Source: Sordariomycetes sp. S80-01Y | Taxonomy: Eukaryota > Ascomycota > Sordariomycetes | Direction of reading: 5' to 3' | Assembly (NCBI GenBank): GCA_037042185.1 | Contig: JAXQJY010000030.1 | Coordinates: 1,674,001 to 1,738,000 of the forward strand | DNA: 64,000 nt | Shown: one piece after another, positions 1 through 64,000 of the stretch | Layout: each line of letters starts with the position of its first letter | Position numbering within the stretch: the first letter of the stretch is position 1 | Program-made: the position numbers and the translations under genes | The notes under the pieces: generated by a model | Seen by the model: only the letters and a program-made list of their open reading frames with translations | Told to the model about the DNA's origin: nothing | The model's database searches: none

Positions 1-1512
1 TCTGTATCGATATATGCACCCGGCCGCACTTACAACCGAACCGATATAAACGACATTCAGATCACACACTACTGTGCGAGCAGCGCAGACGAGTTTTTTG
101 CTCAAAGCAGCAGGAGGAAACGTTTCTTCCAACCTCAAGACTTTGCGGAAATTACCATTTACTACTCAGGGAAAACGGTACCTGGTAGTGCCGCTCTTGA
201 CGATGACGTTATCAAGACCACTCTCCGATGTGCGTATCCGCAAGTCTGAGTTCAAACATCAGATGAGCAGAACCTCAACTAATAAATCATTAGTAAAATT
301 TGACTCAAAGGTCGAATATCGCGATGGAAATGCGATCGTCACTCTTCCAAACATTCACTGCAAAAGCATCCGCGCAGACGGGGTGGGATCTGATCTAGCC
401 AGTGAAGCAGTTGAGATCACATTTTCGACACGTTCAGGTTGGAAAATCAAGCCGATGTCATCCAAGACTTATTAACGTGAGAGAATAGCAGCACAAAGCT
501 TCAAGAAACAGGTGCAACAAATGCGGACCGAGTTATCCATCATCGCGTTGCGACTGCCAAGGTCCAACGAGTTCGTCGTGATGAAGCTGTGAGTACCATG
601 ATCTCCTGGGCTAAAGTCAGTGGCAATGAAGTTACCGATGATCGCTAATATTCACGTAATCAAGACAAGCAGGTGGCATTCATACCGAAGAGATCGCGAT
701 AACACAGGCCGATATAACCATCGTTCAAAATGTGAACAACAAGTCGTTCAGATTAATCATGACGAGTCATGACGGACGAACCGCCGTGAGCCAGAAACGC
801 GAGTAAATCAAATATATCAACGCCGAATCCCACAGCTTACCCTGGCCCTAGTCGCATCTAATTTCATGGGGACGGAAACTTCAGGTGCCAATTTTGAGTC
901 CCTCACCTGGATTGTCCACGCGCAGGAAGATGGTCGTGTTCGGATAGGTAGATGCCCCAATGGGTTGAAACATATTGTACTATCGGATGTTCGCAGTAAG
1001 TAGCCTTGATGAAAGATGTCTGGTTGGAAACTAACTTAAGTTGTTCAAGCAAACAAATTGTTTCAGGAATGGGTTCGGAGCAAGCTTTGGCAAAACTCTT
1101 TGGCAGTTCGAATCGCGTCAACGTAAACTGCGAGTGGTGAATCTTGATATGGATGGTTTACTTCCTGATGCGGTGTGTGTCGGGTTGGGAGAGGGAACGT
1201 TTGGGTAGAACGCAGTTTAGTGCTGTAGAAATAAAACACTTATGGGTCAGACTTCCGCATCGCCAAGGAGAATCACTCGCGCCCGCCTCAATCTCGTGGC
1301 CTGCGTGGAGGACCTTTGTTGAACAGCTGGATACGGAGCACACCTACCCACACATCAAGCCGCGATTCCACCACAGCGAGCTGCATCTGATCCGGCTGAG
1401 CAAGGTCTACCCCCTCCAGGAGATTTCAGTGGCTCAGGAAGCAAGAGCTAGACTTTGGGTCACAGGAAACGAAATCCAGTCTACATTATGTTCGTTTTTA
1501 TTTTCTTCTTAG
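1..1512 (+). pseudogene. Broken 3' part of an uncharacterised multi-exon fungal gene, open at the left edge
   Basis: Protein-like reading starts at base 1 and continues in pieces to about 1512, with no family I can name. One stretch (1-243) is open from the window edge and ends at a plausible 67-bp intron (244-310). Later pieces read well in different frames at about 311-420, 425-640, 670-800, 800-985, 1060-1168 and 1214-1512. A second plausible intron with GT...CAG ends lies at 1169-1213. Some frame changes fit introns, but others do not, and at least two interruptions remain, so I read this as a decaying gene rather than an intact one. The pieces are too regular to be chance. An intact gene with introns I failed to place is the alternative. 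No start codon is visible; the 5' part lies outside the window. Confidence 0.45.
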
Positions 1513-1887
1513 ATAAGAGTAGGTGGGGAGGAGCGCCTAGGCTGGGCCATAGTTCAGCACCAAGTGTAGGTGCCCCTCACCGGCGGCCCGAAGTATAGGT
1601 TACCTGCAATACCAATGATTGCCCCCAAGTGTCGCGAGCGCTAAAAATGGCGGCACTTGCTGCCAAATTTGGCGGTCCTGACAGCGCTTTCTCGCCTTGT
1701 GGTGTAGATAAAGTTGAAGGAAGAGTAGTCGTCGTAGTGTGACCCAGTACACCCTTATAGTACAATCCGCCATCCCGTCATGTCTGACATTCGTACGTCC
1801 CTACGCATTGCGGAGCGTACCGTCGGTATCAAAACACTATATCGCTCAGAAGAGACCTGATGCATGTCCAGATCATCATGCGACCTG
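1513..1887. other. Intergenic stretch
   Basis: No gene seen. This lies between the end of the broken gene and the stop codon of FIS1, which comes in from the other strand, so it should hold two converging 3' ends. Confidence 0.5.
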
Positions 1888-2531
1888 CTATCTCCTCCTG
1901 GCGTTCTTCATGATGAAAGCACCCACCACGCCAGCCGCGATGCCCACGCCACTCAATATCGCAACTCCCATCAACCCCTCCTTGGCTACCTTGTCATCGA
2001 TCAACTGTCGCAGATTTCCCGCCTGCAGATTGCTAGGTTCCCTCTCGATGAGGAGATCGTTGTAGCGTCGTGCCTCGGCAAAGTTGCCGAGCTTGTAGTT
2101 TCCGAGGGCGAGGTAGTAGAGGCACTCGCGGCGGCGCTCGGGAGAGAGGCGGAAGATCTCGGAGAGGAGGCGGGTTCCTAGCTGTTGGTCTTCGCGGCGC
2201 GTTGATTTCACGAGACCCTGGACGTCAAATCGTTAGTACACGGAATCCCGAGCAGAGTAGGATGTGGCAGCTGCGCTGAACGGAGAGGGGGACTCACCCA
2301 GGCGTAGTTGAACTTGGTTTGAATGCCGACCATTTCGCCTTCCTTCTCGTACTGCGCGCGGAGAACGTTGAGCTCATCGTTGTTGAGCGGCCTGAGCTGG
2401 TTAGTGAATATCAGAGGGTTGGTTGGTTCCGAGCCTCGACGTACGTCTCCGCGTCAAGCGCATCTGGGACGATTAGCTGGGTTCGAGCCATCCTTGAAAC
2501 ACAAAGGCTTACATGGCAGTTCTGTGACCAT
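1888..2531 (-). CDS. FIS1: Mitochondrial fission 1 protein (Fis1)
   Basis: Tail-anchored outer-membrane adaptor that recruits the fission dynamin to mitochondria and peroxisomes. I assign four exons: 2531-2513, 2463-2445, 2391-2298 and 2217-1888, giving 153 residues, the usual length for fungal Fis1. The N-terminus reads MVTELPYALDAETP, close to the family's LPYAVDAE start. The core holds the TPR-like helices ([28 protein letters not shown]), and the C-terminus is a glycine/alanine-rich membrane anchor (about 127-148) followed by basic KNARRR, the typical tail-anchor signal. Frame is kept across all three introns. For exon 3 I chose the second of two adjacent acceptors because only it restores the conserved AETPL reading. 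The first two exons are each only 19 nt long, so automatic gene callers may miss them. Confidence 0.95.
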
Positions 2532-2920
2532 CTTCACGGTTTCCTGTTTGGAGTTTCAAAAGAAAGAAGCTTGAGGTAAGGCGCAAGGGCTAGAAGCACT
2601 TAGGAAAAAGTGCTGTCGTTCAGGCAGATGTTGGAAGGTTTCAAGGTTGGCAGTCAATCGTCATGTGGCTGAGCCAGGTTTGCTCGCGTGGCGTCATAGA
2701 GTGGCGTACCTCGGCTGTGGCGCGTGCAGCGATAAGACGCGATAAGGGGTCTATCGCTGGGGCGACAAGGGTACGATTTGTTGATGTCGGACCAGTGCAT
2801 GGAATCAGTCCAACCAACGCGCGCAACCACCGAGCAACGACACTACCATATCAAACGCAAATCCTACAAGTCAATTTCGCCTATACCATCTAATTAGAGA
2901 AGTCGCATACATCTGTCACA
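2532..2920. promoter_or_regulatory. Shared divergent promoter of FIS1 and SPC24
   Basis: The two start codons face away from each other across 389 bp, so this stretch must carry both promoters. I see no clear TATA box for either gene. Confidence 0.55.
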
Positions 2921-3570
2921 ATGTTGCTCTCAGAGGAGCCAGCCACGGTGAGCACCCCTCGCAAACCCGCGGTTCCCTCGCCCTCTAACGCGTCCAGCTC
3001 ATCCACCACACCATCAAAAACTTCAACATCAACCCGGACAAGCTCGCCATCTCGCGAGTCAACGAGTCACTGTCGACGCTGCAGCAGGCGCGCGACCTGC
3101 GGATCCGCGAGGCCGAGCAGTCCCTCAAGAAGCTCTCGCGGCAGCTCAACACGCTCTCCTCGCAGCACGACGACCTCGTGTCCAGCCACTCGTCGACCGA
3201 CCACGCCAGCAAGATCGCCAGCCTCGACACGCAGAAGTTCAGGACGGCCAAGGCGGCGAGCGACGCCGAGGTTGAGACGGAGCGCCTGGCGCAGCAGGCC
3301 GCCGACCTGAACGCCAGGCTCCAGGAGCTGGAGCTGCAGGGCGTGGAGGGCGACGAGGCCGCGCGCAGGAGGGATGCCGTCGACGACGAGGTCCTGCTAA
3401 GGCTCAAGGTGTACCGCAGCCTGGGGATCGACATCGAGCGCGACGAGCACGAGGGCGAGTGGGGCAGGGCTGTGGTGCGGAATGACCGCAAGGGCGACGT
3501 CCACGTCGTGAACATTGATAAGAAGTTTTCGCGGTACTTTTACGCGAACTACTTCTGGAATACGCTGTGA
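2921..3570 (+). CDS. SPC24: Kinetochore protein Spc24
   Basis: Subunit of the Ndc80 complex, which links kinetochores to spindle microtubules; Spc24 pairs with Spc25 at the centromere-facing end. Exon 1 is 2921-2947 and exon 2 is 2998-3570, joined over a 50-bp intron with a GTGAGC donor, giving 199 residues. The N-terminus ([11 protein letters not shown], then PDKLAISR) matches fungal Spc24. Residues about 30-125 form a long coiled coil rich in Gln, Glu, Leu and Arg, followed by a compact C-terminal globular domain (about 130-199) with [12 protein letters not shown] and ending in [11 protein letters not shown], the RWD-type domain that contacts the inner kinetochore. It is transcribed away from FIS1. 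Coding GC is very high, as in the neighbouring conserved genes. Confidence 0.93.
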
Positions 3571-3764
3571 AGGGTCCACTGGGCCATGACTGGGCTTGCT
3601 TTCTAAGGACACAGGAGGGCGTTAGGGTGTTACGACATGATACCATGAGAAATGAAATCTCGTTTTGCTTCTGAGTCAATCAGACTATTAAACATACGCT
3701 GCACAAACATCGTGAAAGCTATCATTAGACCCATCATCATAAGTTTCGTTGCTGGCCTTAGCAC

Positions 3765-4430
3765 CTATCGCTTGGCTGCCTTGGGACTGGTATTCCTGCT
3801 CAAGGAGAAATACCCTCCGCTGGGCTCGCTGCTCATACCCGTGAAAGCCTTGGGCCCCGTCGGCGTCCTCGCCCTCGAGCTGTTCGGGCTCGTCCTGCCC
3901 ACCAGCGTGTCCGGCGTCCTGGGACTCCTCCCCTTCATCATCAAGAAGCCGCCCTCGCCGGGCGTCGTCGGGCCGCCGCCGCTGGGCGTGCGGTAGTGAT
4001 GTCTCTCGACCTTGGGGTTGACCGTCGTCCACAGCTCGTCGTCCTGCTGGCCGCCCACCCTCCAGCCGCCGATGCCTTCGTAGTCCCTCTCAGGGCCGAT
4101 GCTGGGTATCAAGCCCAGGCCCCTGTCCGAGATGCTGCTCCCGCTGCGGACGGAGATGACGCTCGCCGAGCTCCTCCGCCTCCGACGGTGGGTGGCCTTG
4201 CGGCTGGGCGACGTCAGAGACGGCGAAGATGGGGGCCGTTGTAGAGGCCTGACGGCTGGACGCCGGCTGGGGACCAGCGAGAGGAGCATGTCGACGTAGA
4301 CGACCAGCGCCCGCAGCAGCAGGACCGAGAAGGCGAAGGTGGTGGTCACGGTAGCGAAGACGGCGAGGGGGATGGTGACGAGGAAGAAGGATGGGATTAT
4401 GAGGGCGTGGATGGGGTTGAGGATGCCCAT
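3765..4430 (-). CDS. Conserved fungal membrane protein, function unknown
   Basis: The first ATG in this frame is at 4430, giving 221 residues; upstream codons are open but contain no ATG. The N-terminal third is hydrophobic, with two likely membrane spans (about residues 8-30 and 33-52: LIIPSFFLVTIPLAVFA, then TFAFSVLLLRALVVYVDMLL). The rest is a basic, Ser/Arg/Pro-rich tail (RRRRRSSASVISVRSGSS) that looks disordered and phosphorylatable. The N-terminal MGILNPIHAL block recalls a conserved fungal family of unknown role. It converges with SPC24 across about 195 bp. No catalytic motif is visible. Topology is probably a small hairpin in the membrane with a long cytosolic tail; that is inference from composition alone. 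Confidence 0.7.
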   Translation of the reverse strand: MGILNPIHALIIPSFFLVTIPLAVFATVTTTFAFSVLLLRALVVYVDMLLSLVPSRRPAVRPLQRPPSSPSLTSPSRKATHRRRRRSSASVISVRSGSSISDRGLGLIPSIGPERDYEGIGGWRVGGQQDDELWTTVNPKVERHHYRTPSGGGPTTPGEGGFLMMKGRSPRTPDTLVGRTSPNSSRARTPTGPKAFTGMSSEPSGGYFSLSRNTSPKAAKR

Positions 4431-4653
4431 TGCGATGGCACGGGAGGCGTCGGTGGTGTGGGTGCGTGAGGCTATCCCAGGATCATCGAGGTCATGGCTG
4501 AAGCTGGCGCGACGGCGGTGGAGAAGGCCGATTGAAGATGGCAAGAGTCGGCAGCCGATGGGTGAGCGGGTGAGAACGGGTGAGGTGATGGTATTGATCT
4601 GATCTGGGTGGCTTGTTTGGTGAGAGGTGAAAGTTGAGAGCTGGTTCGTCGTG

Positions 4654-4676
4654 GTGTGTGTGTGTGTGTGTGTGTG
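4654..4676. repeat. (GT)n microsatellite
   Basis: An uninterrupted run of about eleven GT units in the 5' region of the membrane-protein gene at 3765-4430. Likely variable in length between strains. Confidence 0.9.
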
Positions 4677-5527
4677 GCGCGGCGTCTTGATTCACATGTG
4701 ATGGCGCCCAGCTAACACGAGCTAAACACGAGCGCTGGAGGGGAACAGCCAGCCCGCAGACGTCCGGCATGGCAGTCGTTTGTGCTATTCTGCATGACGG
4801 AGTTGCATAAGAAGCGGCCTCATAATGAAATAATGAACAAGGTCATCTTCAAATGCCGATGTTCACTAAGCTGGCAACTATGCTGCGGGCCCATGTGAGA
4901 AGGGGCCTCGCCTGTCGCCTGTCTCACACAAGTCCCCCAGTCCTCCACTACCCACTACTGCTGGCCGCCCTCCCAACGCTACGACACGGTCAAACACTGC
5001 CATGGACTGAAGCTGCTTAGCATCTCCACTATACAGCGTGGAGATTACCATTTGTAGCTCAAGCATGGCACTCGCCGCTTCGGCCTGGACTATGCTGAAT
5101 CGCAACGTCTATGAACCAGTCACGGCACAGATCCAACAGCAGCTCCCTAGCGTCTGAGAACGTCCTACGGGCCTACATGAGACCTACCAACCTAATGCCG
5201 TAGTCTAACCCGCGCGCCCGGACACGAAGAGATCAAAGGCATAAGTCTCTTGAGATGTTCTCACTGCCTGCGTCACTGTCATGTTTCAGCAGGATACCCC
5301 AGATATGCCTGGCCTAAGACCCTTCTTCACTGCTGACTTACACCCGGCGCCACGGAGCCGAGTCTTCGGAGCGGCAAGTGGGCCGCTCCCGCGTGGAACC
5401 CCCGAAACCTGGCCCGGGCTGACATCATCGTCGACTTCCCTTCCATGTCCGACGTCTCTTGATCCTTTGTTTTGCACCTCCAACTCATAAAAGCGGCCTT
5501 TCTGAAGATTTTGAGCCGCAGGAAACC
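4677..5527. other. Intergenic region upstream of the TatD-type gene
   Basis: No gene seen. It lies between two divergent genes, so it should hold the promoter of each. Short ORFs here have no protein-like character. Confidence 0.5.
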
Positions 5528-6763
5528 ATGTGCCAGCAAAACCAGCCCACAGACGACAATGACGATGCTCCCGTCCCGACGTCCACCAAGGACGAGCCGT
5601 TTCCGTGGCACCTGGGCCTCCACGACGCTCACTGCCACCCCACGGATACCATGTCCTCAGTTGCCTCGATACCCAAGATGCGCACCCGCACGCTGACCAT
5701 AATGGCTACCCGCTCTCAAGACCAGAAGCTGGTGTCGTCAGTGGCCGAGGAGCACGGCGTCGCCGACGACCTACCGCAGCAGGGACAGCCTTGTAGCGTG
5801 ATACCGGCGTTCGGGTGGCATCCATGGTTCTCCCACCAGCTCTACGACGACGAGGCTTCAGAAAAGACCTTCAACGCCGCTCTTGACGCGTTCGAGGCGA
5901 AGAAAGCGCACTATCAGTCCGTCCTCCAGCCCCCGCCCCAAGACGCCTCCTTCATCGACTCCCTGCCCTCGCCCACGCCCTTGTCGGCATTTACCTCCCA
6001 AACCAGCTCCCTCCTCGGCCGGCACCCACACGCAATGATCGGCGAGGTCGGTCTCGACAAGGCCTTCCGCCTTCCTCAGCCGTGGCACCCGGAGGAAGCT
6101 TCCCAGCGGGACGAGGGGTTGACCGCCGGCGGGCGGGAGGGGAGACTGCTGAGCCCTCACCGCGTCAGGATGGAGCATCAACGGGTCGTTCTGGACAGGC
6201 AGCTCAGGCTGGCGGGACGCATGGGCAGGGCGGTGAGCGTCCACGGGGTTCAGGCCCACGGCGTTCTATACGAGAGCTTGAGGGAGACGTGGCGCGGCCA
6301 CGAGCGCGAGGTCCTCAGCAAGCGCCAGCGGAAGCAGATCGCCCCCGGCGCTGACGTTGACGCTGAGCACTCGGACGCGGACGAGACCTCCTCGCAACCG
6401 CCTTCCAGGCCCGCGCCGGAGCCGAAGCCCTACCCTCCCCGCATCTGCCTGCATTCCTTCTCCGGCGCGCCAGAGGTGCTGAGGCAGTACCTCGACCCGG
6501 CGATCCCCTGCGCCATCTTCTTCTCCTTCTCGGCGGCCGTCAACCTGTCCACGGCGGCGGGGCGGACGAGGCTGACGGAGGTGCTGGCCGCGGTTCCGAG
6601 GGACAGGGTCCTGGTGGAGAGCGACCTGCACAGGGCCGGGGAGCAGATGGACGCGGCGATGGAGGAGATTGTCAGGGTCGTCTGCGAGGGAGTTGGCTGG
6701 GGCCTCGAGGAGGGTGTGAGGGAGTTGGGAAGGAATTACAGGAGATTCGCCCTGGGAGGGTGA
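5528..6763 (+). CDS. TatD-family metal-dependent hydrolase (Scn1-like)
   Basis: Member of the TatD/amidohydrolase fold, related to fission-yeast Scn1, a Cut9-interacting protein; TatD relatives are metal-dependent deoxyribonucleases or esterases. I start at the ATG at 5528 (411 residues); an open stretch lies upstream, but the next conserved block (HLGLHDAHCHPTD) follows naturally from this start. Visible family motifs are the metal-binding DAHCHPTD near residue 36, GWHPWF near 98, the GEVGLDK block near 172, SVHG near 237, LHSFSGAP near 307 and the ESDLH end motif near 365. The middle carries charged inserts (about 275-300) not seen in bacterial TatD. No intron and no signal peptide. Exact substrate is unknown. 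Confidence 0.85.
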   Translation: MCQQNQPTDDNDDAPVPTSTKDEPFPWHLGLHDAHCHPTDTMSSVASIPKMRTRTLTIMATRSQDQKLVSSVAEEHGVADDLPQQGQPCSVIPAFGWHPWFSHQLYDDEASEKTFNAALDAFEAKKAHYQSVLQPPPQDASFIDSLPSPTPLSAFTSQTSSLLGRHPHAMIGEVGLDKAFRLPQPWHPEEASQRDEGLTAGGREGRLLSPHRVRMEHQRVVLDRQLRLAGRMGRAVSVHGVQAHGVLYESLRETWRGHEREVLSKRQRKQIAPGADVDAEHSDADETSSQPPSRPAPEPKPYPPRICLHSFSGAPEVLRQYLDPAIPCAIFFSFSAAVNLSTAAGRTRLTEVLAAVPRDRVLVESDLHRAGEQMDAAMEEIVRVVCEGVGWGLEEGVRELGRNYRRFALGG

Positions 6764-7070
6764 AGGCTGTTTGTGCAACTCCGCTCGGTTCTCGTGGAGT
6801 AGCGCATCTGAACCAACCTAGGGGCTGAGGGTGCTCTATGGTAACGCTGGTCGATAAGCGCTTCAGCAGCAAGCGGCATGTGATCGGGGAAGAAATCCAA
6901 TTGTGTAGCTCATATGTGCGTCCTACGCTTCGCTGTACGAAAAATACCGAGACGCCTGCCTATATCCATCATTAGAGAGGTTCCCACCTCTCGACCTGAG
7001 ACCCCAAACACCGTTTCCCGAGAATTATTACGCTTATCCAGAAAGAAGTAAATGCCGTAGACCATTATCA
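6764..7070. other. Convergent intergenic stretch
   Basis: Two genes end towards each other here. I see no further gene; it probably holds both 3' untranslated regions. Confidence 0.5.
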
Positions 7071-9477
7071 TCAGTCCTTATTACCGTACCCCAACCGATC
7101 ACTCGAGCTCTGTCCACCCTCCACCTCGCCGACTCTCGTATACCGGAAGCCGTCAGCTACCACTCCGCTCTCAGCCCTGTCGGTCTCATATGTGGGTGGC
7201 GGGACTTCTGCGCTCTCGGGCTGGCGGGACTGCTCCGCCACCTGGCGATTCCTCCCCTCCTCGGCGGCGATCATGCTCTCCACCATGTCGGCCGCCGCTC
7301 TGAAGCCAGCAATGTCCTGCTCCATCGACGGCTCCTCCTCCTGCTCTTCCGTCTGCTCGCGTCGGAGGTCCCTCCCCTGCGGCGCTTCGGTGGTCTTCTC
7401 GTTAAAGGAGATGAGACCGCAGAAGAGACCGCTCAAGACGCCCTGGAAGGCGGCTCGTCGGTTCGCCAACCGGGCCATGCGCTCCTCGTGGGCCTCGCGG
7501 CGGTGGACGGGCAGCCGTTGGACGTCGGGCCCGGGCCGTGCCCTGAAAACCAGGACCGAGACGGCCGTGAAGAGCACGAAAGCCGTGCCAGCCAGGAACA
7601 GCGTTAAGAGAAGATCCTCCTCTTGCGGCGGCAGGGCTGTGAGGAACAGACCGGTAGGTGTGGCGGTGGGCGCCTCCAGGGACATAGAGGTCGGCCGTTC
7701 CTCGGCGACAATGGGCTTCATCTTCTGGCTCGGGGCGTTCATGATGAGCACCGTCTCTTCTGGCTCGTCGGTCGGGGAGGTGACGAGGGGCTTCTGCTTC
7801 TTGTGCTGCTTGCCGAGGATTTCGTCGACCAATCGTCCGGCTTGGGCGTCGATCTTCTTGAACTCCTCGATTGTCATGCCCTCCTTCACCTGCGCCATCA
7901 GGCATTCTAGGTCGGAACACTCCTCCTCAGCAGCGTCGGACCCCTCCACGTCGGGCTGCTGCTCTTCCACGGGACCAGAAACGACCTCCTCGGCCGACGA
8001 CACCTTCAGGGGAATGTTCACCACCCAGGAGTCGACCTGCTCGCTGGTCGGGCTGTCCAGCATCTCGGGATGCCACTCCACGAGCGCATCGGCGTCGCCG
8101 TGCGTCTTGGCGAAGAACCACGTCTTGGTGTCGGGGAATTGACGTCCGGCAGAGTGATACGAGATGTAGGGGCCGCCCTGGAAGTAGTTCACGTCGAAGC
8201 CGAGATTCCTGTAGGAGACGTCGACGCCGTCGACGGACTCGATCTTGAAGTAGACGAAAACCCCTGGCTTCATCCACCGCTCCAGCTCGGGGTCGTACAT
8301 GTCCTCGTGGTCGGGCTCCACGCAGCCGACGCTGAAGCTGGCTTCGAGGACGGGGCCCGAGGGAAGGGTGAAGTGGTCGCGGAATACGAGGCTAGGGAAG
8401 TCGGGACTGAAGGTGTCGTGGGCGGTGGGGTGACGCTGGAGGTTGGCAAGGTGGCTGTTGTGGAGGGAGCTGTCGGCGAGGAAGATGGTGTCCACGGGCT
8501 GGCAGAGCTGTTCGTGGTCAGAGTTGAGAACGTCGAGGCGCAGGGTGTGGACGTCTGGCTTGTCTTCGAGGCCGAGGTCGACGGCGAAGAAGAAGGCAGA
8601 GTTGTCAAGACCTGTTGAGTGAATCAGCATAAGCTTGCTTGGTTGGAACAAAATGGCACATACTCTGAAGCTCCTCGACGGTAGGACCGCCCTCGAATGG
8701 CTGGTCACCATCGTACCCATAGAACGTAGCCTCCATAGTCTCACCGTCTGGCTGACCCCAGGCCCCGGTCCTCAGCCACTGCAGCTCCTCCTCCGCCTCC
8801 CGTACCACATCCGTCTCCCACGGGACGACCCAGTCAGCCTCGCCGCCAAAATGCGTGACCAAGTCCACAACGCGCTCCGTCACGCCGGCCGCCTGGTAGA
8901 CATCCGCGAAGTGCCACCTCACGTAATCCCCGCCCTGGGCGAAGTTGGCCTCGAAGCCGGCGTGGACGTCCTCTCCGTCGACCTTGAGGATGTCGAGCAC
9001 GAGCCACACCCCGGGCCTCATGCGGGCGAACTGATCTTCTTGCACGGGGGAGACATTTACTGGGGAGAACTGGAGCTGACCGTCTTGGTCGAGCGACACG
9101 CATGAAATGGTCCACAGGGCCTCCAGGGTAGAGCCCGAGGGCAGGGTGAGGGGTCCGCGGCCGAGGTGAGATGAGCCGAGGGGGAGGGGCTGGTTGTTAA
9201 TTGATAATGTGGCCAGGTCGCAAATGTCGTCCGTGTTCTCGACATCGAGACGGATCGTCTGAGGCTCTGCCCGGCCCAGATCTAATGTGAAGAAGGCGGC
9301 TGCGTGGTCGAGATCTGGAGTGAGAGGTCAACGTCTGCCTGCCTGAGGGGGGTCCTGTTGCTGCGGTGAGAACATACCCTCAAACTCAGTGTAAGCGGGC
9401 ACATCGGCGCAGACCTCTGTCGCGCACAGGGCCAGCGCCGTGGCAGCAGCAGCAGCGCGTCTAACGAAGCCGCGCAT
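7071..9477 (-). CDS. Single-pass membrane protein with a tandemly duplicated outer domain, function unknown
   Basis: Three exons (9477-9378, 9314-8664, 8611-7071) give 763 residues; the frame holds across both short introns. It begins with a signal peptide (MRGFVRRAAAAATALALCA). The outer part is two related modules: about residues 35-245 and 250-450. Both contain an AFF-(T/A)-(L/V)-DLG opening, an (L/I)RLDV-N-(S/T)-D segment, (F/L)TLPSG, then MRPGVW or MKPGVF, and a QGG-D/P-Y block, so they arose by internal duplication. A spacer rich in Glu and Pro follows, then one membrane span (about 583-606) and a Glu/Arg-rich cytosolic tail of about 155 residues. I do not recognise the family. Architecture suggests a type I surface or secretory-pathway receptor or adhesin-like protein; that is inference. 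Confidence 0.8.
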
Positions 9478-9562
9478 TGTGCTGGTCCCCGTTGTCGTCG
9501 TCGTCGTCGCGTGCCGTGCTCAAGCGTCGCCTCGGGGTCGTGCCAGGCTGCCGTCGTCGTTT

Positions 9563-9577
9563 GGGGGGGGGGGGGGG
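9563..9577. repeat. Run of fifteen G (C on the transcribed strand)
   Basis: Lies about 85 bp upstream of the start codon of the membrane-protein gene ending at 7071, so the homopolymer may be in its promoter or 5' leader. Such tracts are prone to length change and to sequencing error. Confidence 0.85.
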
Positions 9578-10538
9578 TGGTCACGGTCCAGGCACGTTTT
9601 CTCGTCGGGGCGACAGGCCTCGTGAAGTCGTCGCAAAGGCCTGAGGCTACGATGGCGGGAAATGGGGCTTGAGGAGGGGAGTGGAAGAGGAAGAGGGAAG
9701 AAAAAGCGCTGCCTGGATCCAGGTCGAGAATCGAGGAGGCTCAGCCCGAGCCGTCTGACGGGCGCGGGATGCGGGAGTCGAGGCTGAGCGGACGCGGAGC
9801 CAAGCCAGCCAAGGCAGCCAAGACTAAGCCCAAGCCGTGAGGTGAGGGTGAAGCTGCCGGGGATGGGGGGATCGCTTGGCGTGGCAGCGGTGTCAGACGG
9901 GCAGCGCAGCAATCTCGCGTATCAGACAATAAAAGGCATACACGACAAGTGAGAATTGAGTGCTTTGTCTGCAATTGTACGAAATGGTTAGTACGAGTTA
10001 ATCTTTCACCCAGCGCCGTGCTCTGCTTTCTTTCTTTTTTTCTTTTTTCGCATCCGGTGCCGTCCAGCAGCGTCTTCAGAGGGTCGAGGCCACCCGCAAG
10101 CGGCAACTAAGACAGTCTGGCTTGGCGCTTGGCGCTGCCCGTATCCGTACTTGGCCGCAGACGCTTCCAGGCCTCCAGGCTTGCTGGCTTGCTGGTTTCC
10201 TGGCTTCCTCCTGGCTTACAGCCTGGACCGTCAACCAATAAGCACCGCCGTGCGTCGTAAAGCTGACGAGTTTGGCAGCGACACCTCTGAGTTGCTCGTC
10301 TACGACGTCCTCGACGTTGACGTGGAGGCCTTTAGGCAGCACGTTTTCTACTGCTAGCGGCGTCAATCCGGTTGGCCAATGCCGATGGTAGGTGATGTGG
10401 CCTCTGTAGGGCTGCTTCGGCTGGTTCCCGTTTGGGAAGAACTTCCTGCACCGTGTAGATCTGGTCTGTTTGTCTGCATCTGACCTCGTCATTTCTATCT
10501 ATGCGTACTCCGTATCTGCTGCAAAGCTTGTGAATCTA
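9578..10538. other. Intergenic region
   Basis: No supported gene. It holds the upstream region of the membrane-protein gene and the 3' side of the arabinofuranosidase gene. A short T/C-rich block near 10020-10050 is the only compositional feature noticed. Confidence 0.5.
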
Positions 10539-12707
10539 TCAACGCGCAGTGCCGTTGCCCTTGCCAAAATCCCAGGTCAGCAACGCAACGCTCCATTGAG
10601 GCAGCGTAAATCCGAATCCGTCGTTGCCGGCCCTGACCGTCAACTCCTCCGTTACCACCACATTTTCCTCGCCAAAGTAGTTCTGCGAAAACGCGTCCGG
10701 CGCCGTCAGCACCGTCAACATGGCCTCATCGCCGCTCCGCACGCCGGGGAAGACGACGTGGAACTCCTCGTCCGGCGCTTTGGCTGTCGTGGCTGTGGCG
10801 TTGCCTTCGGTCGTGTTGTAGACTGCTCCTTTCCAGATGTACCTGCCCTCGTCCTCGTTCAGCCCTGCGGCCCAGAAGCCCGGGTCGTACTCTTCCGAGT
10901 TGTCCACGGGCAGGACGGTGGTGAAGCGCGTGTTGGAGAAGAGCTTGATGACGTGGTAGGACGTCGAGCCGATGGTCGCCGAGGTGTTGGCGTTGAAGGT
11001 GATGAGGTTGGGCTGTGACTGTCAGCGTACTTGGATTCGAGCTCGAGGCTTCCGTCACTTACGTTCCACTGGTAGTGGTCGATGTGCTGCAGCAGCGGCG
11101 CGAAGGCGCTGCCGTACACCTTGTCGGGGTTGCGCTCCGTGCCCAGCCAGAAGACTGCCTCGGCGACGCTGGCGATCCACCACGGACGAGGACGGTGGTT
11201 CGACCAGAGCTCCTCGTTTCCGTTGTCTCGGGCGACGCCGTACTCGCCCACGAGCACCTTGTGGCTGATGTCGTGGTCGTCCCAGAGCGTAAAGTTGCGC
11301 ACCGCCCCATCTGGGTTCTAAACGCATGTCAGGGGCGCATCAGAGACTGCAGTGGAGGACAAAACTTACGCCGTAGTCGTGGTAATCCAGGGAGGCACCT
11401 TCAGGGATAGGGTCAAGCTCGACCGTCGACGAGAAAATGGTCAGGTCGGGGTACGCTTCCTGGATGGCGTCGAAGAACATGCGGAACCGGTACGCGTTGT
11501 ACGAGTCGAGGCCGTCCGAGAAGTGATCCTCGTTGCCGACACCGACAAAGTTGAGCTCGAACGGCTCCTCGTAGCCCAGCTCGGCTCGTTTGGCGCCGTA
11601 CTCGGTGGAAGCGTCCCCCGTGAGGAATTCAATCTCATGGAGGGCATCTTGGATGTAGATATCCAGCTCGTCTTCGGGGGTGACGATGCCTTCTAGATAG
11701 AGGCCGGCCCAGACGATTAGGATGGGCTCGACTTCCAGGTCCTCGCACCACTGTACTCATATCAATCCCCCATTCAAGACTCGGCGTAAGCGCGCCACTT
11801 ACATGCATGTACTCAATCAGGCCCAGGCCGTCGGTATTGAAGTAGTTCCAAGCACCACTCCGACCCGGCCTGTCCTCCAGGTCACCAAGCGTCTCATTCC
11901 ACCTCCAGCGGCTGTTGTCCCAGTGGCCCTGGAGGTTGTTGCCGCCAGGGATGCGCAGGAAGCTTGGGTTCAGGTCCTTAATGGCTTCCATGAGATCCTT
12001 GCGCATGCCGTTCGGCCGGTCATTGTAGGTCGGCGGGAAGAGGCTGATGAGGTTAAAGTTCAGTACCTGTTCCGTGCTCTCAGGCTCAAAGGTCAGGGTG
12101 AACTGGTTCTCGTGACCCCACGCCTGCTCCGGCACAATCTCAAACTCGTGCTTCGTCCACTCGCCCTCCTTGCTCCGGCTCTCGATCTCCACGCCCGCCC
12201 GCTCGGTGCCCCTGGCAGCGTCGCGGAGGGAGGCGGTGAAGTTGCCGCTGTAGTCGCCCCGGACGTAGAACGAGCCCTTGTACGTCTGCGGCAGGACGTC
12301 GATGCCCCAGTACCCGGGGTTGGCGAGGCCTACCTCGATGTTCTTCTCCATGACCGTGGCGCGCACGGAGACGGACGTGGGTAGAGAGGGAGACACAGGC
12401 TCGGAGTCGTTGGACAGGGAGAGGGTTGCGACTCCGTAGGGCGTCCAGGGGTGCAGCGTGGACGGCATGAACTCGTCGCCCTGAAAGGCGCGGTTTTGGA
12501 TGAGCTCCGCATAGCTGTCCAGTGTGAGCAGGTGTTATTAAAGAAGCGGGAAGGGCAAACTCACATGCCACCGTCACCCGAATGGCTGATGTCCTCGAAC
12601 ATCAAGCCGTAGGTCAGCGGCGAGGCCTCCTTGCCTCCATCCTCCTGAACGCGAATCGTAACCGCAGCAGCCGTAGCCACCAGGCCAAAGAAGCTTCCAG
12701 TCCTCAT
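10539..12707 (-). CDS. Secreted alpha-L-arabinofuranosidase, glycoside hydrolase family 51
   Basis: Removes terminal arabinofuranose from arabinan, arabinoxylan and related plant cell-wall polysaccharides outside the cell. Five exons (12707-12565, 12514-11803, 11750-11370, 11317-11063, 11012-10539) give 654 residues, with introns of 50-54 bp and an unbroken frame. A signal peptide (MRTGSFFGLVATAAA) leads into LTYGLMFEDISHSGDGG, the GH51 N-terminal signature, then AELIQNRAF. A beta-sandwich (about 75-215) precedes the barrel. The likely acid/base glutamate is Glu359 in VGVGNED and the nucleophile is Glu437 in VGEYGV, both in the expected contexts. FLRIPGGN near 245 is also typical. Many Asn-X-Thr/Ser sites fit secretion. 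A Zn2Cys6 regulator lies next upstream in the same orientation. Confidence 0.95.
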
Positions 12708-13761
12708 CTTGCAGACACGATCGATCTGATTATGGACTTAATGGAGCACGGAGCGAGGCCGCTGGGAAGAAGCTGGGAGGCGTCTCGACACTTATACCCC
12801 CCTCCAGCACCGTCGATCCTTCGACCCTGGAGACAAGTCCGAGAAACAAGCTTAAACCCCTCACAATGGCTCCAATCTTCGGCAATTGTCCCTAGCCACC
12901 GCTGTAGCTCCCCCGGATTCCGAGCATCGTGGGCGGTGTCAGTGTCGTCACTCACGACTACCGACGGCCAGATCATGCAGATCGTCCCCGCGATCCCAGC
13001 TTGGCGGGCGAGAGGCTCCATCGCTGGTTCAACCGCCCCAATTGGATAGTCGGAGGCAATGCACAGGGTGCCACCGGGGTTCCTTCTGACAACTGGGGAA
13101 CCTGGGATTGACCCGGTGTCAGTTGCACCGAGGGGGACGTGGAGTTTGAAGAGGGTAAGGTTGTCCGGAGAGCTCAAGAATTGGAGATGGAACCCGTCGG
13201 TGGTTTGGCTTCCTCCGCACGCATAGACTCGGCCGACTTATGAGCGAAATCATCCTCATTGAACTTACAGTCATTCAAAAGCCTTTTATCCTAGGCTATT
13301 CTTCCTCTTTGTCTTCCTCTTTGTCTTTCAATGATGTTGGATTGCGAGTTTGAGACTGGCCATATGAATGTCCGCGCGCTAGTCGGCAATGGATAGTGAG
13401 CCCCAATACGACTTGTCTTTCCCAGCAAGCATTTGCCATTCATATTAGAGCTTCGATGCACGTCTGAACTGTACTCTGAATGACTTATGAATAGTACGGG
13501 TGAATTCGTGTCAGGAAGTCGGTAGTGTCATTCGGAACAGTAAATTCCTTCAAAGCCCATGGCCTTGTCTCATCTCAGAGTCAACATAGAGACAACGGGA
13601 CACACGTAGGCAAAGATCCCAACACAACGGCTGAGTATAAGGTATATAGAGGAATCTCCAAAGCCGCCTAGATATGGATATAAGTAGTTGCAGAGACTCA
13701 GGAGAGCTTGCATCAGTGACGAGCTCATGCGAGGACGGACCAATGTCCCTGCCTTGACCTC
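12708..13761. other. Upstream region of the arabinofuranosidase gene
   Basis: No gene seen in about 1 kb between the start of the GH51 gene and the stop of the transcription-factor gene. It should contain the GH51 promoter. I did not find a binding site I would assign to a named regulator. Confidence 0.5.
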
Positions 13762-16108
13762 CTATGTCAAGAACTCGGTCAAGACCTGGACCCTCGTCCT
13801 CGCAATCTCAGACTCAGTGCCCATGATTTCCATGATTTCTATCATCTTTGCTGCGACACGTCAGCACATTGCATTCCATATACAGGCGCACCTCATCCGG
13901 ACTACGACCAGGTTTCGCGCACGAGGAAGGGGGACGTGGAAACTGTGGGAGCCGGCACGTGTAGCAGTACAGGGGGCAACTCACCAATATCACTTCTCGC
14001 CCTCGCGTACAGCGGATCCCTCCCCACGCTCTCGCCGCCCTCCTGACCCTCGACCTCCCTCAGCACGTTCCCGATGCACAGCGCCTCCAGGAAGGCCCGG
14101 TGGTTGAAGACCCACCACACGCGCGCCTCGCCCTCAAGGAGCCGGAACAGCATGAAGAAGCTGTTGATGGCGTCGTGCGCCGCCTCGATCGTGCCGCGGT
14201 AGTTGACCGGCACGTCCGGGCTCTCGCTCGCGTGCACGAGCATGAGGTTGTGGAAGTAGTTCGAGGTCAGGAACAGCGTCTGCCGGACGACGCGCTTGTT
14301 CGTCTGCGCGAGCGCCGTCAGGGATTCCGAGTCCCACGAGCGGAAGACGTCGGGGAAGGACCGGTAGACGGTGCGGAAGTCGGACACGAGCTTTGCTTTG
14401 TTGCGGTGCGTGCTGCAGATGGGCACGTCCAAGCTCCGCGGTGAGCAGATGGTCTCCTGCACCAGGTTGGCCAGGGTCCACGAGGCACGGATGTAGGCCG
14501 TGTCCGTGGGATCTGAGTTTGCAATCGAGGAATCGGCGTCCAGCAAGTCGTCGACCGAGACGTCGGTATGAGTCGCTGATGGCGGCAGGGACAGGAGAAC
14601 AGTCAGGAAGGTATCTTGCAACAACACAGCCTGCCATAATTTCCGACGCTGTTGTTTCTCAAAGGGGTTGGCGTCAGGAGTCACTTGGCCGCGAAGTCAG
14701 CATCATCTTCGCAATAGAGCGCAGCAAAATTCGAACAGAGAAGGGCCCTTACCGATATTTGGATCCCGATGCAAACCCATTGCATAGGCCTGCCGTATCA
14801 ATATGCCCGCAAACGCCCATCCGTCACTGGCATGGTTGTCGTTGATCAAGAAGTACGTCATGAGCACCATCGCTTGGATGCTCTTGATGCTCGCGGCGCT
14901 CAGATACGAAAACATTCTTAGGGCCTGGTTGCTGGCCGAGGCGTAGAACTCGGCGGTGCTCTTCTTCTGCGCATCGGCGCCTTGCGCGGGGGCCACAAAC
15001 TGCGTTCCGAGGGCCAGCATGACGAAGATCAAGGCGATGAAGGATGCGTCTGTAGAGTTCTTCTCCTCTGCGCTGGAAGCCCAGAAGTGCGCGTAGTCCG
15101 CGTAGAAGGTCTGTCGGTGAATCATGGGATACACGGGGTCGACGCATTCAAAGTACGTCTGTATCAGGATGTCGGCCTGGATCTTGTCCGGCAGGACGGC
15201 CACGACCTCGGGCAGCCCGCCCTCACACGTCCAGTAGTTGGCAAAGGGGTGCTCGGACCCGATGCCAAAGACGTTGCTAGACTTGGGGACGGAGTAGGGG
15301 ACGTTGCTGAGGAGGCCGATGGAGAGCGCCACAGCGCCGCGGGAGGAGACATCTCGGTCTGCGCCCCGGTCCGCGATGTTGGGGATGGGCGAGTCGCTGG
15401 CCGAGGGGGCTTTTCTCTTTGGGGGTTTGGTCATGCGACGACCGTTGGTAGCGGATCGCGCCGTGTCCCTTGGCCGTTAGCGACGACGCCAGTGCGTGAG
15501 ACGGGGGGGAAGACGCACTCTATGAGACTGGCGACCTGCGAATACACGCACTCTGTCTGTCGCTTGATGCCTGTTCAGGGTTCAGCGTTTGTTGGTAGAA
15601 GAAAGGGGCAAAGCGGGTGTGACACTTACAAGCCAGGCAATGTGGGCGACCACGGTCACACTAAAGACAGGGTCAACAAAACCCGAACGAGGGTTTATTC
15701 CAATCACGATCCATCACTCACCTTGGTCTTGCGCTCGACGCATTCGTGGCATGACAGCGTCGGCTTGTTCCTCTTCTGCCGCTTCTTCTCACTCGCCTCA
15801 CCATTCATCTCATCGCGCCTCGTTTCCGCCTTGGAGGTGGCGGGACTGGAGTACTCCTGCTGAGCCTGGTGATCAGGATACGACGAATACCTCGAGCCCG
15901 CGTGCGCATACCCAGGGGCGCCCTGCGCATGCGCATTCGCTGGCGGACCGGGCGGCGAAGGGAACGACCCAGCGGTGGTGGCGGACGTGGGCGTCAAGGC
16001 GGCCGTGCCCGATGCCGGACCGCCGTAGTAGGCATGGCTGTGATGCGGCGGCGGCGGCGGAGGCTGAGGATACGAGGGACGGTTGGCGTCCATCCCGAGA
16101 CGTGACAT
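13762..16108 (-). CDS. Zn2Cys6 fungal transcription factor
   Basis: Nuclear DNA-binding regulator of the fungal binuclear-zinc class. Six exons (16108-15722, 15660-15630, 15570-15519, 15468-14753, 14683-13985, 13850-13762) give 657 residues with every junction in frame. A Pro/His/Tyr-rich N-terminus precedes a basic RQKRNKP block and the complete zinc cluster, CHEC near residue 121, then C-X6-C-X2-C-X6-C ending at TECVYS. The cluster is spread over three exons, one only 31 nt long. Residues about 180-400 match the fungal-specific middle homology region, including YPMIHRQTF, SIKSIQAMVL and GWAFAGILIRQAYAMGLHRDP. The last exon adds 29 residues ending TEFLT. Target genes are unknown; the neighbouring arabinofuranosidase is a candidate only by position. 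An ATG eleven codons upstream (16141) is an alternative start. Confidence 0.93.
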
Positions 16109-17296
16109 GCCGAGATGCCTTGCTGCTACCACCATACACAAGCAAACGCTACTTGCCTAGTGCTGGTACTGCACCAGTGCACTCCGTACCGTACCGCACG
16201 GGGTCGACGCTCCAGACCTCGGTGAGGGTGGCCAAGACCGGGAATAACGAGGTCGCGCGACTGGGCGCCGGCGCAGATCACGGAGGCGGCGACGCGTGCA
16301 GACGGTGGCCGGAGCCCGGAGGTTGCGGGAGACCGGGTCTGGGAATAAGAGAGGCCCGGATGGACAGGACGCACGTCGGGGACTCGAGGGGCGCGAACCA
16401 GATCAATTCAACGGATGGAAATAAGAGGGAAAAGGAAAAAGAAGAGGGCGGACATGTACCGATGCCAATGGCAATACGATGGGTGGAGGGGAAAGACTGG
16501 ACCCCCGGTCTCCAGGCTTGGGGTAGAGGCTCGGGGTCAGATGGCCCAGAATGCAATCTGCCGACCGAGTCCAGGCAACTTAATTCAGACTAGTCTAGTC
16601 TGCGTGTGTGCTGCGGGGGATGAAGAGCGAGGAGCTCCATTGTGCAGAGCGAAGCAAGAAGCTCAAAGAACGCGGTGCGGTCCAGAGCACTGAGCATAGC
16701 CGTCCGAGTCATGTTGGTTGCGAAGACCAAGTGCCGTTCCTGTTGACCTCGACGAAGCCGGCAGCCGTCCGATCCGCCGCTTCCGTACTTACCGGAGTCC
16801 ATGTCGGAACCGAAAACCACCACATCCGACCCAGTCTTCCCTTTCTCGTACCCATCGTATAGGAGAACGAGGGAAAACCAAACAAGTACGAGGCTTTAAG
16901 TTGCATTTAGGCTTGCATGAGCAGGTGAAGAGCAGGACGTGACGCGGGAGCTGTCATCGACCAGCACAGGGTAGGTCAATGCTGCTCCCGACGTGGTGCA
17001 AGTCGGGAGACGAAACATTCGAGAAGCCCGGGGTGATCCGGTAATTAATGCAGCCGACATCCCTCATGACGAGCATCACCCACCAATGCATCAGATCCCT
17101 GCGCTGCGTAGAGATGGCGAGTCTGCGGACATGTTTTTGTCTGTCGTTGAAAGCCATCCGCGTCATGAATCATCAAACGCGATGACCTCAACGATGATGC
17201 GACGCACTCAGCGGGGCAATTCCTGAGTCTCACCTTGACTTCACTCACCTCGCATCGCTGAACCTCCTTCGTCCAGCTTCACGCCCCAACTCATCC
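16109..17296. promoter_or_regulatory. Long divergent region between the transcription factor and the PNPOx-like gene
   Basis: About 1.2 kb separates the two start codons and must contain both promoters. I see no gene here. Length of this kind is common upstream of fungal regulatory genes. Confidence 0.5.
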
Positions 17297-18259
17297 ATGT
17301 CCTCCTCCTCCTCCCCGGATTCCATGAAGACCGGATCCACCATCCTCAACCGAACCGCGCAGCTCACCCGCCATCTTTCCTCGGCAGCCATGGCCACGAC
17401 CTCTCAGTCCGCCGCCCCGTGGCGCGCTGCCTTCCTGCAGCACCTGGGCTCCATGTCCGAGCAGTCCTTCACCCTCTCGACGCTGCACCCGATCGCGACC
17501 ACGCCGCCTCAGGACTCGGAGAGCTTTGTTCCTCCCGTCTGCCCGCGCGCGCGCACCGTCATCTACCGCGGCATGTGGGCTGACATGCCCGTCAACTCCA
17601 AGAACCCGGCGGAGCTGAATCCCAAAAAGTTTGAGAGCGATCTTCTCACTTTGACGAGCGATGCGCGCATGGAAAAGGTACCGGAGATGCTTGCGAGTTT
17701 CGGCAGCGGTGGCGTGGGTCAGAGCAAGGAAGCCCAGAGTGGCAGAGGTGGACCGGTCGAGGCCGTCTTCTGGATGAACGAGGTCAAGACGCAGTGGCGG
17801 ATAAGAGGCCATTCCTACATCATCGGGCCCGATATCGACTCCTCTGCCCACTCGTCCGTGAGAGAGGCTCTGAAGCAGCACATGCGACCCACGAGCCAGG
17901 ATGCATCCAGCACCAAGACCGAGAACGTACCCCAAGACGCCTCCTTTTCCTTCTCCCGCGAGCTCACGGCGCACTTTGGCAATCTGTCTCCCGGAATGCG
18001 CGGGTCCTTCAAGAACCCGCCCCCGGGGACGCCTCTCTCGCAGAAGCCGGGCGAGGGCGAGGGGCTGGGCCAGAAGGTCCAAGGCGTCGACGACGAGGTC
18101 GCCAGGAGGAACTTCCGGGTCGTGGTGGTTGTGCCGGAGGAGGTTGACCAGGTCGACCTGAGTGATCCGTCAGAAGGCAAGCGGTGGAACTACAAGGTGG
18201 TCGGTGACAACGAGGGGGGAAGGATGGGGGCTTGGAAGGTTACGGAAATGTGGCCGTGA
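17297..18259 (+). CDS. PNPOx-like FMN-binding protein (Alr4036-type pyridoxamine phosphate oxidase-like)
   Basis: Belongs to the split-barrel flavin-binding family related to pyridoxamine 5'-phosphate oxidase; real vitamin B6 oxidase activity is not shown for this branch. A single exon encodes 320 residues. Family blocks are PWRAAFLQHLGSM (about 41-53), CPRARTVIYRGMW (about 82-94), a LLTLTSDARM-KVPEM block, PVEAVFWMNEVKTQWRIRG and ELTAHFGNLSPGMRGSFKNPPPG (in parts about 223-245). The end reads NFRVVVVVPEEVDQVDLSD and WKVTEMWP. The first 31 residues are rich in Ser, Thr and Arg with no acidic residue except one Asp, resembling a mitochondrial presequence. A second ATG (17390, MATTSQSAAP) starts right before the conserved domain, so two products, mitochondrial and cytosolic, are possible. 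Confidence 0.88.
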   Translation: MSSSSSPDSMKTGSTILNRTAQLTRHLSSAAMATTSQSAAPWRAAFLQHLGSMSEQSFTLSTLHPIATTPPQDSESFVPPVCPRARTVIYRGMWADMPVNSKNPAELNPKKFESDLLTLTSDARMEKVPEMLASFGSGGVGQSKEAQSGRGGPVEAVFWMNEVKTQWRIRGHSYIIGPDIDSSAHSSVREALKQHMRPTSQDASSTKTENVPQDASFSFSRELTAHFGNLSPGMRGSFKNPPPGTPLSQKPGEGEGLGQKVQGVDDEVARRNFRVVVVVPEEVDQVDLSDPSEGKRWNYKVVGDNEGGRMGAWKVTEMWP

Positions 18260-21200
18260 AAAGGGGTTGACGGACCGTCACGAAAAGGGGCTGGTTGACG
18301 ATAGGGATCGCGGGCTCGACACGCTACTCTGAGCTCCGGGTAGTCTAACTTTCTCAAAGACCACTGTGGAAGAACCTGTGCAGAAACGCTCAAAACGTCT
18401 TATGAAGCACGTTCCCGCCGAAATTGTCGTCGCCGTCTTCCTTGCTAGGCCAGTCGCCTCACTGTGACACGGCACACCGGACTTGCAGGAGAAGGGTTCG
18501 TCACTTCCCCAGCGCTCATCATCCCGAGTGCAAACCTTCCAGCAAAGTCCCCCATCGAAGTTAAGCTCACCCATGACAGAACGCCACGCAGTGCCATCGC
18601 ATCTTCAGACATGTCAAGCATCCGATCGAGAGCCCGCATGAAACAGCACAGTGCATCTGCCACGGGCCTTAGCAGGCCAGGCCGCGTTGCAGTTAAAAAA
18701 TTAAGCGCGCGCGCAGCCTCCCGTGTCGTACGCGTCCCCGTTCCCGTGCCGTCTGTGTAACCCCCGTCGAATCACAGGGAACAGCCCGAACGGCCCCCGC
18801 CATCGGACGCTACGAAACCAGAAGCTGTCGCGAACGCACTGAGACAATACTCTTGCTTCTCGGACGTGCATGGGCTGAGGGATGTGGGTTCCGGAGAGCG
18901 AGGGGAGACAGTCTCATTGTTGTCGCGGGTGAAGAGAGATCATGTCTCGTGGAAAACGACCTTCATTCGCGGGACCGGCTCGGCCGCGCAACCAACAGAC
19001 CACAGTCTGGCGGAGGAGGGTGGACTGAGCTCGCTGGTCGTCGGTGAGGGTCTGAAGAGGTTGGCAGAGTTGGCAGACAGGTTCGCTCGTTGTTTCGTCA
19101 ATCTGCATCCCCGCCCCTGTGCAGCTTCACACCACCAGCAGCAGCAAATGCTTGCACTGTCCTGATGCGATGCTCCTCCTTCACGGTGCGGCTCTTCAGC
19201 CTTCCGCGGCACGAGTAGATGATAGATGGCCGCTAGTGTGTGTTTGACTAGGCGTCCATCGCTGCAGCCACACGCAAGTCAACGGCGTCTCTCTATTCGA
19301 TAAATAGGTTGTGCAGGCGCTCCTTCAAATTTGCGGAATTTGTCGATCAAACAAAGGGGAACGGGCGCACACATCCTCAACGATAATTCACGGGGGCGCA
19401 CTATGGGAACGTCGATCTTTGGACGCGAAATGCGACGGGACGTGTGTGTGTGAGTGTGTGCGCGTTGGGGGTGAAGGGGCAGAGGGGCTTCCATGTTCGG
19501 GCTTCACACCTCGAATGGTGGTCGCCGAAGCTGCAGCTGGAGCGACGGTGACCATTTCGACTGACGGGATTAGGTTCTGGATGCGTCATGGTGATTGGAG
19601 ATTGGCGTGCCGTGCCGGGGACTGCCAGCTGCCAGCTGCGACGGTCGTTCCAAGGTCGTTGACCAACAGGTCATCCAGCAGCAGCATCGAGTGTTGGTGC
19701 TCTCTGCCTGGCCACCGTGAGGGAATGTACGGCGAGCACCGATGCCACGCTGACATTCAACTGCTCTTTGCGAGCGTGAGATCAGCCTCTTTGCTGGACG
19801 TTACGAGCAAACCGTCATTGAAGGCCAGAAGGCCAAGCCGAAGACCCTGAGAAAATCCTCTGCAAGTCACAGACCTGCCCGATCTGGGTGGGGGGGAGTG
19901 GCGCACTCCAGCTGCCTCCGCGGCGATACCTTAGCCTGAAGACGCGCACCGGACGGCTAGCCATGTGGTGCGGCCACCCTCTTAGACGCCGCCGTCCGTG
20001 CCAGAGCCCCACAATGACCACCTGGGAGCGAGCTCATCGAAATCACGACCGTCAGCATGCAGGCCGGCTTCCCAGGTCTGTGAGCGCTCTGAGATGCAAC
20101 ATGATACGGAGCAATAACGCATTTACGAGATTATATTCACCATAACTCGGCCGAATAGCGGAGGATGCTCCGAATGCAGCAAACATCACCTCGGAGGCTC
20201 AATGCCTCACGCCAAAGAACTGGATGTTCCTCCGGGATATCGTCCTAGGATCGGCTGCTGTGTAGATTTCAGAAGACCCCAGCTGCGCCGTGCTCGCTGT
20301 TTGAGACCCATCAATCAGGATTGTGCAGCGGGCGCAGCTCGGGGCTGTGTCCACCGGCGGTGAAGCAATTTCAGAAGGCTATAGCACCGCCGTGATATAC
20401 CGGGCTTGGAGGCGGAGATGATGGAAATCTTGACGAGAGAGCTGAACCGCAGATGACAGCGAATCGACGTTGCCTTCCAGAAGGTTTCTTCGACCGGGGA
20501 TGTGCGCTGCGTGCTGTTTCCCATTGAAGTGTGACAATGCGAGCTAGAGTTGCACTGCTAGTCGGCCATTGCTCAAGTCCCTGGTCGATGATGGGCTCTC
20601 AGCTGTTGTTGTGGGTTGCCGGGAGTCTCGTGAATACGTATGTCCATGTGGAAGACTTGCAGCCTGCGCATTGTCATTCGTGCATCTGTTGAGACGGACA
20701 CCAGCTGCTAGCTTGCAGCGGTGATTTTCTCGTCGCTGCGTACCTACTTTTGACAGCTAACGGTAGCCCGCGAAGACTCGTCACCTCGGAATGATCGTGG
20801 TGGCTCATCTCGAAGGCCAGCATCCTCGCCGTCGCATTGCTGCTGTGTCTTCGTGACGATTACTTCAATTGCTCAGCTGACCTTGTGCCATGTTTGATGA
20901 AACAGACAACAGGCTTCCACGCCCTTGTCCAATGAATGCCATGTCCCAGGTCGATCGCACATTTGCACATCGTGTCGCGGAAGAACAGGACGAGGCCGCA
21001 TGATGACAGCATCAAGACCGTCGCGGCAGATGCGTCTTGCATACTGTGTTGTGAGGTCCGCAGCTGTCAGCACGTGCCAAGAACCCAATCTGGAGGCCGG
21101 GCCTGCTGAGCTCAACGCCGTCTTCGCTTTCCTCTCCGAGAGGGACTGGAGCAGTTGTCGGGAGTGCTGGACTTGCGCAGCTTGAGAAATTACCATGGCT

Positions 21201-22909
21201 AGTCGGAGGCCCCATGAGGCCTATGGATAGCGGACGAGCTCAATCCTGAGCCTGATTGACGTACCGGATCTTCAGATAATAGGTACTAATTTCGAACTTG
21301 CCGGGGCCAGCCCACATTACTTAGCCGAGCTAGGGCTCTACGCGACATCATCTCGCAAGAACACGGCGTTGTAGACAACGGCCACAGCCAACGTGGCAGA
21401 AAGCCAGACATGATCAGGCCTGAAGTTCTACGGTGGAGTGTTGGCTCGTACTGTGCCCCAGCCTCCATTATAGCGTAACTCGTGTTGGCATGATGCTGCC
21501 AGACGGGCTCTGGCGGATCAGGTGACGATCTATCCACGCCAGCCGACGAAGCAAATTGCGGAGGTAAAGAGTTCCGTCTATGCACGAAACCAGCCATTTT
21601 CTTTAGCAAACAAGCGAGACATGCGCGTGCGCCAGTTCGCCGCACATGCAGCTGCCAATGGGCTGATTTGATTGCTGGAGAAGAAGCGGTGTCGAAAACT
21701 CGAGCTCCCCCGCCATGCGCGACGAGCTGCAGGTCGATCACCAGGGATGCCGGGGGCTTCTAGGTGTGAATCAGAGAGGGAGCAAACATACGGTCTTTCA
21801 AATGAACAATTGCCTCTTGGGCTCTAGCATAGCCCAAGAAGCCGTGGCAGGAAGTTGGTGAAGGACACTCCTCGGCCATCTGTCGTTGATGGCCAACAAC
21901 GAGCTTCGTCGGGCAAGACTGCCGCCGAATTTCGGTTTCAGGTGCCCTCCCGGCGTGGTTGCCCGTGTTATCGCTTCCGGGGCCCGGATCACCAGTGTTC
22001 TGAAGGAGCGTAAGCCAGCGCCAGTGCGTCTCTACCGACCGGGCAGTATAGCATGCTTGTCGTTGCTGGCCGTTGGGAATCCAGCCAAGCGTGGCGGCTG
22101 CCGCGAACCAAGATTGCTGTCCGGGCGGAACCGGCACTAACTGGATGCCGCCGGGCGGATCGCGGCATGCTCAGATATAGTGCTGTGTTGGTTTGGGACC
22201 AGGAGCGCAGTCGGGCGAAGGTAGTCGGCGAAGACAGGAGGAATTCCGTGATTAGTTGAAGCGCGTTCCAGGGCCACCCCCAAGCCCCTCCATGGCTGAG
22301 ACGCCACGTGAGGCGGGATGGACGAAGAGGTGATGATCCGTACAAGAGTCATAGGGAATGACCGCAAATATTCGGATTCTGCTGAGGGTTGAGGACCGCT
22401 CGCCAAAGTGGAATGAAGTGTGCCCGAAGATCATCGTGGTCTGGAGGGGAAAGAGGTAACAGCGGGTGCGTGCAAGTTGTCCGTGTGAGGGCTTTGCGCG
22501 CCCTGTACGCTGGAAATGCAAACGTGCCATAAATACCTTACTAGCACTGGAAAATCCTAGGGTCAGTTCAAGGAAACCAGGGCAAGGAGAGGGCCGCTGG
22601 AAATATTGGCGTGCCTTGATGGCGAAGAAAATCCTCGATTCGATGTTGTCCCTTTTCCATCTCTCCCGCGTCCTCCCCTTCATGTGACGCTGCTCCACCG
22701 TGGATGAGCGCCTATGCGCTGTACAGTCTCCGGGACAGTGCAGGGATTCTGGATACCCCGGCGTATCCACTGCACTGCATTCCCTGCCGGCTCGATCCTC
22801 AGAGGCATGGGACGGCCGTCCTTCAGCAGAAGCATGCGGGCGGAGTTCCAACTGAACTGAGCTGCTCGTTCCAGGTTGGCAGCGCACAAATAAACCTCCC
22901 GCCTGCTCA
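18260..22909. other. Gene-free stretch of about 4.6 kb
   Basis: Unusually long for this compact window. Many short ORFs exist on both strands (up to about 210 codons at 22252-22887), but none shows a recognisable domain, signal peptide, membrane span or believable splice structure. I see no transposon ends, long repeats or tRNA gene, though a hand scan for tRNAs is not reliable. It may hold regulatory DNA or noncoding RNA. Confidence 0.5.
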
Positions 22910-23639
22910 CCTCCTCTTTTCTTCGATTCCTCCTCTCCTGTGCTCTCTCTCCTGCATATGCGTATATACGACGCTACCCTACGAGCACGTTACTGACCCT
23001 GGTTGTCGCCGGCATTGAAACGTCCTTCGACCGCCATCCCAGCTGCCCCCGTTTAGCGTCGCTTCAGCCCGTGGATCTTTACTCGGCCTGTCCAACCGAC
23101 GGCATTGGCTTAATCAGGGCCGCGCCCATCGCTTCCAACCCCCCGCCCTCTCGAACCCCTCGACCTTATTTGTACGACCCAGGCTCTCTTCTAGCAAGAC
23201 CTCGCGACATTCCCTGGCGGAATTGGCACGACCAATCCTCGTTGATCTGCCTAGGGAACCTCATCAGGTCATTCGGACCGTCAGATTCCCGCCACCACCA
23301 AGCTGTTCCAGCGCGAACATGATCTGCACCTAACGTAGCGTCGTCAATCTCCCTTGCGTCCGCCCCGAGCTTAATTGCAATCGAGCTACATCCTGCCTTT
23401 GCTTGTGCAGCCACAACTGAGCTCTCGCCGGACCATCCGACTTCCCGACCATTCTGTCTGCCTTTCGCTGGCTCAGGCACACGATCGCCCAGCTCTGTCT
23501 TCCTACAGGCGCAAGAAAGCACGACACGAGCCGCCTCCACGATACTGTTTGAATTGACCAGCACGTCGGGTGTCGCTGCATCTGGCGTGCCCCGAAATCC
23601 TCCAAAACGGCGTCGCCACCAGACTCGGATTGCAGAGAG
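22910..23639 (+). promoter_or_regulatory. Probable promoter and long 5' leader of the gene at 23640
   Basis: A pyrimidine-rich tract (about 22910-22955), typical of fungal transcription start regions, lies about 690 bp upstream of the next start codon. Just after it, at 22958, a 12-codon upstream ORF begins (ATG to TGA at 22996). If transcription starts here, the mRNA has a long leader with upstream ATGs. Confidence 0.35.
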
Positions 23640-24878
23640 ATGGCGATGGATGCGTTGAAAAACCTCACCAACAATATTCCGGGGTGGCTGTTGCGCCTGG
23701 ATGAGCTGAGCAGCCAGGTCGACAAACGCCAGGCCGAGCTGGCCGCCATCGCGGCAGCCGAGCCACACAATGGATCGGAAACGAAGTCGCTGCGCAACAA
23801 GGGCTCGCAAGAATCCTTGAAACCCCAGGATGACGGTCCTTCCAACATCCCTCCGCCTCTCGAGCCCGAACCCGAGAGCCCAGCGCAAGCAGAGAACACG
23901 ACCTCACAACCCGCACCACCGCGAACACCACCGCAAGACATGCAGAAGCCGCGAACGCCAACAAGTCCGGGGGCTGGAGGCATTGCAGCGGCACACAGGG
24001 TGCCGCCGGCTGCTCACGCGAGAGCAAAGTCACAGGTCAAGAAGAGGGTCCGATCACCCTCGATGATGTCCGCAGAGAACGCACCTCAGGCGTTCCGAAC
24101 GAGGACCATGATAATCGTATACTACGACAGCTACGTGCAAGGCTTCTTCGACGATCTCGTACGGTTCATCTCGTCAAGCAGGAACTTGATGAGAAAGGCA
24201 AAAATGGCTGCAAAGGTCGCTCAGATCAAGAAAATGGCTGAGGCGGACGTGACGAGGGGCGACGGCGAGGCCGATTCGGACAACCCTCTACCGACCATGC
24301 GTTACATGAGCTCGCGGAGAATGGGTCCCATGGGCGGCCTAGGTAGGCCAGGCTTTGGCCCCCCGGGCCCCAACGATAAACCTGATGTCTACGATGACCT
24401 CGATCAGGGGCTTGACGTGGTCCAAAGCACTTGCGAGCACGGCGCTCACCAGTTCTTGAGGGATGCCGACTGCAACGACGAGATCGAGAAAATCAAACAT
24501 AAGATGCGTACTGTGCTGGACTCGGCGCGCAAGGAAATCGAGCGCGTACAGCGCGAGGATCCAGAGCTCGCCAAGGAGACCGGCGAGCTCAACAGGCCGC
24601 GTGCTTGTCGGCCGATTAGTATTCGCCGCGAGCTCACCTCGTCTCAGAAAGACTTGAACTCCTTGGCGAAGGAAGATTCGGGTAAGCTTGAACCGGCCCG
24701 TTCAGCGCGCTCTAAGAGCTCCTTTATCGAGCCAGCGACGAGCGCACTCGAGGTCGACAACAACGAGGATGACGACGACGAGGGCATCGACATCGACGCT
24801 CAGCTGTCGAAGATCCAGTACAGATCAACACGGGGTATGCGACAACCCCGTCAATATGTTCCCAGGAACGGGGCATGA
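23640..24878 (+). CDS. Conserved fungal protein of unknown function
   Basis: A single exon encodes 412 residues. The N-terminus (MAMDALKNLTNNIPGWL, then a helical LDELSSQVDKRQAELAAI) looks structured and partly coiled coil. A Pro/Glu-rich linker follows (about 50-135). A second ordered block starts near 153 (RTRTMIIVYYDSYVQGFFDDLVRFIS) and continues with a basic helix (LMRKAKMAAKVAQIKKM). A third lies at about 255-320 (DLDQGLDVVQSTCEHGAHQFLRD, then a Lys/Glu-rich helix), and the C-terminus carries an acidic run (NEDDDDEGID) before IDAQLSKIQYRSTRGMRQPRQY. No signal peptide or membrane span. I cannot name it, but alternating ordered and disordered blocks suggest a scaffold or chromatin/RNA-associated protein; this is a guess. 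Confidence 0.8.
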   Translation: MAMDALKNLTNNIPGWLLRLDELSSQVDKRQAELAAIAAAEPHNGSETKSLRNKGSQESLKPQDDGPSNIPPPLEPEPESPAQAENTTSQPAPPRTPPQDMQKPRTPTSPGAGGIAAAHRVPPAAHARAKSQVKKRVRSPSMMSAENAPQAFRTRTMIIVYYDSYVQGFFDDLVRFISSSRNLMRKAKMAAKVAQIKKMAEADVTRGDGEADSDNPLPTMRYMSSRRMGPMGGLGRPGFGPPGPNDKPDVYDDLDQGLDVVQSTCEHGAHQFLRDADCNDEIEKIKHKMRTVLDSARKEIERVQREDPELAKETGELNRPRACRPISIRRELTSSQKDLNSLAKEDSGKLEPARSARSKSSFIEPATSALEVDNNEDDDDEGIDIDAQLSKIQYRSTRGMRQPRQYVPRNGA

Positions 24879-25581
24879 TTGGATCCTGGTCATAGCGATA
24901 TACTGAGCGTTCTGTGGTTTTGCATGTGGCTGGAAGCCATTGGCGTTTTGGGTGCACCGGGGCGGTCTAGCTATGGGTATTTCTTTTGGCATTTGGCTAG
25001 CGTTGTAAAATTCGTATCCTTCAGAATCCGTTTTTGGGCATAGGCGAGAGGATTATGTCTGGAAGCAGGTCCTAAGAGGTTGGCGACCATATTGTCAGCA
25101 TCATGACAGCAATGCTCTTCCTCGCCCTTTTGGCATCACCCTATCTATAGAGATGATTGAATGACGAACGGATTAAAATAATACTACTTATACCAACGAT
25201 AATAAGTCGCTACCTTGATTAAAGAAAGAAGCAATGCGTTCACTCAGTCAGTACGGATTACCTCGCTGGCAGTGAAGGGGCGGGAGCCGTCACGACTCGT
25301 GGGACAAATGTGGGGCGACTTGTCGCGAAACCCAGATGACGTTCCGCGGCTCGAACCGCCCAGTACAGCAGATACCATATAGTAGTAGTAATCGACCTGG
25401 TCATCCCACCTTCGCGCGACATCACCACCGCCTGTTCGCGACTCCGAAATCCAGACCCTCCGCAAGGCAACGACCCGATCGATCGAGGGACTGACGACAG
25501 GAGCATGGGGATAGATCAGACCTGAGCGTCGGGTCGCTAATCAGCACCTCACCGAGCTCGCGATAGCTCCCATTGCCCACC
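24879..25581. other. Intergenic region upstream of VPS15
   Basis: No gene seen. It holds the 3' end of the preceding gene and the promoter of VPS15. Confidence 0.5.
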
Positions 25582-28500
25582 ATGGGTCAGGGCTTCTCGC
25601 TGGCGACGCCATCGGCCGGCTCGACTGGCATCGACATCCCCCACCTTAGCGACATACAATACGAGCGCAGTATTGGAAATGGCCGATTCTTGAAGAGCAT
25701 ACGGGGCCGAACGGAGAACGGCGTGGTCTTGGTCAAGGTGCTTGTCAAGCCGTACACGGAAGTCAAGCTGGACAAGTATCGGAAAAAGATCATAGGTATT
25801 GCTGGCCCGCCCATCTGTAATTCAGTTCAATCTGACTGTTCTAGATCAGCGCAAAGCACTGTCCGACGTCCCAAACGCACTCGCCTTCCAACGCATCGTC
25901 GAGACCGAAACAAACGGCTACCTCGTCCGCCAGTTCCTCTACTCCTCCCTATACGACCGCCTCAGCACCCGCCCCTTCCTTGAGGACATTGAGAAGAAAT
26001 GGCTCGCCTTTCAGCTCCTCTGCGCCTTGCGCGACTGCCACGCACGCGAGATCTACCACGGCGACATCAAGGCGCAGAACGTTCTCGTGACGTCCTGGAA
26101 TTGGCTGTATCTGACGGACTTCTCGTCCGCTTTCAAGCCCGTCATGCTACCGGACGACAATCCCGGTGACTTTTCGTACTTTTTTGATACGAGCGGCAGG
26201 CGGACATGTTACATTGCGCCAGAGAGATTCTATGCTGCTGGGGAGACGCCGCCCCAGAAACCGAGGATGACGTGGGCGATGGATATCTTCAGTGCGGGCT
26301 GCGTGATCGCTCAGATGTTTCTTGAATCTGAGATCTTCAGTCTGGCGCAGCTGTACAAGTACCGCAGGGGCGAGTACGATCCGGTCATAACACATCTCGG
26401 AGTGATATCGGACAAGGACGTTCGCGAGATGATATCGCACATGATTCAACTAGACCCAGAGAAGCGGTACTCGGCGGACCAGTACCTCGAGTTCTGGAAG
26501 GGGAAGGTCTTCCCATCCTACTTCTACAACTTCTTGCACCAGTATATGGAGCTCATCACGGATCCTTCTTCCGGGAACAGCGCCATGTCGAGTTCACAGA
26601 AGAATCTTGGGGAGTCCGATGATCGAATAGACCGCGTCTACCTCGACTTCGATAAAATATCTTACTTTCTCGGCTACCAGCAGGAGAAGCGGATACTTGA
26701 CCATGAACGGTGGCAATCGAGGCTGGGTCTAAATCACTTCCCGGTGCGGCTCAGTATACCAAATCACGAACATTTCGTGTCAGCAGACCTCGAGCCCCCT
26801 GAAGACGACGGTACGCTGATCTTCTTGACGCTCGTTGTCTCGTCACTACGCAACACAGCTCGGGTGTCCTCGAGGACTCGAGCATGCGACATTCTCCTCG
26901 CCTTCGCCGAAAGGGTCACCGACGAGGCAAAGTTGGATCGGGTCTTGCCGTACTTGTTGACACTAGTCAATAAGGATGAGACAGACGTCGTCAAGATCGC
27001 CGCTATACGAGCTATAACACAGCTGCTGCAGCTGGTCAAGATGGTCACTCCCATTAACGCTCACGTGCTGGTGGAGTACGTTCTACCCCGGATGGACGTC
27101 GCCCTGGGTACAAAGAACAGAATATCGAGTCCTTTGGTTCGAGGGACCTACGCTTCATGCCTGGGAAGCTTGGCTACCACCGGACAGCGCTTTCTCGAGG
27201 TCGCTAGCAGCTTCAGGGCAGATGGCTCAATGCCGATCACGGACCCTGAGGTCGAACCAGGGGCGGACGCCGAGGCGAACTTTGAAAGTGTCTTCGACAA
27301 TGCTGGGCGGCAGTTGTTCGATGTGCTCGAGAGCCATACGAAGCAGTTGGTGGAAGACCCAGACGCACACGTTCGACGAGCATTCTTAGCTTCTGTACCC
27401 GAGTTGTGTATGTTCTTCCAGGACGACTCAAACGACATCTTGCTCACGCATCTTAACACCTACCTCAATGACCGAGACTGGACCCTCAAATGCGCGTTTC
27501 TCGACACGATTGTCGGAATCGCCACATTCATAGGAAGCACAAGCCTCGAGGAGTTCATGCTACCGCTCATGGTACAGGCCTTGACAGATACAGAAGAGCA
27601 TGTTCTGCAATCCGTACTACACTCGCTGGCTCAACTTGCTGGCCTCGGTCTTTTGTCTAGACCCAAGGTCTGGGAGTTGGTTGATCTCATCGGCCGGTTT
27701 ACGATGCATCCCAACATTTGGATCCGTGAAGCTGCGTCCGAGTTTGTTTCCAAGGCAGCAACATACCTTGAAGAGGCGGATGTGAGGTGTATTTTGATGC
27801 CGCTGATCAAGCCCTTCCTCAAGATCGGATATTTGACCGACTTCGCCGAGGTGAATCTCCTTGACTCTCTGAAGAAGCCCATCAATAGGGCTGTTTTCGA
27901 CCAGGCTGTGACCTGGGCCCTTAAAGCGGATCAAGGTGTCTTCTGGAAATCAATGCAGCACGTGCGTTCTCTTGCAGCTAGATCCTCAAAGGACCTTAAC
28001 CAAAGCTCGATGGGTAAGACAGCCCGCAACGAGGAGGACGAACAGTGGCTGGCCAAGCTCAAAGGCCTGGGTCTGAAGCAGGAGGATGAGCTCAAGCTAC
28101 TAGCTCTAAGAGAGTTTATGTGGCGGCTGAGCAAGATGAAGAACCGTGACTCTGCCAATGGGGAGAACTCGAACACATCTGGTCATGTTTCGTTGAAGGC
28201 GCTGGGTGTCACGCCGCAGACTGTGTTCTTCAACGACGTACCAATCAAGGACCCCAATGCGCCGGTCAATCTGGATCCGTCTGGACCATACACAATCGCG
28301 GACGCACTTCTTGACGCTTCAATGACCATCGACGACTCTGTCGGTAAGAGGAAACGAGCCGCCGCGAACCTCCACAAGAACCGCGTGCAAAGCGTCGGAC
28401 CAAGACCTTCGTCAGGTCGACTCTTGTCTCCGCCTGGCTCCGGACGGGCTAGCTCGATGGATTCGCGAGCCGCCGGCAGGAACAACAGCGAGGCTGCGGT

Positions 28501-30181
28501 GAACGATGGGCCCTATTCCTCTAGGAGAGCTATCCGCCACACCTCCAGTGCGCTCAATCTGCTCGACCGCAAAGACAGCAACAAGTCCGTCCCTGAAACC
28601 GGAACATCGGATGCCAATGCATTTGGCGAAGTCGAAGGCCCCTTCGTACAGGAGCAGCATGACGATTTGCCTTCTACACCAGGCGTGGGAGCTCAGAGGG
28701 ACGGGCCGAGACCGAACAAACATAGCTACGATGGTACTGATCCCAACATCCAGAAGATGTTGGACAACATGTATCTGGAGAACTTCCCTAGAGATACCAG
28801 GGACTTTGGCCCGACGGTCCTCCCAATTTCCCGCTCGAAGAACAACAACGTCAGCGCTGGAACCCGCCAAGAGCCATGGAAGCCAGAGGGCAAGCTTGTC
28901 GCTACATTTGGGGAACACAAGGGTCCCACTACTCGAGTGCTCCCGTCGCCTGACCACGTCTTCTTCATCACTGGCGGGCATGATGGAGCCGTCAAGGTAT
29001 GGGATACCGCCCGCCTCGAGAGAAACATCACGCATCGGTCGAGGCAGACTCACAAGCACGCTGAGGGCGCCGGGGTCACATCTCTGTGCTTCGTCGAGAA
29101 CACGCACTGTTTCGTCAGCTGCGCAACGGATGGAAGTGTCCACGTTGTCAAAGTTGATACCCTCACAGCCGGCGGCGTCGTCAGATACGGCAAACTACGA
29201 CTGCTTAGGGAGTACCAGCTCCCGGAGGGCGAGTTCGCAACATGGACAGAGCACTTCAAGCAAGACACCGCATCCGTTCTTGTCATTGCTACCAATCGCT
29301 CTCGCATTCTAGGCATCGACCTCCGACAGATGGCTGTCCTATACGTGCTCGAGAACCCAGTTCATCACGGCACGCCGACCTGCTTCGTTCTCGATAGAAA
29401 GCGGAACTGGCTTTGCGTCGGCACGTCGCACGGCGTGATGGATCTCTGGGATCTGCGATTCCGAATGCGTCTCAAAGCCTTTGGCATACCCGGCAAAGGC
29501 GCTATCTACCGTCTGTCGCTGCACCCTACGAAGGGCAGGGGCAAATGGATATGCGTTGCTGGCGGAACGGGTCAAGGGGAAGTAACTGTTTGGGATCTAG
29601 AGCGCAGCGTTTGCAGAGAAATTTACCGCACGGGCAACAGCAAAGAAGGGCCAAAGAACTACGAAGCCTGGGAAGTCGACGAAGACAAACCAGAAGGCAT
29701 GCTAGGTCGCTATGGCACAAGCCTCGAACCCAGCGAGATGGCGAACGCGGACCGTGGCGTACGCGCAATGGTTGTCGGAACAGGCTCCCCCGAGGAGTCT
29801 CGCGATGTGCGCCACGCATACATCGTCACCGCCGGGTCGGACAAGCGTCTTCGCTACTGGGACATACCGCGACCCGAAACTTCAGTTATTTACAGCGGCC
29901 TACTGCCTGATGAGGCCAGGCCGACATACACAGCCAGCAATCCCACCACGGGCTTGAATTTGAACACGGAGCGCTTCCCAAGGGCAGCGCCTACGGCAAA
30001 CAATGCGGCCAAGGGAAGGACTGCCAACGGGAAGACGCCAAGGAGTACGGTTATAAGCCAGCAGCAGCAGCAGGTGTTACAGAGCCACGTCGACGCGGTG
30101 CTTGACGTGGCCATGTTGGAGTGGCCATTTCCCATGAGTGTGAGCGTTGATCGGTCAGGGATCGTCTTTGTCTATCAGTAG
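25582..30181 (+). CDS. VPS15: Vps15 protein kinase-like regulatory subunit of the Vps34 PI3-kinase
   Basis: Scaffolds Vps34 on endosomes and autophagic membranes. Exon 1 (25582-25795) and exon 2 (25845-30181) give 1516 residues. The start at 25582 gives MGQGFSLA, an N-terminal glycine suited to myristoylation as in yeast Vps15. The kinase domain has the family's odd motifs: a glycine loop reduced to GNGRFL, YHGDIKAQN near residue 142 in place of HRDLK, DFS in place of DFG, and YIAPERF. HEAT-like helical repeats follow (about 380-800: VLPYLLTLVNKDETDVVKIAAI, split across repeats). The C-terminal half carries a WD40 propeller starting with LVATFGEHKGPTTRV near 1100 and ending IVFVYQ. A Ser-rich linker lies between. 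Length is close to other fungal Vps15 proteins. Confidence 0.96.
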
Positions 30182-30675
30182 TGACGGTTGGTCTCCCGGG
30201 CTCTGGAAGTCGCCTTTGCACATTTCTACATAGATCTGCTGAAGCTACGAGGCTGGAGGAGGTGGGAGTATGTAAATATCCCCTATGACGTCTTTCGGTT
30301 CTCGAGACCATTGAACTAGAAGCCAGTCTTAAGCCCAAGTGTTTCAATACCGAGTACATTGAGTATATAGCCAGTTTATCCATACCCCAGAGTCTTCTTG
30401 TCATCGCCTACGGATCCATCGACTGGCGCTGGCGGCGATGTCGCGGGGCAAACCATCCGCCCCACATAAATTCTGCCGGCATCTTGAAAGCTTCCACGGT
30501 CCTCAGCCTTGCTAACCGCAACTTTTAACGGCCGACCAGAGCACGCGACAAGCCACACAACACCCCGCGAAACCACACCGACCGTCATCCACACGTGTTC
30601 AATCGCCCCGAGCGCGCACGAGAGACGAGATACGAGCACAGGAAAAGTCACACGGTAACCACACAGTCGCCCAAG
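30182..30675. other. Intergenic region between VPS15 and LEA1
   Basis: No gene seen; holds the VPS15 3' end and the promoter of the next gene, which runs in the same direction. Confidence 0.5.
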
Positions 30676-31679
30676 ATGAGGCTCACGGCAGACCTCATCC
30701 ACGACTCCCTCTCCTACCTCAACCCCCTCAAGGAGCGCGAGCTCGACCTCCGAGGTACGCAGCCCCGAAAAGAACAGATACTACACGTGAAAGATCTAGA
30801 GCAGAGTTGATACAATCCTTCTACGGGACCAACAGGTCATCGAATCCCCGCCATTGAGAACCTGGGCGTCGCAGGCGTAAGTTTCTTTCCCCTCCCTTTG
30901 CCCTCTAGTTCGGCGAAGCGAGGAGCCCGAGGGAGGATGAGCGCTAACGGTTGCGGCAGCCGCATGACTGCATAGACTTCACAGACAACGACGTCCAGAT
31001 CCTGGGCAACTTCCCTCTCTCCCCCCGCCTCACGACGCTCCTGCTGGCGAACAACCGCGTCGCGGCGATACAGGCGACGCTGTCGACCTCGGTGCCGAAC
31101 CTGCGCAATTTGGTCCTGAGCGGAAACAACCTGGCGGAGCTGGCGGATATCGACGCCTTGGGACGGTGTTCGAGGTTGACGCATTTGGTGCTGGAGGGGA
31201 ACCCGATCACAAAAAAGGAGGTGCGTATCCTTTGGTGTGCTTCATCACCGGCAGCAGCTAATTGGTGCTAGAACTACCGATATTGGGTTCTCTGGAGGTG
31301 TCCTCACGTGAGGTTCCTGGACTACACCAAGGTTAAGGATGCAGAGCGCGAGAAGGGACGGGAGTTGTTCGGAACGGATGAGGAGCCCACAGCCCTAGCG
31401 CAGACGGTACGTTTTCGCCCCCGTCCAACCCTCACAAGAATCCTAACTGAGCTGGGAAAAACGCAGATCATGGGGCAGAAGTCCAAGGGCGTACCCGCCG
31501 CCAACGGCACCGCACAGCCCTCCAAGCTCTCGCGCATAAAGCTCACCGAGTCCGAGAAGAAGAAGATCCAGGAGAGGATCAAGAACGCGACGAGTCTGCA
31601 GGAGATCCTGGCGCTAGAGAAGGAGCTTGGAGAGGGCAGGCTGCCCACAGGCCTGGGGGGCGATGCTATGGAGGAGTAG
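30676..31679 (+). CDS. LEA1: U2 snRNP protein A' (Lea1)
   Basis: Leucine-rich-repeat subunit of the U2 snRNP that pairs with U2B'' on U2 snRNA stem-loop IV during pre-mRNA splicing. Five exons (30676-30754, 30836-30876, 30960-31220, 31272-31406, 31467-31679) give 242 residues; all joints keep frame. The N-terminus MRLTADLIHDSLSYLNPL and then ELDLRGHRIPAIENLG match the family. LRR units run through residues about 40-120 (FTDNDVQILGNFPL, LTTLLLANNRV, LRNLVLSGNN, LTHLVLEGNPIT). The capping segment NYRYWVLWRCPHVRFLDY follows, then a charged C-terminal helix (TESEKKKIQERIKNATS). Four introns in a short gene agree with the many introns typical of this family in fungi. It follows VPS15 on the same strand. 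Confidence 0.95.
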
Positions 31680-32142
31680 CAGGCCGGCTGCGTTTTATCA
31701 AAAGGAGTCTGTTGCACTTTGGGTGTCTTGTTTCCAAATGCGGAGTTGCGTTTGCGTAGAGTGATTAAGTGATTTCGACTATTGCAGGCTCTTGATGCTA
31801 TCTCTCATTCTAGACTTTGCGGTTCACAGGATCTCCAAATGTTCACCTATCCTTCTCAGGCTGCGATGTCCTGATTAACCAATTTGTCAGCGGCGAGAGA
31901 CCGTTCGTGTGCACGCCAGCTCGGGGAAAATGCCCATCCAGGCTCTGAGCCGAGTCAGGTGCCTGATGCTCGAGCCTCTGGCCCGTAGTCTGAACACCCC
32001 GTGCACGATCATGTCCCTGCCTCGTCTCCGACTGCATGCGTTCACTTGGGCTGCACTGCTCATGCTCAGGCGATCTCCCAGCGGAGATATGAGTAGCACC
32101 ATCCTGTCGTCCCGGCGTCTCTCCCATGCCATCAACGAAGTT
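31680..32142. other. Convergent intergenic stretch between LEA1 and DPB3
   Basis: Holds the facing 3' ends of the two genes. No additional gene seen. Confidence 0.5.
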
Positions 32143-32776
32143 CTAACCCGTCATCTGAACATCGTCGTCACGACCGCCCGTACCGCGCGCCTGTCTCATC
32201 TCCAACTCCAGCTGCTCACTCGGATCCTGCGTCTCCTCCGGCACGACAATCCTGTCCCTCGTGGGCGGCCTCACCGCAAACGCAGCGTCCCCGTTCACGA
32301 TGCTAGGCGACTCCTGGACCGCGGCAGTCGGGTTCGCCGCGCCGTTGGCGGTGACAGGCCTCTCCGCAGCGGCAGGCTTGGGGTTCGCGTTCTTGGCGTT
32401 CTTGATGGTCTTGTAGGGCACCGTCTTGGGCACCACGTCCTCGAGGAACTCGAGGTTGTCCTGCCGGGCCACGGCGTTGGCGACGTCCTTGTACTGGATG
32501 TTGCGGCGCGGCTTGGTGTCGACCTTGGCCTGGGTGTGGGACTCCTCGGCGAGGTGCTGGATGAACATCTCGGCGGCGAGGGTGATGACAAAGGCGGCGT
32601 TGTTGGAGCAGATGGCGATGTCCTGGTCCTGGGCGATAATGCGCTTGATTCTAGACACTGGAAGGGGGTAGGGTCAGCGGGCATGTAAGATGAGCGGACG
32701 GATGAGACTCACGCGGTAGCTGGGCTTGGCCTGTTGGCTCCTTCCGTGGAGGGATGGCTGTGGTGTTGTATGGCAT
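32143..32776 (-). CDS. DPB3: Histone-fold protein, DNA polymerase epsilon subunit Dpb3-like
   Basis: Small non-catalytic histone-fold subunit of the leading-strand polymerase, pairing with Dpb4 and binding DNA and nucleosomes. Exon 1 (32776-32713) and exon 2 (32657-32143) give 192 residues over a 55-bp intron. The short N-terminus MPYNTTAIPPRKEPTGQ leads into LPLSRIKRIIAQDQDIAICS, the NF-YC-type histone fold, then AAFVITLAAEMFIQHLA and RRNIQYKDVANAVARQDNLEFL. The C-terminal 90 residues (Ala/Pro/Asn, then acidic) look disordered. The family also includes CHRAC and NF-YC subunits, so Dpb3 rather than another histone-fold partner is the best but not the only reading. It converges with LEA1. Confidence 0.85.
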
Positions 32777-33404
32777 CTTGGCTGTGATTGTTCTAGGGGC
32801 TTGCGAGGATGAGACGGTGAAAGTGCGGAATGAGTCCTGAGATGCGTCAGCATGCTGTTGGCGGTTGAGGCTCTCCCGAATGCCTGAAGACACTGAGCCT
32901 CACGGAGACCAGCTCACTTACTCGGACACAACTGATACAGTCCAGAACCAAGTCTCAAAACCAATTCCCAGTGGTGCTTTCTTCACTGCTCTCACAGAGA
33001 TGAAGTGCTCTGGTCACTCTAATCCGGCGGAAATGAAGACGAGGTCAAGCGTCCAAGTCGGCGGCCGTCGAGATGGTATGAGAGCTTTCTGACGCTGGCC
33101 TCGGTTTCGACTCGTTGCGAAAAAATGATCTGATGGTCGGAGTTGGCTGGTATAGATAGACATGGACGTCTCTCACACTCTGGAGCGCGTTCTCGACGCG
33201 GCGTTGACGTGGGCGCTGATGCACCAAAGCGGGATATGCATCGAGCGAGCTTTCCACCACCGAGAAGAACATCAGGGGCGATTGACACTACTAAACATCT
33301 TCATCTACTGGCTGAACTTGGAGTTCACGCCAACGAAATAAAATGACCAGTCTCAAGTTAAAAGAACAAGTAGTGAAAGACATGGCTGGTCGTAGTGGAG
33401 AGCA
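32777..33404. other. Intergenic region at the edge of the accessory island
   Basis: Contains the DPB3 promoter. No gene seen. To the right, gene density and gene quality drop sharply. Confidence 0.5.
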
Positions 33405-33758
33405 TCAATTGTCCCAAGTGTTTACTAAAAGATTTGGCTCAAGGCCACCATTTGCACTGCTGCGCATAGGCGCTGGGATACCGTTCACACTCCGGGAAGT
33501 TCTTGTGAGAAACGTACGGAGGCGCTCAGGCAGTGATTTAACGCGGGCGTCGACATGTATCTTATTGCGGAGATAATCTTCGTTTACCACATGTCGGCCG
33601 GTATCCTAGGGTGGGAATAAATACCCATTCTCTGGAGGGTAGGACACCTCGATGAAGTGCTGGTAGATGGCGGTTAAGGCGGCGACGAGCTCGTCTTCGT
33701 AATAAGCCAGCGGCGAGTCCTCCGCAGGGACTCCGTAAACTCTGGGAGCTTGGTTCAT
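33405..33758 (-). pseudogene. Short uncharacterised ORF interrupted by an in-frame TAG (or split by a 42-nt intron)
   Basis: From the ATG at 33758 a protein-like frame runs for 50 codons (MNQAPRVYGVPAEDSPLAYY, then EDELVAALTAIYQHF) to a TAG at 33608-33606. The same frame then stays open for 66 more codons (DTGRHVVNEDYLRNKI and on) to a TAA/TGA-type end at 33405. Either the TAG is a disabling mutation, or a 42-nt intron (GTGTCC at 33647 to the AG of this TAG) removes it. Such an intron would be very short for this window, and it would discard the coding-like YPPENGYLFPP, so I favour a broken gene. I do not recognise the family. A TATA-like sequence lies about 195 bp upstream. Confidence 0.4.
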
Positions 33759-34622
33759 ATTAGACAGAGTATTTTTTTCTGGGGGTTACATGATGTTTTT
33801 GGTGTTTGTTCCTGCGCGGCCGCGCTGGTGTGCTGAGTAGGATAAATCGAATTCACGATGCGCGCTTCCCTCCTCACTCGAGCACAGAGCTACCCTGCAC
33901 TCGGGAGTAACCTCCTTTCGAAACGCAGGACTTTCCTGAGAGGCCTGGCTGCATTATATATAGCGTATGAACTCTCAGAGATCTAGCCATAAAGGTTCAC
34001 CAAGCTACTGAGAGGGTCTCAGAGGAAGTATCAATTAACAGTAGGTTTGTTCCACTCCCGCAACGTCATTGAAGAGTCAGACTTGTAGAGTATCCTGCGT
34101 GCTGTTTAGGACCGGCTCTTGATAGTACCTGAGCTTGCCCTGCTACCGATCAGTCGATGATTCCATCAATCTGAGTATCGATTCCTCCCACGCCTATACA
34201 CCAGCTTCGCTTCGCGGAGAACTGCGACCCGCAACTGGGAGTAAAAAGAGCCCCGGCAAGGGCTTCGTTGGATGAGTCGATTCGGACTTCCCGTGGGCGC
34301 TGTCTGTCGGTAGGAGACGGCGTCCAGTCAGATCGGGTGCGCCTGGTGTTGAGAACACCCGAAGTTGTTGTTTCATTTGTTTCTTGAGGTTTGTCAGGGT
34401 ACTCGCAATCAACACTCGCAGCAGCACAGAGTGGTCGAGGCCAAGCAGTCGTACGTACATGGGATCGCAATCGTGGAAGACCGCCAAAAGCGACACTTAA
34501 ATGCCAGGTAATTCAAATTGATACAAGAACTGTTGAGCAGCATATCACGCGGCCGCCCAACCGAATTATGCAGGCGGAGCAATTGCGGCGCCTCTCAACC
34601 AGCTTTTCTGGACTCTGGGAGG
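33759..34622. other. Intergenic stretch with a TATA-like element
   Basis: Contains TATATATA at about 33953-33961, placed to serve the small ORF at 33405-33758 on the minus strand. No other gene is supported here. Confidence 0.4.
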
Positions 34623-35689
34623 CTATGCTGCGACACCATTGCCGGCGGGCAAACAGCATGCCTGCTTGACAATACTATTCAAGTTTGCTCCCGTCGGTCC
34701 CTCAACGTTGAAAATGCCTTGAAAACCTCCGCCAAAGTTTGTGATCACGTAACGCGCTTCTCCACCCCGTCCCAATAACTGCATAGGAGAAACCAGAGCT
34801 GTAGGCCGCTGCCGGGCAGTCGAGGCACCTCCCCGTTGAGGTGTTACAGTCTTGCCTTGCGGCGCAGTCCGACGTCTTGGTGCAAGAGCCACATAGTCCA
34901 GTAGCTGTGAGGCAGACGGTGTTTGTAGCGCTGCATTCAGACCCGGACGTAATCTCGCAGGTACCATCAACACTGCGGACCTTGCAGCCGGTGGAAACGG
35001 GAGGTGTTGGGTCGGTGGTTTGGCATACGCCACGAGAGTTGCACGCCTTGTCGTCATCACATTGAGGGTCTTCAGTGCAGGGCTGCGAGGGGAACCGTTG
35101 GCAATTGCCGAGCTTGCTGCAAATGAGTCCCGGCGTGCAAGTCTGTGTTGATGGCGCACTTGAAGCCCGAGTTGCCGTCCGAGCCTCCAACGACAGTACA
35201 GCCCTTATCAGCGCAAGGAATTGTGACCTCGATGACTTTGCACTTTTGGCAGGGCTTGAACATGTATGTGATCTGCCCGGCTCCAGGGGACGACTGACGA
35301 CAGTCGCCCTTCTGACATGGGTCATCGAGCCATTCGTATTCGCATGTATCACAAGGCCGCCATGGGTATTTCCCCTGCTGAGAGATGTCTCCGCAGCCGC
35401 CTCCTTGTAAAGAGCCGTCAAGCAATAAGGGCTCACACGTCACACAAGGCAACTACGAGTGTTCTGCTTTACATCCTCCACCCACGTCAGTCTTTGATTC
35501 CGGAGGCGTAGACTGTGAAGTTTCAGCCGCGCAGCTGGTCTCGCAGTATTTATCCCAGTCACTGAGATCCAGGTAGATGGTACGGGTCTCGAAGACGGTT
35601 GAAGTGTGGCGCGTGACGGTGTCCTGGCTCGTGACAAGGCCTATTGCCAGCAATGCTGCCGGCCAGCAGCTCAGAATTCGATGAGCCAT
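34623..35689 (-). pseudogene. Broken gene for a cysteine-rich secreted protein
   Basis: Starts at 35689 with a clear signal peptide (MAHRILSCWPAALLAIGLVT). The downstream reading is rich in cysteine and built from related units with a PC-X2-C head and C-X3/4-C tail (for example PCDTCEYEWLDDPCQKGDC and KPCQKCKVIEVTIPC), followed by a second cysteine-rich part (CTEDPQC, SDCAARQDC) and a Gly/Asn-rich end near 34630. The frame is interrupted about three times and the interruptions do not look like introns, so the gene appears inactive. No known family is recognised. Divergent upstream lies the large metallopeptidase gene. Confidence 0.6.
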
Positions 35690-37472
35690 TCATCGACGTT
35701 TGTGAGTCTTGTGGTCTGAAGGATATACAACAGCGATACGAGGTGAGAATTCTCTAGAAGCTGGATCGGCAAAGGAGAGCGCTATCTGGACTCTTGATAG
35801 ATTCTGTGCACAACAGCAAGACGGTTCAGGGTTAAGCAAAAGGAGACTCCCTCATTGCTGCATGATCTGACTCCGTTGAGAGAATAGCTCTTAAGTACAT
35901 CCTGAACACTACTCAAGGAATGTAATAGTTCGCGACACAGCGCTTGGATATTTATTTTACTTTCCATTCACATTCCGTCCCACGCATGCTTTACATTGGT
36001 GCTGAAATGTTGCTCAAGGTTCCTCGAGTTCTGAGTATCGCGACCAATTCGAGCATAACACGGACTAAGGGTGGTTCGCAGCTTGCTCTAGAGACAAACA
36101 ATGCCCCTTGAACTTGGCTCCGAGACATGACCTTCATCGGCCGCGCCCAATCCGGGTATTGAAGGAATGGGGCATCTTAGACATCGGCTGTAGGCTGAAG
36201 ATCTTGATGTGTGACTGGAATCCGGATTACCGGGTCCAATCTTTCGTGCGATGGGAACACCTGCCATGGGATGCAGGAATAGGGTGTCCTGACCATTCTG
36301 CATACTCATGTAACGGTGGTTCGCCGTCTTACCTACTCCCTGGGCACGGTGGAGTCCCAACCCCACCCATTCCGTTTTCATTATATTCTTGAACTTATCT
36401 CAAATTGTCCACCTTTACTTTGATGTATTCATAGCGTATCTAGAATAGCTCCAGGACGCGATACTAGCGAGAACAAGGCTCGACAGATATCCCTCTTCTT
36501 CCGACATGACGAGCCCCATGTGGTGTAAGCCGGGCGAGAATCTTGGAATGTAGGGTAGCCCAATGTGGGTTAGGCGGCTAGGTGTGAGAAAGCTGTGAGG
36601 ATTTCAGCAGAACTGTATATGACGAAGATTTTCGGACCTGCGCAAGGCCGCACCGCTGCTGCTTCATGAAGAGGGCTTCGTGCTCTTTCTTGCGCAGGGA
36701 CATTCGCCAAAACCCCCTGGATTGGATTATGTCGAAATGCTAACTCGCGCGAAGTGCAGCCAAAAGTGTGGCGCTACAGTGGCATCTGTCTGAAGGCTCT
36801 CGGTGCAAATAGCTTTACTTTGATCGATGAGTAACCCCTTGTAGATGAAGGCGGCACAGCTCCCGGATACGCGGACTCTACATCTCGAGGTTGCCTGGAT
36901 CAGCCTTACGACTATTAGTCTTGTGGCTGGCGCTTTAGCGCCTTCCTAGACAGGCGGTGTCTCCACTCGGAAATTGAGGAATGTTGTTGCTCGAGTGAGC
37001 CCAGCAAGTTTACAATACTGCCTGATCTCAACCCAGCGATCGGTAATTGACCTTTGACCGAGGCATGACATAGTAAGATAGGAACTCTGTCCCCAGCGGC
37101 TGCACATTCCAACCCTTCGTGGTCCTGGGATGTTGGCCCTGTTAGTAGACCACCATGGGCAAGTAGTTCATTCTCTGCCAACCTCGTAGTGTTTCGAGCT
37201 TCAACAGATGGGACTGTCGACGTAAGAACGTTTTCCGTGGGCATCCTCCAGCTCTAGCAGTCCCGCCCCCACACACCATTCTTGGCAATTACTCAACATA
37301 GACCGCGTAATGACGGCGGCACTCAGCTCAAAGGGGCCGTGGTATACATGCCTGGCACAATGACCGCGTGATGGTCCACGGCGTGCCGAAGCCCATATAT
37401 GGAGCTCTCCTATCGCCCTCAACGCATTGCTGGTTGCTTGATGAGCTTTGATCAAATGCCATCGCAAACACG
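35690..37472. other. Intergenic region upstream of the metallopeptidase gene
   Basis: About 1.8 kb without a supported gene. A TATA-like CATATATGG at about 37394-37402 sits some 75 bp before the metallopeptidase start and is a likely promoter element. The rest shows only short, unconvincing ORFs. Confidence 0.45.
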
Positions 37473-40400
37473 ATGAGATTCGCACAATTTGCCCTGTCCC
37501 TATTACTTGGCGGTGCGGCCGGCAGCCGGCGACGAAATCAGTCTCAGCCGCCTCCTGAACTTGGGGCTCGAGCTGCTGAGGCGACATGCCCACCCAATTC
37601 GAGAGTTGTTCTTGAGCTCTTGCCAACCTGCTACACCAAAGCATTCACCTCAACTACTGTCGTCGACCCGTTCGGCAATGGCGAATTCCTGACCATAACA
37701 CGGGTGCCTACTACTGTCATTGTAACATTCATGCAGACCAAGGTCATCGAGGCTTCCACGTCTGGCTCTGACTCAGGATGGGTGACTATCAAACCGCCCG
37801 AGGTTGACAGCTCCCTACCTCCTCTCTTCCCTGAAGGGACCTTAACTCGTGGGACTGGTACTGCTGGTGGAACGAGTGCTGCCAGCACACGCACGGCAGG
37901 CTCATCCGGAGGCAACGGAGGCTCTACTAGACGCAACGAAGGCTCTACTGGAGGTGATGGTAGTGCCACGTCAAGATCATCCACGAGAAGTGGAAACTCC
38001 GACTCGGGCTCGGCCACCGGCACTGCGACAAGGTCAAACACGGGCCTTACTACGGGAACAGGACCCCCCGTTGTCTCAGGCAGCTCCGGCACCATCATCA
38101 CATCACCAGCTACCTCGTCAAGTCTTTTACTAGGTGCTGGTGTTCCCACCGGCGTCGTGACGGACTTGCCTGACGGCGACTTCATCATCCTGGCGATTAG
38201 CCCGAGCAGCACCAACCCTATCCAACCAACAGGTGCTCCCATGGCCCCGGACCCCGATGATCGAGCGTGGCTCGTTCGCAGACAGGCCGAGGGTCTCGAG
38301 GACGATGCGGAAATCCCAGCCGCGGCAGCTCCTCCTGAGAGCAGACCTCTCAAGGTTGTCGACTTCGACCATACGGAAGGCGTGGCGGACACTGTAAGCC
38401 GAGATCAATGTGACAGTGCTGATACACTAGTCCTTCGCGAAGGCAAACTTGTGCGGTATGACTACAGTGTTGGCAAGCCCATGGATGACACCTTGGCACA
38501 ACTGGGATTCCTTATTCCATCTCCAAGAAATTTTGTCAACTTGCGCTTCGCTTTACTGGATGGCATTCTCCAGTGGGTAGCCCCAGATGTTGGCGCCGCT
38601 GTGTTCTTTAGCTGCAACGGTCAAGTTGTGGCTGCCTTCCAGGGCATGATGCCGGCCGGCTGCTCACAGGTGGTTGTTGGTGCTATTGGGGGCAAAGCTT
38701 GTTATAGTCGGGTTCAATCAACTCGAAGCCCAGACGCTTCCTTCACGGCGCCTACTGGAACTCCGCCCTCGGTTCCTGTGCAGCAGTCGACCTACACCCC
38801 AAGCGTATCGGAAACCACGCCTGGCGCAACTACTTCGGCCTCGAGCGCGGTGTCTACTTCCACAGACCTGTCCGAATCTTCCGGCTTTTCCATTTCCACC
38901 AGTAGGCTTGGAAACTCGAGCATTCCGCTCACTCCTACCGGTTCCGATCCAATATCTTCCACCTCCACAGGGGTAGAGGGAACATCAACATCATCTGAGA
39001 CGGCTAGCATTACGTCCTCGCAGGTGTCTTCCTCGGAGTCATCGTCCTCGGAGTCGTCGTCTTCAGCTACATCGACTACTGCAGGGTGCGATCCGCCGTT
39101 CCAAACGCCAGACAGTGCCATTAACTCACGAATGGCGGAAGCTCTTCGAACAGGCAACCCGGATCTTGTAACTCAGGACGAGCTATATCGCCAAATCCAA
39201 GCGTCATTGGATGGACGTCGAAACTTTGCCTATGATATCGTCCCAAATGATACAACTGTGACATGGCTGCTGGACCCCAACACAGGCTACGTAAGGAATC
39301 CTGGTCCTCTCACAGCCTTGTTGATCGGCAACAGAAACACAGTCGAACCCAGCACCCCTAACCCTGCAAACAAGACCCTGGCAGCCATTGGCGCAGCTGC
39401 TGGTTTCGATGCGCGGATGGCATATTTTGGTGGCAACCCATTGATCACGAATGATGCTGGAACCGCTACGTGGCGGCCGGCAACGGATGAAGGTCTCAGG
39501 CTTACGGTGCAAAACACTGTTCGCTACCTGGTACCGATTGACACATGTAATGGTCCGACGCAGGCCCCTGACTTTAGCGATCTGAACATTGTTCTTTCGA
39601 TGGCTAAAAATGGGGCAGCTGAGACCGCAACATTGAAGTCTCTTAATACGACGTTTCCTGGCGCTGTTGTGAATGGCGGTAAGACGGCCGCCAATGCCTG
39701 CGATTTCGTGGCTGGACAGAGTAACTCATGCTTGGCTGGTGCGAACCTGCTTATTGTGGGAGACGACATTGCTGTTGGTGACGATACTATTGCCCAGCAA
39801 ATTGTTGATGCTCATAAAGCTGGTCTTGCCTTGTTTGTGATGACAGAGAATGGTAACCCTTACCCTCTGTCAAGCAAAATTGCTGTGCTTCTTGGTTTTG
39901 GCACTGCCCAAAACTACTTTGGCGGTAGAACGGTGATCGAGCAGGCTACCAAAGAGTATCTGGTCCCCGATTCCGTCATCTCGGACCAGTATACGGCGGA
40001 CGCTTTGACCTTCAGGCAATACCTCCGCGATGACCCGCTGGTGCCTGCTGACTACGCTGCCTGTGTAGGAGGCCCTGACTCAAGCATATATGTCGGAGAC
40101 ATTGCACTCAAGGACTGCATCGAGAAGCCACCCGCTGGTGTATCAACCCGTGCGCGGCCGTACTTTGCAGCCCTAACAAGATTCCGGGTGATATTTGACG
40201 GCCTTTCAGGCAGCGGCATCGACATGTTCAACGCTACCTATGGCAGTCAGACAGAGACTCTGCGTGTCCTGACTCTCATCGCCGACAAGTATCGACGCGG
40301 ACCAGGGCCGCAGTCTGGTGATACTGCAGTTGCCATCTCATATCCTGTCGACCTGAAGGGCGACGGTGCAGCTTCTGGAAGAAGTTTCTTTGCTGATTGG

Positions 40401-42389
40401 CTATCATCACGGACAACAAAAGCGACAGGTCGTGCAAAGTCTTTGGGATCATTATACTGCATCACAAGGAAGATTGCTGAGACAGACATCGCCTCTTGTC
40501 AGAGTCCCAAGTTCCCTAATGTTGGCAACTATCCCCTAACCTTGAGGTCAACTCGGGACGACCGCTTCACTGCCACCGGCTTCGACATAGTCCCGGGAAG
40601 TGCAGCCACCGTCACGCTCCAGTCAGATCCTGGATTTCCAGTTTACATACGCTTCGGACCTGGCCAAGACCCACAGACTCGCGCCTTCCTAAGGCCCCAA
40701 GCCGATGCTATATCGGATTACAATCGCCCGGGTTTTGGCCAGGGTCCATTTGTACGACTCATGCCTAACGTCCCGGTCACTATCAACACCCCCTATGGAG
40801 GCCCCTTGTATGTGCGCCAGCGAGCTACCAGTGCGAACGCCCCAACCGATATGCAGTTCACGTTTTCTAATGTTGCTCGCCATCCTGCACTCTTCTACCC
40901 GGCCACGGATGCTGAATTTGATTCCTTTGTAGAGGAAGTGTCTACATCTGAGGCATACTGGGCCGACATTGTTGATGATGCATTTGAAATTCACTCCCCA
41001 ATCGCCCTCCTGAAGTCAGCACAAACACCCAATGGCTTGAGCGTCCAGGCCACGCCGCGCCGTACTTACTATAACGGGAGTGATGGTCTAGCCTTGCTGG
41101 TACAAGACTTCCGTGACTCGTGGGCGGCTGAAGAATACCGACTCGCTGGCCTCAAGATCCGATCGCAGCCTCTCAGCGATACCTTATCAGCCGATGATAA
41201 GCGCATATGTGCTGATCTGGGTTTCCCCTGTCTTAATGAGACACTGAATACTCGCGTGGACCATCAGCATGTTACCTACGACAGCTTTGCGTCATGTGGA
41301 GGGCTATGCTCTGGCAATCCCATCACGATTGCTGATGTACCTATGCCTCTTGACTACGGTACAGGCCACGAGCTCGGTCACAACCTGCAGCGTTTCCAAC
41401 TCGGCATCTTCTGGCCCGATACGTCTAACGGGGCTAACATGGCCAAAATCAACAGCTGGGCAAATTACGTCCGGCGTGATGGGGAGGTTTCCAACAACAT
41501 CTTCCCTTTCAACAATATCTATCAGTATTTCCGCTATACTGCTCCAGCGCGGGCCGGCAAGTCTCCAGATAACGGCATAATGGGCGACCGTGACAAGCGC
41601 AAGGATCCTGATGTTTTCAGCGGGTATATTTCCGCGTATGGGAATCTTACCCTCAACGGCCGCCGGGTGATCCTTGATGCGACGTGCACTTCAATTGGAA
41701 CATATCCAATCGATACTCCGCCGGCCGTCGCACTTGCCAACGCCTTTTGGGGTAATGGTGCGTACGCCGTGAATCAAGGAGTGAGAGTGGCTTTCTACTT
41801 TTCACTGCCCGACTTGCTACAAGGGCGTAAAATGTCTAATGGCGTGACCCTTACTGACGGTCGCGACATTTACACCCTTCTTTACCAGGCAGCTCGTGCC
41901 TTCTCGTCCTACGCTGTGAAAGAGGAGACTTGGTTGGCAAATCGTGCTTCTCTAGGGCTGAGCTTGTATGATTTCCAAGATACTGCAGTCTATGGCACTG
42001 GCAAGACTGTGAACGACATGATTGGCAATGACTTTCTATTGGTTCTTCTCTGTTATATTACTGGGTATGATTTCCGACCTTACTTTGCCTCACGTGGCGT
42101 TTTCTACACGTCGCGTGCCAATGATCAGGTCAAGGCCAACTTCGCGGCCGGACCTGGAAGCCGCGACTTGGGCCGGCCCTTCCTTACGTTTAACACTCAA
42201 ATGCCGCAGGTGAACCGCACTGCTGTTCTCGGGACTTCAGCAAATGCTTACAAGAGGAATGATGTGTATTTTGATGCAACGGACACCACTGTTACATGGC
42301 CGGGATCTGATGATAACCGCGACGGTACTCCGGAGTCATTGATTGGATTCACACCACGAAACTGTGCTGGGGTTGTCTCTGGTTCATAA
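37473..42389 (+). CDS. Giant secreted IMPa/M60-like zinc metallopeptidase with a mucin-like segment
   Basis: A single intronless frame of 1638 residues. A signal peptide (MRFAQFALSLLLGGAAG) is followed by a small Cys-containing head, a Ser/Gly/Thr-rich stretch (about 115-230), a block resembling the fungal DUF7908 type (about 238-410: FIILAISPSST, then RDQCDSADTLVLREGKLV to PAGCSQVV), a second Ser/Thr-rich segment (about 415-540), and then about 1100 residues like bacterial IMPa, which cleaves O-glycosylated mucin-type proteins. The zinc motif HELGH is at 1299-1303; a downstream EVSNNIF (Glu1338) is a likely third ligand region. DFRPYF and related C-terminal blocks also fit. Probable role: cutting host or competitor glycoproteins, or remodelling the fungus's own wall mannoproteins. 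The DUF7908 match is from memory. Confidence 0.85.
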   Translation: MRFAQFALSLLLGGAAGSRRRNQSQPPPELGARAAEATCPPNSRVVLELLPTCYTKAFTSTTVVDPFGNGEFLTITRVPTTVIVTFMQTKVIEASTSGSDSGWVTIKPPEVDSSLPPLFPEGTLTRGTGTAGGTSAASTRTAGSSGGNGGSTRRNEGSTGGDGSATSRSSTRSGNSDSGSATGTATRSNTGLTTGTGPPVVSGSSGTIITSPATSSSLLLGAGVPTGVVTDLPDGDFIILAISPSSTNPIQPTGAPMAPDPDDRAWLVRRQAEGLEDDAEIPAAAAPPESRPLKVVDFDHTEGVADTVSRDQCDSADTLVLREGKLVRYDYSVGKPMDDTLAQLGFLIPSPRNFVNLRFALLDGILQWVAPDVGAAVFFSCNGQVVAAFQGMMPAGCSQVVVGAIGGKACYSRVQSTRSPDASFTAPTGTPPSVPVQQSTYTPSVSETTPGATTSASSAVSTSTDLSESSGFSISTSRLGNSSIPLTPTGSDPISSTSTGVEGTSTSSETASITSSQVSSSESSSSESSSSATSTTAGCDPPFQTPDSAINSRMAEALRTGNPDLVTQDELYRQIQASLDGRRNFAYDIVPNDTTVTWLLDPNTGYVRNPGPLTALLIGNRNTVEPSTPNPANKTLAAIGAAAGFDARMAYFGGNPLITNDAGTATWRPATDEGLRLTVQNTVRYLVPIDTCNGPTQAPDFSDLNIVLSMAKNGAAETATLKSLNTTFPGAVVNGGKTAANACDFVAGQSNSCLAGANLLIVGDDIAVGDDTIAQQIVDAHKAGLALFVMTENGNPYPLSSKIAVLLGFGTAQNYFGGRTVIEQATKEYLVPDSVISDQYTADALTFRQYLRDDPLVPADYAACVGGPDSSIYVGDIALKDCIEKPPAGVSTRARPYFAALTRFRVIFDGLSGSGIDMFNATYGSQTETLRVLTLIADKYRRGPGPQSGDTAVAISYPVDLKGDGAASGRSFFADWLSSRTTKATGRAKSLGSLYCITRKIAETDIASCQSPKFPNVGNYPLTLRSTRDDRFTATGFDIVPGSAATVTLQSDPGFPVYIRFGPGQDPQTRAFLRPQADAISDYNRPGFGQGPFVRLMPNVPVTINTPYGGPLYVRQRATSANAPTDMQFTFSNVARHPALFYPATDAEFDSFVEEVSTSEAYWADIVDDAFEIHSPIALLKSAQTPNGLSVQATPRRTYYNGSDGLALLVQDFRDSWAAEEYRLAGLKIRSQPLSDTLSADDKRICADLGFPCLNETLNTRVDHQHVTYDSFASCGGLCSGNPITIADVPMPLDYGTGHELGHNLQRFQLGIFWPDTSNGANMAKINSWANYVRRDGEVSNNIFPFNNIYQYFRYTAPARAGKSPDNGIMGDRDKRKDPDVFSGYISAYGNLTLNGRRVILDATCTSIGTYPIDTPPAVALANAFWGNGAYAVNQGVRVAFYFSLPDLLQGRKMSNGVTLTDGRDIYTLLYQAARAFSSYAVKEETWLANRASLGLSLYDFQDTAVYGTGKTVNDMIGNDFLLVLLCYITGYDFRPYFASRGVFYTSRANDQVKANFAAGPGSRDLGRPFLTFNTQMPQVNRTAVLGTSANAYKRNDVYFDATDTTVTWPGSDDNRDGTPESLIGFTPRNCAGVVSGS

Positions 42390-42406
42390 TTTTTGACCGG
42401 AAAGGT

Positions 42407-42993
42407 ATGGAAGGTGCGGTGCCGCCTAATTCTTCTGCTGTTTTGGAGGTCGACCAAGTCAGGATAGGTCTCAAATGGGCATATTTGGTTCGACATCGAC
42501 GTTTCCCAAAACCTCGGCAGCTTCAAGCTCTGCTTCCGAACCCGCTGTCTGCCCTCCCAACTGTTGCGTTCCCCGAAAGTAGCGGCGGTAATGACTCGCT
42601 TGAGATAACGCGAGTGTTGGAAGCATCCAGCACAAGAGCGGAGCAGATGCCGCGATTCGAGACACGAGCGGAAGATGAGTCTCCTGTGCTTTACTCTGCC
42701 CTCGTCGACGAGCCTGAGGCGGACACTGTTTACGAACTAGATATCATTGGGGTGACGGAGGCAGCAGCGCCTGGCATAACGATCACTATGGCGTCCGAGG
42801 CATCAACGAGTGGTTCAACGTTGTCCGCACCCTCTATAGAAAACATATCAGTACCTATAGTAGTAATGAGGAAGAGTAAGTGTGCCGCCGTAACCTCCTC
42901 CTCTAAACGTAGTACTCTGACTTTCGCGCTGTAGGTTTCAGAACGTACAGGATGAGTGAGACTTCCCAGCCCGTGTCGACGATCAGCCACTAA
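42407..42993 (+). CDS. Doubtful small gene directly after the metallopeptidase
   Basis: An ATG only 17 bp after the metallopeptidase stop opens 156 codons, and a good 59-bp intron (42876-42934, GTAAGT...GTAG) joins a short last exon ending at 42993, giving 175 residues. The sequence is acidic and Ser/Thr-rich with no signal peptide. PPNSSAVLE near its start and LEITRV further in resemble CPPNSRVVLE and LTITRV in the head of the metallopeptidase, so it may be a decayed copy of that head. The spacing is too small for a separate promoter, so expression is uncertain. No known domain. Confidence 0.3.
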
Positions 42994-43194
42994 CCCCGAA
43001 CACAGCTTTAACGAGACTTTGGCTGCAGCGGAACAGGAGGTTCAGGCTATTCGAGGCGGCGGAGGGGCCATGGAACACAAGATTTAGAGTACTGCTGCAA
43101 TATCATCACGTGATCATTATTCCATGGGCACAGCTGGGATCGGCTGCCGAACCACAGTGAGGCTGAAATGACTGCGTCCTATCCATGTAAATGC

Positions 43195-43724
43195 TTACGG
43201 AATCGAGCCGCGCTGTCTCTTGATCACTGGGATGATGAAGCACTCCAAGTACAAAAATGGGATTGCAGACATGATGAAAAACGCCAACGTAACGGACCCG
43301 GCAATAACAGCCGTGATGGACCATGTGCCACCTTGCATACTGTAGATGCTCACCAACGTTATACTTAGCCCTGTCGCCGAATTCACCATCACGGGGCTGG
43401 TGTTTGTCAGTGTGTGGTATAGATCTGTTGCAAGCAGGGTGTAAGATACATTACTACGAAGCGCTTCACCCAGATGCAGTTACGCCACTGCTTCCATAGT
43501 AGCCACACTAACACTGCAGTCGCGATCACGCACGCAAAGGAAGCAAGGTAGAGGAGAGGAACGTTCCGAACAACCTGGAATAGAGGTTTCGCAATGCGCC
43601 CTTTGCTTTTCCCTGGGTAAGAGTGTTGGATGGAGGCATAGGTGGCAGGAGACATGGAGGAATCCTGCGAGTAGCAGCCACGAGAAGAGCCCCGCGGCAA
43701 TAAGACAGAAACAATCGACTTCAT
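43195..43724 (-). CDS. Small membrane protein, function unknown
   Basis: Two exons (43724-43484 and 43424-43195) joined by a 59-bp intron with GTAACT donor and CAACAG acceptor give 156 residues; this junction keeps frame and joins two clearly hydrophobic parts. About three membrane spans are visible: residues 56-80 (PLLYLASFACVIATAVLVWLL), about 95-112 (VNSATGLSITLVSIY) and about 118-145 (WSITAVIAGSVTLAFFIMSA). The N-terminal 50 residues are Ser-rich and basic. The shape is like the C-terminal membrane part of a larger fungal protein, so this may be a truncated relative. No family is recognised. Confidence 0.5.
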
Positions 43725-43989
43725 GATCAATCTCGAGAACGAGCTGTTGAAATCCTGTCAGCTACATGGTTTGCGGTAATGCGAAGCCCTAAGGCCAAGT
43801 ATTAACAGTCTACAGGGCGGGATTTGGACCCAGGTGCTACGACCTGCAGCCGACCGCCGGGGAAGCAGGTTTGGCCCTTGGTCCATTTATGTCTCGCTGA
43901 GCGTATCACGGAGTCAATAGGGGCTTTAGAGCAATATAAGAGGTCGGCTCGCCATCTGCCATTGTGCTCTCGAACTCAAACCAACAACA

Positions 43990-45108
43990 ATGGGGCAGCC
44001 AAAAAAAAAAACCAAAAAAAAAAAAAAAAAAACAGAGCCTACGAGGACTTCAGCTAGACTAGCAAACAAGGAACAAGGAGTCGTGAAGAGAAGTCAGGCT
44101 CCAGGAGAGGTAGCGAAGAAGCTGAACATAGCTGAAAAGCAACATGACAACGCATCACCGGAAGCTCGGGCGGCTGTAGAGCAAGAACTAGAGGCGAAGG
44201 CAGCAGCCGCATTCAATTTCCATCCACCCCAGCCTAGATCTAAGGGCAAGAACGTAGATTCGGACCTGCCTGATGCCCAGCCAAGTGTCGCTTTACCTCT
44301 CCAGTCCGAATCAGAGTCCGCCAGCAACCACGCCTCGGTCCAAGCTTTACACAGCGAACCTTCGCATAGCCCCCAGCCATCTGGGCCAGAGGAAATGCAA
44401 GCAAACACGTTTGAAAACGTGAAGGATGAACCAATGTGGAACGGAGTGCAGAATAAAGAAGGCTCGACCGAGGCAGTAGACGCCGAAGACCTTCTTACGG
44501 CTGATGCCAGTGGTGGCCATGCTGGTAGCCTCATCGGAAATATCAAAGGGTACGGTGGTCAACCATACGGCATCTTTCAAGAAGGCCCGAGCAACAGTAG
44601 GATTTATCGTATAGAGTGCCCGACAGCTTCGGGTCTTAAGAAGGATCAAGAAGATGGCATTCTAGATCTGGACCTAGGACGTGGCTCGAAGTTCCCTATC
44701 GATGGCTTGTCGGGATTCGCAGGCTACACGCCCAAAACCTTCGGTGGTAATGAGCTGGATCTGCTGAACCCAAACAATTGGGGAAAGCGGCCGCCGCTCC
44801 AGAGAATTCGTACTAGACGAGGCGAAACCATAGTATGGGAGGATAGGACAAATGCGTGGCAGCGGCCGCCTGGTGGCAATCGGAGAATCACCGTGCCCAA
44901 GAATCTGACCTACAACGGTCACGTGGTGATCAGGCTGGGAGAGGTTATGCCCGAGGCCGACTATGAAAGTTGCCAGGGTCGCGATCCTGGCACAGGAGCG
45001 GTTCGACGCGCATGCTGCAACTCGCCCCGAAGAAGATCGTTCACCATCGCCGATGAAGCTGTGATAGCTTTTCCTCCCAAGTGCCTTTTCTTAGTTTTGC
45101 GTACATAG
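43990..45108 (+). CDS. Lysine-run hypothetical protein
   Basis: A single frame of 372 residues with a TATA-like CAATATAAG about 50 bp before the ATG. Codons 5-15 are almost all AAA, made by A runs of 11 and 19 bases split by CC (44001-44032); they give a KKKTKKKKKK basic patch that could act as a nuclear or nucleolar signal. Residues 20-150 are low complexity (Ala, Glu, Ser, Pro). The C-terminal half is more ordered (GYGGQPYGIFQEGPSNSRIY, then LNPNNWGKRPPLQRIRTRRG, and RITVPKNLTYNGHVVIRLGE). No known domain is recognised. The A runs are prone to slippage during replication and transcription, so the frame may vary between strains or transcripts. Confidence 0.5.
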   Translation: MGQPKKKTKKKKKKTEPTRTSARLANKEQGVVKRSQAPGEVAKKLNIAEKQHDNASPEARAAVEQELEAKAAAAFNFHPPQPRSKGKNVDSDLPDAQPSVALPLQSESESASNHASVQALHSEPSHSPQPSGPEEMQANTFENVKDEPMWNGVQNKEGSTEAVDAEDLLTADASGGHAGSLIGNIKGYGGQPYGIFQEGPSNSRIYRIECPTASGLKKDQEDGILDLDLGRGSKFPIDGLSGFAGYTPKTFGGNELDLLNPNNWGKRPPLQRIRTRRGETIVWEDRTNAWQRPPGGNRRITVPKNLTYNGHVVIRLGEVMPEADYESCQGRDPGTGAVRRACCNSPRRRSFTIADEAVIAFPPKCLFLVLRT

Positions 45109-45312
45109 TATAGATATAGAAAGAAATGATTCGAAATGATTCGAAATTTTAAGAGCTTTCCTCAGGAGACTTTCGCGAGCAACATATTGTGCCGCCGTCC
45201 TCTTTTGGCTCTGGTCGCTCTGTATTGCAGGTTAGGTTGCTTCTGGACTTGGCTCCCTCGTTTATTCATAAATACGGCATCATACCACACCTTTCTGCAC
45301 GGCACCAACGTC

Positions 45313-45633
45313 ATGCTAGTGCAGAGAGAAGGAGCTGGTAGCTTACATCGACCAAACGCGCCCTCAGTCGAGCTTGAATCTCTACGGGACCTCTGCCACC
45401 AGCTACGCATAAGCAATGAAGAGCTTCGGGAAGTCGCATCTGCCTATCATGAGAGGCTGGAGGAGGAGACACACAGTCGCAGAATGCTAGAGGCTTGCGT
45501 GGACCAGCACAAAGAGGCTCTGATTGAGGAGGGCAAGGAGCTCGATCTCAAGGAACAGACAATCAAGACGCAAACCTTCCTCCTCAAATTCGCGTGGGAG
45601 GACGCCCAGAACCTAGCGGCTTTGCAAGCGTAG
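45313..45633 (+). CDS. Small coiled-coil protein, unknown
   Basis: From the ATG at 45313 the frame gives 106 residues. Residues about 18-95 form a likely coiled coil, with many Glu, Leu, Gln and Arg in heptad-like spacing (ELESLRDLCHQLRISNEELRE). A TATA-like CATAAATAC lies about 40 bp before the start. Upstream in-frame ATG codons exist, but the sequence before 45313 does not look like protein. No known family. It resembles the many small coiled-coil orphans of fungal accessory regions. Confidence 0.4.
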   Translation: MLVQREGAGSLHRPNAPSVELESLRDLCHQLRISNEELREVASAYHERLEEETHSRRMLEACVDQHKEALIEEGKELDLKEQTIKTQTFLLKFAWEDAQNLAALQA

Positions 45634-46090
45634 TACTCGTGCCGCGCCCCACCTCCACTAAGGTGGTGCTTGACGGTGACGTTCGGGCTTGGTCTAACTA
45701 CAGGGTAGGTAGATCAAAGGGTCGGTTTGTTGTTCGTAGTACGTTGGGTCACAAGTGCGAGACTGGGTAGTCGTCACAGTCGAGTGCTGAAGTTATGGAA
45801 CTGGAGGTAACCAAGCGTTGACAATTGTATTGATAGCTGAGTTGTATCTAATGAATGTGAGTGACTCGTGAGTCCTATATACTAGCTAGGTAGGTGGTAA
45901 AGGGGATCAAGATGTGGCTCAAGATAATGCTGCGCCACAGTTCTAGCTCCTGATTGACCTTACCTTCGACAACCGTCATCTCCCACGACAGGTTCAACCC
46001 GCGCCGACGACCCGAAATAGCGGCCGACAACCCCTCAATACTCGTCTTAATTGAGAAGCTGCATGCGACCATGATCTGCTGGTCCGCATC
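45634..46090. other. Intergenic region before the CLC gene
   Basis: No gene seen; marks the right edge of the accessory island and carries the promoter of the CLC gene. Confidence 0.45.
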
Positions 46091-48749
46091 ATGAACGCCA
46101 GGTCGACATCCTTCAACCGGAGCCCCCATCTCGCGCCTCGACCGTCACTAAGCTCCCGACTATCCTTCGCCGTTTCGAATGCCGAGCAGGGCGAGTCAGT
46201 CGTAGAGCCTCCGCCGGCGGAGGCTCACATTGAGGAGGAGATTGCGGAAATCAAGAGATATGAGGTAAGCCTTCCGTATAACTTCAGGCTTCGGGTCATC
46301 GGGAGCTAACCCACGGTAGGACTTCTCTACAATAGGTATGACGAGGAGCGCCGGACTGATTACGAATTCTCGAAACTGATATAGGTAGATTGGGTACAGG
46401 ATGCAGCCAGAGAACAAGCGAGGCGCAAGGCGAGGCGGCGACGCGCCGCGGGTATCTACGATCACGGCTCGCCGGGCTGGCGGTTCCGGTTGTGGGAGTC
46501 TTATGACGCGGCGCAAGGCTGGGTCGTCGTCACGCTGGTCGGCATCGCCATTGGAATGAACGCAGCGTTATTGAGTATCATCACCGAATGGCTCTCCGAC
46601 ATCAAGCTGGGATACTGCAGCACGGGGTTTTACTTGAACGAGAGCTTCTGCTGCTGGGGCGAGGATAGTGGATGCGCGGAATGGAAGCGTTGGACAGGCT
46701 TTGAGCCATTCAACTATGTGATTTACATCATATTTGCCGTAAGCATAGGTGTGCGCTTGTCGGAAAGCTAGCTAACAAGTCCAGACCTTCTTTGCGTTTG
46801 TGGCCGCTACACTGGTCAAGTCGTTCGCTCCTTATGCCGCTGGCTCCGGCATATCGGAGATCAAGTGTATCATTGCGGGGTTCGTCATGAAGGGCTTTCT
46901 GGGGTTCTGGACGTTGGTAATCAAGTCTGTCTGTCTGCCGCTAGCCATTGCGTCTGGCTTGTCGGTTGGAAAGGAGGGACCCAGCGTGCATTACGCTGTC
47001 TGCACAGGCAACGTCATTTCTAAACTTTTCGCCAAGTACCGGAGGAACGCTTCCAAGACGCGCGAAATCCTCAGCGCCAGCGCAGCTGCCGGCGTTGCTG
47101 TGGCGTTCGGCAGTCCCATCGGCGGTGTGCTCTTCTCGCTCGAGGAGATGTCCAACTACTTCCCACTGAAGACCATGTGGCGAAGCTACTTCTGCGCCTT
47201 GGTAGCAACAGCAGTGCTCGCCGCGATGAACCCCTTCCGGACGGGTCAGCTGGTCATGTTCCAGGTCTCTTATGATCGCGAGTGGCACTTCTTCGAAGTT
47301 GTGTTTTACATTATCATTGGTATATTCGGTGGACTGTACGGAGCCTTGGTCATAAAGTGGAATCTGCGGGTTCAGGCCTTCCGGAAGAAGTATCTGGCCA
47401 AGTATGCGATTCTCGAGGCCACTTTGCTGGCCTTTGCGACAGCCATTGTTGCTTACCCGAATGCATTTTTGAGGATTGACATGACCGAGAGCATGGAGAT
47501 CCTCTTCCTGGAGTGCGAAGGTGGCGAGGACTACAACGGACTCTGTGAGCCTGACAGACGTTTTGCAAACATCATGTCCTTGGTGCTTGCAACCGCCTTG
47601 CGCATCTTCCTTGTAATCATTTCTTATGGCTGCAAGGTTCCAGCTGGTATCTTCGTCCCGTCTATGGCAGTCGGCGCCTCGTTCGGACGGACGGTTGGCA
47701 TCATTGTCCAAGCCATCCAGCAGGCCAATCCTGATAGCGGGTTCTTCAGCGCCTGCAAGCCAGACGTACCCTGCATTACGCCCGGAACATATGCATTCCT
47801 TGGGGCCGCTGCCGCTCTGAGTGGAATCATGCACATCACTGTCTCCGTTGTCGTTATCATGTTCGAGCTCACCGGAGCCCTCACTTACATCCTGCCAACC
47901 ATGATCGTAGTCGGCGTTACGAAGGCCGTCAGCGAGTTGTTTGGAAAGGGTGGCATTGCCGACAGGATGATATGGTTCAGCGGCTTTCCGTTCCTTGACA
48001 ATAAAGAGGAGCACAACTTTGGTGTCTCGGTCTCAAAGGTCATGCGGACATCAGTCGTCGCGCTGCCGGTGAACGGCTTGACCTTTAGGGATCTCGAGCA
48101 GTTACTGGCAGACGACAAGTACCAGGGCTTCCCGATCGTGGAGGACAACAGCACTAAGATTCTGGTCGGGTACATTGGACGGACCGAGCTGCGGTATGCC
48201 ATCGATCGCCTGAGCAGAGAACGCCCCTTGAACCCAGGCGCCAAGTGCGTCTTCACGCCTCCGCCCACAGCGCACTCACACGCCCCCGTCACCCCAACCG
48301 TGACTGTCAATGTCGACTCTTTGGGCTCAACTTCGCTCGACTTCAGTCGCTACGTCGACGCTACACCTGTCACCGCACACCCCCGTCTCCCTCTCGAGAC
48401 CGTCATGGAGCTATTTCGGAAGATCGGCCCTCGTGTAATTCTCATCGAATATCACGGCAAGCTCACTGGGCTGGTCACAGTGAAAGACTGTCTCAAGTAT
48501 CAGTTCAAGGTCGAAGCAGCTGAGAACCCTAAGGATGATCACCGCATCCTAGAGGGTCAGGAGCAGCTCTGGAGTATCATCCGTCGGACGAGCAATTGGG
48601 TCTCAGACAAGGTCCACAGTGTATCTGGTGGGAGGGTCAGACTGAGTGGACAATTCGATCGGGAGCAGAGACAGCAAAGCGGGGGGCCCATATTGGAAGG
48701 AACAGAGGATGGTATCGATGAGGGTGTTGAGCTGGAGAGCAGGCGGTGA
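46091..48749 (+). CDS. CLC-type chloride/proton exchanger with CBS domains (Gef1-like)
   Basis: Moves chloride in exchange for protons in Golgi, endosome or vacuole membranes, supporting acidification by the V-ATPase. Four exons (46091-46264, 46320-46335, 46389-46738, 46785-48749) give 834 residues, one exon being just 16 nt. About residues 180-560 hold the CLC membrane core with GSGISEIK (200-207), GKEGPSVH with gating Glu244, and SLEEMSNYFP with Glu301, the proton-pathway glutamate position of exchangers such as ClC-5; having both glutamates argues for an exchanger rather than a channel. KVPAGIFVPS and GIMHITVSVVVIMFELTG are also typical. Two CBS domains follow near 605-660 and 710-770. The N-terminal tail is Ser-rich. 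Vma16 of the V-ATPase is encoded 2 kb further on. Confidence 0.95.
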
Positions 48750-48869
48750 TGTTCACGTGCGATTAATGATTCCTTACATAGCGCTGCCCCGGTAAATGCG
48801 ATAAGATTGAGACACCCCTTCTATCTAGTAGTTAACGAGCCAGTGAGCTGCTTTAGCAGCTGCTTCCCT

Positions 48870-49608
48870 TCACCTTCTCTCCTCGGCCAGGTCTCCCAGA
48901 TCAATGACATCCTCATCCTCATCATCCTTCCTCCCATCCGCCTCAGCCTCCCTCTCAACGCCCTCGGCCTGCGGAACGGCCGAATAACCCGCGTCATCGT
49001 CGCCCGTAGTCTCGTCTTTCCTCCCAATGATGACATTGCCGGCAACCAAAAACGCAGCGCCTACCCACCACAGCCCAGGCAGAGACTCGCTGAAAATGAA
49101 GTAGCCCATCAAGGCGGTGATGATGAAGTTGGCCGAGGTGTTCATGATGGACACTTGGGTCGTCGATGTGCCTCTCGCCAGGGCCGTGGTGAAGAGAGAC
49201 CACATGATTGCATTGAACAGCAGGTTGAGGCCGAAGAACATGCCGCGCACTACGTATTCAACTATATTCTCGATGTTGGCGAGCCCCAAGGCGCTGGCAA
49301 TGCTTTGAGACAACGTTGTTGTTAGATCCGTTGTTGTTCTGGCCAGTCAGCACCAGCTCAAATAAAGAATATCTTGACGGCTTCATTCGTCGAAGGGAGA
49401 AGCCGAAGACTCACAATTTGGCGAAAACACCGTTGAAGGCAGCGCAAGCACCGCTAGCCATGGCAAAGAATATCCACTGCGTCCTCACGCTCCACGAGCC
49501 CGTCCCGCCGACGCGTAGGCCGTCGTTGCCAGCCATCTTGTCTTGATCTTCTGGTTCTGCGGGCTTTTGGAGAGGGATCTGATGTGCCTTCTTTCGCAAC
49601 CGGACCAT
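48870..49608 (-). CDS. EamA/TMEM42-like small multi-pass membrane protein
   Basis: Drug/metabolite-transporter superfamily member of the short, single-EamA type; substrate unknown. Two exons (49608-49415 and 49338-48870) give 220 residues. The first hydrophobic block is WIFFAMASGACAAFNGVFA (about 46-64). Three further spans are visible: GMFFGLNLLFNAIMWSLF (about 91-108), STTQVSIMNTSANFIITALM (about 115-136) and LPGLWWVGAAFLVAGNVII (about 143-163). The order and the TSANF block fit TMEM42-type proteins. The C-terminus is strongly acidic (KDDEDEDVIDLGDL). An alternative ATG lies 24 codons in (MAGNDG). It converges with the CLC gene, stop codons 120 bp apart. Confidence 0.82.
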
Positions 49609-50030
49609 GGCGGGTGATGGTCAATGTCGGTAGTGAGGCTCTCAAGGGGTGAGGGTGACGGGTGTGGTACGGAGCCGTCGGTGATGTGGCTGAGTTTAAG
49701 ATGCGTGGAGCCCGGTGCCGTCTGTAGGCACAGGGATGCCATTTCAGGTTGAGCAGAACAAAGTCAGGAACCGAGGCAAAGATTGGAGATGGGGGAATGC
49801 CGCATTGGTATTTATGAAACAGTTCTTAGTCTTTTTAAATTTCATTCTCAAGCCCCAAACTCCTCGAACCGATCTCAGAATGCCCTAGAACGCCACCCAA
49901 TGCGCCACCTGCCCGTTCAAGATATGGCAGTGAATATGGGAGTCCACCATCGGGACTCCTCAAGCGTGGAATTCAAGTCCCTGCAAGCCGTTGTTGAAGA
50001 AACCCTTCCTCGATCAAGAGTGAGACTATC
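49609..50030. other. Intergenic stretch between the EamA-like gene and TOA2
   Basis: No gene seen. It holds the promoter of the EamA-like gene and the 3' end of TOA2. Confidence 0.5.
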
Positions 50031-50491
50031 CTAGGTCTCGCCCGGCTTCTTCGCGTTGCAAGAAACGATCTTGACCTTGTCCGCCGTGACCGGCGGGTTG
50101 CCTTGGTCCATCTTGAAGGTGACGTTCTTGATGAGGAACGTCCAAACCTCGTCGCAGAATCTATAGGTATCGAGGCTGCCCTGTTGCGGTCCAACATCAG
50201 CGCAAGTCCAATATTCCACCGCGCATCGCCTACCTTGAATGACAGTCGTGTCTTGACGTTCTTCTGCAGCGCCTCCGTGATTGCCTGGTCGAAGTTGCCG
50301 AGGATCTTCATCGCAAGCTGCGGGTTGATGTGCTCAGCACTGATAAGATCATCGAGGGTGTCCGTCAGAGCGAGTCCGATGCTTTTCCGCAGAGTTTAGC
50401 CCTCTTCTTTCTACTACGCTGGGAAGAGGGTGGGCTGGGTATACCTGCTCCGACGGTACAGCTCGTAGAACGATTGCGCACCAGTCGCCAT
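50031..50491 (-). CDS. TOA2: Transcription factor IIA gamma (small) subunit
   Basis: Binds TBP-TATA complexes and stabilises them at RNA polymerase II promoters. Three exons (50491-50445, 50381-50234, 50180-50031) give 114 residues, the expected length. The N-terminal four-helix part reads [20 protein letters not shown], then [20 protein letters not shown]; the C-terminal beta-barrel part reads [18 protein letters not shown] and [20 protein letters not shown]. These match the family almost without gaps. The first exon is only 47 nt and the SSIGLAL core is split by the first intron, with its acceptor AAAAG|C. It shares a 384-bp divergent promoter with VMA16. Confidence 0.96.
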
Positions 50492-50875
50492 CTTCACTCG
50501 AGTCCTGCGCAAAGCGGTGCGTTCGTTCTATCAATTCGTGTACGAGGTCTGATGGTGAGCGACGATATAGGTTCTCGCCGCGAGGTTGTGCCTGAAGAGA
50601 GTTGCATCACGATGCCACTGTTGGTAATATGAGGCAGGCACCGGCGGGGTGCTGGGGCTGACTCAGCCGCGTCAAGCCACATCCGCTGTCATGTGACGTC
50701 GCCAGGCCCCCCAAGCTGGAGCCTGCCGGCAACGTGCGCCTCTGCTGGCTTGTTTGACGTCGCGCCAGCAGCCAGCTCGATTCGCAACCCCCGAAGCTCG
50801 ACGATAGCTTCCCCGACGCCCTTCCCTACGAAACCTTTTCCTACCTCGAATCGAAATCCCGATACGTTGCCCAAG
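50492..50875. promoter_or_regulatory. Divergent promoter of TOA2 and VMA16
   Basis: 384 bp separate the two start codons. The centre is GC-rich and I see no clear TATA box. Confidence 0.5.
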
Positions 50876-51654
50876 ATGAGCTACTCGTACGGTACCGGCG
50901 CGATCGGCTCGTTCCTGCTCGTGGTGGGAGCTTGTATGTACAACGCAATCCAGGAGGGAGGATGACGATGATGCTGACCATTTGGGACAGACATGCTCTT
51001 CACTGGCAGTGGAGAGTCTTTCAATGTCGGAGCGTTCCTTGAGAGTGTATCTCCTTATGCTTGGGCCAGTATTGGCATTGCTTTCGCCATTAGTCTTTCT
51101 GTCGTTGGTGCAGCTTGGTACGCAACCCCCCTGTCGACCCTCCAGTCTTGCAACGGCTTGTATGCTAATGCTCCATTAGGGGTATCTTTATCACCGGTTC
51201 CTCGATTCTCGGCGGTGGTGTCAAGGCGCCTCGCATTCGCACAAAGAACCTGATCTCCATTATCTTTTGCGAGGTCGTCGCCATCTACGGCGTCATCATG
51301 GCTATCGTCTTCTCCGCCAAGGTCTCCGCCGTTACAGGCGCGGAGCTTTACTCGCCCGACTCCTACTACACTGGCTTTGCGCTGTTTTGGTCAGGAATTA
51401 CGGTCGGCTTGTGTAACTTGATCTGTGGTGTCGCTGTTGGCATCAACGGCTCCGGTGCGGCACTGGCGGACGCCGCGGACCCCTCGCTGTAAGATCAGAT
51501 GTTCACAATTTGGGTGCGGACGAAGGATGCTAACATTAACTGTAGGTTCGTCAGGATCTTGGTTATCGAGATTTTCAGTTCCGTCCTGGGACTATTTGGT
51601 CTCATCATCGGTCTACTCGTCTCGAGCAAGGCGACCGAATTCGGCAAGGAGTAA
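50876..51654 (+). CDS. VMA16: V-ATPase proteolipid subunit c'' (Vma16)
   Basis: Membrane-ring subunit of the vacuolar proton pump. Four exons (50876-50933, 50991-51117, 51180-51488, 51546-51654) give 200 residues. The membrane segments are [20 protein letters not shown] (about 8-28), [20 protein letters not shown] (about 44-64), [20 protein letters not shown] (about 85-105, with the proton-carrying Glu in [11 protein letters not shown]), [20 protein letters not shown] (about 126-146) and the last segment [21 protein letters not shown]. The glycine-rich repeats [19 protein letters not shown] and [12 protein letters not shown] are proteolipid signatures. The short C-terminus ends KATEFGKE. Works with the CLC exchanger nearby in the same organelle system. 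Confidence 0.95.
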
Positions 51655-52007
51655 TTCTGGATCAAGGTCAACGCTGCGAGCAAGGAGAGATAAAACACAC
51701 CACGCGGAGGGAATGAACAACAACGAGAGAGAGAGGAGATCACCCCACGACATCTCTTCGACAGAGAGGGAGAGAGAGGACATATGCATCGCGCCAGTCC
51801 TGGCTGGCCCGGCGTTTGGAAGATTATCGGGGCGAAGACATGTTTACGTATCGATGTACCACTATAAGCCAGCCCCGGAGGTCACACATGTACATCATGG
51901 TGTTTGCAGCTGAATATACCAGAGCAAAGCATCGCAAGGCTACTGACTTATTTATCCTATTAATCGACTTTATTGCTATGATTTCCTTAACGTCTGTCAC
52001 CGGCCCC
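51655..52007. other. Convergent 3' region of VMA16 and the CnxE gene
   Basis: No gene seen. Includes a purine-rich GAGA-like stretch near 51725-51780, probably in the VMA16 3' untranslated region. Confidence 0.5.
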
Positions 52008-54131
52008 CTAGGCGGCTCGGACGGCGTTCATCATCAAAGCTTCGGCCTTGGAGCCCTTTTCGAGTGCTCCTTTGCCGCTGGGCAAGCATATGAGAGCATT
52101 CGCTGACCGGAGGCTACCAACCTTGGAGCTCCGTTGCCCACCGGTGCTGCTTGCCGACAACAGCCCATCCTTGCCAACAGTGACAACCGCCCTATGATAC
52201 TCGGGTCTTGGATCGAGTGGGAAGTCATGCGCCAGAACCACCGGGACCTTTGGCAGACCTTGCGGCGAGATGCCCGACTGCTTGTGCAGTGACGGTAAGA
52301 CGAAGAGATGGAAGGTAACAAGCGCTGAGGCAGGGTTTCCAGGCAGCGAGAAGATGACCTTGGAGACACGGCTGCCATCGTTATTCTTGACGGGCACAGT
52401 GGCAAATGTAGTTGGCTTGCCAGGCTTCATGGCCACGCGACCGAAGTGGATGCTTCCGCCCAGGGATCGCTCGATGGTAGGTTTCAGCAGATCAAGCTCA
52501 CCCATAGAGACGCCGCCTGTGGTGATGAGTACATCCGCGCGTCGTAGCCCATCGCGCAGTGTCTCTTCCAAAGAGCCAGGCTTGTCTTTGGCGATGCCCA
52601 GGTCGACAACATCGTAGCCCCATGCTTTGGCCGCGGAGATCAGTGTGACGCGGTTGGTATCTCTGACTTCACCGAGCCTCAGTTCACCGGATCGGTGATA
52701 TTCGACAATCTCGTCGCCTGTTGAAAGGATGCCGATGACGGGACGGCGGTAGACTTTGACCTCTGCAACGCCAACAGCCGCCAGAAGACCGATCTCACCG
52801 CCGACGCCGGATATTTGCTCTCCTTTTCCAAGGATGATGGAGCCCGACTGGATGTCGCTGCCAACTTCGCGGACATTCTCACCCTCCTTTACACCCTCGA
52901 CCTGGATGTCCACCTCCTTCTCCTCCTTCCCATCATCTGTCATTGTCTTTAGCGTTGTGTCCTCCACCATGATGACAGAAGTTGCTCCTGGGGGTAGCGG
53001 CGCGCCGGTGGTGATCCTAGCGATCTCTCCCTCTTTCAAAGTACCTATCTCGCCAGGGGCAGCATGTGAGACGGCTGTGACAGGGAAGGTGCCTTTGATC
53101 ACGCCGTCTTTCGGTACCACAACGGCGTAGCCGTCGACAATGCTCGCCCTGAAAGCAGGGACGCTCTCTCGTGCTTTAACATCTTCGGCTAGCACCGAGC
53201 CGATGATACGCTCATCGACCTTGGTAGTGATGACTCCCGGTGATGGCGAGTTCTCAGAGATCAAGCTCAAAGCGTCATCAACGGAGCGCATAGGATAAGG
53301 CGATTCACGATGTCGTCGCGTTGGGCCGAGATTTGGATCGTTCGATAAGGGGTTGGATTCGGGCCTGGTATGTCTCACCAAGTGCCCGTGTCCGTGCCCA
53401 TGTCCGTGTCCATGTCCGTGGTCATGCCCGTGCCCACATCCATGAGCATGCCCATGACCCCCGTGGCTGTGAGCTCCTTTAATCCCGGCGTCTGCTTCCA
53501 ACTTCTTCACGCCTCCTTGGTGGAGAGCTCTGGAGTTGGCCCCAGAAGCTTGAAGGCATGCGTGCGGCAGTGTCTTGATAACAGCTTCGAGGTTCTCTTT
53601 TGCACCTTTTGGGGAGCCTGGCAGGGTTATGATAATCGACTTGTTCCTTACGCCAGCTGCCGGTCTGGACATCATGGCGACTGTAGGACGGTCAGTTGGG
53701 TATTCCAGCAGCGAGCTGGTCGGGGAGCTCACAAGGTGTGACTGAAAGGGAGTTCGATAGCATAGCATGAACAAGACCAGGCGCTTGCTTGTGTAGCAGA
53801 GGCTCAACAGCCTTGATAGATCTCAGCTTTGGTTCACGGATGGAACGACGGTCCCTACCTCTGGTGTGTGATCCGCAACGGCAAAGCCAGTTCCGCCAGT
53901 AGTGATAACCAAATTCACATCCTCGGCTTGGGCTCCATCGGTCCAAGCACGGATTTGCTTCTGAATCGAAATCACATTGTCGTCTACGATCTCGGTTTTG
54001 GTGACTTCCCATCTGCCTTCACCTTGCTCTGCGAATACATTCTTGAGGACATCAGTGGATGCGTCTGTCGAGGGGTCCTTGGCTGCGGTGTTTGATACCA
54101 CCAGAATGGCGGCTCGAAGGGATCCTGACAT
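52008..54131 (-). CDS. cnxE: Molybdenum cofactor synthesis protein, gephyrin/CnxE type (MogA-MoeA fusion)
   Basis: Catalyses the last two steps of molybdenum cofactor synthesis: adenylation of molybdopterin and molybdate insertion. Exons 54131-53859, 53811-53733 and 53680-52008 give 674 residues. The N-terminal MogA-like domain (1 to about 155) has AAILVVSNTAAKD, TTGGTGFAVADHTPE and LPGSPKGAKENL; the C-terminal MoeA-like domain (about 235-674) has VPAFRASIVDGYAV, TGAPLPPGA, GILSTGDEIV, DTNR, TTGGVSMGELDLL and FSLPGNPASALVTF. The order G then E is that of gephyrin and opposite to plant Cnx1. The linker (188-217) has 14 His and one Cys in 30 residues. A start at 54158 (nine codons upstream) is possible. 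It should serve nitrate reductase, among other molybdoenzymes. Confidence 0.94.
53382..53471 (-). repeat. His-Gly dipeptide repeat in the CnxE linker
   Basis: Six-base tandem units (CAC/CAT-GGN type) encode alternating His-Gly between the two enzyme domains. The repeat is likely variable in length and could bind divalent metal. Confidence 0.8.
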
Positions 54132-54373
54132 CTTAAGACTCGTCTTCACCAGTATCATTCGGGTTAATCTGATGCCTCTAGGAGAGGATTGAGGATACGA
54201 AAGCGTGTTGCAAGCTGAAGATGAAGTGTGACGTTTAGCTCGACATCTCCGGATGAGCTCCGAATGGCCGCCCCACCTATAAACTTCTCGGGGTCGACCT
54301 GCTTTGATGAACAAGTTCGACCTCAGCGACACCATCACCCTGAGACGCGACTGAGCGCGTCCCACACACAATC
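54132..54373. promoter_or_regulatory. Short divergent promoter of CnxE and POP5
   Basis: Only 242 bp lie between the two start codons, so the promoters overlap or are shared. No TATA box is clear. Confidence 0.5.
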
Positions 54374-54973
54374 ATGGTTCGCATAAAGGAGAGGTATCTT
54401 CTTGTCAACATCATCTACCCGCCGGACACGTCGAAGACCGTCAATCCACGGCTGCCAACTCGCGTTGCGCTGCATCGACCTACGACTGAGGACCTCACCT
54501 TCAAGACACTGCAGAAGGCTCTCAAGAAGGAAATCGCGCTGCTCTTTGGGGACTATGGAGCCGGAGCTCTTGGAAATATTAGGGGTCAGTCTATTCCTTT
54601 CGGACGTTGGAGGGCGCGGGGCTGACGATTCGCAGTGAAGTATCTGTCTCTGGCCACATCGACTTTCATCCTACAATGCCCCAGGGCGCACTACCAAATG
54701 CTTTGGTCAGCCCTAACTTTCATGGATCACGTCCCTACCACGCGCGGCGAAGGAAAGCCATGCATCTTCCGCGTTGTTCGCGTCAGTGGCACCATCCGCA
54801 AAGCAGAAGAAGAAGCGATCCGTCAAGCAAGACGCCTGATTATCGCCGCCAAAGATGAAGCTGAGTCCAAAACCTCAGGTCTCGCCAGCAACCCTGTCCC
54901 AGAACCCATGGATAGCATCATGGGTATCGCAGACGACTCTAGCGACGAGTCGATGACCGACGCGGATGGATGA
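54374..54973 (+). CDS. POP5: RNase P/MRP subunit Pop5
   Basis: Protein subunit shared by nuclear RNase P and RNase MRP, needed for tRNA 5' processing and rRNA processing. Two exons (54374-54584, 54636-54973) give 182 residues. The start MVRIKERYLLVNIIYP and then TFKTLQKALKKEIALLFGDYGAG, followed by YLSLATSTFILQCPRAHYQM and RVVRVSGTIRKAEEEAI, are the family blocks in the right order. The C-terminal 50 residues are a fungal extension ending in an acidic Ser/Asp run (DDSSDESMTDADG). The frame across the 51-bp intron is exact. It converges with GPN2, with 25 bp between stop codons. Confidence 0.95.
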
Positions 54974-54998
54974 AATGTTTGGCCACAAAATCAATTGG

Positions 54999-56154
54999 TC
55001 ATTTCTTACGAACTACCTTTATGCCACTATTCGAAGGCACAGACATGTCACCAAAGTCAGGGTCCACGCCCGTCGGCGCAGGAGGCTGGGATTGCTCAAC
55101 CTCCATCGCCTGCTCTCGGCGGATCTTTTCCTGCTGTTCCTCGAGCTCTTGCTCTTCTTGGTCGTACGCCTCCTTGTTATCGATCCACCGTTCCTGGATG
55201 TCCAGCGCGCCCATGAGCGAGGATTCGTTACGCATCGAGACGGCCCAGATGGTATCATTCGCTCCCTCAGCTCCGCCAAAGACGTACCCGCCTGCACGGT
55301 CGATGACCCGTAAGAGGTGCATCATGCTCTTCTTGTTCTCGACCGCCAGCACTTCGTAACGCACCAGGCCATAGCTTTCGATCAAGTTTGCAACAGCTTC
55401 ATTGAGCTTGCCGAACTTATCGCTCCGCAGGGCGGGCGATTCGGACTCGAGATAAGGCGTGAGGTATGTCAGATCGTCCACATCTGTATAATATTCGAGG
55501 TTGAAAGGGAGCTCGTCGTACGCATGCACTTTGTCGATCTTGGAGAGGACGTTGACATGAGGCATGTCCATTTGGATCATGGCTCGAAGGGAGAGGAGGA
55601 CATTGGAGACGTAGAGCGACGGTTGAGTTACGCAAATCGAGTCGGAGAGGTGGACGCACACAAACTGGGCTTATTAGCAAGGTCTTTGTCGGGCGCGGGA
55701 GGATCACCCACTCGGAAGTTGTGCTTCTTCTGCAACTTGTAGAAAATATTCCTCAACGAGTTGTGATGTGTGTAAAGCTCGACTTGCCCGGGGCAGTCAA
55801 AGATCACATAGTCCTCCTCGAACTCTTTCAGTCCCTCTGCCAGCCATTCAAAGTTGTGTTCCAGCTCTTCCAAAGCGTACAGAATTCCTCCGTTCGGTCC
55901 GAGCCGGTCCTCTTTCATGATGTCCTCAAGCTTGACCAAGGTGCGTATGTCGAGCGCCGCCGGGTAGTTCGTGTGGTCGTTGGCCGGATCGAGGTTCACG
56001 ACGGAACAGGCGCGCCCTATGGCGCCCATGAACTGGTGCACTGGAAGCTTGTCAGCGCTTGCGGCTTGCTTCTCGGAGGCGTGTACATACTGCCATCGCA
56101 ATAGGTACTCTTGCCGGAGCCTGGGCTGCCGAGGACGAGCTGCGCGAAGGGCAT
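54999..56154 (-). CDS. GPN2: GPN-loop GTPase 2
   Basis: Member of the GPN GTPase family that helps assemble and import RNA polymerases II and III. Three exons (56154-56091, 56040-55712, 55664-54999) give 352 residues. The P-loop is GSPGSGKST (about 9-17), switch-type LDPANDHTNYP follows, the family-defining Gly-Pro-Asn loop is in RLGPNGGILYALEELE (about 78), then FDCPGQVELYTHH, VNVLSKIDK (guanine-specificity motif) and YGLVRYEVLAVEN. For the second intron I chose the donor and acceptor giving FRFVCVHLSDS because that fits the family; the alternative (one residue longer) is also in frame. The C-terminus is a charged coiled coil. Divergent to NTE1. Confidence 0.94.
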
Positions 56155-56529
56155 CTGGAAGGTACCGAGGTCGAGACCCTCAAGAGATCATGGTCGAAGT
56201 GGATGCTGTGCCAGAACCGAAAGCCCCATGTATGTCGTCGAAGCTGCTTTGAAATTCGCAAATGATCTTGAAGGTTCGAAATGCCCCTCCATCGAGAGCT
56301 AACTTGAACGTTGGTGGGGCATGCTGGGCATTTGCTCCGGGCCAACCTCGGTGATTGGATCACAAAGAGCTTTGGCGTGCCAAAGTTGCTCCGAAATCAC
56401 AAGCCGACGTCAAAAGCCACCTGCCACTTTCCCACCGAAAACTCCTCACTTGCATCTGCATCTGCAACACAAAACGCCAGAGCCCGTCTCTACCTCCACG
56501 ATGCTATGTGAGCACCCGCATCTCCTGCC
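56155..56529. promoter_or_regulatory. Divergent promoter of GPN2 and NTE1
   Basis: 375 bp between start codons. No clear core element noticed. Confidence 0.5.
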
Positions 56530-59500
56530 ATGGCATCTGGCTTCACCTCAAATGCCTTCACCAGCAACATGGCCGACCAAAGCCCAGCATCCAGCTCTAT
56601 TGAAGCTGCCATGAATGTGACGGCGGCTGTAGCTGCCCAGGAGTCCCCCGGCTGGCTGGGGCTGTTTGGGCGGCTTGTCTATATGCTTCTGAACGCGGTC
56701 TCGACTATCCTGTACTGGGTGTTGAGGATTGCGACCATCAACGTACCGACCATCATGTATACGCTGCTGTCGACCAGCTGGACCGTCACCATGAACGCAA
56801 CCACCCTGTACGCAGTGCTTCCCACCTTCCACATCAGACTGTTGCTAATGGTTGAACAGCATGTTTGTCATGGCGGCGGTGGTATCAGCCGTTAGCTGGG
56901 TTGTCCGATACAGGATCCTCAACATGTACTCGAGGCTACCGCCCGAGCCTCAACGAAAGGAGCCCGAGATCGACTTGTTCCCTGATACTCACGAAGAGGG
57001 TATCAAGTCAGGCCTCTCCAGCTACCTTGATGAGTTCTTGAGCGCCATCAAGATTTTTGGATATCTCGAGCGGCCTGTGTTCCACGAGCTCACGCGGAGC
57101 ATGCAGACGCGTCAGCTCATCGCCGGTGAGACGATCAACCTCGAAGAGGAGAAGGGATTCTGTATCGTTGTGGATGGTCTGGTTGAGATCTTCGTCAAGT
57201 CTGGAATTCATCCTCGCACGGCCAGCAGTTCCCACAGTGATGGCTATGACGAAGAAGATACTGCACCTGGTCAGCAGAAGTACCAGCTCCTGACTGAGGT
57301 GCGCAACGGCGCCCCCATGTCGTCGCTATTCTCGATCATGTCGCTGTTCACAGAGGACGTAAAGCTACAGCACACAGAGGATTCATCCGAGATGCCACAC
57401 GATTCCAGGCGTCATCGTTCACGCCCTCCCTTCCACCGTCCAGGGTCTGGTGCCTATGCGGTCCCACCAGACGTCGCCATGTCGATGCCCACTACCCCTA
57501 ACATGGGTAAGCCCGTGGAGGTTACTTCTCCAGGAGCTGATCAGGACCGACCGGTCTCACCACACGAGGGAATGTCCACGTCGAGGATACCGCCCATGTC
57601 TTTAGACCCCAATGGCGGCCAGTCCTCTCAGCGGCCGAACCTTCCTCACAGGGCGACGTCGAAGTCGGCTCACCCCGACATCATCGCACGGGCTACGGTC
57701 GATACGACCATTGCCATCATTCCCGCTAGTGCCTTCAGGAGATTGATCAAGATCTACCCCAAGGCAACGTCGCATATCGTGCACGTCATTCTGTCTCGTT
57801 TCCAACGTGTTACTCTCGCTCACGCGTACGACTATCTTGGTCTTACGAACGAGGTCCTCCAAACGGAAAAGAACGTCATCAAGTACACTGGTTGTCAGTT
57901 GCCTAACATCCTTCGTGGCGAGGCTTTGACTCGACTAAAGGAGAAGTTCAGTCGTGAGCGGGAGAAGACCGCCGACGGGGAGGGAACGAAGGGCATAGCA
58001 CTGCACAACCCGGCTACTACCCGACGCCGGAGATCTAGTACAACTCTACGAAAGGAAGCTGTGCTGCAGTCGATGACCAAGCGACAACCCTCGATGCCCG
58101 CATCGAGCACCATTTCCTCGCACGAAAGAGCTGGTCAGACGCCGGGACCTGGTGACTTGCTGTCGAACATTCAACTTGCTCGAGGTACTCATCGCTCTTC
58201 AAATTCGGAGTCTCGCAATGAGGCTCCATTTGAGCTCGGGCAAATTGATGCAAGTCCGCTTGCTCAGCGCTCATACAACCCATTTGATTCTCGCAGCCAG
58301 AGTCGAGTTCCCCTCGATCCCCGAGAGACAATGGACGAGGACAATCTGTTCCGAACTTCGATCCTGGAGTGTATGTTGAAGAGCCTTGGCCTTGATGGGG
58401 GCGGCAACGCTTCGAGGGACCCTGACTCCACGGAAGGCTCCCCACGACTTGTCGCCCTCGACTCGAAGCGAGGCAGGACGTTGTACAGCAACACGAACAA
58501 TGCTTTTGGTTTCATGGGGCCTTACGAAGGTTCTGCGGACGGAGATACCGAGTCGCTCAACTCGAGCGGCATGGGCTTCAATCCCTCACCTAGCGCTCAT
58601 TCGTTGTCTCATGATCTGATGAATGAGATTGAGATTGTCTTCTTTCCCAAAGGATCTGTGCTTGTCGATCAAGGCGAGCGAGCGCCTGGTCTTTACTACG
58701 TCGTCGACGGCTTCCTGGACATTGGCACCCATAGCCAAGAGGCTTCTCAGAACCTCTTTCCGTCACATAGTCCGGATTCTTTCCCTACAAGCTCATCTAC
58801 ACCAGAGCCTTCATATACGGATTCTTTCCCGACTCTCAAGCGGACCGAGACCGCCCGTGACCAGGAAGAGTCAAACAAGAAACCTGGCCTCAAGCGTCGC
58901 AGCGTTGCTTTGGTCAAGCCTGGTGGCCTGGCTGGATACATTGGCAGTGTGTCTTCCTACCGATCGTTCATTGATGTCGTCGCGAAGACCGATGTGTACG
59001 TAGGCTTCTTGCCACGGGCGTCCTTAGAGCGCATTGTCGACCGATATCCCATCATTCTCCTTACCATGGCCAAAAGGTTGACGCACATTTTGCCTCGTCT
59101 GATTTTGCATATCGACTTCGCTCTCGAATGGGTCCAAGTTAACGCTGGTCAAGTCATCTTCCACGATGCGGATGAAAGTGACGCAATTTATATTGTCTTG
59201 AACGGTCGCTTGCGTCTTGTCGAAGACACCAAAGCCGGCGGCAAGCTGGTCCGCGCAGAATTCGGTCAAGGCGAGAGTGTAGGCGAGCTGGAGGTACTGA
59301 CCGAGACTGCTCGCTCGGGTACTCTGCATGCCATTCGCGACACTGAACTCGTCAAGTTCCCACGCACGCTCTTCAACAGTCTAGCACAGGAGCACCCCAA
59401 TATCACGATCAAGATCTCCAAGATCATTGCCTCGCGCATGCGAGCTGTTGTTGACGACCCTACCAAGAATCAGGGCAAAGAGGGCGGGCAGTCCAGCGCA

Positions 59501-61300
59501 ATCGCCAGCCAGCGCAAGTCTACGATGAATCTGCGCACCGTTGCGATTCTACCTGTTGCCGCTGGAGTACCTGTTGTTGAGTTTGGCCACCGGTTGATGA
59601 ACGCTTTGGCCCAGGTTGGACCGCCGAACGGCGCTACTTCTCTGAACCAGGCCGCCATTCTCAAGCACCTCGGAAAGCATGCTTTCAACAAGATTGGCAA
59701 GCTTAGGCTTTCACAGTACCTCGCTGACCTCGAGGAAAAATACGGGCTTGTCGTATACATTGCAGGTAAGCTCCCTCTTCTTGACATTGAATTATCTCGT
59801 TGTATGATGAGCAAACCTTATGTCCAAAGGCAAAGCCGCTGATGGTACATGTTAACTCTAATTTTTTCCTGATCACATCGCTACTCAAGCTTCAATCTTT
59901 CGTATTTCGGCGAGAATCGTTGCTAATCAGACACAGACACGAATGTCAATTCGCCTTGGACTCGGACGTGCATATCCCAAGCCGACAGCATTCTCCTCGT
60001 AGGTCTTGCAGAAGGCTCCCCCGCCGTAGGGGACTACGAACGTTTTATGCTTGGCACCCAGTCGACAGCGAGAAAGACTTTGGTGCTGCTGCACACTGAG
60101 CGGTACTCACCTCCAGGTCTGACAAGATCATGGTTGAGGAATCGAGTGTGGATCAACGGTGGGCACTTCCATATGCAAATGGCATTTAGAATGAATGAAA
60201 TGCCAGCGCATCCGCCGTCCAAGAAGCTCGGTCAAGCCCTCAAGGAGCGCGTTCAGGTGCTGCAGGCTGAGATTCAGAAGTACACATCCAAACGCGTTCA
60301 CCACACGCCGTACTACTCGCCCGAGGCGCCCTTCAAGGGCGACTTCCATCGTCTGGCACGCAGGCTTTGTGGTAAGTCTATTGGTCTAGTCCTGGGCGGC
60401 GGTGGAGCCCGTGGTATCTGCCAAATCGGTATCATCAGAGCCCTCGAAGAGGCAGGCATTCCGATCGATCTCATCGGCGGCACCTCCATTGGCGCATTCG
60501 TCGGTGCCTTGTATGCTCGACACGCAGATGTCGTGCCCATGTTTGGCTTTGCCAAGAAGTTTGCCGGACGCATGGCAAGCTTGTGGCGGTTCGCTTTGGA
60601 TTTGACGTATCCGTCCGCTTCGTACACGACCGGCCACGAGTTCAACCGTGGCATTTTCAAAGCATTCGGTGACACCCAGATTGAAGATTTCTGGCTCGAG
60701 TACTACTGCAACACCACAAACATCAGCAAAAGCCGTGTCGAGTTTCACACGAGCGGCTACGCGTGGCGCTACGTCAGAGCGTCGATGTCGCTTGCTGGCC
60801 TCTTACCGCCGCTGTGCGATGAGGGCAGCATGCTCCTGGATGGTGGCTACGTCGACAACCTGACCGTATCGCACATGAAGGCGCTTGGGGTAGACATCAT
60901 CTTCGCAATCGACGTTGGAGCTATTGATGACGACACGCCGCAAACCTATGGCGACTCCCTATCCGGCATGTGGGCGTTCTTCAACCGCTGGAACCCCTTC
61001 TCGACGCATCCCAACCCGCCCACGCTTGCGGAGATCCAGGGACGTCTGGCCTACGTCTCTAGCGTGGATGCGCTGGAGCGAGCCAAGACTATGCCGGGAT
61101 GTATCTACATGCGCCCCCCTGTTGATGACTACGGGACGCTGGAATTTGGCAAATTTGACGAGATCTATCGCATGGGACACAAGTACGGCGAGGAGTTCCT
61201 TCAGAAGATGAGAGCTCGCGGTGCATTGCCTTTGATGGAAGAGACGGAGGCGAAGCAAGCATTGCGGAGAACTACGGCGCCTCGTAGAGCGAGCATCTAG
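56530..61300 (+). CDS. NTE1: Lysophospholipase NTE1 (neuropathy target esterase homologue)
   Basis: Endoplasmic-reticulum phospholipase B that deacylates phosphatidylcholine to glycerophosphocholine. Three exons (56530-56807, 56860-59765, 59937-61300) give 1515 residues, normal for fungal NTE1. Two N-terminal membrane spans (about 45-75 and 94-110) are followed by cyclic-nucleotide-binding-like domains: one at about 150-330 with a long Ser/Pro-rich insert, one near 670-740 ([20 protein letters not shown]) and one near 850-945 ([19 protein letters not shown]). The patatin domain has GGGGARG at about 1215-1221, the nucleophile Ser1245 in GGTSIG, and Asp1363 in DGGYVDN, an intact catalytic dyad. 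Intron 2 is 171 bp, long for this window, with a GCTAATC branch site. An alternative start is the ATG at 56569. Confidence 0.96.
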
Positions 61301-62004
61301 ATGATAGACTTGGCATGGCATGGCATGGCTTCAACACAGGGCGCGGATGCAGCCGCGACGGCCAACGCACTGACTCCATAGAAGAAGATGTTAATAGAGG
61401 ATTGCTCGGGACCGCACTCACCAATAATCGCACTACGATCCTGGGACACTAACGAAGGGAGGAGACTAACGTATGACAGACACTTGGCTAGTGGTCTGAG
61501 TGAGCCCCGCCCCCGGGATCCAGGGTCCAACCCTTTCGCGGACTGTCATGCGACACCCTCATGGTCCAAGCGAGGTGACATCATCCTGGCGGTCTGCACC
61601 CAATCGATCTGAAGGGCATAGCCTCTGTCGTCACCGAGACATGCATGTTGACGCTGTTGGGATCTCGTAAGGGAGGGCACCGCTCCCGATGAGAAAGGCC
61701 TCCTGAGCTTAATGCTGCGGGATCCAACGACTTGACATAATATGGGGTCTGGGGGCCGGCCATCTCTTGGCTCTGGACAATTATTTTGTACAACATCCAA
61801 CCACCACCTACGCTTTCGGACTTGACTCTGCGATACTGGGCCTTGATCCGCAAACTGGACGCTGACTAGGATCTGAGGTTCACAAGATCATTGTACTTTG
61901 GTCATTCCTCTTTTACAGAGGATTATCCTTCTGTCGTTCCGTGACGGCCTACGTCTTCTACACGTCTCTGTACCTACTTGGAAGATAGTCCTCGAAACCC
62001 ACAA
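61301..62004. other. Intergenic region after NTE1
   Basis: No gene seen. Contains a short direct repeat of a GGCAT unit near 61310-61325, just after the NTE1 stop, and the promoter of the next gene. Confidence 0.5.
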
Positions 62005-62658
62005 ATGGCAACCCGCTACGACTATCCCCGGGAAGCAGCATACTACCCTCCCCCCCGTCGAGCAGCAACGGCCCCCTCGTCCCGCAACAATTTCGACTAC
62101 GCGCCAACGCGCTCATCGCGCTCCAACTACGCCCCGTCGTCATACCACGACGACGAGGACGATGAATACTACGCCCCTCCCCGTCGGAGCCGCACTCAGC
62201 GCGACCACGGGGCTGGCGAATACGGGCACCACAACGATGGGGACTACACCCGCAGCGGGCACGACCACGCCAGCTGCGAGGGCGGCACCTGCAAGGCCAT
62301 AGAAAAGGAGTACGGCGGCTTCGGCTGGACGGAGGCCGTCAGCCTCGCCGTCATGGGCGGCCTGGCCCTCTTCAACTTCGACAAGGCCTACGACAAGCAC
62401 AGGAAGAAGAGCGAGCAGCGCGAGAGGGATCGCCAGCTGGACGAGAGCAAGTCCCGCCGCGCCAAGGGTCGAAGGTCCGGGAGCTCCAGCGCGCGCAGCA
62501 AGAGCGCGGGACGCTCAGGGATGAGGGACTACGACAGCGAGCTCGACTCGGACGTGGAGCGCGAGAGGCGCAAAGGCGAGCGCGAGAGGAGAAGGGCCAG
62601 GAGTCGGGGCAGTCGACAGAGGGGCTACAGGGGCGAGGAGAAGGATGACCGACGCTGA
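62005..62658 (+). CDS. Arg/Ser/Tyr-rich low-complexity protein, function unknown
   Basis: The first ATG in the frame is at 62005, giving 217 residues. The N-terminal part is rich in Tyr, Pro, Arg, Ser and Asp (YYPPPRRAATAPSSRNNFD), then comes CEGGTCKAIEKEYGGFGWTE and a short hydrophobic helix (AVSLAVMGGLALFNFDKAYD, about 113-132). The C-terminal 80 residues are nearly all Arg, Lys, Glu and Ser with RS-like pairs. This pattern (glycine-zipper-like helix plus charged tail) recalls fungal surface or stress proteins of unknown role, but I cannot assign a family. No intron is needed. Confidence 0.6.
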   Translation: MATRYDYPREAAYYPPPRRAATAPSSRNNFDYAPTRSSRSNYAPSSYHDDEDDEYYAPPRRSRTQRDHGAGEYGHHNDGDYTRSGHDHASCEGGTCKAIEKEYGGFGWTEAVSLAVMGGLALFNFDKAYDKHRKKSEQRERDRQLDESKSRRAKGRRSGSSSARSKSAGRSGMRDYDSELDSDVERERRKGERERRRARSRGSRQRGYRGEEKDDRR

Positions 62659-63058
62659 GGCCAGCGTGCTGCGACTGATTATGCGGAACGTGCTATGATT
62701 ATTATGATGAGAATGCATACTTTCCGCGGAGCGTTAGTTTGGTATTCGACAGGGAGTTAGCGAGAACCTTTCGGCTTATTTTGACGTTTGCCTGTATTAC
62801 ATGTCGTCTTCTTGTCCCACGTCCTTGAAGAACTATCTTTTCTCGTGCCGTTCATTTTGTGAACCCTTGGCATCGCGTGTCCCCTGATCCCCGACACGAG
62901 TGACGTCCCTAACCGATGCCTTTCCAGAAACGCCCAACCATTCCCTTCCGAACACTCTCGAAATAGATTCACGCTGGCCATGCTGGCCAAGTTCACTCGT
63001 CGCCCTCTATTTGTGAGGGCGTGTCCAAGATCGCCTTAGACGAGGGTGCTGAGATGTC
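62659..63058. other. Convergent intergenic stretch
   Basis: Holds the 3' ends of the two flanking genes. No further gene seen. Confidence 0.5.
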
Positions 63059-64000
63059 CTACCTCCGGTCGTCGTACCTGAAGTTGCTTCCTCCGCCAGG
63101 GATGTACCTGTCGTTCATTCGCGGCCGACCCCTCCCGCCCCTTCTGCCACCGAAGCCGCCACCAAAGCCGCCACCTCTCCCACCCCGTCCTCCTCTCTCA
63201 CGGTGAGGTGGTCGGATGCCCTCGAACACTTCCTTACCCCGGTCGACAAAAGCGTCCCCCTGCTCGAATGAGTAACGGTTGATCTCCCTCCCGTAGGGTC
63301 CCCGTCGATCTGTGTAGTGGCTCCGCATGTTGGCCAACCGCCTCTGCACTAGGTCCTCGTTCGCAGTAGTATACATGACCGAGGGTCCAGTTGTTGTCCA
63401 CTTGCCCGCGCTCGAGCCCTCAGGCCCGGCGCGAGATGCAGGGCCGCCAAAGTTGGCTCTGGGACCGGAGGGTGGTTCGCGTCGCTGACCGCGGGGGCCG
63501 ACGGGGATGCTATTCATACTATCAGCCCGAGGACCCGTGGGTGCGGATGCGGGAGCGCGGGACAGAGAGCCCGTTGCAGCTTCGAGACGGGCCTCGACGC
63601 CGCCGTCCGGTGTGTCGGCGTAGATGACCTCCCATCTGGTGCCCGAACGACCGCCACCTCCCATCTCCATGTCAACCCAACCCTGTACTTTCTCGGGTGG
63701 TACAAAGTCTAACCACAGCGCTTTGCGATTGCTCTCGTTCGGCCATACCGTATCGTGGAGGAGAGCTCGCGTGCGTGATGCTGCGGCTGTGGATGAGAAG
63801 ACCACGAAGGCATGGGTGCGGATCTGGTCGAGGTGGAAGAGGGTGATGACATCGTTGCTCAGCGTTTCGCCCCGGGGCGTAGCCAGGTCGACTAGATGAG
63901 CTTGAATGTCTGCTGGTCGTAGAGGTCGCATGAGATTGGCAATGTACAGCGCTGACGTGGGTGGGTGCATGGCTGGTGCGACCGAGCGGCCGTAGTCTTC
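63059..64000 (-). CDS. C-terminal part of an Acinus-like RNA-binding protein (runs off the right edge)
   Basis: The frame is open to the last base of the window, so the start lies beyond it. The visible 313 residues begin EDYGRSVAPAMHPPTSALYI, then a divergent RRM-like domain (ALYIANLMRPLRPADIQAHL; HAFVVFSSTAAASRTRALL; WPNESNRKALWLDFVPPEKV) like that of Acinus, a component of the splicing-dependent ASAP complex that normally carries a SAP domain upstream. A Pro/Arg-rich linker follows, then the RNSP1-binding-like segment (VQRRLANMRSHYTDRRGPYG, then RYSFEQGDAFVDRG), and an RGG-rich end (GGRGGGFGGGFGGRRGGRGR). The whole-protein name rests on the RRM and tail only, so it is a best match. Confidence 0.7.
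   Translation of the reverse strand, partial: EDYGRSVAPAMHPPTSALYIANLMRPLRPADIQAHLVDLATPRGETLSNDVITLFHLDQIRTHAFVVFSSTAAASRTRALLHDTVWPNESNRKALWLDFVPPEKVQGWVDMEMGGGGRSGTRWEVIYADTPDGGVEARLEAATGSLSRAPASAPTGPRADSMNSIPVGPRGQRREPPSGPRANFGGPASRAGPEGSSAGKWTTTGPSVMYTTANEDLVQRRLANMRSHYTDRRGPYGREINRYSFEQGDAFVDRGKEVFEGIRPPHRERGGRGGRGGGFGGGFGGRRGGRGRPRMNDRYIPGGGSNFRYDDRR

What the first reader, a model, noticed from the sequence alone, without database searches (positions are those of the whole stretch)
37473..42389. Fungal IMPa/M60-like protease that carries its own mucin-like segments
One intronless frame joins a signal peptide, two Ser/Thr-rich segments, a DUF7908-like block and about 1100 residues of IMPa-like metallopeptidase with intact HELGH (1299-1303). 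IMPa-type enzymes cut proteins at O-glycosylated Ser/Thr. A protease whose own linker is a likely O-glycan carrier raises the question of self-cleavage, self-anchoring or built-in substrate presentation. The lack of introns in 4.9 kb, where neighbours average one intron per few hundred bases, hints at transfer from bacteria followed by fusion to a fungal head.
Basis: partly seen in the sequence, partly recalled or inferred. Interest (0 to 1): 0.75.

Follow-up and report, generated by a model that had tools for sequence, protein, structure and literature searches.

The report
Fungal glycoprotein-cutting protease acquired from bacteria
A fungus carries two copies of a large, probably secreted enzyme of a bacterial family that cuts proteins next to attached sugars; the gene was probably acquired from actinobacteria, was joined to a fungal front part, and has a changed residue where well-studied bacterial relatives hold the sugar.

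The parts
37473..42389 (+). Whole open reading frame, 1638 aa plus stop, no interruption
   Evidence: paralogue with the same layout; dN 0.306 against saturated dS over 1554 codon pairs
37473..37526 (+). Probable signal peptide, residues 1-18
   Evidence: read by eye; no predictor run
37581..37802 (+). Conserved N-terminal block, residues 37-110, unknown fold
   Evidence: conserved in P0002, P0003, P0013; dN 0.365 to the paralogue
37803..38168 (+). Ser/Thr-rich segment 1, residues 111-232, 39% S+T
38277..38285 (+). Dibasic RRQ, residues 269-271, possible Kex2-type processing site
   Evidence: present in 4 of 4 heads; one P_proprotein domain in the genome; the processing rule itself is recalled
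38394..38684 (+). DUF7908 domain, residues 308-404
   Evidence: PF25485 29.1 bits (cut-off 27) with the segment alone
38733..39092 (+). Ser/Thr-rich segment 2, residues 421-540, 52% S+T
39141..42386 (+). ImpA/IMPa-type metalloprotease core, residues 557-1638 (HMM match 557-1556)
41355..41357 (+). Tyr1295, at the place of the GalNAc-binding Trp692 of IMPa
   Evidence: census; role of Trp692 from PMC9325726 and PMC7542363
41367..41381 (+). HELGH, residues 1299-1303: zinc-binding His pair and catalytic Glu
   Evidence: invariant in A1 and A2
41412..41423 (+). WPDT, residues 1314-1317, part of the insert shared with Actinomycetota
   Evidence: W[PA][DN]T in 25 of 25 fungal and actinobacterial rows, 0 of 136 others
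41484..41498 (+). EVSNN, residues 1338-1342: third zinc ligand and the Asn equivalent to AM0627 N347
   Evidence: ligand and Asn roles from PMC9118916 and PMC9325726
41520..41522 (+). Tyr1350, a second Trp-to-Tyr change after the zinc ligand
   Evidence: Trp in 92.9% of rows outside the clade, Tyr in 7 of 7 in it

Best explanation
This is a fungal member of the ImpA/IMPa family (MEROPS M88, gluzincin zinc proteases; IMPa cuts on the N-terminal side of O-glycosylated Ser/Thr). An ancestor of the fungal clade received the protease from an actinobacterium-like donor. In one fungal lineage it was joined to a DUF7908-containing head and duplicated; the domains of both copies are under purifying selection. 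Shown by computation: family, fold, intact zinc site, bacterial origin, head and second copy. Inferred: that it is secreted, that the Ser/Thr segments are O-mannosylated by the fungus's PMT enzymes, that the RRQ site may release the first segment, and that the enzyme cuts glycoproteins with a sugar-gated pocket that no longer uses the Trp-to-acetyl contact of GalNAc-specific relatives.
Against: No activity data. The unusual Thr at 1297 (1 of 161 rows) and the Trp-to-Tyr changes could mean altered or lost activity. The AU test does not reject actinobacteria as one clade (p 0.298), so nesting within Actinomycetota is not settled. Only P0009, P0016 and P0017 of the 19 rows bear fungal names; two more come from this genome and 14 are assigned by their place in the tree. 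P0003, in the window's clade, keeps the pocket Trp. The head could not be modelled (pLDDT 29).
Confidence: 0.65

Rival explanations
1. It is a classical GalNAc-dependent mucinase used on animal (for example insect) or other mucin-type glycoproteins; Tyr1295 simply replaces Trp without changing specificity.
For: Whole-core similarity to IMPa; Asn1342, equivalent to AM0627 N347, is kept. P0003, inside the window's clade, still has Trp. Nakjang et al. link M60-like proteins to host mucosa (PMC3267712, passages).
Against: The Trp that hydrogen-bonds the GalNAc acetyl group is Tyr in 6 of 7 clade members; in AM0627 this Trp was among the residues found critical by Ala mutation (PMC9325726, passages). 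The fungal names found are Paraphaeosphaeria and Paraconiothyrium; I made no search for an animal link.
Confidence: 0.25
2. It acts in cis: its own O-glycosylated Ser/Thr linker is a substrate, so the enzyme trims or releases itself.
For: Strong Ser/Thr enrichment next to the core (36 of 60 residues); PMT genes present.
Against: Ser/Thr-rich heads are found in 8 of 8 fungal, 4 of 6 actinobacterial and 2 of 41 other rows that have 60 or more residues of head, so the trait may be older than the fusion. The letters of the segments are poorly kept between the two copies (dN 0.643 and 0.552 against about 0.25 in the domains). Fungal O-glycans start with mannose (recalled), not GalNAc.
Confidence: 0.1
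3. It is a general extracellular scavenging metalloprotease that has lost its dependence on glycans.
For: Three strongly conserved Trp positions are Tyr in P0001 (685, 1295, 1350).
Against: 96 of 104 highly conserved columns are kept in P0001; the zinc site and Asn1342 are intact; the fold model covers the whole core.
Confidence: 0.2
4. Old vertical descent in fungi with introns lost only here.
For: The rows taken as fungal form two subclades (7 and 12 rows), so the gene is not brand new in fungi.
Against: The fungal clade sits inside bacteria with 100/100 support for the union with Actinomycetota, and shares an insert with them. The paralogue is also one open frame, so openness is not peculiar to this copy.
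Confidence: 0.04

Closest known systems
IMPa of Pseudomonas aeruginosa (MEROPS M88; PDB 5kdw, 5kdx, 7jtv)
   Same: Fold over 851 aligned residues, HELGH, third-ligand Glu, CGGxCSGNP region, family HMM NF038322
   Different: 23% identity in the structural alignment. Counted on the alignment: W692 is Tyr1295, Q720 is Asn1342, W685 is Asp1288 (PMC9325726 says W685 touches no sugar). The second His and the Glu are 35 residues apart here, 16 in IMPa (counted). Head with DUF7908
Actinobacterial ImpA-family proteases (Crossiella, Actinokineospora MAG, Nocardioides baekrokdamisoli)
   Same: Nearest bacterial relatives in the tree; W[PA][DN]T insert; Ser/Thr-rich heads in 4 of 6 rows
   Different: Heads carry Big_2 (P0021, P0085; only weak in P0086) or PF24346 (P0020, P0022), not DUF7908; the pocket residue is Trp in 4, Ser or Pro in the two Crossiella rows
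ImpA-like proteins of Paraphaeosphaeria and Paraconiothyrium (P0009, P0016, P0017)
   Same: Same fungal clade, about 45% identity to the core
   Different: P0009 and P0016 have Lys/Ser/Thr-rich heads and no DUF7908 hit at E up to 0.1; pocket Trp kept
M60-like/PF13402 O-glycopeptidases (BT4244, AM0627, ZmpB)
   Different: PF13402 is not listed for this protein at E up to 1

Membership tests
ImpA/IMPa family (NF038322, M88) | Score over the curated family cut-off | tested here: met
   468.5 against 250 bits
ImpA/IMPa family (NF038322, M88) | IMPa fold over the whole core | tested here: met
ImpA/IMPa family (NF038322, M88) | HExGH plus downstream Glu zinc ligand | tested here: met
   H1299, E1300, H1303, E1338
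Pfam IMPa_N_2 and IMPa_helical domains (PF18650, PF18642) | Match over the Pfam cut-off | tested here: not met
   17.2 and 18 bits, cut-offs 25 and 26.7: weak matches only. 4 of 4 fungal relatives scanned also stay under these cut-offs, so the Pfam models reach the fungal branch poorly
GalNAc-dependent O-glycopeptidase (functional class) | Trp that hydrogen-bonds the GalNAc acetyl group (IMPa W692) | tested here: not met
   Tyr1295
GalNAc-dependent O-glycopeptidase (functional class) | Asn/Gln at Glu+4 (IMPa Q720, AM0627 N347) | tested here: met
   N1342
GalNAc-dependent O-glycopeptidase (functional class) | Arg of the sugar pocket (IMPa R742) | tested here: inconclusive
   Alignment in this stretch is gappy; coordinates of the model were not available
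GalNAc-dependent O-glycopeptidase (functional class) | Cleavage N-terminal to O-glycosylated Ser/Thr | not testable with these tools
   needs an enzyme assay
Peptidase_M60 (PF13402) | Pfam match | tested here: not met
   not listed at E up to 1; none in the whole genome at E 0.001
DUF7908 (PF25485) | Pfam match over cut-off | tested here: met
   29.1 bits for the segment alone, cut-off 27; P0003 33.3; P0002 19.8 and paralogue segment 23.5, under the cut-off

The most novel reading that the evidence does not exclude
After transfer into fungi this O-glycopeptidase changed its sugar pocket from GalNAc to O-linked mannose, the O-glycan of fungal cell-wall proteins and adhesins. It would be a mannose-gated protease that remodels or attacks fungal mannoproteins (its own, including its own stalk, or those of rivals).
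Probability: 0.17. Interest if true: 0.75.

Novelty: new variant of a known kind. Interest (0 to 1): 0.5.

Why it matters
IMPa is a laboratory tool for mapping mucin-type O-glycans. A eukaryotic branch whose acetyl-binding Trp has changed is a natural experiment in sugar specificity. If it recognises O-mannose it would give a tool for fungal and dystroglycan-type glycoproteins and show what fungi do with an acquired glycoprotease. It is also a well supported case of bacteria-to-fungus transfer with domain fusion. Even if the enzyme proves to be an ordinary mucinase, it adds a fungal branch to the family.

Tried and rejected
Head structure: residues 18-425 with 4 sequences gave pLDDT 29, so no fold claim is made. 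Intron absence as proof of transfer: set aside because neighbouring genes also have long open stretches. GPI or membrane anchoring: no 19-residue segment above 1.4 and no hydrophobic tail. Antisense frame 37631-38404: taken as a composition effect of Ser/Thr codons, not tested. Telomere near the paralogue: the first 3000 bases of that contig start AT-rich and show no telomere-like repeat; the other end was not looked at. RNA families and tRNAs: none found in the window. Host name: no tool used here named the fungus.

Papers: searches (4 of 4 listed; 10 of 10; 12 of 27; 12 of 30; 10 of 4,218; 12 of 79) listed no paper whose title or abstract opening describes a fungal IMPa; DUF7908 gave 0 papers. 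The listings are capped and the library lacks most subscription journals. Nakjang et al. 2012 (PMC3267712, passages) already proposed a bacterial gift of an M60-like protein to the Aspergillus lineage, so the idea of such transfer is not new.

Fungal contamination as the source of the actinobacterial rows: rejected for P0022 and P0086, which come from chromosome-sized contigs. P0020 and P0085 are unnamed and called actinobacterial from their place in the tree only.

Full report
What is there. The window holds one uninterrupted frame at 37473-42389 on the plus strand, 1638 aa. The genome is 30.87 Mb in 16 contigs, and the window lies on a 2.77 Mb contig. Other frames in the window match VPS15, a ClC channel, MoeA, NTE1 and a fungal-specific transcription factor domain, so I take the host to be a fungus; no tool used here named it.

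Active site. H1299, E1300, H1303 and E1338 form the gluzincin set. These four, and the letters of CGxxCSGNP, are invariant in the 35 rows of A2.

Head. Residues 111-232 are 39% and 421-540 are 52% Ser+Thr. The densest 60 residues have 36 Ser/Thr; in 2000 shuffles of the whole protein the maximum was 29. DUF7908 scores 29.1 bits (cut-off 27) when its segment is scanned alone, 27.0 with the head alone, and is not listed for the whole protein. P0003 scores 33.3, P0002 19.8 and the paralogue segment 23.5 bits. A dibasic RRQ between the first Ser/Thr segment and DUF7908 is present in 4 of 4 heads (P0002 and the paralogue P0013 are near-copies). The genome has one P_proprotein domain and PMT matches at three loci. 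That this domain marks Kex2-type enzymes, that they cut after such pairs, and that fungal O-glycans start with mannose is recalled knowledge.

Second copy. A 1574-aa frame on another contig is equally uninterrupted and has the same layout; it is 65% identical over residues 498-1637 and 50% over 8-498. Codon comparison over 1554 pairs gives dN 0.306 with saturated dS; dN is 0.263 in the core, 0.245 in the DUF7908 block, and 0.643 and 0.552 in the two Ser/Thr segments. The domains are constrained; the segments look kept for composition more than for sequence. About 1.1 kb upstream of the second copy, on the other strand, lies a frame with GLEYA and ALS-type repeat matches, with another unexamined frame between them. 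The genome has at least four GLEYA matches. I note this only as a possible substrate class.

Origin. Searches returned 11, 82 and 182 (120 listed) homologues. A tree of 58 of the 162 proteins held puts the 19 rows taken as fungal in one clade (100/99), with four actinobacterial rows as sisters (96/83) and all six actinobacterial rows joined to the fungi at 100/100. A 45-row tree agrees. Of the 19, P0009, P0016 and P0017 carry fungal names and two come from this genome; the other 14 are assigned by position. The AU test did not reject a single actinobacterial clade (p 0.298), so the fungi may be sister to, not nested in, the sampled actinobacteria. An independent mark supports the link: the second His and the Glu are 35-36 residues apart with a W[PA][DN]T motif between them in 25 of 25 fungal and actinobacterial rows; the motif is in 0 of 136 other rows, and such a spacing (36) in 2 of 136.

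Introns. Stretches of VPS15 (1461 aa), ClC (657), MoeA (604) and the first part of NTE1 (997) are also open without a stop. I did not measure an intron rate. Absence of introns fits transfer but does not show it.

Ser/Thr-rich heads are not peculiar to the fungi. Among 55 rows with at least 60 residues of head, a 60-residue stretch of 40% or more Ser+Thr occurs in 8 of 8 fungal, 4 of 6 actinobacterial and 2 of 41 other rows.

The sugar pocket. PMC9325726 (passages) lists Trp692, Gln720, Arg742 and Trp685 around GalNAc in IMPa and says that Trp685 does not touch a sugar. In AM0627 the equivalent Trp321 and Asn347 bind the acetamide and were among the residues found critical by Ala mutation; Arg362 was not essential. 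PMC7542363 (passages) says that the indole nitrogens of the conserved Trp residues hydrogen-bond the acetyl group. The position lies four residues before HExGH. Among 161 rows with the motif it is Trp in 150, Tyr in 7, Phe in 2, Ser in 1 and Pro in 1. By group Trp is missing in 7 of 19 fungal, 2 of 6 actinobacterial and 2 of 136 other rows. The window protein has Tyr1295, as do 6 of 7 members of its clade (itself included); P0003 in that clade keeps Trp. Of 104 columns that are at least 90% uniform outside the clade, P0001 differs in 8: 685, 786, 788, 971, 990, 1295, 1350 and 1435. Three of these are Trp to Tyr, and one of the three (1350) follows the zinc ligand. Residue 685 here is not the IMPa residue of the same number. 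Asn1342 is kept. The Arg could not be placed. Thr1297 is unique among the 161 rows.

Reading. The protein resembles IMPa in fold and zinc chemistry, and belongs to the ImpA family. Whether it is a GalNAc-dependent O-glycopeptidase is open, because a residue tied to that specificity is changed. The contact lost is the one to the acetyl group, which separates GalNAc from plain hexoses such as mannose. That makes O-mannose an attractive but untested substrate. PMC13154189 (passages) reports that StcE, a different mucinase, does not cut O-mannosylated peptides. Judging by titles and abstract openings, searches listed no protease of this family acting on O-mannose, but those listings are capped and the library is partial.

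Papers. For PMC9118916 I saw section 5 and passages. For PMC3267712, PMC7518263, PMC9325726, PMC13355702, PMC9513282, PMC13154189, PMC10010678 and PMC7542363 I saw passages only.

Noticed in passing
L004:1251-3530 (-): Frame with GLEYA and ALS-type repeat matches about 1.1 kb upstream of the second protease copy, on the opposite strand; a possible substrate class or chance neighbour.
   Followed up: partly
P0086, P0087 (Crossiella): Both have lost the pocket Trp (Ser, Pro) and have SND instead of SNN after the zinc-ligand Glu, so the pocket also varies in the donor-side group.
   Followed up: no
P0026 and its relative P0094: ImpA-like proteins with Ser/Thr-rich heads; P0026 also shows a membrane-like segment near its N-terminus. 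Source unknown, perhaps eukaryotic.
   Followed up: no
window 59843-59926: NTE1-type gene is split into two open frames with a gap of 84 bases, as a short intron would give.
   Followed up: no
window 37631-38404 (-): Long antisense frame over the Ser/Thr-rich part, probably an effect of codon composition.
   Followed up: no
window 41361-41363 (P0001 residue 1297): Thr two residues before HELGH, where 151 of 161 rows have Glu or Asp; unique to the window's copy.
   Followed up: partly
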